DNA of 52,446 nt from Lysobacterales bacterium (GTDB lineage Bacteria > Pseudomonadota > Gammaproteobacteria > Xanthomonadales > Marinicellaceae). Position 1 is the first letter of the stretch. Each line of letters opens with the position of its first letter. Positions 1 through 52,446 of the stretch are shown in pieces. The notes beneath the pieces were generated by a model. It was not told the DNA's origin. It saw nothing but the letters and a program-made list of their open reading frames with translations, and did not search any database. The position numbers and the translations under genes are program-made. Location: positions 1-52,446 of the forward strand of contig JALSLV010000064.1 of NCBI GenBank assembly GCA_026988115.1, in the 5' to 3' direction.

Positions 1-48
1 AACATAGTCACGATAAAGATATATTTTTTGATTGGTAATTGCAAGCAT
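1..48 (-). CDS. IS66 TnpB-like protein, N-terminal fragment
   Basis: The 16 visible codons read MLAITNQKIYLYRDYV and then run off the window. IS66 TnpB (Orf2) proteins begin with a short strand followed by a motif of the type IYL-x4-V-DMRK, and this fragment fits up to the V. A GAGGAAAC ribosome site lies just upstream (positions 52-59). The fragment is too short to exclude other families. Confidence 0.4.
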   Translation of the reverse strand, partial: MLAITNQKIYLYRDYV

Positions 49-127
49 AAGTTTCCTCGATAGTAAATCTGAGAATTGTGCCTTTTTTGATTGAATATTT
101 ATAGAGTGTGCTTTGGTTGACGCTTAC
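1..127 (-). mobile_element. end of a probable IS66-family element (truncated by window edge)
   Basis: Read on the minus strand, position 127 starts with GTAAGCGTC, which matches the start of IS66-family terminal repeats as I remember them. About 80 bases further in, an open reading frame begins that resembles IS66 TnpB. Only 79 bases separate the proposed end from that start, so there is no room for the usual tnpA. This would be a tnpA-less variant or a rearranged end. The other end, the transposase and any target duplication lie outside the window. Confidence 0.35.
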
Positions 128-232
128 CCATGCTCTACATAGGGATTAAACTTATAAATTTAAAATTAGATACACTATTTGCATAAACCAGCTTGTTAAT
201 TAACCTTGCATTTTCAAACACAACATTTTATA

Positions 233-1465
233 ATGCAACCTATGAAACGCAATGCTTTAGACTATATTAATGAACTACTTACCTATTTCCCCTGTGTAGC
301 AATTACGGGTGTGCGCCAGTGCGGTAAAACCACTTTGATTAATCAGTTACCGAAAACTTGGAAAATATTTGATTTAGAAAAAGGCAGTGATTTTGATATT
401 ATTAGCAGAGATGCGGATTTATTTTTTCGCCTGAACCCTGAATTTATTGCCTTGGATGAAGCACAATTACATCCCGAGGTTTTCCCTGCTTTACGGGTTG
501 CTATTGATGCTAATCGTGCTAAAAAAGGCCGATTTATCATAACAGGCTCTAGTTCTGTTGATTTACTTCATTCAATCTCAGAATCTTTGGCTGGCAGAGT
601 GGCTATAGTTGAGTTGTCACCATTAAGTGTATGCGAAGCATTTGAACAACCACAAACTCAGGTTTATAACTTAATAAGCAATCAAAAACTCTACGATGAA
701 TTTCAAAGCTTACCTTTACCAACCATTTCACTTAAACAACTACATGAGTATTGGTTACGCGGTGGTTATCCTGAATTATGGACAAATAAATCAAAACGCT
801 TTCACAAATTGTGGATGCAAAATTATATGCAAACCTATTTATCACGAGATATTATGCAGCTATTTCCAAGTTTAAATAAGCAAAAATATAGGCTGTTTAT
901 CAATATGCTTGGGCATTTATCTGGCTCGATTATTAATTATTCACAAGTAGCTAGAGCATTGGGCGTTTCTCAACCTACCGTGCGTGATTATTTTAATATC
1001 ATTGATGGTACATTTATTTGGCGTAATATTCCTGCTTATGAAAAAAATGCCAAAAAACGTATCGTCAAACACCCTAAAGGCTATCTAAGGGATTCTGGTA
1101 TTCTTAATCATTTATTGCACTTAAACTCAATAGATGATGTATTGGCACATCCTTCAATGGGTCATTCTTGGGAAGCAATGGTTATAGAAAACATAATCAG
1201 GAATTTAAAAAGCAATGGCGTTGATTTTGATTATTACTATTATCGGACTGGTACTGGTTCGGAAGTTGATTTGATTTTAGAAGGTGAGTTTGGGTTGTTA
1301 CCCATTGAAATCAAGCATTCTGGAAATGTAAAATTACGAGATTTGCGCGGTATTCAAAACTTCATAAAAGACTATAATTGTGATTATGGTATTGTCATCA
1401 GCAATATTGATAAACCCTTGCAAATTAATGAAAAATTAATCAACATGCCTTTTTCTTATTTTTAG
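233..1465 (+). CDS. AAA_14 / DUF4143 family ATP-binding protein
   Basis: Predicted P-loop ATPase of about 410 residues. The Walker A motif GVRQCGKTT is at about residues 26-34, Walker B FIALDEAQ at about 71-78, and a sensor-like ITGSSS follows near 103. The C-terminal half is DUF4143. It carries GSEVDLIL followed by PIEIK, the E-x-D...E-x-K pattern of PD-(D/E)XK nuclease folds. Families of this type are common in accessory DNA and are often linked to toxin–antitoxin or defence loci, but the biochemical role is unproven. An upstream start at 206 is possible. I prefer 233 (or 242) because the homologous region begins there; none of these starts has a convincing ribosome site. The gene stands alone, convergent with the recombinase gene. 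Confidence 0.85.
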   Translation: MQPMKRNALDYINELLTYFPCVAITGVRQCGKTTLINQLPKTWKIFDLEKGSDFDIISRDADLFFRLNPEFIALDEAQLHPEVFPALRVAIDANRAKKGRFIITGSSSVDLLHSISESLAGRVAIVELSPLSVCEAFEQPQTQVYNLISNQKLYDEFQSLPLPTISLKQLHEYWLRGGYPELWTNKSKRFHKLWMQNYMQTYLSRDIMQLFPSLNKQKYRLFINMLGHLSGSIINYSQVARALGVSQPTVRDYFNIIDGTFIWRNIPAYEKNAKKRIVKHPKGYLRDSGILNHLLHLNSIDDVLAHPSMGHSWEAMVIENIIRNLKSNGVDFDYYYYRTGTGSEVDLILEGEFGLLPIEIKHSGNVKLRDLRGIQNFIKDYNCDYGIVISNIDKPLQINEKLINMPFSYF

Positions 1466-1515
1466 CTCCTTGTAAGTCTACAAAAAATGCAACAACCTCA
1501 TTACATCTAACCAAA

Positions 1516-2358
1516 CTAAATATCCAACTTATCCGCAGGTGATTTAATCTTATTAATCGAATGCGAAGAAACATGGGTATAAATTTGCGTGGTTTCTAAA
1601 CGCTTATGTCCCAATAACTCCTGAATATACCGAATATCGGTGCCTTCATCCAACAAATGCGTGGCAAAACTGTGGCGTAGAGAATGGACAGTCACCTTCT
1701 TTTTGATGCCGGATTTTTTAAGGGCGGTTTTAAACACACTTTGCACGCTAGTTGGGCTATATTTTCCACCTTTTTGACCCTCAATTAAAAAGTCGTGTGG
1801 TTGGTATTTTTTATAATAGTTTCGTAGCATAGACAAAGTCTTTTCAGATAACATGATGTACCTATCCTTTTTGCCTTTGGCTTGACGTATATGAATTTTC
1901 ATTGCCTCAGAGTCAATATCACCAATTCTTAAATTCAACAACTCGCCCAATCGTAAGCCACCAGAATAGATTAACAATAAAATAATCTTGTGTTTTAAAT
2001 TATTGGTAACTCGGATAAGTTCAGATATATCCTTAGCGGATAAAACCGTTGGTAAATAAACAGGCTTGCGTAATTTGATGTCCAAAACTTGAGGAATGGG
2101 TTGATGAAAAACTTTTCCATACAAAAATCGAATAGTCGCTAAGACTTGTTTCATTGAGGAAAAAGAATACTGCTTTTCTTGCTTGCAATAGTACAAATAA
2201 TTTTGAATATGGTCTTGGGAAATTTTGCTGACCTTCAATTCAGAGACCCACTGCAAAAACAATTTCAAAGCCGAAGCATAGTTCTTAACAGTCGCTTCAG
2301 AATAGTTCTCAATTCGAGCCTGTTTTATAAATCTGCTAATAATTTCTTGCTTTCTCAT
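1516..2358 (-). CDS. tyrosine recombinase / integrase (XerD-like, 280 aa)
   Basis: Site-specific recombinase with an N-terminal SAM-like core-binding domain (about residues 1-95) and a catalytic domain (about 105-270). The catalytic set is visible: R136 in GLRLGE, a lysine in KGKKDR near 163, H225 and R228 in HSLRHSFATHLL, H251 in LLGHKRLETT, and the nucleophile Y260 in QIYTHV. At 280 residues it has the size of Xer-like phage or island integrases and lacks the extra segment of integron integrases. It borders the restriction–modification block and points away from it, so it may have helped that block arrive. I could not identify an att site. Confidence 0.9.
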   Translation of the reverse strand: MRKQEIISRFIKQARIENYSEATVKNYASALKLFLQWVSELKVSKISQDHIQNYLYYCKQEKQYSFSSMKQVLATIRFLYGKVFHQPIPQVLDIKLRKPVYLPTVLSAKDISELIRVTNNLKHKIILLLIYSGGLRLGELLNLRIGDIDSEAMKIHIRQAKGKKDRYIMLSEKTLSMLRNYYKKYQPHDFLIEGQKGGKYSPTSVQSVFKTALKKSGIKKKVTVHSLRHSFATHLLDEGTDIRYIQELLGHKRLETTQIYTHVSSHSINKIKSPADKLDI

Positions 2359-2593
2359 GAAATAAAGTATATTTTACGTAGTATATGCAAAATAATATAA
2401 CATATAGCCGTAGTATATGCAATTGTGTGTATATTACGACGTTACCAACAAGCTAGAACGAGAAAAATCGTACTAAAAAGCCCACCGCACATTTTACACA
2501 TTTATTTTTTTCTACGCTCAATTCCAACGCAAAAAAAATAAAAGAGTAAAATTTCCCACCCAAAACCTTTCCAATTCAAAAAATATAATTACT
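2359..2593. other. intergenic region between recombinase and R-M locus
   Basis: About 235 bases without a gene. The left part, near 2370-2445, repeats the word GTATATGCAA and AT-rich relatives of it upstream of the recombinase start. These could be recombinase binding or att sequence, but I see no clear paired core. From about 2480 the composition becomes very A-rich and resembles the downstream R-M genes, so a transfer boundary probably lies within this gap. Confidence 0.4.
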
Positions 2594-2628
2594 TTTGGAC
2601 AATATTAGTCTAAAATAAATTTGTCCAA
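2594..2628 (+). promoter_or_regulatory. Bacteroidetes-type promoter and operator of the R-M locus
   Basis: TTTG at 2594-2597 and TAAATTTG at 2616-2623 match the Bacteroidetes -33 (TTTG) and -7 (TAnnTTTG) elements with an 18-base spacer. An inverted repeat, TTGGACAA at 2595-2602 and TTGTCCAA at 2621-2628, overlays both elements and reaches the A of the start codon at 2628. The XRE regulator encoded directly downstream is the natural candidate to bind it and autoregulate. Transcription would start within a few bases of the ATG and there is no Shine-Dalgarno, so the mRNA may be leaderless, as known for some restriction–modification controller genes. Confidence 0.55.
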
Positions 2629-2936
2629 TGAAATCATTAGGAAATATTTTAAAAGTTGCACGAGAAGAAAAAGAAATGATTCTTAGAAAAGTATCGGCAG
2701 AAGTTGATATTGATCAATCTTTGATAAGTAAATTCGAAAAAAACGAAAGAAAACCAACCAAAGAACAATTAATTAGAATTGCAAAATTCTACAAACTTTC
2801 AGAACAAGAACTAATCATAAATTGGTATTCTGAAAAAATAGCAGATGATTTAAAATATACACAAGCAACAACTGAAATTTTAAGAGTTGCAGAAGAAAAA
2901 ATTAATTATTATAAATCTCAAGAAAATGGAAAATAA
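2628..2936 (+). CDS. XRE-family helix-turn-helix regulator of the R-M system
   Basis: A 102-residue protein with a lambda-repressor-like HTH over residues 1-60 (LGNILKVAREEK... then DQSLISKFEKNERKPTKEQL) and a short, probably helical C-terminal extension. It is the first gene of the R-M operon and its end overlaps the methyltransferase start by 11 bases. That position fits a controller or repressor that times restriction against modification. The palindrome overlapping its promoter is the likely operator. Codons are strongly A-rich (AAA, AGA), unlike the gammaproteobacterial genes elsewhere in the window. Confidence 0.85.
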   Translation: MKSLGNILKVAREEKEMILRKVSAEVDIDQSLISKFEKNERKPTKEQLIRIAKFYKLSEQELIINWYSEKIADDLKYTQATTEILRVAEEKINYYKSQENGK

Positions 2937-4224
2937 CAAAATAAAAGTAGCCGAACTATTCGCAGGTGTTGGAGGTTTCCGTCTTGGACTTGAAAAATAT
3001 AATAATTATGATGTTGTTTGGAGTAACCAATGGGAACCATCAACTAAAGTGCAACACGCATCAATGGTTTACGAAAAGCAATTTGGAAAAGAAAATCACT
3101 CAAATGAAGATATAAATGAAGTTGTAACAAGAAATGTTGAGGAAATTCCAGATCACGACTTATTGGTTGGCGGTTTTCCTTGTCAAGATTATTCTGTTGC
3201 GACAACATTACATAATTCAAAAGGTTTAAAAGGAAAAAAAGGTGTTCTTTGGTGGTCAATTCATAAAATTTTAGAAGACAAAAAAAACAAACCAAAATAT
3301 TTGTTTTTAGAAAACGTAGATAGACTTTTAAAATCTCCAGCATCACAAAGAGGTCGTGATTTTGCAGTGATGTTAAAAAGTTTAAATGACTTAGGATATG
3401 CTATAGAATGGCGAGTTATAAATGCGGGAGAATATGGAATGCCACAAAGAAGAAGAAGAACTTTCATTATTGGCTATCATAAATCAACTGATGTTTATAA
3501 AAGAATATCAAAATCAAAAAAAACAGATTGGCTTCAAGAAAAAGGAACAATTGCAAATGCTTTTCCTTTAGAAAAAATTAATAAACTAAAAGAATTTGAA
3601 ATTAAAGGAAGTTTAGAAGAGATAACAACTGAATTTAATAAAGAAGGGAAACTTTCACCATTTCAAAACACAGGATTACTTTACAAAGGGAAAGTTTATA
3701 CAACTAAAACAAGTCCAAATTATAACGGAAAAAGAACGATTTTAAGAGATGTTCTTCAAAACGGAGAAGTAACAGATGAGTTCTTTATTAAAGACAATAA
3801 ATTAAAAAGTCCTAAATCTATTTTAGAAAAAGACGGAAAAGAAAAAATAATAACTACAGAAAAAGAAATGTGGGAATATTTAAAAGGGCCAAAATCTATT
3901 TTAAGAATTTCTAAAGACGGTTTTAAATATAATTACTCTGAAGGTGGAATGATTTATCCTGACGCTTTAGATAACGCTTCAAGAACTATAATTACAGGAG
4001 AAGGAGGAAAATCACCTTCAAGATTTAAACACGTAATAGTTTCAGATAGAGGTTTAAGACGATTAACACCAGTTGAATTGGAACGATTAAATATGTTTCC
4101 AGACGACCACACAAAAATGGAAGGAATTACAGATACAAAACGAGCCTTTTTTATGGGAAACGCACTTGTAGTTGGAGTAATTGAGAAAATTGGAAAAGCA
4201 CTTTATAATCAGATAAATGAATAA
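2926..4224 (+). CDS. DNA (cytosine-5-)-methyltransferase
   Basis: A type II modification methylase of 432 residues that would place a methyl group on carbon 5 of cytosine in its target. Motif I is FAGVGGFRLGL (12-22). Motif IV is GGFPCQDYS with the catalytic Cys86. Motif VI is LENVDRLL (about 128-135), motif VIII is AGEYGMPQRRRR, and motif X is GNALVVGVI near the C-terminus. I chose 2926 because the motif I region starts right after it, and the frame extended to 2887 would overlap the upstream gene further. It is translationally coupled to the regulator before it and the nuclease after it (8-base overlap). Given the Sau3AI-like partner, the target is probably GATC, but this is inference. Confidence 0.95.
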   Translation: MENNKIKVAELFAGVGGFRLGLEKYNNYDVVWSNQWEPSTKVQHASMVYEKQFGKENHSNEDINEVVTRNVEEIPDHDLLVGGFPCQDYSVATTLHNSKGLKGKKGVLWWSIHKILEDKKNKPKYLFLENVDRLLKSPASQRGRDFAVMLKSLNDLGYAIEWRVINAGEYGMPQRRRRTFIIGYHKSTDVYKRISKSKKTDWLQEKGTIANAFPLEKINKLKEFEIKGSLEEITTEFNKEGKLSPFQNTGLLYKGKVYTTKTSPNYNGKRTILRDVLQNGEVTDEFFIKDNKLKSPKSILEKDGKEKIITTEKEMWEYLKGPKSILRISKDGFKYNYSEGGMIYPDALDNASRTIITGEGGKSPSRFKHVIVSDRGLRRLTPVELERLNMFPDDHTKMEGITDTKRAFFMGNALVVGVIEKIGKALYNQINE

Positions 4225-5614
4225 GAATATGTATGATATTAATTCTGCAAATTCAATTATTCAATTTGCAAAAAAACTAAAAGGAAAATCACTAAGGTCG
4301 TCTTGCGATATTAATTTCAATGAATACAAGGTAAAAGACAAAGGTGGTTATGGAAAACTCGTAGAAAAACATTATTTTAAATATGAGCCAAATTCAAAGG
4401 CAGAACCAGATTTTCCAGAGGCAGGACTTGAATTAAAATGTACGCCTTTAAAATTATTAAAAAACGGAGAGTATCGTTCAAAAGAACGTCTTGTAATGAA
4501 CATTATAGATTATCTAAATGTTCATCAAGAAGATTTTGAAAGTAGTACCTTTTGGAAAAAGAACGCTCATTTATTACTGATATTCTACCTACATAATAAA
4601 GGACAAAATTTACTTGATTATTTAATAAAACTTGTTGACAATTGGGAATATCCAAATCAAGATTTACTAATCATAAAAAGAGATTGGGAGACAATCAACC
4701 AAAAGATAAAAGACGGAAAAGCACACGAATTATCAGAAGGAGATACATTTTATTTAGGTGCTTGTACAAAAGGCTCAACAGCAGAAAAATCTTTAAGAAA
4801 TCAGCCTTTTAATAAAGTCAAAGCAAAACAAAGAGCATATTCTTTAAAACAAGGATATGTAAATCACATTATTGCAAATATTGCACAAGAAGAACAAGCC
4901 GTTTATGGTAAAATTCTAACCCAAGAAACAATATTTGAACATTTACCTTCAATTGAAGAAATTGTAATATCAAAATTTGAACCTTTTTACGGAAAAACAT
5001 CAGTTGAAATTGAAAAGAACTTCAATCTTGAATTAAATAGAAAAGCAAAGAGTTATTTTGCTAACCTTACGAAAGCAATTTTAGGAATTGGCTTAAACAA
5101 GAAAATTGAAGAGTTTGAAAAAGCCGATATTCAAGTAAAAACAATTAGATTAAAGGAAAATAATCTACCAAAAGAAGATATTTCTTTCAAAAATTTCAAA
5201 TATAGAGAGATTGTAGAAATGGATTGGGAAGAAAGTGATTTTAAACATATTTTAGAGCAAAAATTCTTTTTTGTTTTTTATCAATTTGAAGGCGAAAAAC
5301 TTGTTCTTAAGAAAGTTAAATTTTGGAATATGCCTTATTCTGACATCCTTGAAGCAAAGAAAGTATGGGACAAAACGGTACGAATTATTGAAGAAGGAAA
5401 AATAATTAAAGAAATAACAAATAAAGGTATACGAAAAACATATTTTCCTAAAAAAACAGAAAATAGAATTAGTCACGTAAGACCAAAAGCATTAAATAAA
5501 AAAGATTGTTATGATTTGCCAGTAAAAGAACAATTTTCAAATGCAATGGAATATACCAAGCATTGTTTTTGGTTAAATGCAAGTTATGTGAAAGATGAAA
5601 TATATCTGAAATAA
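4217..5614 (+). CDS. Sau3AI/MutH-type type II restriction endonuclease
   Basis: A 465-residue nuclease. The N-terminal domain matches the MutH/Sau3AI fold: E50 (KLVE), D65 in PDFPEAG, and E72 with K74 in LELK. These correspond to the E-D-E-x-K catalytic set of MutH, followed by KERLVMNIIDY. Length agrees with Sau3AI, whose second, MutH-like C-terminal domain acts as an allosteric DNA-binding module. By family the target would be GATC. It starts inside the end of the methylase gene, so modification is made first. Codon use (AAA, AGA, ATA) is Flavobacterium-like. No truncation is visible and all catalytic residues are present, so it is likely active. Confidence 0.9.
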   Translation: MNKNMYDINSANSIIQFAKKLKGKSLRSSCDINFNEYKVKDKGGYGKLVEKHYFKYEPNSKAEPDFPEAGLELKCTPLKLLKNGEYRSKERLVMNIIDYLNVHQEDFESSTFWKKNAHLLLIFYLHNKGQNLLDYLIKLVDNWEYPNQDLLIIKRDWETINQKIKDGKAHELSEGDTFYLGACTKGSTAEKSLRNQPFNKVKAKQRAYSLKQGYVNHIIANIAQEEQAVYGKILTQETIFEHLPSIEEIVISKFEPFYGKTSVEIEKNFNLELNRKAKSYFANLTKAILGIGLNKKIEEFEKADIQVKTIRLKENNLPKEDISFKNFKYREIVEMDWEESDFKHILEQKFFFVFYQFEGEKLVLKKVKFWNMPYSDILEAKKVWDKTVRIIEEGKIIKEITNKGIRKTYFPKKTENRISHVRPKALNKKDCYDLPVKEQFSNAMEYTKHCFWLNASYVKDEIYLK

Positions 5615-5893
5615 CCAACGCATAAAGCCATACACATTTGCAATCGCTACAGCCAATGCTCAAGCCAAAATTGCAAAAGAGTATGTCTTTGCCAACGCTA
5701 TCAGCAGAACGAAAAAGAAGAAAGCCAGTTGGTAACAATGTATATAAATCATTGGGCAATAAGTGATTAAACCAAAGTTAGTGCTTTTAAATAAAAATAG
5801 AGATAAACTGAAAATGAAGTGCTTCGAAATGCCCAACGCTTCATACACAAATCGTTGGCGGTAATAACAAAAAAAACGAATTTAAGAAGGATA
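5615..5893. repeat. gene-free stretch with imperfect CCAACGC/ATACACA repeats
   Basis: No gene is visible in these 280 bases. Three related words occur. CCAACGCATAAAGCCATACA begins near 5617. An inverted form, GTATATAAATCATTGGGCA, occupies about 5739-5757. GCCCAACGCTTCATACACAA begins near 5829 and is followed by CGTTGGCGG. The last two form an imperfect inverted pair about 70 bases apart. Similar words are typical between Bacteroidetes genes in my experience. They frame the transferred block, but I cannot show a mechanism. Confidence 0.45.
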
Positions 5894-6286
5894 GTGAATT
5901 ATCAAACATTTCAACCACATTAAGATTTAAAATCACTTGTTGATTGTTATTGGACTTTGGAAGTTCCAGCAGAAAATGATGCGGGGAAACAACGGATTAT
6001 ACCTGATGGTTGTATTGAAATGGCTTTTATTCTTGGAGACGATATAAAACGATATACTTCTGAAAATGAATTTATCTTACAACCACGTGCTATGGTGCTC
6101 GGACAAACCATTGAACCTTTTTATATAGAGCCTACAGGTTTCGTCAATACATTTGCTATTCGCTTTTATCCTTATGGTTTTGCCAATTTTGTAACGACAT
6201 CTATTAAAAGTTTAGTTAATAAAGAAACGACTATAAAATTACTGTTTGGTGAAACTATTTCAAGGGCAATAGTGCCAAATATGTGA
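5894..6286 (+). pseudogene. AraC-family regulator, N-terminal domain remnant (DUF6597-like)
   Basis: The reading frame starts NYQTFQPH, meets a TAA at 5921-5923, and continues in the same frame as DLKSLVDCYWTLEVPAENDAG and so on. The part after the stop matches the sensor-domain region of AraC-type regulators with a DUF6597-like N-terminus (IIPDGCIEMAFILGD, QPRAMVLGQTIEPF, NTFAIRFYPYGFANF). The protein then ends at 6286 with an unrelated tail (ISRAIVPNM), and the C-terminal AraC DNA-binding domain is missing. A point-mutation stop and a 3' truncation both mark it as dead. It is probably the right-hand remnant of the transferred block. Confidence 0.75.
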
Positions 6287-6352
6287 TATCCATTGCATTA
6301 ATCTTTTAAAAATTTAGCTATTATGAGCCTTATAAAAAAATGAGGTGTGGAA

Positions 6353-9286
6353 ATGAAAGTTTTTAAAATAATGATTTTATTGTCATTTTTAGCTAGTTTT
6401 AATGCTTTTTGTATCGTTGATTACGACATTGTCTATGTACGTCAAGTGCGTTTTGGCGATGATGTCAATACCACTTGGCCTGAAGTTTTTCATCCAGCAA
6501 AATTGGATGCTGGTGCTGATTTGGTGTTGTTGCATCCTGATGGCAGTGAAGAAATTTTAGTGGATTGCATGATATGCAGTGTCACTGATCCAGTTATTTC
6601 TTTTGATGCCCAATGGGTTTATTATAGCCTGTTTCATGATTTGACCCAAGTTAATACCCAACGCGGTAATTTGCCCTTGCTTGGTGCTGATATATTTAGG
6701 TTAAATTTAGCCACTCGCGAAATTCAACAACTCACTCACGGTGAATTTACTCCCAATACTGGCAATGGCAATTGGGATGAAAGTAATCCGCTTAATCCAT
6801 CGTCAGAATTTAATCGCTTAGGCTATGGTATCTTGAATTTAGGACCGATGCCCTTGCCCGATAATAAACTTGCATTCACCAGTAATCGCAATGGTTATGT
6901 CCCGACCAAAGGATTTACTAACCCTACCTTACAGTTATTTGTGATGGATATTGATGGAGAAAACATTCATGAAATAGCTCCTATGACATTGGGCTCGGCA
7001 TTACACCCGACTATATTAAATGATGGAAGACTGATGTTTTCCAGTTACGAATCTCAAGGTTTACGTGATTCCCGTATTTGGGGCATTTGGACAATTAACC
7101 CTGACGGTACAAATTGGGCACCTTTGGTTAGTGCTATGACTTCTCCAAATGCTTACCATTTCATGACCCAAAACTCCTCTGGTGAAGTTGTGGTTGATCA
7201 ATATTATAACCTCAATAACAATGGTTTTGGTGCGTTATTTGCCTTACCAGCAACTCCACCAGATTCTTCTATTCCTCCTTTTGGAAGTCCGCAATCCTCA
7301 TTAAATATATCAATTGATTATACTGGCAATTTTGGCCCATCCACATTCCGAGATTCATTTACACCGCAAGGCTACCATGCGATTACACCGATGACTCATC
7401 CTAGTGATTATGCAGCACCTTTATTTACTATTGGTGGCGATATAAACGGTCCGCGCGTGGGGAAATTCACCCACCCCTCCGCAACCACTAATAATGATTT
7501 GTTGGTGGTTTATACCCCAGGTCCAGCTAATGATTTAAATCGCCCATTACAGACTCCTTATTACGATGCTGGGATTTATGTCATTGAAAATAGCGTTCCC
7601 GTTTGGAGTCCAAATGAATTGATTTTAGTAAAAAATGATCCCAATTATAATGAAGCATGGCCCAGAGCCGTTGTACCTTGGTCAGCTATTCATGGGCAAG
7701 CAGAACCAGACAAAAAAACATGGCTAGCCAACGATGGCAGCATACATGAGCAATTGCCCGCAGGAACGCCTTATGGTTTGGTTGGCACCAGCAGTGTCTA
7801 TAAAAGAGACTCATTTCCTGGTAGAGGTGATAACAACTTTGATGGTTTAGATGCCTTTAATACATCAGAAAATGATAAAAGCAGTAACTGGAAGTGGCAA
7901 GGAGCCGATGCAGGAAAGTACAGCAACAGTGATATTTGGGCAATCCGAATCTTAGCAATGGAACCAATAACTGATAGGCGATATGGTCCACAAAACGCCC
8001 CTTCAAACCACGCGGGTGATTTTATTAGCCATGCCAATGAAAAGTTGCGAATTTTGGGAGAAATCCCGTTGCGAAAATTTGATATCCAGGGCAACCCAAT
8101 TTTAGATGACGAAGGCAATCCTGATACCAGCTTTTTAGCAAAAATTCCTGCCGACACGCCATTCACATTTCAAACCCTTGATAGAAATGGCATGGTGCTT
8201 AATGCTTCACAAACATGGCATCAAGTACGTCCTGGTGAATTACGTGCCGATTGTGGTGGTTGCCATGCCCATTCACAAATGCCATTGGATTTTTCCACCA
8301 CCCAAGCAGTTAGCGTCGATTACAGTGTTGTGGACTTAAGTACTTCAACGCCTTTAATTACCCGTGATGAATTAGGCAACAACGGTATTGATGATGTTGC
8401 CACGTCTGTAGTTGATGTAGAATTTTACCAAGATATTCGCCCTTTATTGCAATCCAAATGTATTAGTTGCCACAATGCTAGTCAGCAAGCTGGACAGTTG
8501 GTTCTTGATGATACGGCTATTATTACCGACAACAAACCCGGAGATTACGTGCGACTTGCCGCCGATAGTGCTGCCAATTATGGTTATGAGCCCGTAATAC
8601 CTAACAAAATTTGGCGACAAACCAATGCCAGTCGCTACATTCGTAAATTTCAAAGCCGCAGAAGTTTATTAATCTGGAAACTATTTGGGCAACGCCTTGA
8701 TGGCTGGACAAATGCCGACCACCCAACAGAAGCCATCCCAGGTGATGAAACCACATTGCCAAATGGTGCCAGTGCAAATACCGCAGATTTAGACTTTGTC
8801 GCCAGCAGTGCTCATCCAAGTGGAGGAATGCCCAGTTTAACCATGCAAGAAAAAATGACCTTTGCACGCTGGATAGACTTAGGTGCACCCTTGGATATTT
8901 CCCAAAGCAGAGGAACAAACCTTGGGTGGTTTATTGATAACATAAAGCCAACACTCACTATAAGCCAACCGCGACAAAATATTAATACCCAAGTTGTTGA
9001 TAAAATAATCTTTGCTTTAGCCGATGCCAATTCGGGTATTGATTTTGCTACACTATCGGTAACTGCAGATTTTACAGTTAATGGCAATGCGGCTAATACC
9101 GAATTAAACACGCTAGTGAGTCAAATAGGTACAGGGATTTATCAAATTTCATTTAATCAACCTCTACCAGTAGATTCAATTGAGAGGCATATCTTTATTG
9201 AAATAGTCGATAATCAGGGCAATGTAACTCGCACAAATTTGCGTTTTTATTCCTCTGATTTAATTTTTAAACATGGTTTTGAATAA
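6353..9286 (+). CDS. secreted diheme beta-propeller protein, hydrazine synthase alpha-like
   Basis: A 977-residue exported protein. A signal peptide spans about residues 1-21. It is followed by TolB/PD40-like propeller repeats (DPVISFDAQWVYYS, LAFTSNRNG, GRLMFSSYES), a middle region, and two c-type heme motifs: CGGCH at about 633 and CISCH at about 703. An Ig-like tail (PTLTISQPRQNIN...) precedes the C-terminal DLIFKHGFE. The order propeller then CxxCH pair is that of the HZS_alpha-like family. Outside anammox bacteria the function is unknown, so it should not be called hydrazine synthase. Start 6353 is preferred over the GTG at 6347 because GAGGTG lies at 6343. A paralogue lies convergently at 9484-12594. 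The protein is probably extracytoplasmic and redox-active. Confidence 0.8.
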   Translation: MKVFKIMILLSFLASFNAFCIVDYDIVYVRQVRFGDDVNTTWPEVFHPAKLDAGADLVLLHPDGSEEILVDCMICSVTDPVISFDAQWVYYSLFHDLTQVNTQRGNLPLLGADIFRLNLATREIQQLTHGEFTPNTGNGNWDESNPLNPSSEFNRLGYGILNLGPMPLPDNKLAFTSNRNGYVPTKGFTNPTLQLFVMDIDGENIHEIAPMTLGSALHPTILNDGRLMFSSYESQGLRDSRIWGIWTINPDGTNWAPLVSAMTSPNAYHFMTQNSSGEVVVDQYYNLNNNGFGALFALPATPPDSSIPPFGSPQSSLNISIDYTGNFGPSTFRDSFTPQGYHAITPMTHPSDYAAPLFTIGGDINGPRVGKFTHPSATTNNDLLVVYTPGPANDLNRPLQTPYYDAGIYVIENSVPVWSPNELILVKNDPNYNEAWPRAVVPWSAIHGQAEPDKKTWLANDGSIHEQLPAGTPYGLVGTSSVYKRDSFPGRGDNNFDGLDAFNTSENDKSSNWKWQGADAGKYSNSDIWAIRILAMEPITDRRYGPQNAPSNHAGDFISHANEKLRILGEIPLRKFDIQGNPILDDEGNPDTSFLAKIPADTPFTFQTLDRNGMVLNASQTWHQVRPGELRADCGGCHAHSQMPLDFSTTQAVSVDYSVVDLSTSTPLITRDELGNNGIDDVATSVVDVEFYQDIRPLLQSKCISCHNASQQAGQLVLDDTAIITDNKPGDYVRLAADSAANYGYEPVIPNKIWRQTNASRYIRKFQSRRSLLIWKLFGQRLDGWTNADHPTEAIPGDETTLPNGASANTADLDFVASSAHPSGGMPSLTMQEKMTFARWIDLGAPLDISQSRGTNLGWFIDNIKPTLTISQPRQNINTQVVDKIIFALADANSGIDFATLSVTADFTVNGNAANTELNTLVSQIGTGIYQISFNQPLPVDSIERHIFIEIVDNQGNVTRTNLRFYSSDLIFKHGFE

Positions 9287-9288
9287 CT

Positions 9289-9450
9289 CCAAATCCCGAT
9301 AGTGAAATCACAATCAGAGCACAAGTCCTTAATGCACCTAAGAAATTAACAAAAGGCTTAATCACCAATCAGGTGAATTTAGTTTTTGTTAATTCCTTAT
9401 GCACATCAACTGCTTGCTCGCTTTATTGCGATTCTATATCAGGATTTGGG
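9289..9450. repeat. MITE-like element, copy A
   Basis: A 162-base element with imperfect terminal inverted repeats. The left end CCAAATCCCGATAGTGAAAT and the right end ATTCTATATCAGGATTTGGG pair over about 25 bases. Internally it carries CACCAATCAGGTG and GCACAAGTCCTTAATGCACCT, which recur in inverted orientation in copies B and D. It fills the gap between two convergent genes, encodes nothing, and may also act as a terminator hairpin. Confidence 0.75.
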
Positions 9451-9483
9451 ATAACAGTAAACTCCTCTACTAAGTTTATTTAG

Positions 9484-12400
9484 TTATTCAAAACCTGTTT
9501 TAAAAATCAAATCCGTAGGAGGTGCTGCTAAAAACCAAGAAATATTTCTTGTAACTTCGGTGACATTACCAGTTAAGTCTTCAACACTTGCAAAAATCTT
9601 TGTTGATGGATTGTTAAGGCTTGTGCTTAATGCAATGGAAACAACACCTTCACTATTTGCATTGCCTGCAAGGTTAGAGATGCAATTGTCGTTGATATCT
9701 AATACGCAAACAACCAAACTGTTGGTGTTGATGCCACTGCCTAAATCTACTGTGCCGACTTTAAGATCGGTGACTTCATTGTTGTTAACCGTTGCTGCTA
9801 AATGCAATGTTGGCTTTTGTGTATCGAGCAATTCCAACTGTCCTCCTGCACTGCCTATGTCAATCCAGCGAGACAATAAGCCCAATTCATAGGGTGTAAT
9901 TGATGTCGGATGATCGGCACCGAAGTCTATATCTGTGGGGTCATCACTGTCTAATTTATTGTCTGTTCGTTGATTGGCAGCCTTCCAGTAAAGCAAACTT
10001 CCACGCGAGTTAAGCGCACGTATGTATTTAGTCAATTGTGGTCGCCTTAGGGTAAATCCATTACCCACATTGGTGACGACTTTTTTATTAGCTGGAACAC
10101 AATTTTGAAATAAATCTCGAACCAAACAACCCCAAGTTGTCGTTGTATCCAGTGTAAAACCCGTATTAAAAGCTGGAGGTATAGTGGGTCTATCTAAATC
10201 CAGTCCAGCCGCCGCACTCGCCCCACTGTGACAAGAGATGCAATGGTTGTCGAATATCGGTTGAATATCACGGTCATAAACCACTTGTAATCCATAGGTT
10301 GGAGTGCCTGCTGCATCACCTGTCGCTACGCCATTAACCGTATTTACGTTGTTGCCATTTAAGCCTGCCAATAAAGGGACTGTTCCTTCACCCAATTTTG
10401 GAATTGTATAATTGTTGGTGGCAGCAAAGGATTGCGGAAACTCTATTCGCGAAGGTTGTGAATGGACATGACAACCACCACAAGTTTTTTTCTCCCCTGG
10501 TCTAAGTTGTTGCCAAGTTTGATCGGTATTTAATGTACGACCATCGCAATCAATGCCTTGCATTAAATAAGGTGTATTGGCTGGAAATCGTACCAAGAAG
10601 CTGGTATCAAGATTGCCACTGGGGTCAGTAATCCTGTTACCGTTTGAATCTTTGTTGAGGACAGAAAACTCACCAAGTATTGCCACCCGTTCACCAGCGA
10701 CATTGGCAATATCCCTCCATGAATTGCTGCTTCTGTTGGGCATAACACCTAAGATGCGTACACCACACAAGTCATCATCGACATAATCAATAGTATCGGT
10801 TCCTTGATTATTGAACTGATGCTCCCCTACAAAAGTAATGCCATCTCTTGGGTGCGTTTCTCTATCGGTAATTGATGCCGCACCTAACAGCCCAAAAGGT
10901 GTTCCTGTCGTTAGTAAGCTATGTTGAGTCAAAGTATCCGCGCTTGGTATAAATACTGGATGAGTAACACCATGAATGGCTGAATAGGGAACCGCTGCCT
11001 TTGCCATAATTTCATGCCAATTTTTAGAATCTACAATAAGTTCTAAGTCATTTGGATGCTCATTAGGAATCGATGTTGCTTTATAGATGCCAATGTCACA
11101 GCCTGGGGAGTCAGTAATACCTAATTGTTCAATTAAAGACGCCATTAAATTTATAGCTGTTCCTTGTCCTGAACCAGATGTTAAAGGAGGAGTTATTAAT
11201 CCGAGATGGGAGAAAATACCATTGCCCATAACAGTGGTACAAGGGCCTTTGCCCCAAGAAAGCATAAGTTTATTATTAGGTAAACCTGCAGGATGACCAA
11301 CTTTACCCGCAAAAGGTAATGAATGGTCGGGATAATTTGGACTGGGTGCTGGTGTCGAGCCATTGCCTAATAACGGCATAAATTTTGCCATGTCATCACC
11401 ATTGGTTGCCCATGAAGCGAAATTTATTACATCTCTTGGAACGTAAATATCACCACGGTTTGTTGCGTCATTGGGATTAATACCCTCTTGACCTTCGGGT
11501 TCTTGCATAACGCCAACTAAAACACCTAAGCCGTTATTGTTAGCTCGATAATAATCAGCAAACCAAACCCTACTATCACTGGTTTGCCCAATAAAATGAG
11601 CAGCATTGTGGTCTTCACCAAATGAGCTATTTTGGTGGTCGCCGCTGTGTTGCCCATAAAAAGCAAAATTCTCAGCACCATCAGGTGATTGAATGTAAAT
11701 ATGGAACAAATTAGCAAGCGTGGTAAAAAAACCAGGAGAGCCATTGGTGTGTCGAAAAGGTAATCCACCAAAAATTTGCCAACTGGAATAGGCGAGCTGT
11801 CCATTTTTTAATAAAAAAGGGTGCTGTTCTTGTGATAAGGAATGATGACTGGATAAATCTAAATTACTACCAAATGGAAACAAATCCATTGCCCAAATAC
11901 GTGTTCCTTTACCACTACTACCCATACGCCAAACCGATGTATGGGTGTTGCCATCTCGTGTAGATGTAAAAGCAATACGGTTATCAGTCAGGTATGCAGG
12001 TCCTGAATCATAAATACCATTGACAAAAGGCATCGAAGTAATCGCACCGGTAGCAATGTCAACTTTGTGTAAATGAGCTCCAGTAGTATTAAGGTATAAG
12101 TTAGGAAACTCAACAAATGCGGCATTTGCAGAGTCAGCATTGGGGTTAATGACACGAGCATTAATATGACGTGATTTTGTGACAAGTGTGCCTTCAAAAA
12201 CCGAAAAAATCACAGTTTGCCCATCAAAAGAGATAGCTGGGTCAAGCGCCGCACAACTTTGAGAACCATTGGCTGGAGTTCCAAAAGCAGTAGAACAATT
12301 GTACAAAACTGTTTCAATGCCACTGGCATTGCGATAAATTAAATCACATGGTGCACTAAAGCCTCCAAAGAAATGCGAAACATCTGGTAATACATCATAA

Positions 12401-12594
12401 ATATCTAATCCACGCATATTAGTTCGAGTTTGCGTATTAGTTACACCATTGACAGTAACGTTACCAGTAATATCAATTGATCCTGTTGTACGCATGCATC
12501 GCGAATAAACGATTGGATCAATAGCGAAACTGACTAATGGCAAGCAAATGATGGTAAAGAAAAAGAGCATCTTTAGAGTCGGAATTGGGTTCAT
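9484..12594 (-). CDS. secreted diheme beta-propeller protein, hydrazine synthase alpha-like (paralogue)
   Basis: A 1036-residue paralogue of the 6353-9286 protein, transcribed towards it. A signal peptide covers about residues 1-24. Propeller-like repeats follow (DPAISFDGQTVIFSVFEG, RIAFTSTRDGNTH, GQLAYSSWQI). Heme motifs are CGGCH at about 705 and CISCH at about 785, 80 residues apart against 70 in the paralogue. An Ig-like segment ends in PTDLIFKTGFE. The shared phrases YSAIHG, LDTSFL and TWQQLRPGE show common descent and a conserved layout. The likely site is the periplasm or cell surface. Substrate and electron partner are unknown. Divergence is large, so this is an old duplication. Confidence 0.8.
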   Translation of the reverse strand: MNPIPTLKMLFFFTIICLPLVSFAIDPIVYSRCMRTTGSIDITGNVTVNGVTNTQTRTNMRGLDIYDVLPDVSHFFGGFSAPCDLIYRNASGIETVLYNCSTAFGTPANGSQSCAALDPAISFDGQTVIFSVFEGTLVTKSRHINARVINPNADSANAAFVEFPNLYLNTTGAHLHKVDIATGAITSMPFVNGIYDSGPAYLTDNRIAFTSTRDGNTHTSVWRMGSSGKGTRIWAMDLFPFGSNLDLSSHHSLSQEQHPFLLKNGQLAYSSWQIFGGLPFRHTNGSPGFFTTLANLFHIYIQSPDGAENFAFYGQHSGDHQNSSFGEDHNAAHFIGQTSDSRVWFADYYRANNNGLGVLVGVMQEPEGQEGINPNDATNRGDIYVPRDVINFASWATNGDDMAKFMPLLGNGSTPAPSPNYPDHSLPFAGKVGHPAGLPNNKLMLSWGKGPCTTVMGNGIFSHLGLITPPLTSGSGQGTAINLMASLIEQLGITDSPGCDIGIYKATSIPNEHPNDLELIVDSKNWHEIMAKAAVPYSAIHGVTHPVFIPSADTLTQHSLLTTGTPFGLLGAASITDRETHPRDGITFVGEHQFNNQGTDTIDYVDDDLCGVRILGVMPNRSSNSWRDIANVAGERVAILGEFSVLNKDSNGNRITDPSGNLDTSFLVRFPANTPYLMQGIDCDGRTLNTDQTWQQLRPGEKKTCGGCHVHSQPSRIEFPQSFAATNNYTIPKLGEGTVPLLAGLNGNNVNTVNGVATGDAAGTPTYGLQVVYDRDIQPIFDNHCISCHSGASAAAGLDLDRPTIPPAFNTGFTLDTTTTWGCLVRDLFQNCVPANKKVVTNVGNGFTLRRPQLTKYIRALNSRGSLLYWKAANQRTDNKLDSDDPTDIDFGADHPTSITPYELGLLSRWIDIGSAGGQLELLDTQKPTLHLAATVNNNEVTDLKVGTVDLGSGINTNSLVVCVLDINDNCISNLAGNANSEGVVSIALSTSLNNPSTKIFASVEDLTGNVTEVTRNISWFLAAPPTDLIFKTGFE

Positions 12595-12779
12595 AATTCA
12601 CCATAATAATGTAAATAATAGAGAATATTATCCTGATTAACATTTAATATTTGTGACTCAATTCACGTTGTTTCTACACCCTCCCATTTTTAAACTACCC
12701 TAAACTAAATATAAATCAATTAATCCAAAAAAACCATACACGATTGAGGTGGTTGAAGCAAGTTCATAAGATTTAACAC

Positions 12780-14174
12780 TTATAATTCAAATCCATTGGT
12801 AAAAATGATTTCTGCAAGTGATTTAATAGCTAAATTCAATACCCAGCCAGTATTGTTTCCAGAACCTGAGTATGCCCCTCGATAGGAGTTGTCAAAAACA
12901 TCACCATTAAAATCTTTATTCCAGTCGGTATAAGAATTTATAGTGCTCACATCAATAACACTGCCTGTAAGCTGGTTCTGCACAGGGTATAAATTCATTC
13001 CTGGCAAAGTTACAACCGGATTGGTGAGATAAATGCTGCCATTGGCAAAGCTATCAACAAAATTATCACTTTGAGTTCCTCCGACAAGTGGATTGGGCGA
13101 AAATACCGCATTTGCCAGTGTTATTTGTTGAAACCCTGAGAGTGGATTTGAAATTCTTAACCCCGTTCCATTTGTGACGACAGTGTTGTGAAAATACCTA
13201 ACACTTCTGGCGCCGCTGCCGTTGTGAGCTTGAACATAAGCACCAGCTCCGTAATTGTTGTAAAGTAAGTTGTTATAAAAAGATATATTGCCAGTGCCTT
13301 GAAACAAACCTTCGCTAACACTTGAGTTTTGATAAAAAAAGTTGCCATAAATATGATATTCATCATTGCTTCCTACGCCATTAATTGGGTAATGACCCAC
13401 TAATAAATTAGGTCGTGCAGCTCCTCCAGTTGAGGAATTTTGGACTTTGCTAAAAACATTGTGCCGTATAACGGTTGTGCCATTTGCAGGGGCTCCTAAA
13501 TTGGTTTGCCTTGAGTTTTGGTGTTTTATTTGCATGTTGTAGCCCGTGGTATTGGTCACCAGATTATATTCAACAAGCGAGTTTACAAAAGCTTTTTCCC
13601 CGTCTGAATTACCAAAATACATTCCTGTGCCTGCGGATGTTCCATCTGAATCTGTTATGGTATTATGCCGCACGACCCAGTTCCAAGCAGGGCATTTTGT
13701 GGATATTCCGACCGCTTGTTGGTTAACTCCATGATTTATAATATCAATGTATTCTAGGGTAATGTGGTGGGCATAAGTTGCATTGCCTTCGGCTTTTATA
13801 GCGTCGACAAACAATTCATTACCATTTATTAAAATATTGCGTATTACAACATAACTCGAATCTTTGATACTTACTGTATTGCAACAACTTCTAGCCGTAA
13901 ACTCAGCAATACCGACATCAGGGCCTTCAATAATTATACAGTTATGTTGACTTGCATTAAAATTGTGGATTGGTAGACCAACTGGATAGACTCCAGCACT
14001 GAGTTTTAATTTATCGCCTCCTTGTAGTGTGTTGAGTAAAGTAAGATAGTTTGTTGGATTTGCATTGATAACTTGTGTTACAACTGTGTTAGAACACCCT
14101 CCATACAATTCAACCAAGTTATCGGCATACGAAAAATTGGCATACAATAACAGCAACCATAAATATTTAATCAC
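12780..14174 (-). CDS. secreted right-handed beta-helix repeat protein with GFE tail
   Basis: A 464-residue protein. A signal peptide covers about residues 1-17 (IKYLWLLLLYANFSYA). A parallel beta-helix core follows, rich in Asn- and Gly-containing rungs such as YVVIRNILINGNELF, ITLEYIDIINHGVN and EYHIYGNFFYQN, as in NosD/pectate-lyase-like folds. The C-terminus is SLAEIIFTNGFEL, one residue longer than the GFE tail of its neighbours. Fourteen bases separate it from the upstream gene, so the two form an operon. Such helices bind or cut polysaccharide, but I see no catalytic signature that decides. Confidence 0.75.
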   Translation of the reverse strand: MIKYLWLLLLYANFSYADNLVELYGGCSNTVVTQVINANPTNYLTLLNTLQGGDKLKLSAGVYPVGLPIHNFNASQHNCIIIEGPDVGIAEFTARSCCNTVSIKDSSYVVIRNILINGNELFVDAIKAEGNATYAHHITLEYIDIINHGVNQQAVGISTKCPAWNWVVRHNTITDSDGTSAGTGMYFGNSDGEKAFVNSLVEYNLVTNTTGYNMQIKHQNSRQTNLGAPANGTTVIRHNVFSKVQNSSTGGAARPNLLVGHYPINGVGSNDEYHIYGNFFYQNSSVSEGLFQGTGNISFYNNLLYNNYGAGAYVQAHNGSGARSVRYFHNTVVTNGTGLRISNPLSGFQQITLANAVFSPNPLVGGTQSDNFVDSFANGSIYLTNPVVTLPGMNLYPVQNQLTGSVIDVSTINSYTDWNKDFNGDVFDNSYRGAYSGSGNNTGWVLNLAIKSLAEIIFTNGFEL

Positions 14175-14188
14175 AGTAAATCCTCATG

Positions 14189-15508
14189 CTATTCAAAACC
14201 ATTTTCAAAAATAATATCGGCGGGCTTAAATTCTTGTGCAATTGTCCAGCCAGAATTGCCAGCAGTATCGTAGCGATAAGCCCCAACATCAAGCGAGCCA
14301 ACTCTTGAGCTTAAATTAAAATCAATAGCGGCATTGTATTGGGCATCGGCGGTGTTGATTAAAGCGGAGCCCGCTTTAGGAAAGACGTCTTGCGGTAAGA
14401 CTCCGCTAAAGGAGGCGTTGCTGAAATCAGAGCTCAAGCTTCCCATATTATCAAAACCACTTGATACACCAATCAGGCTTCCTTGCCCAATATTGTTGGA
14501 AACGGTTAAGTCACTTAACGTTCCTGATGCTCGAATGGCAACGCCAGATTGTGAATACAAAGCATTATTGGCAATAGTAATGGGTCCAGAAATTGAGCTG
14601 ATGCGTATCACCGAACCATTAGTATTGAGAGCGGTGTTATGGGTGATTTCTAAATTGCTAGGCACACCATTTTGATGGGCTTGGCAATGTATGCCGTCAA
14701 ACGCCGCACCGAGAATAATATTATTGCGAATAATGGTATCTGCCGCACTTTGAATTGCATGATCGCCGCAGCCCCACATAACATTACCCTCAAGAATATT
14801 GGCAGCACCATTGCCAACAGTTGAATAGGTAATCAAACAAGGATAACCCGTGTCATGGATAACATTGTCGCGGATGACATTGTTATAACTGCCTTCCTTA
14901 AGTTCAATTCCATCACCTTGAGAAACCGATGAGCCATTGGTGTGGTGGATATAGTTGTTGGCAAATACACTATCAAAAACTTGACAACCATTATTATTGC
15001 AACCCAAATACATGCCTTCACCCGTGCCATTGGTGTGGTGAATGTGATTATGAGTGAAATTCAAACCTTGATACAGTTTGTTGTTGTCATTGGCAGTAAT
15101 GGCAGCATCACCAGTATCATGAATATGGTTATCAATTAGGCTTATAAAACTGGAGTTATTTACACGCAAACCACGAGAACCTCCACTAAACTCAATGCCT
15201 TTAAAAGTGACATAAGTGCTGTTCTCAATATCTACAATATTTTGGTTAGCATTGGGTCGATTGACATGCGGAGTATGACCCGCTTTTGCACGAATGATAC
15301 AAGGTAAAGCTGCTGTGCAGTTTAGCGTTACGCCAAAACGCAAAGTGACGGAATAAAGACCTGTGGTTAATTCTAAAATATCACCTGGTTGCAATGCATT
15401 AGTGGCAGTTATAATATTGTCGGTTGGACTAATTTCAAAGATAGTAGCCAAGCTTTTATTTGATTTAATGCCTAATAATAAGACCATTAGTAACAGTGTT
15501 TTCTTCAT
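14189..15508 (-). CDS. secreted right-handed beta-helix repeat protein with GFE tail
   Basis: A 439-residue protein with a signal peptide (residues about 1-21). Many rungs of a right-handed beta-helix follow (YVTFKGIEFSGGSRGLRV, FISLIDNHIHDTGDAAI, YNNVIRDNVIHDTGYP), with repeated N-x-I-H-D/H-T elements. It ends PADIIFENGFE. It is the promoter-proximal member of a pair with the gene at 12780-14174, and both share the SPTDNI/GDxLxLxxGxY opening of this fold. The role may be in polysaccharide binding or degradation at the surface. It diverges from the rtcB region upstream. Confidence 0.75.
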   Translation of the reverse strand: MKKTLLLMVLLLGIKSNKSLATIFEISPTDNIITATNALQPGDILELTTGLYSVTLRFGVTLNCTAALPCIIRAKAGHTPHVNRPNANQNIVDIENSTYVTFKGIEFSGGSRGLRVNNSSFISLIDNHIHDTGDAAITANDNNKLYQGLNFTHNHIHHTNGTGEGMYLGCNNNGCQVFDSVFANNYIHHTNGSSVSQGDGIELKEGSYNNVIRDNVIHDTGYPCLITYSTVGNGAANILEGNVMWGCGDHAIQSAADTIIRNNIILGAAFDGIHCQAHQNGVPSNLEITHNTALNTNGSVIRISSISGPITIANNALYSQSGVAIRASGTLSDLTVSNNIGQGSLIGVSSGFDNMGSLSSDFSNASFSGVLPQDVFPKAGSALINTADAQYNAAIDFNLSSRVGSLDVGAYRYDTAGNSGWTIAQEFKPADIIFENGFE

Positions 15509-15600
15509 AAAAATGACCTAAATTGTAAAAATCATCTACTTATTTTAGGTAAAAATAAGCACGAAACTGTGATGACTCTAGCAAACAAAGATAAAAAATA

Positions 15601-15631
15601 TTGACAAAGTTTCAATTATGCTTAAGATACT
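15601..15631 (+). promoter_or_regulatory. candidate sigma-70 promoter for the leader/rtcB unit
   Basis: A perfect -35 TTGACA lies at 15601-15606 and a weaker -10, GATACT, at 15626-15631. The spacer of 19 bases is longer than ideal. It lies 57 bases before the leader ORF. I saw no sigma-54 type -24/-12 pair, the kind that drives rtcB in enteric bacteria. Confidence 0.4.
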
Positions 15632-15687
15632 CACAAATTAAATCACCAATGATTTAAATCACACCACATTAATTTAGGAGGTAACAC

Positions 15688-15720
15688 ATGCAACACTTAC
15701 AAATGAGAACAAACACTTAA
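15688..15720 (+). CDS. short leader peptide, 10 codons
   Basis: An ATG preceded by an almost perfect ribosome site (AGGAGGT at 15676-15682, 5 bases before the ATG) opens MQHLQMRTNT and stops at 15718-15720. The stop codon lies in the first stem of the hairpin that follows. The strength of the ribosome site for so short an ORF, followed by mutually exclusive hairpins and a terminator, is the layout of a transcription-attenuation leader. There is no strong run of one regulatory codon. Confidence 0.5.
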   Translation: MQHLQMRTNT

Positions 15721-15823
15721 GCCTCCCAGCACATATATCTGGAAGGCTTGAAAAAGAATCGTGCCTTTCGGGAAAACTTTAAAAGTCAAAGCCTGAAATG
15801 CACATTTATTTCAGGCTTTTTTT
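15719..15823 (+). terminator. attenuator-like hairpin pair with intrinsic terminator
   Basis: Hairpin 1 pairs 15719-15729 (AAGCCTCCCAG) with 15739-15749 (CTGGAAGGCTT), with one mismatch. Hairpin 2 pairs 15788-15799 (AAAGCCTGAAAT) with 15808-15819 perfectly and runs into a T tract, making a strong intrinsic terminator. AGGCTT of hairpin 1 can instead pair with AAGCCT of hairpin 2, so the structures can be mutually exclusive. The unit ends 120 bases before rtcB. It could equally be the terminator of a small stand-alone transcript. Confidence 0.6.
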
Positions 15824-15845
15824 ATGCCTGAAGCTTTTCCTTTTT

Positions 15846-15913
15846 GTCATTCCCATGAAAATGGGAATCCAGTCTCTTTGAGCAATCTGGATTCCCGCAT
15901 TCGCGAGGATGAC
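15846..15913. repeat. GTCATTCCC...GGATGAC dispersed palindromic repeat
   Basis: A 68-base palindromic unit: GTCATTCCCATGAAAATGGG at the left, then CTGGATTCCCGCATTCGCGA and GGATGAC at the right. This is the widespread intergenic repeat that encodes the phrase RHSCxGRNL...DSRLRGNDE when read through. Related units lie at 17152 and, inside a gene, at 41073. This copy sits between the leader and rtcB. Confidence 0.7.
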
Positions 15914-15943
15914 AATCTGGATCAAATTTAAAGGAAAGCAGAT

Positions 15944-17143
15944 ATGCCCATTTTAAAACAAATAAACAAGGCACTCGTGCCTATTAAGATTTACACCAAT
16001 GACATCAATTCAAAAGCAATTGATCAGCTGGTTAATATTGCCAATTTACCGATTGTGCACCATCATGTGGCAGCGATGCCCGATGTGCATGTTGGAATTG
16101 GTGCAACCGTTGGTTCGGTTATTCCGACACTCAATGCCGTTATTCCCGCCGCCGTTGGCGTGGATATTGGTTGTGGCATGAATGCTGTGCGTACCAGTTT
16201 GAAAGCCAGTGATTTGCCAGATAATTTATACAGTATCAGGCGAAATATCGAGCGATTGATTCCTGTGGGCTTTAATTGGCACAGCCGTGCGGTGGTCAAA
16301 TCATCAACCGTGAAGGCGCTTGATAAACCACTTGATGAAATTTTGTATAAGCATCCAAGCATTGCTAAGATGTTTCGCACCTTTCATCAAACATGGCATC
16401 GACAACTCGGCACTTTGGGTGGCGGCAACCATTTCGTTGAAATCTGTTTGGATGAAAACGATGAGGTGTGGATTATGCTGCACTCAGGTTCTCGTGGGGT
16501 TGGTAATGCCATTGGTCGTTATTTTATCAACTTGGCACAAAAAGATATGCAAAAACATCAGATTCATTTACCTGATAAAAATTTGGCTTATCTTAATGAA
16601 GGCACGCAATATTTTGATGACTACGTACAAGCAGTTAACTGGGCGCAAGAATACGCCTGGATAAACCGCCGTGAGATGATGAAATTAGTGGTTAATGCCT
16701 TAGGAGCATCAAAACTACCAAAGTTTACCTTAACCAAAAAAGCGATAAACTGCCACCATAATTATATTTCTTATGAAAGCCATTATGGTCAAAAAGTTTA
16801 TGTAACGCGTAAAGGTGCAATCAGTGCCCAAGTCGATGAGTTGGGAATAATCCCTGGTTCCATGGGAGCCAAATCATTTATTGTCAGAGGCAAGGGTTCA
16901 AAAGCCTCGTTTTGTTCGTGTTCGCACGGTGCTGGACGGGCGATGAGTCGAACCCAAGCCAAAAAGCAATTTAACGCCCTTGATTTGCAAATGCAAACCA
17001 GTGGTGTTGAATGCCGCAAAGACAAAGGTGTAGTGGATGAAATCCCAAGTGCTTACAAAGACATTGATGCGGTAATGAACAACCAACACGATTTGGTGTC
17101 TATAGAACACACGCTTAAACAAGTGGTGTGTGTAAAAGGTTAG
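15944..17143 (+). CDS. rtcB: RNA-splicing ligase RtcB
   Basis: GTP-dependent RNA ligase that joins 2',3'-cyclic phosphate (or 3'-phosphate) ends to 5'-hydroxyl ends in RNA repair. Length is 399 residues, typical of the short bacterial form. Metal-binding and active-site motifs are present: PDVHVGIGATVGS, VGVDIGCGMNAVRT, LGGGNHFVEI, HSGSRGVGN, and CSHGAGRAMSRTQA with the guanylylated histidine at residue 328. A ribosome site, AAAGGAAAG, lies upstream. It follows an attenuator-like leader and precedes a small basic gene. I see no rtcA or rtcR here. Identification is firm; the cellular substrate is not known. Confidence 0.96.
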   Translation: MPILKQINKALVPIKIYTNDINSKAIDQLVNIANLPIVHHHVAAMPDVHVGIGATVGSVIPTLNAVIPAAVGVDIGCGMNAVRTSLKASDLPDNLYSIRRNIERLIPVGFNWHSRAVVKSSTVKALDKPLDEILYKHPSIAKMFRTFHQTWHRQLGTLGGGNHFVEICLDENDEVWIMLHSGSRGVGNAIGRYFINLAQKDMQKHQIHLPDKNLAYLNEGTQYFDDYVQAVNWAQEYAWINRREMMKLVVNALGASKLPKFTLTKKAINCHHNYISYESHYGQKVYVTRKGAISAQVDELGIIPGSMGAKSFIVRGKGSKASFCSCSHGAGRAMSRTQAKKQFNALDLQMQTSGVECRKDKGVVDEIPSAYKDIDAVMNNQHDLVSIEHTLKQVVCVKG

Positions 17144-17151
17144 AACAAATA

Positions 17152-17178
17152 CGTCATTCCTGCGCAGGCAGGAATCTA
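17152..17178. repeat. half copy of the CATTCCTGC dispersed repeat
   Basis: CGTCATTCCTGCGCAGGCAG followed by GAATCTA is a small hairpin of the same family as 15846-15913. It lies directly after rtcB and before the ribosome site of the next gene. Confidence 0.6.
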
Positions 17179-17196
17179 ATTAAACAGGAGAAAACC

Positions 17197-17457
17197 ATGA
17201 AAAAGGTAAGAAACGTGGTCGCACGATTAGCCATTATGAAAAAAGGTGGCGTGCATGATAAGACCAACAAAGCCAAAAGATGCAAGCAAAAACAAAAGCT
17301 GCAAAAACAAATAAGGACCAATAATTTTGGTTCTTATTCTTTGATGCTACAACTTCGTTTCAGTTGTTTCCCACGTCGGCAATTTGACGGTAATTCTTGT
17401 TTGATTTTCTGTTGTTGTGTCAAGAGAAATACTTCCATTCTGAATTTCAGCGCATAA
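17197..17457 (+). CDS. small basic protein; frame runs through its own terminator
   Basis: The ATG at 17197 has a good ribosome site (CAGGAG, 7 bases upstream). The first 40 codons give a very basic peptide, KKVRNVVARLAIMKKGGVHD and then many Lys/Arg residues. It resembles small gammaproteobacterial proteins of unknown role, and its charge is in the style of RNA- or ribosome-binding peptides. The frame does not stop before the hairpin at 17313-17335 but continues to 17457, overlapping the 3' end of the convergent kinase gene. A second copy of the 3' part (20591-20679) has a TAA just before the same hairpin, so the stop was probably lost here (CTG-TAA versus CTG-CAA). Natural product length is therefore uncertain. 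Confidence 0.55.
   Translation: MKKVRNVVARLAIMKKGGVHDKTNKAKRCKQKQKLQKQIRTNNFGSYSLMLQLRFSCFPRRQFDGNSCLIFCCCVKRNTSILNFSA
17254..17342. repeat. 89-bp direct repeat, copy 1 (3' end of small gene plus terminator)
   Basis: About 90% identical to 20591-20679. It covers the last codons of the small basic gene and the hairpin AAGGACCAA-taatt-TTGGTTCTT (17313-17335). The two copies flank the kinase and cyclase genes in direct orientation. Confidence 0.85.
17313..17342 (+). terminator. terminator hairpin after/inside the small basic gene
   Basis: Stem AAGGACCAA / TTGGTTCTT with one G-U pair, loop TAATT, then ATTCTTTG. The T tract is weak. The hairpin lies inside the open frame of the small gene in this copy but after a stop codon in the second copy. 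Confidence 0.5.
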
Positions 17458-18963
17458 TTTTGCCGAATAAGTTCCAAAACCAGTCCCTGTTTTTTTATTT
17501 TGTGTCACAAATTTATCAAAAAACCTACCCCTGATTTCAACAGGTACACTTCCTTGATTCACTAATATAATTTCACAATACTTAGTAGAAGAACTGTAAG
17601 TAATATTTATTTTAATACACTCGTTAAAATCAGATGCCTCAAGTGCATTTTTAATAAGATTAGAAAAAAGTGAATAACACAGCAGTTTTTCTGCAAAAAC
17701 TTCAACTTTATTAGATTCTTTTATCTGGGTATTATTTAATAATATAGGGCATTGAACGGTGCAACTGCCTAATTCAATTAACACCTGTTTAATGAGTGCA
17801 ATTAATTCAACTTTTTCTGGTTTGAGTTGGTATGAACCATTTTCTATTTTGTACATATTCAATGAACTATTAATCATATCAAGCATTTGATAACCGCTAC
17901 TTTTACAAGCACTTAATAGTTTTATGGATTGCTCTGATAGACTTTGTTCTTTCAACATAATCAGACTCGGAATATTTATAACTGCATTTAGTGGAGTTTT
18001 TAAATCATGCTGATTCATGCGTTCCACTTGTTCTCTGAGTTGTACCAAGTCGTGGAGTTCTTCATTCCTTTTAAAGAGCGTTTTTTCCGTATTTCTTCTT
18101 TCCGCAAACAGAGTACCAATCAACAAAACAGATAAAACAACAGATAAAATGTAGAAATTTAGATTAATAACATCAATCACAGGATTTCCTGTAGCAAATG
18201 GTCCATAGCTGTTGCTGGTTGCATAACTAGCAAAAAGCCCCGTAATAAGGACAGCTATAACTGAATAGGTATTGTTTTTAACCGCTGCCAAATACACTAT
18301 AAGAGGTACAGTTAAACTCAGTAGTATTGCCAAACTTTTTATGGGCAACAAAAAAAACAAAAAGTAATTGAACAGTAAGAAGAAGACAACAACAGCGATA
18401 AGAATAAGAAACCTGATAGACTTATAATTGGCAAATAAAAGTAAAACTAAGGGTGTGACTAAAAATTGCCCAAGTATGTTCCCAAAAAACCAAAAAAGGA
18501 GGCTATTTAAATATTCTAATTTATCCACTATTGAAAAATAATATAAAACAGCATTGCCGAAAAAGGCACTAAAGGGCTGTAAAACAAGAGTGATAAGCAA
18601 CAATAAACCAATGACATCTCTTACAGATGACAAGGTTTTATTTAGTTTAAAATGATTAAACAAATACCAACCAATAAATGCTTCGCCAGTATTAACCAAA
18701 GAAATTAATAAGGCAGGCAAAATGGGCATGCTGGTGGTAATTGCTAATAAAAATTGACCAAAAAATATACCAATCAAAATAGGTCTACCAAAAAGAATAA
18801 CGCCCGCTAGGGCAAATCCTTCTGGCAAAAATATCACTAAACTTACAATGTAACTACTGACTAAACTTGTTGATATAAAAAAAACCAAGTGCCCAATCAA
18901 AAAATAGATTAGAGCCATTAGTATAATGTGAAAATAATTTATTTCTTTCTGAATTTCAATCAT
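17347..18963 (-). CDS. MASE1-domain sensor histidine kinase
   Basis: A 538-residue membrane kinase. Residues about 1-285 are a MASE1 integral-membrane sensor with eight or more helices and the typical FLPEGFALAGVILFG phrase. A HisKA-like dimerisation segment follows with the phospho-acceptor His near 319 (NQHDLKTPLNAV). The HATPase domain has an N box (NLIKNALEASD) and a G box (GTGFGTYSAK). There is no receiver domain and no adjacent response regulator. It is downstream of the MASE1 diguanylate cyclase gene with 29 bases between, so the two are co-transcribed and may read the same signal. Its ligand is unknown. Confidence 0.9.
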   Translation of the reverse strand: MIEIQKEINYFHIILMALIYFLIGHLVFFISTSLVSSYIVSLVIFLPEGFALAGVILFGRPILIGIFFGQFLLAITTSMPILPALLISLVNTGEAFIGWYLFNHFKLNKTLSSVRDVIGLLLLITLVLQPFSAFFGNAVLYYFSIVDKLEYLNSLLFWFFGNILGQFLVTPLVLLLFANYKSIRFLILIAVVVFFLLFNYFLFFLLPIKSLAILLSLTVPLIVYLAAVKNNTYSVIAVLITGLFASYATSNSYGPFATGNPVIDVINLNFYILSVVLSVLLIGTLFAERRNTEKTLFKRNEELHDLVQLREQVERMNQHDLKTPLNAVINIPSLIMLKEQSLSEQSIKLLSACKSSGYQMLDMINSSLNMYKIENGSYQLKPEKVELIALIKQVLIELGSCTVQCPILLNNTQIKESNKVEVFAEKLLCYSLFSNLIKNALEASDFNECIKINITYSSSTKYCEIILVNQGSVPVEIRGRFFDKFVTQNKKTGTGFGTYSAKLCAEIQNGSISLDTTTENQTRITVKLPTWETTETKL

Positions 18964-18992
18964 CTTTTATCCAAAGGCAAGGCTTAATAATT

Positions 18993-20462
18993 TTACACAT
19001 GAGAAATACCATTATAGTAGACAAACCGATGCTTGCCTCCATGTTTTGCCTTGTACATTGCATCATCTGCAAATTTAATCAATTCATCCGTTTTTTTGCT
19101 GTTATCAGGATAAATAGAGACACCAATACTTAAAGAGACTGTGACTGTATCGTGGTTAATGGTTATGGGTTGGTTTGTTACGACTAATATTTTTTTCAAA
19201 ATAGAGTTAAGTGCTTCATTGGTTTTTATATCCACAAAAATTAATAAAAACTCATCTCCACCTAAACGTAGCAAAAGGTCATCAGCTCTTATGTTGTTTT
19301 GAATTCTTTTTACTGTTTGCTTTAAAACTTCATCACCAAAATTGTGTCCATATGTATCGTTGACTTGCTTAAAACCATCTATATCAAAAAAACAAACAGC
19401 ACTTCTGGTTTGGTATAAGTGACCTAAGGAAACAATATGTTGCATGTGTTCTTTTAACAAATTTCGGTTGGCTAGCCCAGTTAAATTATCATACAAAGCC
19501 ATTGACTTTAATTTTTCCTCCACCACTCTTTTTTCATCAAACAGAGTGCCAATAATAAGAACGAGCAGGATATGCGACAAAATATAAAAGTTTAAATCAA
19601 TGATATTATCAATATTGGAGTGGTGTTGAAAAACACCTGTGCCTTTAAATGTTGCATACAAAGCGATAATTGCAATGATAATTGTCGCAATATAAGCCGT
19701 TGTAATGTTACGAAAAGCTGCAATGAGTACAACTATTGGCATGGTTAAACATAACAAGATTGGTAAACTTTTTATTGGAAAAAGGACGAGTATTAAGTAG
19801 TTTAATACTAAGAAAAAGCATACAGTTAACGTCACATCTCTTAAACTTAAATCTTTGCCATGCGCATAAAGCAATAGCAAAAATGGCGTAAAGAGTATTT
19901 GCCCGATAGCATTACCAAACCACCAAGAAAAAACATTTTTGTAAAAAGAAGAACTATTAGAAACATCAAAAACTAATAAAATAAAATTGCCCAAAATAGA
20001 ACTAAAAGGCTGTAATACTAGAACAATCAACAACAATAAACCAATAACGTCTCTGAGGTGTTTCAGTGATTTATCCAAACCAAAATAGTTGAATAAACTC
20101 ACGGCAATTAGAGCCTCAATAGAATTAACCGCAGAGATAAGAATAGCAGGATAAAAATGCATATTAGTACTAAGAGCAAGAATCAATTGCCCAAAAAAGA
20201 TACCAAGCCATAGTTTTCTGCCAAAAATAAGAACAGCAGCCAAAGCAAAACCCTCAGATGCAAAGTAAACTATGGTAACAACAAGATCATTACCTGCTAT
20301 CATAAAACTTAGCTTTCCAGATACAAAGTACACTAAAGCCAGGATAGAAATTTGGATGAGGTAAAAAACAGGCTTAATTAAGTAAATTGAAAGGCCAAAA
20401 ATAGTAAACAATATTTTATTGCCAGATTGAATCATTTCTGAAATGAGAATCCTTGTTTGCAA
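18993..20462 (-). CDS. MASE1-domain diguanylate cyclase (GGDEF)
   Basis: A 489-residue membrane protein. A MASE1 sensor occupies about residues 25-320 and a GGDEF domain about 325-485. The catalytic GGDEF is intact near 401-405. Exactly five residues before it lies RADD, the RxxD inhibitory site that lets c-di-GMP turn the enzyme off. It should make c-di-GMP from two GTP at the membrane, with product inhibition. The membrane part is clearly paralogous to the neighbouring kinase (SEGFALAAVLIFG against PEGFALAGVILFG). One sensor type therefore seems to have been joined to two different outputs. Confidence 0.92.
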   Translation of the reverse strand: MQTRILISEMIQSGNKILFTIFGLSIYLIKPVFYLIQISILALVYFVSGKLSFMIAGNDLVVTIVYFASEGFALAAVLIFGRKLWLGIFFGQLILALSTNMHFYPAILISAVNSIEALIAVSLFNYFGLDKSLKHLRDVIGLLLLIVLVLQPFSSILGNFILLVFDVSNSSSFYKNVFSWWFGNAIGQILFTPFLLLLYAHGKDLSLRDVTLTVCFFLVLNYLILVLFPIKSLPILLCLTMPIVVLIAAFRNITTAYIATIIIAIIALYATFKGTGVFQHHSNIDNIIDLNFYILSHILLVLIIGTLFDEKRVVEEKLKSMALYDNLTGLANRNLLKEHMQHIVSLGHLYQTRSAVCFFDIDGFKQVNDTYGHNFGDEVLKQTVKRIQNNIRADDLLLRLGGDEFLLIFVDIKTNEALNSILKKILVVTNQPITINHDTVTVSLSIGVSIYPDNSKKTDELIKFADDAMYKAKHGGKHRFVYYNGISHV

Positions 20463-20590
20463 ATCTATTGGTCTTTATACCTTAAAAAAATGCTCAAAGC
20501 AATGTTTCTTGATAAAACACTTAATCAGGTGTGTTCTAGGACTCTATTAAGTAGATTAATTTGCATACTGATTTATAAAAAAATTACTCT

Positions 20591-20679
20591 CATGATAAAA
20601 GCAACAAAGCCAAAAGAAGCGCACAAGAACAAAAGCTGTAAAAACAAATAAGGACCAATAATTTTGGTTCTTATTCTTT
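20591..20679. repeat. 89-bp direct repeat, copy 2 (truncated small-gene 3' end plus terminator)
   Basis: Matches 17254-17342. In the frame of the small basic gene this copy reads HDKSNKAKRSAQEQKL and then stops, followed by the identical hairpin. The sequence upstream of 20591 is unrelated to the gene's 5' part, so this is a remnant without a start. Confidence 0.85.
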
Positions 20680-20688
20680 TGTGTGTTA

Positions 20689-20973
20689 ATATTAACCCTG
20701 CTAGATAATACTGTTCATCAGGAGTTAAAGAAATTCCCATATCAAGGCGTAGCCTGCAATTAATGGTTGTTCCCTTGATAAAGGCTACAACGCTGAGATG
20801 GGGATTTCTTTAACTCCCTATCTTGTTGAAATAAAAATGAAAGGTCTAATCCTATTGGCTCTTGGACTGCGTTATCAGCATTTGATATAGGATGGCTAAA
20901 CCTTCATGCTGATGCCTTGCCAAGAACAAATAGGATTAGACTGATGTGCGGTATTATCTAGTAGGGTTAATAT
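20689..20973. other. 285-bp three-way-junction element with pseudoknot potential
   Basis: The outer stem pairs 20689-20721 with 20941-20973 (29 of 33 positions), opening with ATATTAACCCT and closing with AGGGTTAATAT. Arm 1 pairs 20721-20743 (GGAGTTAAAGAAATTCCC...) with 20795-20817. Inside it, TATCAAGG (20740-20747) pairs with CCTTGATA (20773-20780), and GTAGCCT (20749-20755) pairs with AGGCTAC (20782-20788). These two interleave as a pseudoknot. Arm 2 pairs GTCTAATCCTATT (20844-20856) with 20929-20941, then CTTGG with CCAAG, then ATCAGCAT (20874-20881) with ATGCTGAT (20906-20913). It encodes no protein. It could be a structured RNA or a complex MITE. I do not recognise it. Confidence 0.75.
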
Positions 20974-21002
20974 CTGCTCAAAAATACATTACGGAAAGAA
21001 CT

Positions 21003-21386
21003 ATGAAGAAACTCACTTTCAATTTAATTTTACTGGCATCATTTATGCTATTAACCTCGTGTACGCAATTTGGGCCTGAGCAGACTCAAGCATGGGATAA
21101 AATTGATAAAGGAGCTTTAATTTTAGATGTGAGAAGCAAACAAGAGTTTGAGGAAGGGCATTTGGCTCATGCGATTAATATTGAATACGAAAACACTCCA
21201 AAACTTGTTAAAAGAATTGGAAAAAACAAAGAGCGTTCGGTGGTTTTATATTGCCGTTCGGGTCGTCGGGCTTCTGTAGCCTTGGCAGAATTGAAGAAGT
21301 TGGGCTATAGCAATGTTTTTAATGGTGGTGGATTAAAGGCTATGAAAGCGGCTAAAAAAGAGCATGAAAAGGCAAAAATGCAATAA
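21003..21386 (+). CDS. rhodanese-domain lipoprotein
   Basis: A 127-residue lipoprotein. The N-terminus MKKLTFNLILLASFMLLTSC ends in a lipobox with the modified cysteine at residue 20. The rest is a single rhodanese domain: ILDVRSKQEFEEGHLAHAINIEY, then the active-site loop CRSGRRA with Cys84. Such proteins transfer sulfane sulfur or bind sulfur compounds in the periplasm. I chose 21003 over a GTG at 20946 because the lipoprotein signal starts here and the earlier start would lie in the palindromic element. A terminator follows. Confidence 0.88.
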   Translation: MKKLTFNLILLASFMLLTSCTQFGPEQTQAWDKIDKGALILDVRSKQEFEEGHLAHAINIEYENTPKLVKRIGKNKERSVVLYCRSGRRASVALAELKKLGYSNVFNGGGLKAMKAAKKEHEKAKMQ

Positions 21387-21396
21387 TTTTGCACAA

Positions 21397-21425
21397 AAAA
21401 ACACCTCTGTAAAAGAGGTGTTTTT
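21397..21425 (+). terminator. intrinsic terminator
   Basis: AACACCTCT / AGAGGTGTT stem with a GTAAA loop, flanked by A and T tracts. It serves the rhodanese gene and possibly the convergent gene. Confidence 0.85.
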
Positions 21426-21448
21426 CTTACCTAAACTTTAAATTAAAT

Positions 21449-22141
21449 TTATTTCCAAGGATTAAAATTTATTGGGCCGACAGGTGTTGGTGAAAGAACC
21501 CATTGTACTGAATCGATGCCAATGTAGTTGGAGTTGTTGCCATAAAACCCAGCATCTTCGACATAGTAAACAAAAGCGACGCGCCCATCACCACCAATAT
21601 TAGCGCTAAATTGTTGCCAAGTTTGTAAAGGGTAACCAACGCTGGCATCCGTTGATTTGCTTAAGTCAGGATTGATAACCAATAAAGTTTCGGTAAAGTC
21701 ACCAAAACCGTCAGTGCAATTGCCTGTGTTGATTTCACCTGTTGGGCTATAAACCATGTATAAACGATCGGGAAATACAGTGAAATTATTGTTGGCTATT
21801 CGAGAACGCGTATAAAAAGAGACGGATTCAAGATTGCCTAATTCTGGCATGATAAGGTAGTTGCAGATAGTTCCCGGAGTGCCAGCCAATGAACGTGTGT
21901 TGCGGTGGTTGGCAGCAATATAAGAGTTAGGTTCACCATCTTGGGCAATAAAAATGGTTTGTTGATCAGATCCCTGAAACCAAGCAGAGTCTCCCATGGG
22001 GGAAGATTGGTTTGATATAACCCAACCAGGTAAGTTTTCTACATCAGTAAAACCTTGGTCTGTAGGTGCAACTTGGGCAATAGCTAAGGGTGATGCACAG
22101 AGTAGTGCGATTGATAATTTTTGAATAAAGGATGTTTTCAT
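21449..22141 (-). CDS. secreted choice-of-anchor J-type protein
   Basis: About 230 residues. A signal peptide (MKTSFIQKLSIALLCASPLAIA) precedes a single beta-sandwich domain. That domain has GWVISNQSSPMGDSAWFQG, a SYIAANHRNTR segment, LIMPELGNLESVSFYTRSR and FPDRLYMVYS. This is the pattern of choice-of-anchor J (cleaved-adhesin-like) domains. Unlike other family members, which end in a sorting signal, it ends PVGPINFNPWK without a recognisable one. The 22141 start places the signal peptide at the N-terminus; an upstream start at 22204 would overlap prmC. Substrate is unknown. Confidence 0.75.
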   Translation of the reverse strand: MKTSFIQKLSIALLCASPLAIAQVAPTDQGFTDVENLPGWVISNQSSPMGDSAWFQGSDQQTIFIAQDGEPNSYIAANHRNTRSLAGTPGTICNYLIMPELGNLESVSFYTRSRIANNNFTVFPDRLYMVYSPTGEINTGNCTDGFGDFTETLLVINPDLSKSTDASVGYPLQTWQQFSANIGGDGRVAFVYYVEDAGFYGNNSNYIGIDSVQWVLSPTPVGPINFNPWK

Positions 22142-22194
22142 AATAATGTTACTGGTTAATGCAATTAATGGATGGATTGTATAATTTTGAACAT

Positions 22195-23022
22195 TCAATA
22201 GCAAGATTTTGGCGCATCAGCTGTGGTAATTCGTTGGATGCCTGCTAAATCACGGTGAGATTTAACATTTAAATAACAATTGGACTTAAGTTTTTGTTGC
22301 ACAACTTCGGATTGATTGTATCCGTGTTCCAAAATCAATTGTGCCGTTTTTGTCATGTGGAGTTTGGCGTGGTTAATGATATGCTCTAAATCTGAATAGC
22401 CTTTTTTATTGGCTACCAAGGCACTTCGTGGTTCAAATTGCAAATTAGATAAATGGCAATCATCTTTGGCAATATAGGGTGGGTTGGAAATAACAAAATC
22501 AAAGCGTTTGCCAGTTAAGTTTTCAAACCAATTGCTTTGCAATATGGTGACATTGGTAAGCTGATACTTATCTTTGTTGCTCATGGCTGTTGCAACACAT
22601 TTGCTGCATTGGTCGATAGCAAAAATATTTGCCTTTGGTCGCTCAAGTGCTAGGCTTAAGGCAATGGCGCCTGTGCCTGTTCCCAAATCAAGAATTGAGC
22701 CATCAAAATCGCTAGGGGTTTTTTCCAAAACGTATTCAACAATCAACTCTGTTTCGGGTCGTGGAATCAAAGTGTATTCATTTACATTTAAGCTCAGTGA
22801 CCAAAAATCTTTTGTGCCCGTTAAGTATGCAAACGGTATGCCTTGTTGTCTTTTTTCCAGTAATTGGTGAATTGTGTCTAATTGCGGTTGTTGCAGTTCT
22901 TTATCGTAAATAAACAATCCCGCGGTATTGATTTTTAACACGTAGGTCATAACAACTTCAATTTCTCTCTTGTCAAGTTGGTATTGTTTTTGGAGTTCTT
23001 GAATGAGTGTGGATAACGCCAT
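22195..23022 (-). CDS. prmC: peptide chain release factor N5-glutamine methyltransferase PrmC
   Basis: Methylates the GGQ glutamine of release factors RF1 and RF2. The protein is 275 residues. An N-terminal helical domain (about 1-75) is followed by a Rossmann methyltransferase with motif I ILDLGTGTGAIALSLA and the substrate-glutamine motif ISNPPYI. Start 23022 gives MALSTLIQEL, in line with the family; the longer form would add 14 residues. prfA, its usual neighbour, is not in the window. Confidence 0.95.
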   Translation of the reverse strand: MALSTLIQELQKQYQLDKREIEVVMTYVLKINTAGLFIYDKELQQPQLDTIHQLLEKRQQGIPFAYLTGTKDFWSLSLNVNEYTLIPRPETELIVEYVLEKTPSDFDGSILDLGTGTGAIALSLALERPKANIFAIDQCSKCVATAMSNKDKYQLTNVTILQSNWFENLTGKRFDFVISNPPYIAKDDCHLSNLQFEPRSALVANKKGYSDLEHIINHAKLHMTKTAQLILEHGYNQSEVVQQKLKSNCYLNVKSHRDLAGIQRITTADAPKSCY

Positions 23023-23106
23023 GCCAGTGTTTTCATGTATAAAAAAAAGTGTATTATAACCCAAGGGTTACAATACACTCTCCTAGAGAGGTTTTATTGG
23101 CTAATT

Positions 23107-23595
23107 TTAGCCAAAGCCACCAGAGTAAATAATATCATCTGTTACTTTGTTTGATGTTTTGGTTTGTGTTTGAGCAGACCTATTAGGCACGGTGTCTTCA
23201 AAGTTGGCAGTAAACACTTCTTTGCTAGGAGAAGTCAGTGGTGTGACTTGCGAAGAATCAAACTGTGGATAACTGATGTAGACAATAGAGGCTAAAGCTG
23301 CAGTGGCTAATGCAGGTCTCAACCACGAAAACAGTTCTTCAAATACAGAAGAATGTGTTGATTGATTGGCTGATGCTACATCGCTAGCAACAGACTTGGA
23401 CCAATCTTGCAATTGATTAATCACTTGGTAACTCGCACTTAAGTGACTGTTATCTGCGATTTTTTCGGCAACAGCTATCCTCGCATCAGATGCGTGAGAG
23501 AAATCATTTAAGCTTTCAATCGACGAATCAATCGGCGATGTCTTGGCTTGCTTAAAGAGTTGCGATAATTGTTGTTCAGTTAATTTCATATTCAA
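23107..23595 (-). CDS. putative anti-sigma or sigma-associated membrane protein
   Basis: A 162-residue protein. A soluble N-terminal part (about 1-85) is followed by one membrane helix near residues 92-108 (ALATAALASIVYISY) and a short extracytoplasmic tail. It overlaps the 3' end of the ECF sigma gene by 20 bases, the usual arrangement for an anti-sigma factor, although I find no zinc-binding HxxxCxxC. The tail ends DDIIYSGGFG, a loose echo of the DxIFxxGFE ends of the secreted proteins here. Confidence 0.55.
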   Translation of the reverse strand: MNMKLTEQQLSQLFKQAKTSPIDSSIESLNDFSHASDARIAVAEKIADNSHLSASYQVINQLQDWSKSVASDVASANQSTHSSVFEELFSWLRPALATAALASIVYISYPQFDSSQVTPLTSPSKEVFTANFEDTVPNRSAQTQTKTSNKVTDDIIYSGGFG

Positions 23596-24136
23596 TGCCT
23601 AATTCATGCAGTTTATCTTTTAAATCTTTCATTCCTCTTTTTGAGAGGTTGCCTGCTTTGTGAAAAGACCAACCAGTCATTTCACCTATTTCTTTTACCG
23701 AAAATCCTTGCAATCGCAATTTTACTGCGATACGCCGACTTTCTTTTAATGTTTCAATTACAATCAGTACGCGTTTAATCATTTCTTCATTGGCATGACC
23801 TTCATCTGGGTTAGATGCCTCTGAAATAAGACTGGGAGCATAATACTCGTCGTCATTTTCATCAGGTATTGTCATTTCACCTTTGAGCTTTTGATTTTTA
23901 CGAGCCAAATCTATAATGACGTTGGCTGTAATTCTGTATATGTAACTATAAGACGAAATCTTTTCATTTTTTGGGTCACTTTTTATTAAATTTAATAATT
24001 TAATGCAGACTTCTTGTTCGATATCTTCGGCAGTGAGTCCTTTTATCTCAGGTCTTTGAAAGGAAACAGCTTTGATAACCAAGGCATGATTTTGGGCAAA
24101 TATTTTTTGGATTTGTGATTTACTTGGCATTTTCAC
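23576..24136 (-). CDS. ECF-type RNA polymerase sigma factor
   Basis: A 186-residue sigma factor. Region 2 includes GLTAEDIEQEVCIKLL and SYIYRITANVIIDLARK. Region 4 includes ESRRIAVKLRLQGFSVKEIGEMTGWSFHKAGNLSKRGMKDL, an HTH. A rather long acidic linker (PDENDDEYYAPSLISEA) joins them. It is preceded by 9 bases by the ankyrin gene and followed with overlap by a membrane protein, so the three genes form one transcript. Region 4 departs somewhat from classical ECFs (WSFHKAGNLSKRG), and I cannot assign a group. Confidence 0.85.
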   Translation of the reverse strand: MKMPSKSQIQKIFAQNHALVIKAVSFQRPEIKGLTAEDIEQEVCIKLLNLIKSDPKNEKISSYSYIYRITANVIIDLARKNQKLKGEMTIPDENDDEYYAPSLISEASNPDEGHANEEMIKRVLIVIETLKESRRIAVKLRLQGFSVKEIGEMTGWSFHKAGNLSKRGMKDLKDKLHELGIEYEIN

Positions 24137-24145
24137 ATTACCAAA

Positions 24146-25828
24146 TTAACTGTCGTTCCAAGATAAGGCATTCATTAAAACGCCTTTAGTTTGAAGCAAT
24201 TTGTGGTAGTGAGCGGCATCAAGAGCGGAGCGTTGTTGCTCATTAGTTGGCGCAGCGGCTGCTCCGAGTTTAAGGATTAAATAAGTCAACGAAGCAATGC
24301 TTCTGTCATCAACATTATAGCTCTTTTTATGTGCACCACATAAAAGCATAAGTGCGGTATTGCCATACTTGTCTTTAGCATTGATGTCTAAGCCATGATC
24401 AAGCAAAAAAGTAAAACAGGACTTGGCATTATTGATGTTGTTATTGTATTCGGCAGCTTGTGCGATAATGTGTAATAAGGTTTGCTGGTGTTTATTGACA
24501 ATGAAAATATCCGCCTTATAACGGTATAAAATACTTAACATGGCATCATTCCATCCGGCAGCAGCAATGGTGGCATAGGAATAATCAGCAGGGCCTTGTC
24601 CATTTGGATTGGCGTTTTTATCTAACAACAAACCCGCCACACGGCGGCAATTGCCAATAATACTTGAGGATAAAGCCGTACTGCCATTATCAGATCGTGC
24701 TTCAATATTGGCATTTTGTTGTAATAAAAAAGAAACAACCGCCCGACGGGAATGACCGCAAGCTCGAATTAATGCAGTGCAACCTTTGTTGTCAGTGCAA
24801 TCAATGTCTATCCCTTCGATTATCATGCGATTAAGACCGCCTAAGTTGCCTTGTTTTGCGGCATGAAACCACTCTTTTTGGTTTGATTGGGCTGGCTCTT
24901 TTTGAATAAATAGCGGTTTATTGGCTTTGCTTGGGGTTTCTATTTGTTGACTGGATAATAGTAGCGAAGCATTGCTGGTTTTTTCTGAGTTCGTTGGTTT
25001 TGCTGTGGTTAATGGTTTTTGTTCATCGTTTGATTGTTTGGAATTCCCAGCTGCAGAAATTTCTGTGTCATCAACGGGTTGTTTTGGAGTGCTTTCATAA
25101 CTGTTAGTAAAAAAAGGCAATTCAATTTGGTTAACGCTATTTAAGTGTTTTTCAATTAGACGTGAGATTTTAGGGTGCTTTTGTTTGGCAATTAACCAAG
25201 CAGAGCGATTTTTATTGTCGACTATTTCAGGATCCCCTTGGGCTTGCAATAATTGCAAAACAATATCTTCAGAGGGTGTTTTTTGTCTTAATGCTAAAAT
25301 CAGAGCGGTTTCTTTTTGGCTATTAGCGTGATTAATTTTTGGATGATGTTGCAGAATTAATTTTACTATGGCTTTTTTATTTGATTGAACCGCTTCGATG
25401 AGTGCAGTGTTGCCGTATATGTCCTGACGATTTATATCTGCATTCAATGATAATAACAGTTGTACTTTGTTTAAATGCCCAAGAAGGCAGGCGGTCATCA
25501 AGCCAGTTCTGTTGGCAGGTGTCGCCGCATTGATGTTGTCATCTATTTGCAAAGCCAGATTTATGCAATCGCACTCATCTTTTAGGTATTGGCAGGCAGA
25601 TACAAGGGGCGGGTTTTTCGTTGTAAATTTGAATCCTTCAGAGAGGAATGCTTTGACTAGTAAAGTATGACCGTTTTTTAATGCAATACAAAGCAAGCTG
25701 TGACCACGCTCATCGACCACAGTATGCGTATCTCTATCGCCGAGTGCATCGAGTACATTTTGCACTTCTCCTTTTTTGCAATATTCAAATAGTTGATTAA
25801 ATGTAAATCCTGTCACTGAGGTTTTCAA
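24146..25828 (-). CDS. ankyrin repeat protein
   Basis: 560 residues with two blocks of ankyrin repeats. Block one (about 30-220) contains NRTGLMTACLLGHLNKVQLL and DIYGNTALIEAVQSN. Block two (about 315-540) contains DNKGCTALIRACGHSRRAVV, DNGSTALSSSIIGN and DKYGNTALMLL. A low-complexity linker of about 80 residues rich in Ser, Gln, Lys and Thr separates them. There is no signal peptide, so it is probably cytoplasmic. It is the first gene of a unit with the sigma factor and its partner and may regulate them by protein contact; that is inference from position only. Confidence 0.88.
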   Translation of the reverse strand: MKTSVTGFTFNQLFEYCKKGEVQNVLDALGDRDTHTVVDERGHSLLCIALKNGHTLLVKAFLSEGFKFTTKNPPLVSACQYLKDECDCINLALQIDDNINAATPANRTGLMTACLLGHLNKVQLLLSLNADINRQDIYGNTALIEAVQSNKKAIVKLILQHHPKINHANSQKETALILALRQKTPSEDIVLQLLQAQGDPEIVDNKNRSAWLIAKQKHPKISRLIEKHLNSVNQIELPFFTNSYESTPKQPVDDTEISAAGNSKQSNDEQKPLTTAKPTNSEKTSNASLLLSSQQIETPSKANKPLFIQKEPAQSNQKEWFHAAKQGNLGGLNRMIIEGIDIDCTDNKGCTALIRACGHSRRAVVSFLLQQNANIEARSDNGSTALSSSIIGNCRRVAGLLLDKNANPNGQGPADYSYATIAAAGWNDAMLSILYRYKADIFIVNKHQQTLLHIIAQAAEYNNNINNAKSCFTFLLDHGLDINAKDKYGNTALMLLCGAHKKSYNVDDRSIASLTYLILKLGAAAAPTNEQQRSALDAAHYHKLLQTKGVLMNALSWNDS

Positions 25829-25885
25829 ATTGATAAAACACCCAGTATGATAAAATTTTATTAACTCAAAGTCTATTTAATGCCA

Positions 25886-27223
25886 TCATTCTAAGACTAA
25901 AATATAATTTCTGTAATTTCTGTATACATTTAAAACGGGTGATTTTCGTGACTTATCCAACACAATCTTAAGTTGTTTCAGGTTTGTTATTTCCTTCTTG
26001 TTTGCCGTTGTAATTAAATCGCCACTACGCAATCCTTGATTCCACGCAAGGCTTCCGCGTTTAATTTCATCAATCAAAACACCTTGGTATTGGCTTTTTA
26101 ATCGCGCGGGTAAATTGATGAAGTGTGCTCCAGTCAATAATCTGTGCAATTCTTTGCCATCAAATTCTTTGCGATCAAATGCATTAATTTTAGTTTGAGA
26201 ATATCTGTGTTTTTCATTGCGAATATAGTTGATGTCAATTGGAGTGTTGAGTTCAAACAAGCCTTCTTGGTTGTCAAAATCGTGTTGGTTCTGAATTTTG
26301 ATGCCATTGAGTTCTGTGATAATGTCTCCTGCCTGTAAACCAGCGGAATCTGCAGGGGATTCGATTTCCACATCCGTGATGATGACGCCACCTTTGTTGT
26401 CTAAATTAAAGGCACGAGCTAAATCAGCGGTGATGTCTTGCACTTCGACACCAAGTGAGCCACGCCTAACTTGACCAAAATTAATCAATTGTTTCATGAT
26501 ACGATTCGCCAAGGATGAGGGTATGGCAAAACCAATGCCGACATTGCCTCCGCTGGGTGAATAAATAGCAGTATTAATGCCGACCAATTCCCCTTTGAGG
26601 TTGATTAGTGCGCCACCTGAATTACCAGGGTTGATGGAAGCATCGGTTTGAATAAAGTTTTGATAACCAAGACCTTGCAAGCTGGTGCGGCCCAAAGCCG
26701 AAACAATGCCCGAAGTCACAGTCTGACCTAATCCAAATGGATTGCCTACAGCAACAACAAAATCACCGACACGCAGCAGTTTAGAATCGGTTAAATTGAC
26801 TTGCGAAAGGTTTTTTGCATTAATTTTTACAACCGCTACGTCTGTTCCTTCGTCTGTACCGATAAGTTTAGCAGAAAAACTGCGTCCATCTTGCAACGAG
26901 ACTTGAATATCTGTTGCACCATCTATGACGTGGTTGTTGGTTAAAATATAACCATTTTTTGCATCCACAATAACGCCAGAGCCCAATGATTGAGTAACGC
27001 GTTCTTGTGGGACATTGGGTAAGCCGTAATACCAGTTGTAAAATGATTGGCTTCGCGTATTAATTTTTTGCCGTGTGGTTGAGTGTATATTGACCACTGC
27101 AGGTGTCACTTTTTCCAAAATTGGTGCAAGTGAAGGCACCGCTACTCCATCTACTGATGTTGGTAGACCTGCCTGAGCTATTGTGGTTAATAAAGTTAAG
27201 CAAAAGATAAGTATTTGTTTCAT
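25886..27223 (-). CDS. DegQ/DegP-type periplasmic serine protease
   Basis: 445 residues with a signal peptide (about 1-18). The trypsin-like domain has the catalytic triad H98 (TNNHVID), D128 (GTDVAVVK) and S202 (PGNSGGA). Two PDZ domains follow (about 245-335 and 350-440). The second is reduced, as in DegQ. It degrades or holds misfolded envelope proteins. Start 27223 is chosen because the signal peptide begins there. The gene is divergent from pyrF with a 70-base gap. DegP-like chaperone function cannot be told apart from DegQ by sequence alone. Confidence 0.93.
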   Translation of the reverse strand: MKQILIFCLTLLTTIAQAGLPTSVDGVAVPSLAPILEKVTPAVVNIHSTTRQKINTRSQSFYNWYYGLPNVPQERVTQSLGSGVIVDAKNGYILTNNHVIDGATDIQVSLQDGRSFSAKLIGTDEGTDVAVVKINAKNLSQVNLTDSKLLRVGDFVVAVGNPFGLGQTVTSGIVSALGRTSLQGLGYQNFIQTDASINPGNSGGALINLKGELVGINTAIYSPSGGNVGIGFAIPSSLANRIMKQLINFGQVRRGSLGVEVQDITADLARAFNLDNKGGVIITDVEIESPADSAGLQAGDIITELNGIKIQNQHDFDNQEGLFELNTPIDINYIRNEKHRYSQTKINAFDRKEFDGKELHRLLTGAHFINLPARLKSQYQGVLIDEIKRGSLAWNQGLRSGDLITTANKKEITNLKQLKIVLDKSRKSPVLNVYRNYRNYILVLE

Positions 27224-27293
27224 AGCACTAATGGACATATAAATTGTTGTCAAGTTCAGTTAAAATAGGATTTTTCCATAGGGTTTTCAAGTC

Positions 27294-28118
27294 ATGATGA
27301 GTAAGTTTATTGATAAATTATACCAAGCACAAGCACAAAACAATTCATTGGTTTGTGTGGGTCTTGACCCCAATAGGGGCAATATTAATGCACTTGGCTT
27401 GGAGTTATTTAGTTGGCTTGTTAAAATTGTCGATGCAGTTGCCAACAATATTTGTGCATTTAAACCTCAAATCGCTCACTTTTCAGCCATTTCTGCTGAA
27501 AATGATTTAAAAAATATTATTGCCTATATTCATGAAAAGTACCCTTATATTCCAGTAATTCTCGATGCAAAGCGTGGCGATATAGGAACAACAGCCCAAC
27601 AGTATGCCATTGAAGCCTTTGAAAAATATCAAGCCGATGCGGTGACCGTTAATCCTTATCTTGGTCAAGATTCTTTGCAACCCTTTTTGGATTATGCCGA
27701 TAAAGGCGTGATTGCTTTATGTAAAACCTCTAATGCTGGTTCTAGCGAATTTCAAAACCTAACTTTAGAAAATGGCAAAACCTTGTATGAGCAAGTGGCA
27801 GAAAATGCTGCTCATAAATGGAACGGCAATAAAAACCTGTTGCTGGTGGTGGGAGCAACCTATCCTCAAGAGTTGGCGAAAATTCGTTCAATAGTTGGTG
27901 ATATGCCTTTGCTTATTCCTGGAATTGGTGCACAAGGGGGCGATGTTGCAGCCACCTTAAAAGCGGGATTAAATACAAACCCAAAACAATCAGGTTTAAT
28001 TATTTCATCCTCGCGCGGGATTATTTATGCAGGCAAATACCAAGATGACTTTGCTGATAAAGCCAAACATGCTTGTTTAGCCCTTAATCAACAAATCAAT
28101 GACTTTTGGTCTATTTAA
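27294..28118 (+). CDS. pyrF: orotidine 5'-phosphate decarboxylase
   Basis: Converts OMP to UMP, the last step of de novo pyrimidine synthesis. At 274 residues this is the longer subfamily 2 type. Motifs: VCVGLDPN, the catalytic ILDAKRGDIGTTAQQYA, AVTVNPYLGQDS, and the phosphate site IPGIGAQGGD with SSRGI. The second in-frame ATG at 27297 could serve as start. No other pyr gene is adjacent. Confidence 0.95.
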   Translation: MMSKFIDKLYQAQAQNNSLVCVGLDPNRGNINALGLELFSWLVKIVDAVANNICAFKPQIAHFSAISAENDLKNIIAYIHEKYPYIPVILDAKRGDIGTTAQQYAIEAFEKYQADAVTVNPYLGQDSLQPFLDYADKGVIALCKTSNAGSSEFQNLTLENGKTLYEQVAENAAHKWNGNKNLLLVVGATYPQELAKIRSIVGDMPLLIPGIGAQGGDVAATLKAGLNTNPKQSGLIISSSRGIIYAGKYQDDFADKAKHACLALNQQINDFWSI

Positions 28119-28169
28119 AGTCATTTCCTAACCATGTAAAATAACAAATATTTCTGAAATAAAAAACTT

Positions 28170-29351
28170 ATGTCTAAATCAAATTATCAATTGCCACCAA
28201 TGGAAACCCCAAAATCAACAACTAAATCAAACAAAATAATACCCGTGATGGTTGTTTTATTTGTCACGGCACTCTTGGCTTTTATCATGATGAAAATGCA
28301 ACCAAAGGAACAGAAAAAAGCGAACGCAAAAATCATTCCTGCGGTGGAAGTTATTCAAGTTAGCCCCATTGATTTTGTCATACCAATAAAATCCGATGGT
28401 TTGGTTGTTCCCAAAACCAAAATTAATATTTCTGCCGAAGCCAGTGGTAGGATAGTTTTTGTGTCGGATAATTTTATTAACGGTGGTCAATTTAACAAGG
28501 GCGATGCCTTGATTAAAATTGATCCTGTTGATTACCAATTGGCAGTCACGCGCGCTCAAGCCAATGTGGCAGCCCAACAAGCCAACTTGGATTTACAACA
28601 AGCCAAAAGTGATTTAGCCAAAAGTGATTGGAAGAAATACGGTAAAAAAGGCAAGCCAAACCCATTAAATCTTAACTTGCCGCAAGTTGCCAGTGCCAAA
28701 GCGGCTTTATCCGGAGCGCGTGCTGATTTAAAACTTGCTAAACGAAATTTGGAGAAAACCACGGTTGTTGCGCCATTTTCTGGAGTGATTCTTGCCAAAA
28801 TGGTGGATGTTGGGCAATTTGTTAACTTATCAACGCCATTGGCGAGTATTGCTTCAACTGAAATTGCGGAAATTCGCATGAGTTTATCGGATGAACAACT
28901 GCATAACAGTGGATTGGATAAATTTGATGGAACACAAAAAGTATCGGTAAAAATCACCAGTCAAGAAATGCCCGAAGTTCAGTGGCAGGGCACAATTGCC
29001 AGTATCGAAGCCCAACGCGATGCAAAAACCTTGTTCAACTATGCCGTGATTGAGGTGTCGCAACCTTTTACGCAACAAGCGATTCCATTGCGATTCAATA
29101 CCTATGTGAGCATTAACTTAAAAGGCAAAACACTCTCTAAGGTTTATCCAGTCGAACGAGGTTACGTTACACTTGATAATCAAGTTAAGGTATTTTCAGC
29201 ACAATCAACCTTGGCATATAAAAAAATTAAGGTTGCCTATGCCGATGCAGATTTTAATTACATTAGTTCAGGCATTGATGCCAAGGACAAAGTGATTACC
29301 ACGGGACTGTCTCACATTAAAGTGGGCGATAAACTCACGCTTGCCAAATAA
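28170..29351 (+). CDS. RND efflux periplasmic adaptor (membrane fusion protein)
   Basis: 393 residues: one N-terminal membrane anchor at about 25-43, beta-barrel and lipoyl halves (ASGRIVFVSDNFINGGQFNKGDALIKID and TVVAPFSGVILAKMVDVGQFV), and a helical hairpin of about 70 residues between them. It links an RND pump to an outer-membrane channel. It is 14 bases before the permease gene, so the two form one operon. No TolC-like gene is present nearby. Confidence 0.9.
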   Translation: MSKSNYQLPPMETPKSTTKSNKIIPVMVVLFVTALLAFIMMKMQPKEQKKANAKIIPAVEVIQVSPIDFVIPIKSDGLVVPKTKINISAEASGRIVFVSDNFINGGQFNKGDALIKIDPVDYQLAVTRAQANVAAQQANLDLQQAKSDLAKSDWKKYGKKGKPNPLNLNLPQVASAKAALSGARADLKLAKRNLEKTTVVAPFSGVILAKMVDVGQFVNLSTPLASIASTEIAEIRMSLSDEQLHNSGLDKFDGTQKVSVKITSQEMPEVQWQGTIASIEAQRDAKTLFNYAVIEVSQPFTQQAIPLRFNTYVSINLKGKTLSKVYPVERGYVTLDNQVKVFSAQSTLAYKKIKVAYADADFNYISSGIDAKDKVITTGLSHIKVGDKLTLAK

Positions 29352-29365
29352 ATCAGGAGATGAGC

Positions 29366-32300
29366 ATGAATAACTGGCGCAAAGGTCTGATTTATTGGTT
29401 TTCGGTTAATCCTGTGGCGGCTAATTTGTTAATGGTTATTATCATATTAGTGGGTTTGATTTCGTTAGCCTCCATTCGCAAAGAAATGTTTCCAACCACG
29501 CAGGTTAGTATGGTTAATATTACCGTGGCTTTTCCTGGTGCCTCGCCATCTGAGGTGGAAGAAGGCGTGTGCCTAAAAGTGGAGCAAGCCCTCAATGGTA
29601 TTAATGGCATTGATAAAATTACCTGTAGTGCTGCAGAAAACTTTGGCTCTACGTTAGTTGAAGTGGATGATGCTTATGATTTAGGTACGGTTACCAATGA
29701 TATTAAGAATAAAATTGATGGCATTAATTCCTTTCCTGAACAAGTGGAAAAACCCATAGTTAGTCAACTCGATATTGCCTTTCAAGCCATCTATGTGTCC
29801 GTATTCGGAGATGTTTCACCCAAGAAATTACGTGAGTTTGCCTTTGATGTGCGCGATGACCTTATCGACTTGCCAGGGATTTCAGCTGTTAAAGTCGAAG
29901 GGGCTCGCGATTTAGAGGTCAGTATTGAAGTTTCTGAAAAGACATTGCGAAAATATAATCTAACCTTTGATGAAATAGCACTAGCCATTCGGTCCTCGTC
30001 TTTAGATTTACCCGCAGGTGCGATTAAATCTAAAAAGGGCGATATTTTGGTGAGAGCTTTGGGTTTAAAAGACTCAGCAGAAGATTTTGAAAACATTATC
30101 GTGCGTTCTTTCCCCAATGGTGCGGTTTTAAAACTCAAAGACATTGCAAAAGTTACCGATGGCTTTGCCGAATCCTCTCGTTTTGCCAAATTTGATGGTG
30201 GTACGGCGTTATCCATTCGCATTAATGCCATTGGCGATGATGATATTATTGATGTCACCGATAAGGTCAAAAAATACGTGGAAGACAAACAAAAAACCTT
30301 AGGTGATGATTTACACATAGCGCATTGGTCGGATATTTCGCATTATGTGCATGGGCGCATTGATTTAATGACCAAAAATATGTTTTTAGGGGCTTTATTG
30401 GTGTTAATTACATTAACCTTGTTTTTACGCCTTAAAGTTGCCTTTTGGGTCATGCTTGGATTGCCTGTTGCCTTTTTGGGAACCTTTATGGTTATGGGTT
30501 ATTTGGGTGTTACCATTAATATGTTATCGTTGTTTGGCTTTATCTTGGTGTTGGGTATTGTGGTGGATGACGCGATTGTTATTGGTGAAAGTGCCTACAA
30601 AGAAATTCAAGACAAGGGTCATACCGTAGAAAATGTGGTCAAAGGGGCGCAAAAAGTGGCATTGCCAGCCACTTTTGGGGTGTTAACAACCATCGCAGCA
30701 TTTGTGCCCTTGTTATTTGTTGGGACTATGTTTGGGAGTTTTTTTGAAGCCATTGCTTGGGTGGTTATTTTAAATTTGTTGTTTTCCTTGGTGGAATCCA
30801 AGTTTATTTTGCCAGCACATTTGGCACACATGAAGCTTACCGATATTGAAACCCAAAACCCAAGTTGGCTCTTACGTATTCAACGCAGAGTTAATACCTT
30901 TTTAGATAATTTCATTAAAAATCGTTACCAACCCCTATTGCATAAGGCGGTTAGACGTCCATTTTTAGCCACGCTTGTGTTTATTTGTGTATTGGGTTTG
31001 TCCATTGTCATGCTGAAAACAGGCGTTGTTCGATTTGTGATGAATCCACAATTCTCCGCCGATTATATTTACGGTCAAGTCAAAATGACCGAAGGCACCT
31101 CTGATGTTATTACCGAAGATGCCATTGCTCAACTAGAAGATGCGTTAATTGCCATTGATAAGGAATTTTCACAAAAACTTGGTAAACAAAAAGGAGCTGT
31201 CGTCACTCATATGTCGGTTGTCAAAGAAAATCAACTCGATGGGCGTGTAGTGGTTGAGCTGGTTAAAGAAGACAGTTTGATTACCAGTGATGATTTAATG
31301 AAAGTATGGCGAGAGCGAGTCGGAACAATCAATGGTGCTGAGGTTTTGGCCTATCGAGCCCTTGGAGGGCCTGGTGATGGACCTGAAATTGCCTTTAAAT
31401 TATCCTCTGACAATATCGAAGAACTTAAAAATGCCTCCAGTGAACTGGCGGATAAGATAAGACAATTCAATGGTGTCGCAGATATTCGCAATTCCATGAA
31501 AGCTGGTAAAGACGAAGTGCAATTGACCCTAAAACCACGAGGTCGCAATTTAGGTTTATCGCAACGGGATTTGGCTAATCAAGTACGTCAGGCTTTTTAT
31601 GGTGATGAAATTCAACGTTTGCAACGCGAGATTGATGAGGTCAAGGTTATGCTTAAATACCCATTAAAGGAACGTGAAACCTTAGCCACTTTAGAGAATA
31701 TGCGCATACGTTTAAAAGATGGTACGGCTATTCCCTTAAAAAGTGTGGCAACCATAACGATGGGCAAAGCCAGTGATGTGATAACCCGAATCGATAAGAA
31801 ACGCTCAAGCACAATAACAGGTGATGCGGATTTAAAAGTAGCAAACCCCAATGCGATTATGGCGGAGATTAAAGAAAAGGGTGGTTTTTTAGAAAAGCTC
31901 AAACAAAAATACCCGTCAATAAAATCATCACCCGATGGTGTCGCTAAAGAGATGGCTGAATTGAAAGTTGGTTTAGCTAAGGGGTTTGTTATTGCTTTGT
32001 TATTTATTTATATGTTAATGGCTATTCCGCTTAAATCCTATACCCAGCCTTTGATTATTATGATGGTCATTCCTTTTGGCATAACGGGTGCCATCTTAGG
32101 TCATTGGATAACCGGTTATACCATGAGCATGATTTCCATGTTTGGTGTGATTGCTTTGGCAGGGGTTGTCGTTAATGACTCTTTGGTGATGGTGGATTTT
32201 ATTAATAAATACCGCTTGGCAGGACACACAACACTTGAGGCAGCACTTGAGGCTGGCACACGGCGATTTCGGGCTATATTATTGACCTCGTTAACGACAT

Positions 32301-32467
32301 TTTTTGGCTTAGTGCCAATGCTGATGGAAAAATCCTTACAAGCGCAAGTGATAATACCCATGGCAATATCTTTGGCATTCGGCATTTTATTCGCCACCGT
32401 TATTACCTTAATTTTGATACCAGTTTGGTATGTGATACTCGATAGGATAAAAAAGCGTTTTAAATAA
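29366..32467 (+). CDS. RND-family efflux transporter permease
   Basis: 1033 residues with twelve membrane segments and two large periplasmic loops, the AcrB-like architecture. In membrane helix 4 the proton-relay acid pair is visible in VLGIVVDDAIVIGE. The equivalent in the second half is ALAGVVVNDSLVMVDF. Start 29366 is favoured over 29360 because AGGAG at 29355-29359 leaves only about 6 bases to it and none to the earlier ATG. Substrate is unknown. The long hairpin downstream ends the operon. Confidence 0.92.
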   Translation: MNNWRKGLIYWFSVNPVAANLLMVIIILVGLISLASIRKEMFPTTQVSMVNITVAFPGASPSEVEEGVCLKVEQALNGINGIDKITCSAAENFGSTLVEVDDAYDLGTVTNDIKNKIDGINSFPEQVEKPIVSQLDIAFQAIYVSVFGDVSPKKLREFAFDVRDDLIDLPGISAVKVEGARDLEVSIEVSEKTLRKYNLTFDEIALAIRSSSLDLPAGAIKSKKGDILVRALGLKDSAEDFENIIVRSFPNGAVLKLKDIAKVTDGFAESSRFAKFDGGTALSIRINAIGDDDIIDVTDKVKKYVEDKQKTLGDDLHIAHWSDISHYVHGRIDLMTKNMFLGALLVLITLTLFLRLKVAFWVMLGLPVAFLGTFMVMGYLGVTINMLSLFGFILVLGIVVDDAIVIGESAYKEIQDKGHTVENVVKGAQKVALPATFGVLTTIAAFVPLLFVGTMFGSFFEAIAWVVILNLLFSLVESKFILPAHLAHMKLTDIETQNPSWLLRIQRRVNTFLDNFIKNRYQPLLHKAVRRPFLATLVFICVLGLSIVMLKTGVVRFVMNPQFSADYIYGQVKMTEGTSDVITEDAIAQLEDALIAIDKEFSQKLGKQKGAVVTHMSVVKENQLDGRVVVELVKEDSLITSDDLMKVWRERVGTINGAEVLAYRALGGPGDGPEIAFKLSSDNIEELKNASSELADKIRQFNGVADIRNSMKAGKDEVQLTLKPRGRNLGLSQRDLANQVRQAFYGDEIQRLQREIDEVKVMLKYPLKERETLATLENMRIRLKDGTAIPLKSVATITMGKASDVITRIDKKRSSTITGDADLKVANPNAIMAEIKEKGGFLEKLKQKYPSIKSSPDGVAKEMAELKVGLAKGFVIALLFIYMLMAIPLKSYTQPLIIMMVIPFGITGAILGHWITGYTMSMISMFGVIALAGVVVNDSLVMVDFINKYRLAGHTTLEAALEAGTRRFRAILLTSLTTFFGLVPMLMEKSLQAQVIIPMAISLAFGILFATVITLILIPVWYVILDRIKKRFK

Positions 32468-32506
32468 GCTGAATAGCTAACCTGGTTGCCAGGTTAATGA
32501 ACAGTA

Positions 32507-32548
32507 AATCTTGATGGTACACGAAGTTTCGTGCCATCAAGATTTAAT
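32507..32548. terminator. bidirectional terminator hairpin between convergent genes
   Basis: AAATCTTGATGG pairs with CCATCAAGATTT, and the stem continues through CACGAA / TTCGTG to a two-base loop. The flanks carry T and A runs, so it can serve both the RND operon and the gene at 32555. A smaller AACCTGG/CCAGGTT hairpin precedes it. Confidence 0.8.
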
Positions 32549-32554
32549 AGGAAT

Positions 32555-33073
32555 TTATTTAATGCGTTTAACTTTAACACCGCGTCCAAAGCCATCGACG
32601 TATAATAGCCAACTGCCCATGGATTTAGGTTTGATGGTGATCTTTGGGTTTGTTCTTTTAGGGATGTAAAAGGATGAGCTTTCGGTTTGTTTCCAGACTT
32701 GTCCGTTGGCTAATTTAAAGATGTTTTTACCTTTCCATCCGTTAAAGTCACCAATGATAGTGGACTTAATGGCTTCACGCTCAGACTCTTCTCTTCGAAA
32801 GCCCATAAAACGTTTCTTTTCTTTTTTGACTTCTTCAGCAATCACTTCTTTTTTTATCTCTTTTTTTACTTCTGCACGGACTTCTTGCTTTATTTCTTCT
32901 CGTGTTTCTTCTTGAGAATTTTGCAGCCAATCCAACAAAGCGGATTTTTCAGATGAAGAAAGCTTGTAAATTCCAGTAGTTACAGTTGTTTTTTCATCCA
33001 TTTTACTAAATATGTCTTCTAAAGCATAAGACGAAAATGGTAAGATTAGTGCTAATATTATTAAATTACGCAT
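32555..33073 (-). CDS. secreted protein with charged helix and C-terminal beta domain
   Basis: 172 residues with a signal peptide (MRNLIILALILPFSSYA). A strongly charged, probably coiled-coil segment covers about 50-90 (EETREEIKQEVRAEVKKEIK). The C-terminal domain contains STIIGDFNGWKGKNIFKLANGQVWKQ and ends in a basic GRGVKVKRIK. I do not recognise a named family. It is monocistronic and shares a terminator with the RND operon. Confidence 0.65.
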   Translation of the reverse strand: MRNLIILALILPFSSYALEDIFSKMDEKTTVTTGIYKLSSSEKSALLDWLQNSQEETREEIKQEVRAEVKKEIKKEVIAEEVKKEKKRFMGFRREESEREAIKSTIIGDFNGWKGKNIFKLANGQVWKQTESSSFYIPKRTNPKITIKPKSMGSWLLYVDGFGRGVKVKRIK

Positions 33074-33190
33074 GAATTTTTATTTTTTTTAAATTAATTA
33101 ACACTATTTTACCTAAACTAACAAAGTTTTAACACAGTAAAAATAAAAAGAAGCTAAAATGCGTCCAAATACAACAAAACAACGTATAAA

Positions 33191-35500
33191 ATGACAAGAT
33201 TTATGAATAGTACACCATCACCAATGGCTAAGTTAATTAGTCAAACCAAACGACTACTGGTTATTGCAAGTTTATCACTAATGACATTAAATGCATCGGC
33301 TTATGATATTTCTATTAATGGTTCTGAATATTTAGGGCTTGCACCTGTTTTAGATGGTTTGGGAGCACCAACGACCAATTTGATGGAATACGATTATACT
33401 GGTACGCCTAGCACCCTAAGTTTTCATGTTGTTGATCCACTTGTTTGTGCCAGTAAAGCGAACTCTGCTTCTCCAAACATTATTACTCAGGTTCAAGATG
33501 GTAATGGTATTGAAGTGACCACCATGCAAAATAATATCATCACCACGGTATACGACTTGGACAATAATCAGTTTAATATCACAACGGATGATACCATTGC
33601 TTGTGCTACAGTTGCAGATGCCTTAAATAATATACCCCCTAACCCAGATGTGTTGTATGAAGATGGTTTTGAAAATAATGGTTTGTTAGCGAATAATGAT
33701 ATTAAATTAACTTTATTGAAAGTAGTAGACTCATCTCTTGACCCAATGGTTACTGAGCCATTTCCTTCGACTCCTATTTTTGTATCAAATAATCAAACGG
33801 TTGAATACCAATATATTATTAGCAATAATTCATTAAATGGCAACCCTGATTTAACCGTGGATTTTGTAGAATATTATAGCTTAATTGCAAATAATGGACC
33901 TGTTTTTGATGACGTACAAGATTGGACTTGTACCGTTCCTGTCGGTTCACAACCCACGACAAGCTGTGGAACATTTACTTTTGGGAGTGAAACAGTCAGA
34001 TTAGATAATGCGGTTGTTGCCTCTGGAGACAGTTTAATAGTGTATGCAAAAAGGTTGGCATTGGTTGATGCCAATGATATTGCTAATAATTTAAAGTTGG
34101 ATATGCTCGCATCGGCTTTTGTGGTTGATGCCGCTGTTACAGATAGTTATTTGGATAACAATACCACTTACCAACAATTTGGCAGCTCGTTGGTTACAGC
34201 CACGCAGTTGGTCATGACAGGACAACCAAGTGCCAGCGTGACATCAGGCAGTGCACTTGGCTCAATTATTGTCGAATTTCAAGACGCAGGTGGACTTATT
34301 GATGCCAATAATACCAGTGCAGTAACTATTACTATTCAAAATAATCCATCCTCTGGTAGTTTGTCTGGAACAATAACCAAGGCAGCGATTAATGGGATAG
34401 CAACTTTTTCTGATTTAAGCATTGATTTAGTCGGTACAGGTTATACTTTAGTCGCAACCGGTGGTGGTTTTACAACTCCCGACTCTAATGGCATTAATGT
34501 AACAGCTGCAGCTGCATCACAATTAGCAATAATTACGCAACCAGCAGATACAGTAGCAGGAGGCACGATAAATCCAGTTACGGTAGAATTACAAGATTTA
34601 AATGGCAACCTAGTCAACTCAAATACAGGAGGAGTGCATGTCAGTATTGTTCCTTTTTCTGGTGCATCGGGTGCAATATTGTCTGGTTCCAATGATATTG
34701 TAATGACTAATGGTCTGGTTACTTTTAATGATTTAAGTATTGACTTGGTTAATCAACTGAATGATAAATACCGGCTCCGATTCAATTACCAATTTTTTGC
34801 AGGAAATTTCGATTCAAATGAATTTGATATAACAGCCGTACCAGTAGCGGCTAATTCTACGTTTGGCGTCAGTGTTAGCTCTGAAACAGCTGGAACAGAT
34901 GTCACTTACAGCGCTGTGATTAACGATGCCACAGGTGCGCCTGTTGGTTCAGGAATATTGGTTTCTTTTGCCATGACGAACACAGGCAATGCCAATACCC
35001 CAGATGTTAATTGTATAACTGATAATACGGGTACTTGTAGTGTTGTTGCAACCAGTACGTTGGTAGGCACAACAAATGTAGCTGCCAGTATAAATGGAAA
35101 CAATATTCCTAGCGTAACAGTAGGATTAAATTCGTCAACGACTTGGAATCCAGGTATTGCCGATATTGCTAATTCAACATTTGGTGTCAACACAAATAGT
35201 GAAATGGTTGGAAACAATGTCACTTATAGTGCTGTTTTAAAAGATGCTAATGGTAATTTTGTTCAAGATGGTTCAGTGGTCTTTTTTGAATTAACAGATT
35301 CAAATGGAGCGGCAACAAATGCCGTTGGTTTTGTTTCTTGTGCCACCTCAGGAGGTATAGGTGCTTGTTCTGTCTCTGATACAAGTCTTACAACAGGGGA
35401 TACATCTGTTCGAGGAGCTACGGGTTTTCCTGTCAACTCATCAAATGAGATAACCACAATAACGGCTGGCTTGTTTAACACAACAAATTGGCACAATTAA
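33191..35500 (+). CDS. secreted protein with bacterial Ig-like (Big_1-type) repeats
   Basis: 769 residues. A signal sequence (LLVIASLSLMTLNASA) follows a slightly long N-terminus; the true start may be the ATG at 33224. After an N-terminal domain, the motif DVLYEDGFENNG near residue 155 is an internal copy of the GFE tail found at the C-terminus of other proteins here. Then come a DUF11-like segment, two repeats with SQL...ITQPADTVAGGTINPVTVELQD, and two Big_1-like repeats (NSTFGVSVSSETAGTDVTYSA and NSTFGVNTNSEMVGNNVTYSA). The protein is probably surface-exposed, an adhesin or structural protein. A terminator follows. Confidence 0.75.
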   Translation: MTRFMNSTPSPMAKLISQTKRLLVIASLSLMTLNASAYDISINGSEYLGLAPVLDGLGAPTTNLMEYDYTGTPSTLSFHVVDPLVCASKANSASPNIITQVQDGNGIEVTTMQNNIITTVYDLDNNQFNITTDDTIACATVADALNNIPPNPDVLYEDGFENNGLLANNDIKLTLLKVVDSSLDPMVTEPFPSTPIFVSNNQTVEYQYIISNNSLNGNPDLTVDFVEYYSLIANNGPVFDDVQDWTCTVPVGSQPTTSCGTFTFGSETVRLDNAVVASGDSLIVYAKRLALVDANDIANNLKLDMLASAFVVDAAVTDSYLDNNTTYQQFGSSLVTATQLVMTGQPSASVTSGSALGSIIVEFQDAGGLIDANNTSAVTITIQNNPSSGSLSGTITKAAINGIATFSDLSIDLVGTGYTLVATGGGFTTPDSNGINVTAAAASQLAIITQPADTVAGGTINPVTVELQDLNGNLVNSNTGGVHVSIVPFSGASGAILSGSNDIVMTNGLVTFNDLSIDLVNQLNDKYRLRFNYQFFAGNFDSNEFDITAVPVAANSTFGVSVSSETAGTDVTYSAVINDATGAPVGSGILVSFAMTNTGNANTPDVNCITDNTGTCSVVATSTLVGTTNVAASINGNNIPSVTVGLNSSTTWNPGIADIANSTFGVNTNSEMVGNNVTYSAVLKDANGNFVQDGSVVFFELTDSNGAATNAVGFVSCATSGGIGACSVSDTSLTTGDTSVRGATGFPVNSSNEITTITAGLFNTTNWHN

Positions 35501-35524
35501 GATTGTTTTGACAATTAAAGTCAT

Positions 35525-35559
35525 AAAAAAAGCCTTTGAAAGTTCAAAGGCTTTTTTTT
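35525..35559. terminator. bidirectional intrinsic terminator
   Basis: AAAAAAAGCCTTTGAA / TTCAAAGGCTTTTTTT stem with a short AG loop, between the Ig-like gene and the convergent YebC gene. Confidence 0.9.
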
Positions 35560-35583
35560 ATGACGTGCTTATTTGGGTAAAGT

Positions 35584-36309
35584 TTAAATTTCTGCATTGT
35601 GAAAAACATTTTGTACGTCTTCTAAATCTTCTAACATCTCGTTAAACTTTTCAAAGTTTGCCAAATCCTCCTCATCGGTAATTTTAACCGTACTTTGAGG
35701 GATAAACTGAATTTCATCGACTTCAAATTTAATCTCGCCTAAAGCTTCTGTTAAAGCATTTTTGGTTTTAAAGTACTCTGTATTGGGAGCAAATACTGAA
35801 ATCTTACCATCTTCGCATTCAACATCAGAAACATCGACATCGGCATCCATTAAAATTTCTAAGATATCTTCATCGTCTTTGCCATCGGCATCAAAGACAA
35901 AAATAGCATCGTGATCAAACATGTGAGAAACACAACCTTGTGTGCCAATTGTGCAATGAGTTTTAGTAAAAGCCAAACGCACATCGCCAAAAGTGCGATT
36001 TGGATTGTCGGTTAAGCAATCAACGATAACCATGCATTTTCCTGGACCATAGCCTTCATAACGCGCCACAGCAAAATCTTCTCCTGCTCCTCCTTTAGCT
36101 TTATCAATGGCTTTAGCAATAACATGAGCCGGGACTTGATCTCGTTTGGCACGCTCGATTAAGCTTCTTAGAGCCACATTTCCTTCAGGATCTGTACCGC
36201 CTGATTTAGCACACACATAAATTCCACGTGAATGTTTCGAATAAATTCGTGCATTCATGTCAGAGGTTTTTGCCATGGATTCTTTTCTGTTTTGGTAGGC
36301 TCTTCCCAT
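35584..36309 (-). CDS. YebC/PmpR-family protein (YeeN-type)
   Basis: 241 residues. It lacks the canonical MAGHSKWANI start and instead opens [25 protein letters not shown], as in E. coli YeeN. Conserved phrases are [37 protein letters not shown] and [13 protein letters not shown]. YebC proteins were long described as transcription regulators. More recent work on the family links them to translation, relieving ribosome stalling at proline-rich stretches; how far that applies to the YeeN branch is unknown. Monocistronic. Confidence 0.9.
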
Positions 36310-36419
36310 AATGGTATTCTCAAATCTGTAAAAACAGTAATTTTACTCATAACTTGTCATGCTGTGAACTAAAAGAAAGCCAAAATGACTTACAATAGTG
36401 TTTTTTTCTCAGTTTTGAT

Positions 36420-37376
36420 ATGAATCACACCTTAAGTGTCGCGCCAATGCTTGATTGGACTGATAAACATTGCCGCTATTTGCACCGTTTAATTTCGGAA
36501 GATGCGGTTTTGTATTCTGAAATGGTAACCACGCCAGCTATTTTACAAGGCGATACGCAAAAGTACATTGGATATAATCAACAAGAGCACCCTGTGGTTT
36601 TGCAACTGGGTGGATCTGATGCAACAGATTTGGCAAAAAGTTGTGTTATTGCGCAACAATACGGTTACGATGAGGTCAATCTTAATGTGGGTTGTCCCAG
36701 TGATCGGGTGCAAAAGGGGAGATTTGGCGCGTGTTTAATGAACGAGCCTAGCTTGGTTGTTGGATGCTTAAAGTCCATGCAACAAGCCGTTGATATTGCT
36801 ATTACAGTCAAATGCCGAATCGGTGTGGATAACAACGATAGCTTTGATAATTTACAAAACTTTGTTGGAAAAATTGCACACTCAGGGGTGAAAATAATCA
36901 TCATACATGCCCGCAAAGCATTATTAAAAGGTCTAAGCCCAAAACAAAACCGCAGCATTCCTCCGCTCAATTATGATTATGTTTATAAAATAAAAGCCTT
37001 ATTTCCAGAACTGACGATAGTCATTAATGGCGGAGTTAATACAATTACGGAAGCACAACAGCATTTACAACAAGTTGATGGAGTGATGTTGGGTCGAGCT
37101 ATTTGGAATAATCCGTGGTTATTGCATGATTTGCAAAGCACCTTAATTGCCGCTTCAAATCCTTCCCGTGATAAAGTTTTACAAGGTTACATGAAATATT
37201 GTCAAAATCAAATTCAAAAAGGTGTTAAACTGCATTGGTTATTGCCTCCAGTGTTGAATTTATACCATGGCATTGCAGGCAATAAAAAGTGGAAATCTTA
37301 TCTCGTTACCCAAGCCCCTAAACGAGTTGATGATATAAGTGTGTTTGAAGAAGCAAGAGAGTTTATAGAGTTATGA
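36420..37376 (+). CDS. dusA: tRNA-dihydrouridine(20/20a) synthase DusA
   Basis: FMN enzyme reducing uridine 20/20a in the D loop of tRNA. 318 residues. The DusA hallmarks are SVAPMLDWTDKHCRYLHRLIS at the N-terminus, NLNVGCPSDRVQKGRFGACLM with the catalytic Cys92, and IIIHARKALLKGLSPKQNR. Its stop overlaps the next start by 4 bases (ATGA), so it heads an operon with two zinc-ribbon proteins. Confidence 0.95.
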   Translation: MNHTLSVAPMLDWTDKHCRYLHRLISEDAVLYSEMVTTPAILQGDTQKYIGYNQQEHPVVLQLGGSDATDLAKSCVIAQQYGYDEVNLNVGCPSDRVQKGRFGACLMNEPSLVVGCLKSMQQAVDIAITVKCRIGVDNNDSFDNLQNFVGKIAHSGVKIIIIHARKALLKGLSPKQNRSIPPLNYDYVYKIKALFPELTIVINGGVNTITEAQQHLQQVDGVMLGRAIWNNPWLLHDLQSTLIAASNPSRDKVLQGYMKYCQNQIQKGVKLHWLLPPVLNLYHGIAGNKKWKSYLVTQAPKRVDDISVFEEAREFIEL

Positions 37377-37780
37377 GTGATTTTAAAATAATAAAATGCA
37401 AAAAGTGCGATGCAGCATTAGTTGAGATGTCTGGTCAAAAACTAACGCGTTGTGTTCAATGCGGTTATGAATTTTCCGAGAGCCGAGGGAAAACCTCAAA
37501 AAGAGCCAAGCAAAAATTGCAAAACATCCAACCACACATGAGTGCCCGACCTGCGGCGACACAAAAAACAATTAATATAACAAAAGGCACAGCAGATATT
37601 CGAGACATCATTGGAAAATTAAAGAATTTAAAAAACTCAGTTGCAACAACGCCAACAACGCCAAAATCAGAAACCAAAAAACCAAAAGTCTTACCCAAGA
37701 AAAAGAAAGGTTTTCCGATTGGAACGATAATCTTTTGGATTATACTGTTTAATGTATTACGAAATATTTTCAGGATGTAA
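37373..37780 (+). CDS. zinc-ribbon protein with C-terminal membrane helix
   Basis: 135 residues. An N-terminal zinc ribbon (CKKC at about 10-13, CVQC at about 27-30) is followed by a Lys/Thr-rich linker with KGTADIRDIIGKLKNL and a final hydrophobic helix (IGTIIFWIILFNVL). It is translationally coupled to dusA, with 2 bases before a second zinc-ribbon protein. Function is unknown. Confidence 0.75.
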   Translation: MSDFKIIKCKKCDAALVEMSGQKLTRCVQCGYEFSESRGKTSKRAKQKLQNIQPHMSARPAATQKTINITKGTADIRDIIGKLKNLKNSVATTPTTPKSETKKPKVLPKKKKGFPIGTIIFWIILFNVLRNIFRM

Positions 37781-37782
37781 CT

Positions 37783-38730
37783 ATGGCTGAAATTAATATA
37801 AGTAAATGCCCAAGCTGCGGTGCTGCCAATATGGAAGAATTTGGTGAAAATCGCATAAACTGCATTCAATGTGGTGCAAACCTGTCGTTAGTCGTCAACA
37901 AAGGCAGTAAGTTAAAAAAAACACTAATTTCAGCATTGTTTGTGGTTTTACTTGCAAGTGGAGCATTCTATTACGTATCTAATAAAACCCAGGAAGCGCT
38001 TCAAGAAATAACAAAACCGGCAGAAGCTCCTGTGGCGCCAAACATTGCCATTAAAAAATCACTCGATGCAGTGCCGAAACTTAAAAAAAATGCAATGACC
38101 ATTACCAGTGAACAGTTTAAACAGGCACAAGGCAGACAAACTATAGCAAGGCTTCAAGTCGTTAATTCCGTTAATAGAAAAAATAAAAACGGAGGTCAAT
38201 TTTGGATTGTATCCATAGAAAATCAAACCAATAAGAGTATAGCAAGACCGCGTGTGGTGTTGAAGCTTCTCAATAACAAAAATGAACAAATAGAAAGCTA
38301 TACGGCTTGGTCAAAACTCGAAACATTGCCCGCAGGAGAATCCACCTCAGTGCTAATTGACATACCCAAAGTTCCTAAAGAAGAATTTCACAGTGAAATG
38401 AGTGCACAATCAAGCCCAGCAAGTTTATACGACAAAGCTCAGCAGGCTTTAGTTGTTCAAGAATTTAATGTTTCTATTGTAGATGAAACCAAAATGCAAT
38501 TTGAATTAACAGGCATAGTTTATAACCCCTTTGACTATCAAGTGGATTTTGTCGAAATAATCGCCTTAGCAAAAGATAAACAAGGAAAAACGGTAGGTTA
38601 TGCAAAAGCCTATGCATCAACAACCAATATAAAGCCAAAACAAACTTCGCCATTTACCGTAAAAGCGGAGAAATACGTAACACAAACCCCATACTCATGG
38701 ACATTAAGTGCGATGGCGAGGAAGCATTAG
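37783..38730 (+). CDS. zinc-ribbon membrane protein with FxLYD-like extracytoplasmic domain
   Basis: 315 residues. A zinc ribbon at the N-terminus (CPSCGAAN ... CIQCGANL) precedes one membrane helix near 45-65 (LISALFVVLLASGAFYYV). The outer part contains two possible beta-sandwich modules (RPRVVLKLLNNKNEQIESY and VYNPFDYQVDFVEIIALAKDKQGKTVG) resembling FxLYD/DUF3426-type domains. It is the third gene of the dusA unit. Both zinc-ribbon proteins have the ribbon on the cytoplasmic side; they may work as a pair. Role is unknown. Confidence 0.75.
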   Translation: MAEINISKCPSCGAANMEEFGENRINCIQCGANLSLVVNKGSKLKKTLISALFVVLLASGAFYYVSNKTQEALQEITKPAEAPVAPNIAIKKSLDAVPKLKKNAMTITSEQFKQAQGRQTIARLQVVNSVNRKNKNGGQFWIVSIENQTNKSIARPRVVLKLLNNKNEQIESYTAWSKLETLPAGESTSVLIDIPKVPKEEFHSEMSAQSSPASLYDKAQQALVVQEFNVSIVDETKMQFELTGIVYNPFDYQVDFVEIIALAKDKQGKTVGYAKAYASTTNIKPKQTSPFTVKAEKYVTQTPYSWTLSAMARKH

Positions 38731-38754
38731 TTTAGATTAATATCTAAAATAAAG

Positions 38755-38788
38755 CTGACACAACGTTGTCAGTAAGTCTGTGTATAAT
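38755..38788 (+). promoter_or_regulatory. near-palindrome and -10 element before the MAPEG gene
   Basis: CTGACACAACGTTGTCAG at 38755-38772 is almost symmetric and lies directly upstream of TATAAT at 38783-38788. The start codon is at 38820 with AGGAGA before it. A repressor binding here would block the promoter; the regulator is unknown. Confidence 0.4.
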
Positions 38789-38819
38789 TCATCAATACAA
38801 TAAATTTTAGGAGATAGAA

Positions 38820-39203
38820 ATGCAATATGTTGAATTAATCGCGGTATTGGCAGTAGTTCAATTTTTCTTTTTCGGAGCTATGACAGGTCGTGAGCGTAGA
38901 AAATCAGGAATTAAAGCTCCAGCAATTACGGGCAATGAAGCGTTTGAACGCATGTACAGAGTGCAAATGAATACGCTAGAAACACTTGTTGCCTTTCTTC
39001 CCGTTTTACTCATTGCAGGGAAATATTGGCAAGCTAATTTGGTAGCAAGTATTGGTTGTGTTTACTTGATTGGTCGATTTATCTATTGGAGAGCCTATGT
39101 ATCTAACCCTGAAAAAAGAGGCTTGGGTTTTATGTTGTCTATGCTATCAACATTGACACTTATTGTGTTTGCCCTTCTAGGAGTATTACAAGTAAACGCA
39201 TGA
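38820..39203 (+). CDS. MAPEG-family membrane protein
   Basis: 127 residues and four membrane helices. The MAPEG signature region FERMYRVQMNTLETLVAFLPVLLIAG is present, as in microsomal glutathione S-transferase-like proteins. AGGAGATAG provides a good ribosome site. The bacterial members mostly lack a demonstrated activity. A short DUF6500 gene follows after 22 bases. Confidence 0.9.
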   Translation: MQYVELIAVLAVVQFFFFGAMTGRERRKSGIKAPAITGNEAFERMYRVQMNTLETLVAFLPVLLIAGKYWQANLVASIGCVYLIGRFIYWRAYVSNPEKRGLGFMLSMLSTLTLIVFALLGVLQVNA

Positions 39204-39225
39204 AAACAAGTAGAGCAGCTAAATA

Positions 39226-39444
39226 ATGAATCAAGAACTAAGAATGAAAATAATCAATGTTTGTACTAAAAAAATAGTGGACAAAGGTGATAATGTAGGT
39301 CTTTCATTTTATGCTTTTTTTGCTAATAAAAATGATGATCCAGAATCACTTATGCAAGTGGCAACGTGGTGGATACAAACGCACAAACTAGACCATTTTG
39401 TCAAAGCGAGTATAATTAAGTCGATAGTGGAAAAAAGTCTATAA
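39226..39444 (+). CDS. DUF6500-family small protein
   Basis: 72 residues, soluble. The sequence VGLSFYAFFANKNDDPESLM followed by QVATWWIQTHKLDHF matches my memory of DUF6500, a small conserved family of unknown function. It lies 22 bases after the MAPEG gene and is probably co-transcribed. Confidence 0.75.
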   Translation: MNQELRMKIINVCTKKIVDKGDNVGLSFYAFFANKNDDPESLMQVATWWIQTHKLDHFVKASIIKSIVEKSL

Positions 39445-39611
39445 TACCCGAATCCCGATATAGAAATGCGTTTTAGAGTGCAAGTAACTGATGTGCATAG
39501 GAAATCAAGAAAAACTAAAGTCACCTCATTGGTGATGAAGTTTTTTCTGGATTTTCTAGGTGCATCAAGGACTTGTGCTATCATCGTATTTTCACTATCG
39601 GGATTTGGGTA
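39445..39611. repeat. MITE-like element, copy B
   Basis: 167 bases. Left end TACCCGAATCCCGATATAGA and right end TCACTATCGGGATTTGGGTA form the terminal inverted repeat and have TA at both extremities. The interior has AGGTGCATCAAGGACTTGTG as in copies A and D. Confidence 0.8.
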
Positions 39612-39720
39612 ATAAAAGATCAAGCTCTTGATGTTTAAAATGTTTTAGATTTTTTTTGTTCTTCCAGTATGAATTACAAGATAATTGTTTGGTGGAAGTA
39701 AACCCATAGCAAAAAAAACT

Positions 39721-39810
39721 CGTCATTGCGAGGAGGAACGACGTGGCAATCTGCTGAATTTATCGTAATCTCAAAAAGATTGCCGCGTCGCGGAGCTCCT
39801 CGCAATGACT
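39721..39810. repeat. CGTCATTGCGAGGAG palindromic dispersed repeat
   Basis: An imperfect palindrome of about 90 bases: CGTCATTGCGAGGAGGAACG and TGGCAATCT at the left, AGATTGCCGCGTCGCGGAGC and TCCTCGCAATGAC at the right. It is a widespread type of repeat, distinct from the CATTCCTGC type, between the DUF6500 gene and the convergent ligase gene. Confidence 0.7.
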
Positions 39811-39831
39811 TACTTCTTTGTGTTGCCAAAA

Positions 39832-41868
39832 CTAAAAAGATAGCTCTTTTATGTTCTTATACTGTTCTAAGGCTTCAGGATTGGCTAAAGCATCTGTGTT
39901 GGTCACAGCTCGATCGTGAACGATATTTTTAACCGCTAGTTCGACAATTTTACCACTTAAAGTCTTAGGAATAGCGCTGACTTGAATGACTTTGGCAGGC
40001 ACATGCCGTGGTGTTGTGTTTGCACGAATAGTGGATTTTATTTTCTTGATTAAATCATCATCCAGTTTTAAACCATCTTGCAAAATAACAAATAAAACCA
40101 CGCGCACATCATTATCCCAATCTTGTCCGATGGCAATAGATTCAATCACTTCATCCATATTGTCGACTTGGCGGTAGATTTCAGCTGTTCCAATCCGAAC
40201 ACCACCTGGGTTTAAAGTGGCATCACTGCGTCCGTAAATGGTCAGTCCGCCATGTTTGGTTATCTTAGCTAAGTCGCCATGACACCAAATGTCGTTGAAT
40301 TTTTCAAAATAGGCTGCTTTGTATTTTTTATTGCCTTTATCATTCCAAAACTTAACAGGCATGGCAGGAAAGGCATTCATGCACGAAAGTTCTCCTGTTT
40401 CATCAAATAATCGCTTGCCGTCATCATCCAAAACTGCCACATCCAAACCCAAACCAAGGCATTGCAACTCGCCTGTATAAACGGGTAGGGCCAGATTGCC
40501 TAGGGCAAAACAGGAACAAATATCGGTTCCTCCTGATATTGAGGACAGACAGACATCATTTTTCCATTGCGAATAAACGTAATCGTAATTTTCAGGCATC
40601 AGTGGCGAACCTGTGGAGAAAATGGTGGTTAATTCAGTGAATTTTCGTTTATTATTTGGTATTACACCTGCCTTTTCTATCGCTGATATCCATTTTGCCG
40701 AAGTCCCGAAGTGGGTTATTTTATTATCATCAACAATATCAAGCAAACGATTGCCATCGGGGTAAAATGGCGAGCCGTCATATAAATACAGGCTCGCACC
40801 TGTGGTGAGGGTCGAGACCATCCAATTCCACATCATCCATCCACAAGTGGTAAAATAAAACAAAGTATCATCAGGATTAACGTTGCTGTGTAAAACCAAT
40901 TCTTTTTTGTGTTGCAGCAGAATTCCACCATGACCATGGACGATGCACTTAGGTTTGCCTGTAGTACCAGATGAATAAAGAATATAAAGTGGATGTTTGA
41001 AATCAACAGCTTCGATATGAACTTCTCTGTTGTTATTGTTGAGTGCATTATTCCAGCTGATGAATACACTTTCGTCATTCTCGCGGAGGCGGGAATCCAT
41101 TTGAGTTATATTGACTTCACTTGCTAGATTCCTGCCTTCGCAGGAATGACGGTTTTTTTCTTGTGAATGAGTAAAATCAATCACAATAACTTTTTCTATT
41201 GAATCGATTTTATCCTTAATGATTTTGGCTTTTTCCAAACAATCATGGGTTTTGCCGTTGTAATAATAACCATCGGTGACAAACATGAGTTTGGCTTGGA
41301 CTTGCCCAAAGCGATCAACCACGCCCTCAAAACCAAAATCAGGGGAAGTGGAGGTCCAAATTGCGCCAAGAGAGGTGGTGGCAAGCATGGCGATAATGGC
41401 TTCGATAATATTGGGCAAAAACCCAGCCACGACATCGTCTTTTTTTATGCCTTGGTTGCGTAAAAAATGCTGTAATTGTGCAACTTCTCGGTAAAGTTCA
41501 TTGTAACTGATTGATGATTTTCCGCCCTTTTCATTTTCAAAGGTAACTGCTTCTTTGTCACTTCGGTGTTTAAGAATATTGCCAGCGTAATTTAAACTTC
41601 CGCCAACAAACCATTGTGTGTCAATTTTGTGCTCACCGTATTTGACCACTTGTTTGGAAGGTTGGATAAAGTCAATTTCACAAAAATCACAAACAGATTG
41701 CCAAAATTGTGTTGTTTTGTTTACTGAAAATTGGTGCAATTGTGAATAGTTGCCAAGAGTTTTTTGGTGTGTTTTATTAATAAATTTTTCAAACAGTGTG
41801 ATATTAGTAAAAGGTATTTTTTCTTCCTTTGGTTGCCAAATTGCATCACTTGATATTTTTTGAATCAT
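39832..41868 (-). CDS. acetoacetyl-CoA synthetase (acetoacetate–CoA ligase) with repeat insertion
   Basis: ANL-superfamily ligase, 678 residues, longer than the usual ~650. It activates acetoacetate to its CoA ester through an AMP intermediate. Motifs: ILYSSGTTGKPKCIVHGHGG (P-loop-like), the HFGTSAKWISA and SGGTDICSCF regions, YGRSDATLNPGGVRIG (hinge), and a C-terminal TLSGKIVE carrying the catalytic lysine. The extra length comes from a palindromic repeat at 41073-41152 that is read in frame as RHSCEGRNL...MDSRLRENDES near residues 240-266. The frame stays open, so the enzyme may remain functional. Family assignment is firm. Confidence 0.9.
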   Translation of the reverse strand: MIQKISSDAIWQPKEEKIPFTNITLFEKFINKTHQKTLGNYSQLHQFSVNKTTQFWQSVCDFCEIDFIQPSKQVVKYGEHKIDTQWFVGGSLNYAGNILKHRSDKEAVTFENEKGGKSSISYNELYREVAQLQHFLRNQGIKKDDVVAGFLPNIIEAIIAMLATTSLGAIWTSTSPDFGFEGVVDRFGQVQAKLMFVTDGYYYNGKTHDCLEKAKIIKDKIDSIEKVIVIDFTHSQEKNRHSCEGRNLASEVNITQMDSRLRENDESVFISWNNALNNNNREVHIEAVDFKHPLYILYSSGTTGKPKCIVHGHGGILLQHKKELVLHSNVNPDDTLFYFTTCGWMMWNWMVSTLTTGASLYLYDGSPFYPDGNRLLDIVDDNKITHFGTSAKWISAIEKAGVIPNNKRKFTELTTIFSTGSPLMPENYDYVYSQWKNDVCLSSISGGTDICSCFALGNLALPVYTGELQCLGLGLDVAVLDDDGKRLFDETGELSCMNAFPAMPVKFWNDKGNKKYKAAYFEKFNDIWCHGDLAKITKHGGLTIYGRSDATLNPGGVRIGTAEIYRQVDNMDEVIESIAIGQDWDNDVRVVLFVILQDGLKLDDDLIKKIKSTIRANTTPRHVPAKVIQVSAIPKTLSGKIVELAVKNIVHDRAVTNTDALANPEALEQYKNIKELSF
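41073..41152. repeat. RHSCEGRNL-type palindromic repeat inside the ligase gene
   Basis: About 80 bases with inverted ends CGTCATTCTCGCGGAGGCGG and GCCTTCGCAGGAATGACG. It belongs to the same family as 15846-15913 and 17152-17178 but sits inside the coding region, where it is translated without a stop. Confidence 0.8.
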
Positions 41869-41901
41869 TATCTATCCACCAAAATAATAAAGTTTATATT
41901 C

Positions 41902-42053
41902 TACCCTAATCCTGATGTGGAAACACGAATTATAGTGCAATCAATTAGTACGTTTAGTCAATTTAAAACCAGTGGTGAGAAGCTATATTTGGAATTGCTA
42001 GACATAATAAGGAGTTGTACTATAATTGTGTTTTCACTATCGGGCTAAGGGTT
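41902..42053. repeat. MITE-like element, copy C
   Basis: 152 bases. Left end TACCCTAATCCTGATGTGGA and right end TTCACTATCGGGCTAAGGGT are an imperfect inverted pair about 33 bases long. The right arm contains TATAAT at 42021-42026, which could act as an outward -10 box. Confidence 0.75.
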
Positions 42054-42126
42054 CTAATAAAATCAATACAAAAGTGTGTTATTGTAAGATAGATTGAACC
42101 ATTACAAATCAACTATAGCAGAAATT

Positions 42127-42999
42127 TTATTCAAACCCGTTTACAAATATAGACTCAGATAATATATTTACATTATTGGCATATAAATTATTTGAGGAAT
42201 CAATATCGTAAGTATCATTGCTTATTGTAGCATCAAAAAAATTCATGCCTGAAGTTTGACCACTTGCAAGCAGAGTAACTCCAGTATTTTGTGCTGCTGT
42301 TAGATTGCTTATTGTACAAAGTGGGTAACCATTAGGATCCTCTTGGCAACCTAATGTAGAAAGTATGTTTAAGGCAGAGTTAAATTGAACCTTAGTATTA
42401 TTTGAGGTACTGCCCGATAGATTTTCGAGCATGACATTAATATTAAAAGTTGTGTTTTGTAATACTAGATTAGGATGAGTGGCATCAATTTTGAGGTCAA
42501 CAGCATCATCAAGCAGATGGAATTTAAAGTCTCTATCAGGGTTAAGGTTTCCTTGGTACACTTCTTGCCCATCTGGGTAGTTCGGTCCAGGAGGAGGAGT
42601 TACTACTGTTTGCACATTTTCTCTATAACAGCCTCTTTCAATGCTTGACGCAACTTGCACAGTATAAAACGTATTGGCTATAAAGTTAACCGAAGAAACA
42701 TCAAAATAAACCATGCCATTTTTTTCTGGAGAAGCTTGAAAACTATCTTGTAATATTGGGGTACCTGAAACACCTTCTCCTTGAAACAAGGAAAAAGTGA
42801 TTGTAGCAGCCCCTAATAAAGCATTGCAATCTCTGTAATTAAATCCAAAGAACAAAGTGTTGGGATTTGTTACAAGAAAGGTTTGACCAATGGGTGAAAA
42901 AAAATTAATTTGGCTCAGAAAGTTTGCTTCATTATAGAAAACATTAGCAGCAAAAGGTTTGGTTGTAAATAATACAATTAAAAACATAAATTTTTTCAT
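42127..42999 (-). CDS. secreted protein with DUF11-like segment and GFE tail
   Basis: 290 residues, signal peptide about 1-18 (FMFLIVLFTTKPFAA). The first half resembles a beta-sandwich (LFFGFNYRDCNALLGAATITFSLFQGEG). The second half has a DUF11-type repeat (VLQNTTFNINVMLENLSGSTSNNTKVQF). It ends SESIFVNGFE. Monocistronic, with MITE copies on both sides. I do not recognise a more specific family. Confidence 0.65.
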   Translation of the reverse strand: MKKFMFLIVLFTTKPFAANVFYNEANFLSQINFFSPIGQTFLVTNPNTLFFGFNYRDCNALLGAATITFSLFQGEGVSGTPILQDSFQASPEKNGMVYFDVSSVNFIANTFYTVQVASSIERGCYRENVQTVVTPPPGPNYPDGQEVYQGNLNPDRDFKFHLLDDAVDLKIDATHPNLVLQNTTFNINVMLENLSGSTSNNTKVQFNSALNILSTLGCQEDPNGYPLCTISNLTAAQNTGVTLLASGQTSGMNFFDATISNDTYDIDSSNNLYANNVNILSESIFVNGFE

Positions 43000-43124
43000 A
43001 CGATAAAATCTCCTAAAATTAATTAAGACACATTTTATTAAAAAATCCTTGTGGGCGGTTATAACAAATGATGCAATTTATTGTAAATATGATGCAAATT
43101 TGTATGATTTGTCCAAAATCCTTA

Positions 43125-43276
43125 TACACAAATCCAGATATAGAATCGTAATTAATAGTGCAAGTAATTGTTGTGCATAAGGACTCAACAAAAACTGAAT
43201 CCACCTGATTGGTGATTTCTAAGGTGCATTAAGGACTTGTGCTAGCATTGTGATTTCTATATCGAGATTTGAGGTA
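43125..43276. repeat. MITE-like element, copy D
   Basis: 152 bases from TACACAAATCCAGATATAGA to TTCTATATCGAGATTTGAGG and TA. The interior has CACCTGATTGGTGATT and AAGGTGCATTAAGGACTTGT, as in copies A and B. Confidence 0.8.
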
Positions 43277-43299
43277 TAACAAGTCAATAATTTCGTAGG

Positions 43300-43386
43300 C
43301 ATATCATTAGTGATTATATATTTTATTGGTTTGCTAAGAGTGTTAAAGGATTGTGTTATAATTGTGTTTTACTATCGGGGTTTGAG
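43300..43386. repeat. MITE-like element, right-end fragment (copy E)
   Basis: Only the right half is present, from TTAGTGATT to ACTATCGGGGTTTGAG. It includes TGTTATAATTGTG, an extended -10 sequence, at about 43354-43366. It lies 90 bases before aat and directly after copy D. Confidence 0.6.
43354..43362 (+). promoter_or_regulatory. candidate extended -10 promoter for aat inside a MITE end
   Basis: TGTTATAAT fits the extended -10 consensus TGnTATAAT. Transcription would begin near 43369 and give a leader of about 105 bases for aat. A weak TTGCTA at 43331-43336 is 20 bases upstream, too far to be a standard -35. Copies B, C and D have related words (TATCAT, TATAAT, TAGCAT) at the same place. 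Confidence 0.35.
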
Positions 43387-43474
43387 TTTATTTAAAATGA
43401 GGTTAAAGAAAGTTGAATTCTCAATAGAGTTATTTCTTTTTAAGAATATCTAGGTATTATGAAAAATTAAAATT

Positions 43475-44131
43475 ATGCGATTTTTTCTCCCGACAATGGA
43501 TGGCAAGAATGAATTTCCTCCAATTGAAGAAGCTTTAAGTGAGCCCAATGGTTTACTGGCATTTGGTGGAAACCTTAAACCAGAGACTTTAATTAATGCC
43601 TACAGTCATGGAATTTTTCCGTGGTACTCTGAACAAGAGCCTCTGCTGTGGTGGTCACCCAATCCACGCATGGTGCTTTTCCCTGAAAAATTTCATGCCT
43701 CACGAAGTTTTAAACGGGCATTAAAGAAAACTCAGTATACGCCTCATTTTAATCGAGATTTTAAAACAGTGATTCACCATTGTGCGCAAACACGAAAAGA
43801 TGGTTTAGGTACATGGATTACCAAAGAAATGAAAGTTGCTTATCAAAAATTACATGAAATGGGTATAGCGCACAGTTTAGAAATTGATATTAATGGAAAG
43901 TTAGCAGGAGGAATTTATGGCATTGCCTTAGAAAATATATTCTATGGAGAATCCATGTTTAGTACCCAAACCAATGGCTCAAAATTTGCTTTATATGAAT
44001 TATGTAGGTACTTATTGAAGAATAATTTTAAAATATTAGACTGCCAAGCCCACAGTAATCACCTAGAGTCAATGGGGGCAGAATTGATTTCAATTCGGAA
44101 ATTTAAGGAATATTTGCCCCAAAAGGTTTGA
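43475..44131 (+). CDS. aat: leucyl/phenylalanyl-tRNA–protein transferase
   Basis: Adds Leu or Phe to N-terminal Arg or Lys of proteins and marks them for ClpS/ClpAP. 218 residues with the signature GLLAFGGNLKPETLINAYSHGIFPWY, then WWSPNPRMVLFP, and C-terminal YGESMFS...NFKILDCQAHSNHLESMGA. It is followed by infA and then, convergently, by clpA and clpS, the downstream machinery of the same N-degron pathway. This is the conserved gammaproteobacterial neighbourhood. No strong ribosome site is visible. Confidence 0.95.
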   Translation: MRFFLPTMDGKNEFPPIEEALSEPNGLLAFGGNLKPETLINAYSHGIFPWYSEQEPLLWWSPNPRMVLFPEKFHASRSFKRALKKTQYTPHFNRDFKTVIHHCAQTRKDGLGTWITKEMKVAYQKLHEMGIAHSLEIDINGKLAGGIYGIALENIFYGESMFSTQTNGSKFALYELCRYLLKNNFKILDCQAHSNHLESMGAELISIRKFKEYLPQKV

Positions 44132-44226
44132 TAAAGTGCAAATTTATAATGATTAGCAAAATTCATTAATGTAATATTCATCTTTATCTGCTACTATACG
44201 CATCGATTAATAAACACGTAGGTTGT

Positions 44227-44445
44227 ATGGCAAAAGAAGATGTAATTGAGTTAGAAGGCAAAGTCACCGAGACTTTACCTAACACAATGTTTAGAGTAGA
44301 ACTAGAAAATGGTCACGTAGTAACGGCGCACATTTCTGGTCGCATGCGCAAGCACTATATTCGTATATTAACAGGGGATACTGTTACTGTCGAGTTAACT
44401 CCTTACGACTTGTCTAAGGGTCGCATCACTTTCCGAAAAAAATAA
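44227..44445 (+). CDS. infA: translation initiation factor IF-1
   Basis: 72 residues, the exact family length; a single S1/OB-fold domain from [20 protein letters not shown] to [19 protein letters not shown]. It binds the ribosomal A site during initiation. A 95-base gap after aat suggests its own promoter. The stretch after it carries 30-base direct repeats. Confidence 0.97.
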
Positions 44446-44455
44446 AAATAACACG

Positions 44456-44485
44456 TGATATTACCTCATAAATAAGCCACCTTTT
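44456..44485. repeat. 30-bp direct repeat after infA, copy 1
   Basis: The unit is TGATATTACCTCATAAATAA followed by GCCACCTTTT, identical to copy 2 (44577-44606) except for one base. Copies are 121 bases apart. Confidence 0.8.
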
Positions 44486-44576
44486 CGTTCAAAAATGGTC
44501 ATTTACACCTGTAAAATCACATTTTTTGCCTCAATATGACTTATTTCTAATGCAATCTAACGCGTTATTTATGCAT

Positions 44577-44606
44577 TGATATTGCCTCATAAATAAGCCA
44601 CCTTTT
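44577..44606. repeat. 30-bp direct repeat before clpA 3' end, copy 2
   Basis: The unit is TGATATTGCCTCATAAATAA plus GCCACCTTTT. The region 44446-44758 between the convergent infA and clpA holds these two units and a GGTGGG/CCCACC hairpin, but no gene. Confidence 0.8.
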
Positions 44607-44667
44607 AAAGTTTGCATTATTTTATTTTTGCTGTGTGATATATCTCACTTGCCTTTATTTTTTGTAA

Positions 44668-44683
44668 GGTGGGTTTACCCACC
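44668..44683. repeat. REP-like palindrome GGTGGG-TTTA-CCCACC
   Basis: A perfect 6-base stem in the gap between the convergent infA and clpA. The same core recurs at 49041-49060. It may double as a terminator for either gene. Confidence 0.55.
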
Positions 44684-44758
44684 AAACTTGCAATCAAAGA
44701 ATCAAACTCATGCTCCACTTTGTGGAGGGCAAACCAAGTTAAAACAGGCTATAAACCT

Positions 44759-47011
44759 TTAATTGACTGGTTTTTTATTAGACTCCAATAAAGGGGTGTT
44801 AGATTTAATGGCAAAAGACAGTTTGTTATTGAGTAAGTCTATGACAACCAATCCTCCATTAACGAGTTTTCCAAACAATATTTCGTCAATTAAAGGTTTT
44901 TTAATGTAACGTTCTATCGCTCGGTGCATTGGCCTGGCTCCCATGGATTTATCATAGCCTTTATCAACCAACCATTGTTTGGCATTGTTACTGAGTTTAA
45001 AACGCAATGACTTGTCTGACATTTGAGTTTCTAGCTCAATAATAATCTTATCCACAATTTTGAGTACGTGCATTTGTGCTAAATGATTAAACTGAATGGT
45101 TGCATCAAGGCGATTTCTAAACTCGGGTGAAAACAAGCGTTTGATGGCTTGTTCTGAATCACTGGAGTTGTCTTGCTCGGTAAAGCCCATGGAATCACGC
45201 GATTGTTCAGCAGCCCCTGCATTGGTGGTCATAATAAGTAAGACATTTCTAAAGTCGGTTTCTCTACCGTTAGAATCTGTTAGAGTCCCTCTATCCATGA
45301 CTTGCAATAAAACATTGAAGATATCAGGGTGGGCTTTCTCAATTTCATCCAATAAAACGATGCTGTGTGGATTTTGATGAACTTTATCCGTTAACAAACC
45401 GCCTTCTTCGTGACCAACATAACCAGGAGGAGAACCAATAAGACGAGCAACACTGTGAGACTCCATGTATTCAGACATATCAAAACGTAATAATTTCAAA
45501 CCTAATAAATGGGACAACTGTTTAACCACTTCGGTCTTGCCGACCCCCGTTGGTCCTGCAAACAATAGATTAGCGATGGGTTGATCGGCTTTTGCCATAC
45601 CAGCTCGTGACATTTTAATTGCTGTGGATAAGGTGTTAATCGCCTCATCTTGCCCAAAGATAACCATTTTGAGGTTGCGTTCAATGGACTGTAAGCGTTG
45701 AATATCATCACCGTTCAAATCATTAACTGGGATTTTTGCCATGGATGCAACAACTCGCCGAATATCACTTGCGTTTATTGGTGTTTTTTGCAAACCTTTA
45801 ATGCGTTGCCAAGAACCCGCTTCATCAATGGCATCGATGGCTTTGTCAGGCAAAAATTTATCATTTAGGTAGCGAGAAGTTATTTTGACCGCTTCGGTAA
45901 TAGACTCATTGCTGTATTTAACATCGTGGTGCGATTCAAATTGGGGCTTTAATCCTTGTAAAATATCGATGGTTTCGCTAACACTGGGTTCTTTAATGTC
46001 CACTTTTTGAAAACGGCGTGCCAGTGCACGGTCTTTATCAAAAACACTGCGCGCTTCTTGTGCTGTTGTTGCACCAATGCAGCGCAGTTCACCATTACTC
46101 AGGGCTGGTTTGAGCATATTGGATGCATCCATGGTGCCACCCGAAACAGCTCCAGCACCGATAATGGTGTGTATTTCATCAATAAAAAGAATGGAGTGTT
46201 CGATATTTTGCACATGTTGAATCACTTTCTTCATGCGTTTTTCAAAATCTCCACGGTATTTTGTGCCTGCTAACATGCTGCCTAAATCCAATGAAAATAC
46301 AATGGCTTCTTGGATGAGTTCAGGGACTTCTTTATCGACAATGCGTTTAGCAAGACCTGCAGCTACCGCTGTTTTACCCACGCCAGGTTCACCAACCAGC
46401 AAAGGGTTGTTTTTTCGGCGACGAAGTAATATTTGGATAACACGCTCTAACTCTTGATGCCGACCAATAAGTGGATCTATTTTGCCAGCAATGGCTTTTT
46501 CATTCAGGTTAATTAAATAACTTTCCACTCCATCGGTTTGGTCTTCGCTTTCTTCATCGCTATTGTCATAACCATCCATTGGAGCAAAATCACCGTGAGC
46601 GATGGTGCTAACAATGTCAAATCGCTCAATGCCTTGTTTGGCAAATAAGAAAACAACATGGCATTCATGTTCCTCAAAGAAAGAAACCAACACACGTTCA
46701 CCCGTGACAATATCCACCTCAGCAGATTGGCTTGAAAAAATAGCCCTTTGCATGACACGCTGAAAGGCGGTGGTGGGTTGCGGTGTAAAGTCAATATCTT
46801 TTGGTAACACCTCAATGTATTGTTCTATGTGTTGCTCAAGTTCTATTTTTAACAACTCAATATCACAATCTATTTCTTGCAATACTTTAATGACGTTTGA
46901 ATTTTTTAACAACCCTAACATCAAATGTTCCATGGTTAAGTATTCGTGGCGATTAAAGATAGCTTGTTGGTAGATGTTGCCGATATTTTTGTCTAGTTCT
47001 TTATCTAACAT
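44759..47011 (-). CDS. clpA: ATP-dependent Clp protease ATP-binding subunit ClpA
   Basis: AAA+ unfoldase that feeds substrates, including ClpS-delivered N-degron proteins, to ClpP. 750 residues. A double Clp-N domain is followed by two AAA+ modules: GEPGVGKTAV with LFIDEIHTIIGAG, and AGPTGVGKTEV with VLLDEIEKAHPDIF. The ClpP-docking loop is not obvious to me. The start ATG at 47011 overlaps the clpS stop (TAATG), so the two are translationally coupled; the frame could be read from 47032, but MLDKELD fits ClpA homologues. Confidence 0.96.
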   Translation of the reverse strand: MLDKELDKNIGNIYQQAIFNRHEYLTMEHLMLGLLKNSNVIKVLQEIDCDIELLKIELEQHIEQYIEVLPKDIDFTPQPTTAFQRVMQRAIFSSQSAEVDIVTGERVLVSFFEEHECHVVFLFAKQGIERFDIVSTIAHGDFAPMDGYDNSDEESEDQTDGVESYLINLNEKAIAGKIDPLIGRHQELERVIQILLRRRKNNPLLVGEPGVGKTAVAAGLAKRIVDKEVPELIQEAIVFSLDLGSMLAGTKYRGDFEKRMKKVIQHVQNIEHSILFIDEIHTIIGAGAVSGGTMDASNMLKPALSNGELRCIGATTAQEARSVFDKDRALARRFQKVDIKEPSVSETIDILQGLKPQFESHHDVKYSNESITEAVKITSRYLNDKFLPDKAIDAIDEAGSWQRIKGLQKTPINASDIRRVVASMAKIPVNDLNGDDIQRLQSIERNLKMVIFGQDEAINTLSTAIKMSRAGMAKADQPIANLLFAGPTGVGKTEVVKQLSHLLGLKLLRFDMSEYMESHSVARLIGSPPGYVGHEEGGLLTDKVHQNPHSIVLLDEIEKAHPDIFNVLLQVMDRGTLTDSNGRETDFRNVLLIMTTNAGAAEQSRDSMGFTEQDNSSDSEQAIKRLFSPEFRNRLDATIQFNHLAQMHVLKIVDKIIIELETQMSDKSLRFKLSNNAKQWLVDKGYDKSMGARPMHRAIERYIKKPLIDEILFGKLVNGGLVVIDLLNNKLSFAIKSNTPLLESNKKPVN

Positions 47012-47331
47012 TAGGCTTGCTCCATGACACACAATAAAGGGTGTTGATTTTCTTTGGCGTAGTGGTTGACTTGCAGCATTTTGGTTTCAGCAATTTCATG
47101 GGTGAAAATTCCGCACAAACCTTTACCGCGCGTATGCACATGCATCATCACCTGAGTAGCGCGTTCTTCATCCATTCGAAAAAATCGCACCAACACATCA
47201 ATGACAAAATCCATCGGAGTGAAATCATCGTTAATGATTAAAACCTTGTACATGTTTGGCTCTTTGAGCTCTTCCTGGGATTCTTCAAAAACTAGGCTTT
47301 GATTGTCCCAAGATAAATCTTTATCAGACAT
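47011..47331 (-). CDS. clpS: ATP-dependent Clp protease adaptor ClpS
   Basis: 106 residues. The adaptor binds bulky hydrophobic N-terminal residues and hands proteins to ClpA. The core MYKVLIINDDFTPMDFVIDVLVRFF contains the NDD-FTPM substrate-binding loop. HVHTRGKGLCGIFTHEIAETK follows. Start 47331 (MSDKDLS) gives the family length; the frame extends 26 codons upstream without homology. Confidence 0.96.
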   Translation of the reverse strand: MSDKDLSWDNQSLVFEESQEELKEPNMYKVLIINDDFTPMDFVIDVLVRFFRMDEERATQVMMHVHTRGKGLCGIFTHEIAETKMLQVNHYAKENQHPLLCVMEQA

Positions 47332-47529
47332 ATTTATAATGTTTCGTTTAATTGCTTTAATTTTGAGTTGTTTTTGTAATTTTTCAAGATTTAAATAAAA
47401 AAATCTCAATGTAATTTGATTTTATATATTACATTTATCTAATATTAGAGCAAATTGTTTACAAAAGTTTTAATTTAGGCTAACCTTTAACGCTATCTTA
47501 ACTTAATCTAAATCAAGGAGTTTAACACT

Positions 47530-48969
47530 ATGACACTATTGAACAAAAAATCAATATTAACCGTTGCAATTACCGCAGCATTAACACTGGCAGGAACAGC
47601 CTCTGCAACCAATGGTTACTTTGCGCACGCTTACTCTCAATCAGAAGCAGGGCTTGCTGGAGCAGGCGTTGCAAAAGCGAAAAATGTCGATGCATTAGCG
47701 GGTTCAACCAATCCAGCTAATATGGTTTTTGCTGGGGATCGCATGGATATAGGGCTTGCACTATTTAGCCCGCAACGCGAATACGAAGTCACAGGTGATC
47801 CAGCTTTACCAAATGGTTTTGCACCAATTGGAGTGATACCAAGCTGTAATGCTCCTGGTGTGGATCCTTGCCAACTGCCCTTTTCTATAGGGCCAGGCAA
47901 AATTCAATCAGAAAACACTTTATTCCCAGTACCAAGTTTTGGTTGGAACAAAATGTTATCAGACCGTTCATCCTTTGGCGTAATGGTTTACGGTAACGGC
48001 GGCATGAATACCGAATACCAAGGTGGCTCTGCTAATGTTTTTAACCCGGGAACAGGTACAATTGTAACAGCTCCAGGTACATTTGGTAATGGTACTTTAG
48101 GCATTGATTTAATGCAATTGTTTGTCGCTCCTACTTACTCAATGAAAGTGGGTGAAAACTCTTCTATTGGTGCAAGTATCATTGGAGTATTCCAACGTTT
48201 TGAAGCTAAAGGATTGGGCAGCTTTGCAGGCGTGACAAATTCCCCGAACAATTTAACAAATAACGGTTATTCGACTTCTTATGGAGCAGGATTTAAAGTA
48301 GGATTCAACAGCGCAATCTCTGATAGCATTCGTTTTGGAGCTTCTTATCAATCAAAAATGCGCATGGGCGAGTTTGATGAATACAAAGGCTTGTTTGCAG
48401 AAAACGGTGACTTTGATATTCCAGAAACATGGACATTTGGCATCTCAGCGGATGTCGGTGAAAAAGGTGTGTTTGTTGCCGATATCCAACGCATCAATTA
48501 TTCCGATATTAAGTCAATCGGCAATGACATAACACCATTAACTCAAGGTCAATGTTTAGATGCATTGAACGCTACACTTTTTAATGGTGGTAACCAAGCA
48601 CCAGCACAAGGTCCTGGTTGTGGCGGTGGAAGTAACGGTTTTGGTTTTGGTTACAATGACATGACAATTGTTAAAACGGGTTACGAATGGTCGCAAAGTG
48701 ATGATTTAATTTTGAGAGTGGGTTACAGCATTACGGATCAACCAATCGAATCATCTGATGTGATATTTAACATCTTAGCCCCAGCGGTAATCAAATCACA
48801 CCTAACAGCAGGCTTCACAAAGCAACTGGCTAACGGTAATGAAATGACCCTATCATTTATGTACGGTGCTGGTGAAAAGGTTACTGGACCTAACCCATTT
48901 GATCCAGGTCAAACAATTTCAATCGACATGAACCAATACCAAGTGGGTTTTACTTATACAAGAAAATAA
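47530..48969 (+). CDS. FadL/OmpP1-family outer-membrane porin
   Basis: 479 residues with a signal peptide (about 1-26). The mature protein opens TNGYFAHAYSQSEAGLAGAG, the N-terminal plug region of the long-chain fatty-acid/hydrophobic-compound transporters. A beta barrel ending in YQVGFTYTRK has the C-terminal aromatic outer-membrane pattern. AAGGAG provides a ribosome site. Substrate is not clear from sequence. A strong terminator follows. Confidence 0.9.
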   Translation: MTLLNKKSILTVAITAALTLAGTASATNGYFAHAYSQSEAGLAGAGVAKAKNVDALAGSTNPANMVFAGDRMDIGLALFSPQREYEVTGDPALPNGFAPIGVIPSCNAPGVDPCQLPFSIGPGKIQSENTLFPVPSFGWNKMLSDRSSFGVMVYGNGGMNTEYQGGSANVFNPGTGTIVTAPGTFGNGTLGIDLMQLFVAPTYSMKVGENSSIGASIIGVFQRFEAKGLGSFAGVTNSPNNLTNNGYSTSYGAGFKVGFNSAISDSIRFGASYQSKMRMGEFDEYKGLFAENGDFDIPETWTFGISADVGEKGVFVADIQRINYSDIKSIGNDITPLTQGQCLDALNATLFNGGNQAPAQGPGCGGGSNGFGFGYNDMTIVKTGYEWSQSDDLILRVGYSITDQPIESSDVIFNILAPAVIKSHLTAGFTKQLANGNEMTLSFMYGAGEKVTGPNPFDPGQTISIDMNQYQVGFTYTRK

Positions 48970-48986
48970 CTTGAGTTTATAAGTGT

Positions 48987-49017
48987 AAAAAAAAGCCTCG
49001 TTATCGAGGCTTTTTTT
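48987..49017 (+). terminator. intrinsic terminator of the FadL gene
   Basis: AAAAGCCTCG / CGAGGCTTTT stem with a TTAT loop and flanking A and T tracts. Confidence 0.92.
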
Positions 49018-49040
49018 ATGCTAAAATATGAACAAGAGTC

Positions 49041-49060
49041 GTAGGGTGGGCTTGCCCACC
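49041..49060. repeat. REP-like palindrome GTAGGGTGGGC-TTGCCCACC
   Basis: A short GGGTGGGC/GCCCACC hairpin of the REP-like kind, starting the gene-free region 49019-49904. The same core occurs at 44668-44683. Confidence 0.6.
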
Positions 49061-49342
49061 ATCAAAAGCCAAACAATTACTTTTGCGGTCTGTTTAGTCC
49101 TGCATGCTATTTCAATCAAAGAAACACGCGACTAAAGTCACGCCCCCAATCTGGATTGTGAGCTTGTTTTACGCAATCACTATAGCTATCGAGTCACTTG
49201 ATTTGATATAGAGCCAACTAATCGACCTGATAGATGGTTTCAATATATGGTAGAACCAATAAAACATCTGCTTTTACAGCACTTGGAAATCGGCTGTTAA
49301 ACAACTCATCGTAGTTATTAACACAAAAGTTTGGCTCTGATT

Positions 49343-49457
49343 GACAATAAAAAAAGTTATCGCACAGCGACACAGTGGCACAGCGAAAAGCAAAAAAAAT
49401 ACATGGGTAGGATGGGCCATGCCCATCGGCAGTGTATAAGCTACCTCAGTCTTCAAA
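49343..49457. repeat. direct repeat in gene-free region, copy 1
   Basis: This unit contains AGTTATCGCACAG, a run of CACAG words, then GGGTAGGATGGGCCATGCCC, ATCGGCAGTGTATAA and ACCTCAGTC. The GATGGGC/GCCCATC part is palindromic. Copy 2 starts about 187 bases downstream. Confidence 0.7.
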
Positions 49458-49529
49458 TTGAGTATTTGGTCAGTGGGATTTATCCCACTCTAAATTCAAC
49501 ATTTATAAATAAGCGTCGGATAAAACCGA

Positions 49530-49627
49530 CAATCCAATAAAAGAAGTTATCGCACAGTGGCACAGCAAAAAACAAATGCTTGGGTAGGATGGGCCAAGCC
49601 CATCGGCAGTGTATAAACGACCTCAAT
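49530..49627. repeat. direct repeat in gene-free region, copy 2
   Basis: Same order of words as copy 1 (AGTTATCGCACAG, CACAG, GGGTAGGATGGGCCAAGCCC, ATCGGCAGTG, ACCTCAATC) with small indels. Between the copies lies a GTGGGATTTATCCCAC hairpin. Confidence 0.7.
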
Positions 49628-49731
49628 CTTTGACTTAAAAAGATAAAAGGATATAACAATAAATCTCCACTATGTTTTTTGATAATAAAATATTAGCATA
49701 TTCTAATCTATCCTAAGTTGCTAAAAAAGTC

Positions 49732-49759
49732 TTGACAGATGAGATTGTAAAGATATTAT
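49732..49759 (+). promoter_or_regulatory. sigma-70 promoter upstream of the 49905 operon
   Basis: TTGACA at 49732-49737 and TATTAT at 49754-49759 with a 16-base spacer give a near-consensus promoter. The untranslated leader to 49905 would be about 140 bases and contains no clear terminator. Confidence 0.65.
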
Positions 49760-49904
49760 AAAAAAGCAACTTGTTAACGGATATTGCCAAAATTTGACAA
49801 AAAGTGAGCTATCCCGCCACGAAAAACGACCGAATTGACCAATGACTTTTAACCACAGTTGCATTTATAAAATTTTTAAAAAATATTAAAAAATGGAGAA
49901 ATAA

Positions 49905-50270
49905 ATGAAACAAAATAAAATCTTAAGTGCTTTAGGCATGGCTAGCACAGCACAGCACAGCACAGCACAGCACAGCACACTTAGACAACTCACCAAACGC
50001 ATAGTTCAAGTTACGGCATTTACGGTTTCTTGTTTGGTTGTATTGCCTAGTTTTCTTCAAACCGCAGATGCTCAGACAGGTGATGATTATACTTGTGCTG
50101 AAGATGACTGTGAATTAATTCATCAAGCGGAAGAAAGATCCCGTTTAGAAACGAACTATGAAAATAGTAGTTCTGTCTTTTATTCAACTGATTACCTGAT
50201 ATACAAAGCCAAAGTTGATAAAATCTTTATTAAGAAAGAAGAGAATAAAAATAATGGAGGTATGTCATGA
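49905..50270 (+). CDS. secreted small protein with a (GCACA)7 repeat; possible phase-variable gene
   Basis: 121 residues. The first codons hold seven perfect GCACA units (49945-49979), translated as repeated STAQH. They are followed by a hydrophobic export segment (VQVTAFTVSCLVVLPSFLQ) and a TADAQ cleavage-site-like region. The mature part is short, acidic then basic, and unrecognised. Because the unit is 5 bases, gain or loss of one unit breaks the frame; expression could switch on and off by slipped-strand mispairing. GGAG precedes the start. Its stop overlaps the next start. Confidence 0.65.
   Translation: MKQNKILSALGMASTAQHSTAQHSTLRQLTKRIVQVTAFTVSCLVVLPSFLQTADAQTGDDYTCAEDDCELIHQAEERSRLETNYENSSSVFYSTDYLIYKAKVDKIFIKKEENKNNGGMS
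49945..49979 (+). repeat. pentanucleotide microsatellite (GCACA)7
   Basis: Seven uninterrupted copies of GCACA inside the N-terminal coding part of the 49905 gene, with one further C. The present length keeps the frame open through to 50270. Confidence 0.95.
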
Positions 50271-51205
50271 AGCAATCCATTATTTTAAAGCCCTTAGGTC
50301 AAAATAAACCTTCATCAACGAGCAACTTATTAAAGAAAACTATGCAAGTAACAGCGTTCACGTTTTCTTGTCTAGTTGCATTACCGAGTTTTCTTCAAAC
50401 CGCAGATGCTCAGTCTGACCCTGATTATTCTAGCGGTCCCCTCTGTGAGTACAATGATGTTGATTGTAATGATGATGGTGAGGTAATAGCATGGGGCTCT
50501 GGTTCAAATCAACATTGGTCTGATGACATAGACTGGGATTGGGTCATCTATCCAACAGGAGATTATCCTCCAGGATGTGATGAATATGGTTGTGATGATG
50601 GCGGAGGTACAGATAATGGTGGAAACCCTGAAACAAGACAAGAATGTGTGGACTTGGATGCACAGCGTGATTCAAGTTGTATATTTGATCCAATAGGTCC
50701 AACTCGATATAATTGGAATGCTCTTGCAAATTCTTTTGCAAATAATTTGACTAATTTAATTCCAGCAAGTGGAGGCATGTGGGCAACTGCTAGTCCTAGT
50801 TTTTACCATGGCTTGATATCAAGTATTTCTGTAAATTACTGGTTTAATCAAACATACAATTCAACTAATGATTTATACTGGGATTACGTGTCTGATTACT
50901 GTATATCTGAATTTCCTATAATTGATAATGGGTTTTTAAATTTTGCACCTGATAGAATGACTTGTATGGCAAGAGCTTACTGGGCTTCATTTACACTGAT
51001 GCCTTCATATTCAGACTCTACTTATACAATTGATACATTGGAGGCTAGCTTAGGTGGGAGTCGAGCTAGTTTTAGTTTTACGATTCAGCATTTGTCAGCT
51101 GGTGACCCATTAGGCAATTGGGGTTATAATTACTTCAATCAGGTTATTAAAGTAAAACAGTGTAAAGTCTGGTTTGATCTTAAAGAAGAGCTAGGTTGTG
51201 AATAA
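50267..51205 (+). CDS. secreted protein of unknown family sharing the 49905 leader
   Basis: 312 residues. The N-terminus through MQVTAFTFSCLVALPSFLQ and TADAQ is nearly the same as in the preceding protein, so the two share a secretion leader by duplication. The mature part is acidic and cysteine-containing near its start (CEYNDVDCNDDGE, GCDEYGCDDGGG), then forms an aromatic-rich domain with NLTNLIPASGGMWATASPSF and SVNYWFNQTYNSTNDLYWDY. It ends in VKQCKVWFDLKEELGCE. At least eight cysteines suggest disulfides and an extracytoplasmic place. No family recognised. Start overlaps the upstream stop. Confidence 0.7.
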   Translation: MKQSIILKPLGQNKPSSTSNLLKKTMQVTAFTFSCLVALPSFLQTADAQSDPDYSSGPLCEYNDVDCNDDGEVIAWGSGSNQHWSDDIDWDWVIYPTGDYPPGCDEYGCDDGGGTDNGGNPETRQECVDLDAQRDSSCIFDPIGPTRYNWNALANSFANNLTNLIPASGGMWATASPSFYHGLISSISVNYWFNQTYNSTNDLYWDYVSDYCISEFPIIDNGFLNFAPDRMTCMARAYWASFTLMPSYSDSTYTIDTLEASLGGSRASFSFTIQHLSAGDPLGNWGYNYFNQVIKVKQCKVWFDLKEELGCE

Positions 51206-51229
51206 GTTAAATGTTAAAGGAGAAGTAAG

Positions 51230-52024
51230 GTGAAGAATTTTAAGTTTTTATTGATTTCAGTCATTATAATATATGGTGCATACTTTTTAGTTGATACTAA
51301 GACAGAAAATAATATTCAGGATTTAAACATAATTCCGATTCATGTTGATGACGTGGAAAATATAGTAAAACGTGAATCTAAAGAGAAAAACGTAAGAGCT
51401 ATTAAAAGTAAGCTGCCTAAAGAATTAATTAATAGTGGTTTAATTCAACTGCTCAAACCCCCAGAAGATAGAGAGTTAGAGTATGTTTGGTCTGAAGAGT
51501 ATGGTTGTTTTGATGATGAGCTTGAAGATTCTTGTAAGTATGACTTCCTTAATGCGAAATCTGTAATAGAAGCTAGGTGGATGAAAAATAATGGATATCC
51601 TACAAAAAGCATGTTGGATTTGGTTAATAATCCCAATTATAAAAATCAAATTAAAGTGCTTGCTAGAAGTAAGTACCCTGCGGCCTTAACTATTGCTTCA
51701 ATAGAAGCAATGAAATTAGGTAATTATAGAGAGGCTGCGCATTTAGCGCTTTCAAATATTGCTTATTCGGATAAATCTAAAACATATCCTCATGTTTTAT
51801 ATGGTGAGGCATTAGTGCTTGACGAAAAAACCATTGCAGGTGTAACACAATTATTTATTGCAGGGCTATTGGGAGATTATATGGCTAATGGTAGAGCCAT
51901 TGGACTTACACCAGATGTGGCATATACTACTGCTACTATAAACAGTGCGCATAACTATTTAAAAAATATTTTTGGGTTAAACGTTCCTGTTGACCCACGC
52001 CCAATGGGTGATGATGGAGGTTAA
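51230..52024 (+). CDS. membrane-anchored protein of unknown family (possible Sel1/TPR-like helices)
   Basis: 264 residues. One N-terminal membrane helix (FKFLLISVIIIYGAYFLV) anchors a soluble domain. The C-terminal half is helical and alanine-rich with a repeat-like feel (RSKYPAALTIASIEAMKLGN, YREAAHLALSNIAYSDKSKT), as in Sel1 or TPR proteins. AAGGAGAAG provides the ribosome site, 24 bases after the previous gene, so it belongs to the 49905 operon. It ends PRPMGDDGG. Function is unknown. Confidence 0.7.
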   Translation: MKNFKFLLISVIIIYGAYFLVDTKTENNIQDLNIIPIHVDDVENIVKRESKEKNVRAIKSKLPKELINSGLIQLLKPPEDRELEYVWSEEYGCFDDELEDSCKYDFLNAKSVIEARWMKNNGYPTKSMLDLVNNPNYKNQIKVLARSKYPAALTIASIEAMKLGNYREAAHLALSNIAYSDKSKTYPHVLYGEALVLDEKTIAGVTQLFIAGLLGDYMANGRAIGLTPDVAYTTATINSAHNYLKNIFGLNVPVDPRPMGDDGG

Positions 52025-52446
52025 AGTTAATCTCAATAAAACAGGACAACTCTCCCCATCAAAAATCGAGAATTGCCCTGTTTTTACACCGATTAAAATC
52101 TCTGGTGAAATCATCGATTGCTTACGGGTTGATGTGAGCGTTAAACTAAAACCACTTAGCTTTGCTGGTGGTTTTTTAAACCTGTATTTACTCAAGTTTT
52201 TAGCAGGGGATAAAAACACCTCCAGCGGTTTTGCTGATTGTGCCATTGATGAATTGTATCTGTGGGCTGGTGCGCGTGTGGGCTCGAATCGCTTTGTGAA
52301 AACTGTCTGTTCGGCTGTGGCTCGATTTATCAATGGTCTTGAGGCGTTGAGTCAAAACTCAAAACTAACACTTGATGATTTAATCGCCATCAATACCCGT
52401 TTGCGACCCAAAAAGCACAATTACGGTATCCGAACTAGCAACATGC
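52011..52446 (+). CDS. unfinished gene with weak resemblance to Fic-family N-terminus
   Basis: The frame is open from 51981 to the end of the window; likely starts are ATG at 52011 or 52014, overlapping the previous gene's end. About 145 residues are visible, without stop. The stretch RFINGLEALSQNSKLTLDDL followed by IAINTRLRP and YGIRTSN looks like the segment of Fic proteins where the line LTLxxLxxIHxxL is followed by GxxR. The diagnostic HPFxxGNGR motif would lie beyond the edge. Treat as tentative. Confidence 0.35.
   Translation, partial: MMEVKVNLNKTGQLSPSKIENCPVFTPIKISGEIIDCLRVDVSVKLKPLSFAGGFLNLYLLKFLAGDKNTSSGFADCAIDELYLWAGARVGSNRFVKTVCSAVARFINGLEALSQNSKLTLDDLIAINTRLRPKKHNYGIRTSNM

Follow-up and report, generated by a model that had tools for sequence, protein, structure and literature searches.

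The window analysed here, a 52,446-nucleotide stretch of DNA from a Lysobacterales bacterium (contig JALSLV010000064.1, positions 1 to 52,446), contains a strongly folding sequence upstream of a lipoprotein gene, raising the question of what kind of element this is and whether its fold serves a function. Its limits were set by comparison with a congener (G006), which carries the orthologous rhodanese-lipoprotein gene but lacks the element. The empty site in G006 reads GTGTGTTAATATCTGCTC, the window reads GTGTGTTAA-TA-element-TA-TCTGCTC, and the window flanks joined at the TA correspond to the G006 sequence with scattered differences only. Therefore, the element occupies positions 20692 to 20970 (279 bp) with a TA on either side. 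The preliminary description had given 20689 to 20973 (285 bp), limits that were corrected on the basis of the TA duplication and the empty site, and it had proposed examining strains lacking the element for a flanking duplication, which was found in the form of this TA. The features of the locus are as follows, with bit scores from covariance model R3 and F denoting the acting orientation (both introduced below).

20591 to 20679, + strand: one copy of an upstream 89-bp direct repeat
20690 to 20691, no strand: left TA target duplication (empty site in G006)
20692 to 20721, + strand: left terminal repeat, TTAACCCTGCTAGATAATACTG...CAG, 29/33 matches to the right end
20721 to 20817, + strand: arm 1, with the conserved hairpin core at 20724 to 20814 in F orientation on the + strand (90.4 bits)
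20740 to 20747 with 20773 to 20780, + strand: crossing stem of the preliminary description, TATCAAGG with CCTTGATA, present
20818 to 20843, no strand: linker between the arms, from folding and repeat search
20844 to 20941, - strand: arm 2, with the conserved hairpin core at 20848 to 20937 in F orientation on the - strand (68.5 bits)
20941 to 20970, - strand: right terminal repeat, from repeat search and folding, 20/22 outer bases identical to the end of an IS630 relative
20971 to 20972, no strand: right TA target duplication (empty site in G006)
21003 to 21386, + strand: rhodanese-domain lipoprotein gene (PF00581, E 3e-17), ATG 30 bp after the TA duplication

The architecture first reported was recovered by repeat search and folding, namely an outer inverted repeat of 33 bases with 29 matches and two hairpin arms of about 97 nt each, separated by a linker of about 25 nt. 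The three-way-junction fold of the 279-bp element is real and far beyond chance: folded as RNA it reaches -128.8 kcal/mol, whereas shuffled sequences average -65.1 (z -13.3), and folded as DNA it has a z of -12.1; 0/200 shuffles were as low in either case. Among open reading frames of at least 80 aa, only the start of 20946-21386 overlaps the element, and that frame is the rhodanese gene. The element had been placed between a terminator and a lipoprotein gene; the gene was confirmed, and the supposed terminator proved to be the end of one copy of the 89-bp direct repeat. The two copies (17254-17342 and 20591-20679, 81/89 identical by local alignment) flank two MASE1-domain genes, encoding a histidine kinase and a GGDEF protein. 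By eye, the region upstream of the rhodanese gene in G006 resembles the end of RtcB and, after it, a single repeat of this kind, and the two MASE1 genes therefore look inserted or duplicated in the window. The frame 17128-17457 had no Pfam match. A short palindrome, GTCATTCCTGCGCAGGCAGGAATC, follows rtcB at 17151-17178, with a similar one upstream of the rhodanese gene in G006, and by its look is a separate dispersed repeat. In a further genome (G003, bases 1-90 of L144/L076), a different sequence ending CAGGGTTAA lies directly at the same TA before the rhodanese orthologue; situated at a contig start, it is perhaps another element in the same site.

The ends of the element were compared with insertion sequences (IS) in the same genome. 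Contig C53 carries an IS, bounded by TCAACCCCGCGACATAATACCGC and TTAACCTAGCGGAATAATACCGC, whose 344-aa transposase is intact and contains DDE_3 and HTH_33 domains. A second IS630 relative was found at contig ends only; apart from the intact copy, 17 fragments are C-terminal and 14 are N-terminal. One of its ends, TTAACCCTGCTAGATATTACCG, matches each end of the window element at 20/22 bases. This relative was collapsed by the assembler to 31 contig-end fragments, which account for many of the breaks in the draft genome. Elements of the genome were told apart by their ends as type A, with the ends of the window element; type B, with ends TTAACCCCGCGATATAATACCG, present in several copies and with one end 22/23 like that of the C53 IS; and type C, with ends TTAACCTTGCTAGATATTACC, present in two full copies. 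A blastn search with the window element, all match lengths counted, gave 42 matches in its own genome, and relatives were detected in 9/10 congeners, in 0/2 same-family genomes of other genera and in 1/8 genomes of other families; no blastn match was obtained in phages or plasmids.

The element is thus short and without a transposase gene, shares its ends with IS630, is bordered by a TA duplication, and has dispersed copies, as is typical of IS630-type MITEs. Judged by its sequence, it is a non-autonomous IS630 (Tc1/mariner-type) transposon, that is, a MITE. It is highly likely that window-type elements have been moved by an IS630 transposase in this genus; such an enzyme, encoded elsewhere in the genome, would recognise the element ends and move the element in trans. 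The mobile-element-like nature that had been suspected was borne out by the IS630-like ends, the TA duplication, and the empty site. Of the proposed "nested transposon relic," the transposon stood, and "relic" appeared too weak a word for an element whose ends, TA duplication, and likely cognate IS630 are all present.

Arms 1 and 2 were found to be homologous copies of one hairpin of about 91 nt, mutually inverted. Covariance model R1 was built from six arms, and R2 and R3 from wider arm sets, R2 being trained on R1 matches and R3 on R2 matches. Conservation of the fold was scored on A6, a MAFFT alignment of 108 arms dereplicated at 80% with rows chosen by the models (alignments A2-A5 and A7 were fitted to models). 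In A6, the covariation score was 0.877, against 0.224 in shuffled and at most 0.228 in slid alignments; 87.5% of cells were paired (52.7% shuffled, at most 43.6% slid), and 1362 cells were changed on both sides compared with 438.8 in shuffles. At least one change on both sides was seen for 32/32 predicted pairs (28.4/32 in shuffles), and the number of standard pair types, 132 against 130.8, showed no excess. Compensatory changes in the stems are therefore present across the 108 arms. The preliminary description had taken an absence of both further copies and such changes as counting against it, and both were found. The same alignment revealed an internal loop, with CAAGGC on one side and AAC on the other, that is invariant or nearly so. 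The paired boxes of attC sites are RYYYAAC/GTTRRRY; on inspection of the 108-arm alignment, the 5' side of the loop was CAAGGC, which does not fit an attC box.

Two perfect stems in arm 1 had been reported to interleave as in a pseudoknot. Both are present in the letters, but the crossing stem is not kept in relatives, and the conserved inner stem of arm 1 is GTAGCCT (20749-20755) with AGGCTAC (20782-20788). At the positions of the crossing stem, 53.8% of cells were paired compared with 53.1% in shuffles, and covariation was 0.122 compared with 0.115, no excess in either measure; the number of pair types alone exceeded shuffles (22 against 17.8). Crossing runs of at least 7 were seen in only 2/93 arms with CAAGG (8 in the window, 7 in L182), with a mean run of 3.9 against 3.4 shuffled. 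A pseudoknotted RNA was accordingly rejected, and the pairing of TATCAAGG with CCTTGATA is probably fortuitous. A T.C mismatch recurs at the tip (AATGG..CCCTT) in 20/108 arms, and in some arms such a tip would leave CCTTG free to meet CAAGG, which hardly varies.

The mismatches within the stems carry information on strand, since a G.T mismatch on one strand appears as A.C when the opposite strand is read. In 133 modules dereplicated at 85%, the outer stem contained 28 GT and 169 AC on the module strand (122 modules used, with 9 weakly paired modules and 2 near locus ends skipped), and the inner stem contained 7 GT and 57 AC; the p-values of 9e-26 and 8e-11, respectively, are nominal because the sequences are related. 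Dereplication at 75% gave 4:33 for the inner stem (pairs 2-8). Wobble is therefore tolerated, and A.C is not, on the reverse complement of the module strand, termed the F strand, where the G.T:A.C counts are 169:28 and 57:7. By class, GT:AC on the module strand was 2:20 in arm 1, 2:17 in arm 2, and 3:18 in singly detected modules, and this common sign excludes a chromosome-strand effect. A further mismatch count used the structure predicted for the F strand and leans towards F, the 28:169 and 7:57 counts being cleaner. The end repeats of two-hairpin elements, used as a mismatch control, gave 69 GT and 66 AC, symmetric by construction, and those of singly detected elements gave 46 GT and 10 AC on the F strand; because of this asymmetry and the built-in symmetry elsewhere, end repeats are no clean negative control. 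Strand-biased mismatches point to a folded RNA or single-stranded DNA, as a double-stranded function does not predict such a bias. Hence, the arms are very probably maintained as a folded single strand, for which RNA and single-stranded DNA appear about equally likely.

The distribution of the module was examined within Pseudomonadota, to which all module searches were confined. R1 matched 18/41 relatives, two of which belong to another genus and gave 68 and 54 matches. Among gammaproteobacterial species genomes, R2 matched 83/369, and R3, some of whose training arms came from the 369-genome sample itself, matched 144/369 (115/272 genera). At phylum level, R2 matched 60/398 genomes, of which 35 were within Gammaproteobacteria (own genome included) and 25, from two families, were outside it. 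The class-wide R2 and R3 searches and the phylum-wide R2 search scored only 11 to 14 candidates in each genome; copy numbers are accordingly minimum values, and the model E-values are rough. With R3, both hairpins were found in inverted arrangement in plasmids of Pseudoalteromonas shioyasakiensis and Azotobacter chroococcum, and a single hairpin in a Pseudomonas aeruginosa plasmid; no annotated features lay under these matches in PLSDB, whose annotation is incomplete. Partial blastn matches occurred in Vibrio and Photobacterium plasmids, that in Photobacterium covering 43 bases only, and the L177 element gave no blastn match in plasmids. Rfam matches to window positions 20400-21200 numbered 14, all below the gathering threshold; nine source sequences gave no Rfam match, and 20 source sequences gave three tRNAs only, away from the elements. 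The module represents a folding family that is widespread and strongly conserved in Gammaproteobacteria and that Rfam does not cover.

DDE_3 transposases did not co-occur with the module class-wide, being detected in 36/144 carriers and 53/225 noncarriers (p 0.80), a comparison in which IS630 relatives may escape the DDE_3 model and the ends of other families may be involved. The elements may outlive their transposases, other enzymes may move them, or the model may miss some. The module was absent from the C53 IS itself (locus L057, model R3). Eleven widely spaced hairpin neighbours were found as candidate autonomous parents; locus L336 was inspected and rejected as a parent carrying the hairpins, as its intervening gene looks by eye like what we take to be a tRNA-protein transferase.

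Across genomes, the core is common to elements with many different ends. Among 268 modules from the collected loci, 77/81 close pairs were in -/+ order, and 72/82 gaps fell into two classes, 41-44 and 59-61 nt. Of the 73 two-hairpin elements whose ends could be detected, 58 have an end repeat that stops at CAG ahead of both arms, and 50 have TA on both outer sides. The left ends were sorted by greedy clustering into 43 groups, with some groups representing a single end in shifted registers. CTAG, the IS630 target, was common among element flanks. Certain elements carry a single hairpin, with ends of the GG..CTCTGAT type, which presumably occur in other IS families. By eye, the linker is often a mini-hairpin, CCCGAAGGG or CCCTTCGGG (L127, L180, L181, L189, L196, L123, and others), which is missing from the window copy. 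The minus strand of the type B linker (L004, L011) contains AATCAACAAGTTG, which we take to be a full match to the IHF consensus, matched less well by type A and C linkers; this IHF-site-like match, judged by eye, is presumably a likeness to Correia/NEMIS elements. Three type B copies (L003, L010, and L011, in G000 C14, C79, and C37) have common flanks beyond the element (TTATGTATTTAAACTTGACAGGTCAAAACA), so the type B MITE sits within a larger repeat there.

The best explanation overall, to which we assign a probability of about 0.6, is an IS630 MITE with two inverted hairpin modules that fold as single strands and are read in trans. Because of the inversion, reading inward from either flank always meets a hairpin in the F orientation first. 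A putative trans-acting factor would read the hairpin and its CAAGGC/AAC loop when the element is transcribed or single-stranded, and this reading would serve the element and not the neighbouring gene. The chances that the arms are read by such a factor for the element's own benefit appear evenly balanced. We would give similarly even odds to the wider proposal that the arms are an undescribed, phylum-spanning family of single-strand elements (RNA or single-stranded DNA) that ride on MITEs with varied ends and act via a factor reading CAAGGC/AAC.

The simplest competing account is that of an ordinary MITE with passive hairpins, near-palindromes that hairpin-templated repair or template switching keeps alike and that spread by horizontal transfer only. 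The MITE hallmarks, stems that drift freely in sequence yet stay paired, and the absence of a gene-orientation bias are all consistent with it, but passive palindromes would be expected to show neither the strand asymmetry of mismatches nor a nearly invariant unpaired loop, and the core is common to elements with many different ends; we consider this account unlikely. Less probable still is a cis-acting RNA element in host messages that receive the MITE, through processing, stability, termination, or antitermination. A folded single strand with wobble pairs, an acting hairpin first from either side, and the position of the window copy 30 bp before a gene would all suit such a role. Against it, singly detected hairpins were co-directional with tandem genes in only 18/44 cases, a set in which the "one" elements (70/103 rows) include two-hairpin elements whose second hairpin the model missed, and in 4/16 of a stricter single-hairpin set (p 0.08), a tendency, if any, against a useful cis role. 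Genes in this test were called by a simple ORF rule, and an element was dropped if it lay near a locus end, repeated flanks already represented, or lacked a gene within 500 bp on each side. The orientation test was thus negative and lends no support to a role in host mRNA. In the stricter single-hairpin set, the F strand was antisense to the gene on its 5' side in 19/28 cases and to tandem genes in 12/16, neither being significant.

It is equally improbable that the hairpins are single-stranded DNA recognition sites of a recombinase (HUH/Y1 or tyrosine), like REP or attC, giving a second route of movement. Strand-specific conservation of a single strand and the occurrence of one- and two-hairpin forms with different ends would fit such sites, as would hairpin pairs inverted as in the REP/BIME arrangements described in the accessible part of PMC2817692; however, the window copy has a TA duplication and IS630 ends, the arm alignment lacks a GTAG-type foot, and an unsystematic look noticed no recombinase gene beside the hairpins. 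The trans-read MITE module remains the preferred reading. MITE interiors are usually treated as filler; the interior described here has kept its structure in many bacterial families on elements whose ends vary. The mismatch spectrum points to one strand that is folded and read, making selection on MITE cargo directly testable, and the module supplies both a structured family for annotation libraries and a search target, the hairpin-reading factor. If the wider proposal is true, MITE interiors would gain a selected function and, at 144/369 species, the arms would be among the commoner structured noncoding families of the class.

A literature search that covered few subscription journals returned no recognised description of the conserved hairpin core, and the words IS630 and hairpin are absent from the available main text of a 2024 review of prokaryotic MITEs (PMC10969869). 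The earlier statement that no family with this layout is described thus holds for the core, which has neither an Rfam match nor a recognised description, and not for the layout, as RUP and CIR have been described. The following comparisons draw on the accessible parts of the sources cited. The MITE in the Thiomargarita dsrA intron, compared by description only, is likewise TATA-ended, with a long hairpin, and from a gammaproteobacterium (PMC4853749). Correia/NEMIS elements are also TA-ended MITEs, and the accessible part of their description includes no conserved hairpin pair (PMC2229807). REP/BIME and RAYT systems share dispersed hairpins in alternating orientation; the REPs listed in PMC2817692 measure about 20-40 nt and have a foot of the GTAG or TGTG type, whereas the arms here reach about 91 nt or more and carry their motif in an internal loop, and inspection of the 108-arm alignment showed neither type of foot. 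The CerM-associated intergenic repeats (CIR) of Caulobacter and Brucella are two-arm repeats (PMC2229807), and the element here likewise has two long hairpin arms and a linker. In CIR, however, GANTC lies at the terminal loop, whereas here the internal loop is CAAGGC/AAC, GANTC is not among the conserved columns, and the ends are of IS630 type. RUP, a described IS630-type MITE thought to be mobilised by IS630-Spn1, is similarly a small noncoding repeat with IS630-like ends and a TA target (PMC2229807), but it measures 107 bp, whereas the element described here is 279 bp long and carries two conserved inverted hairpins common to many families.
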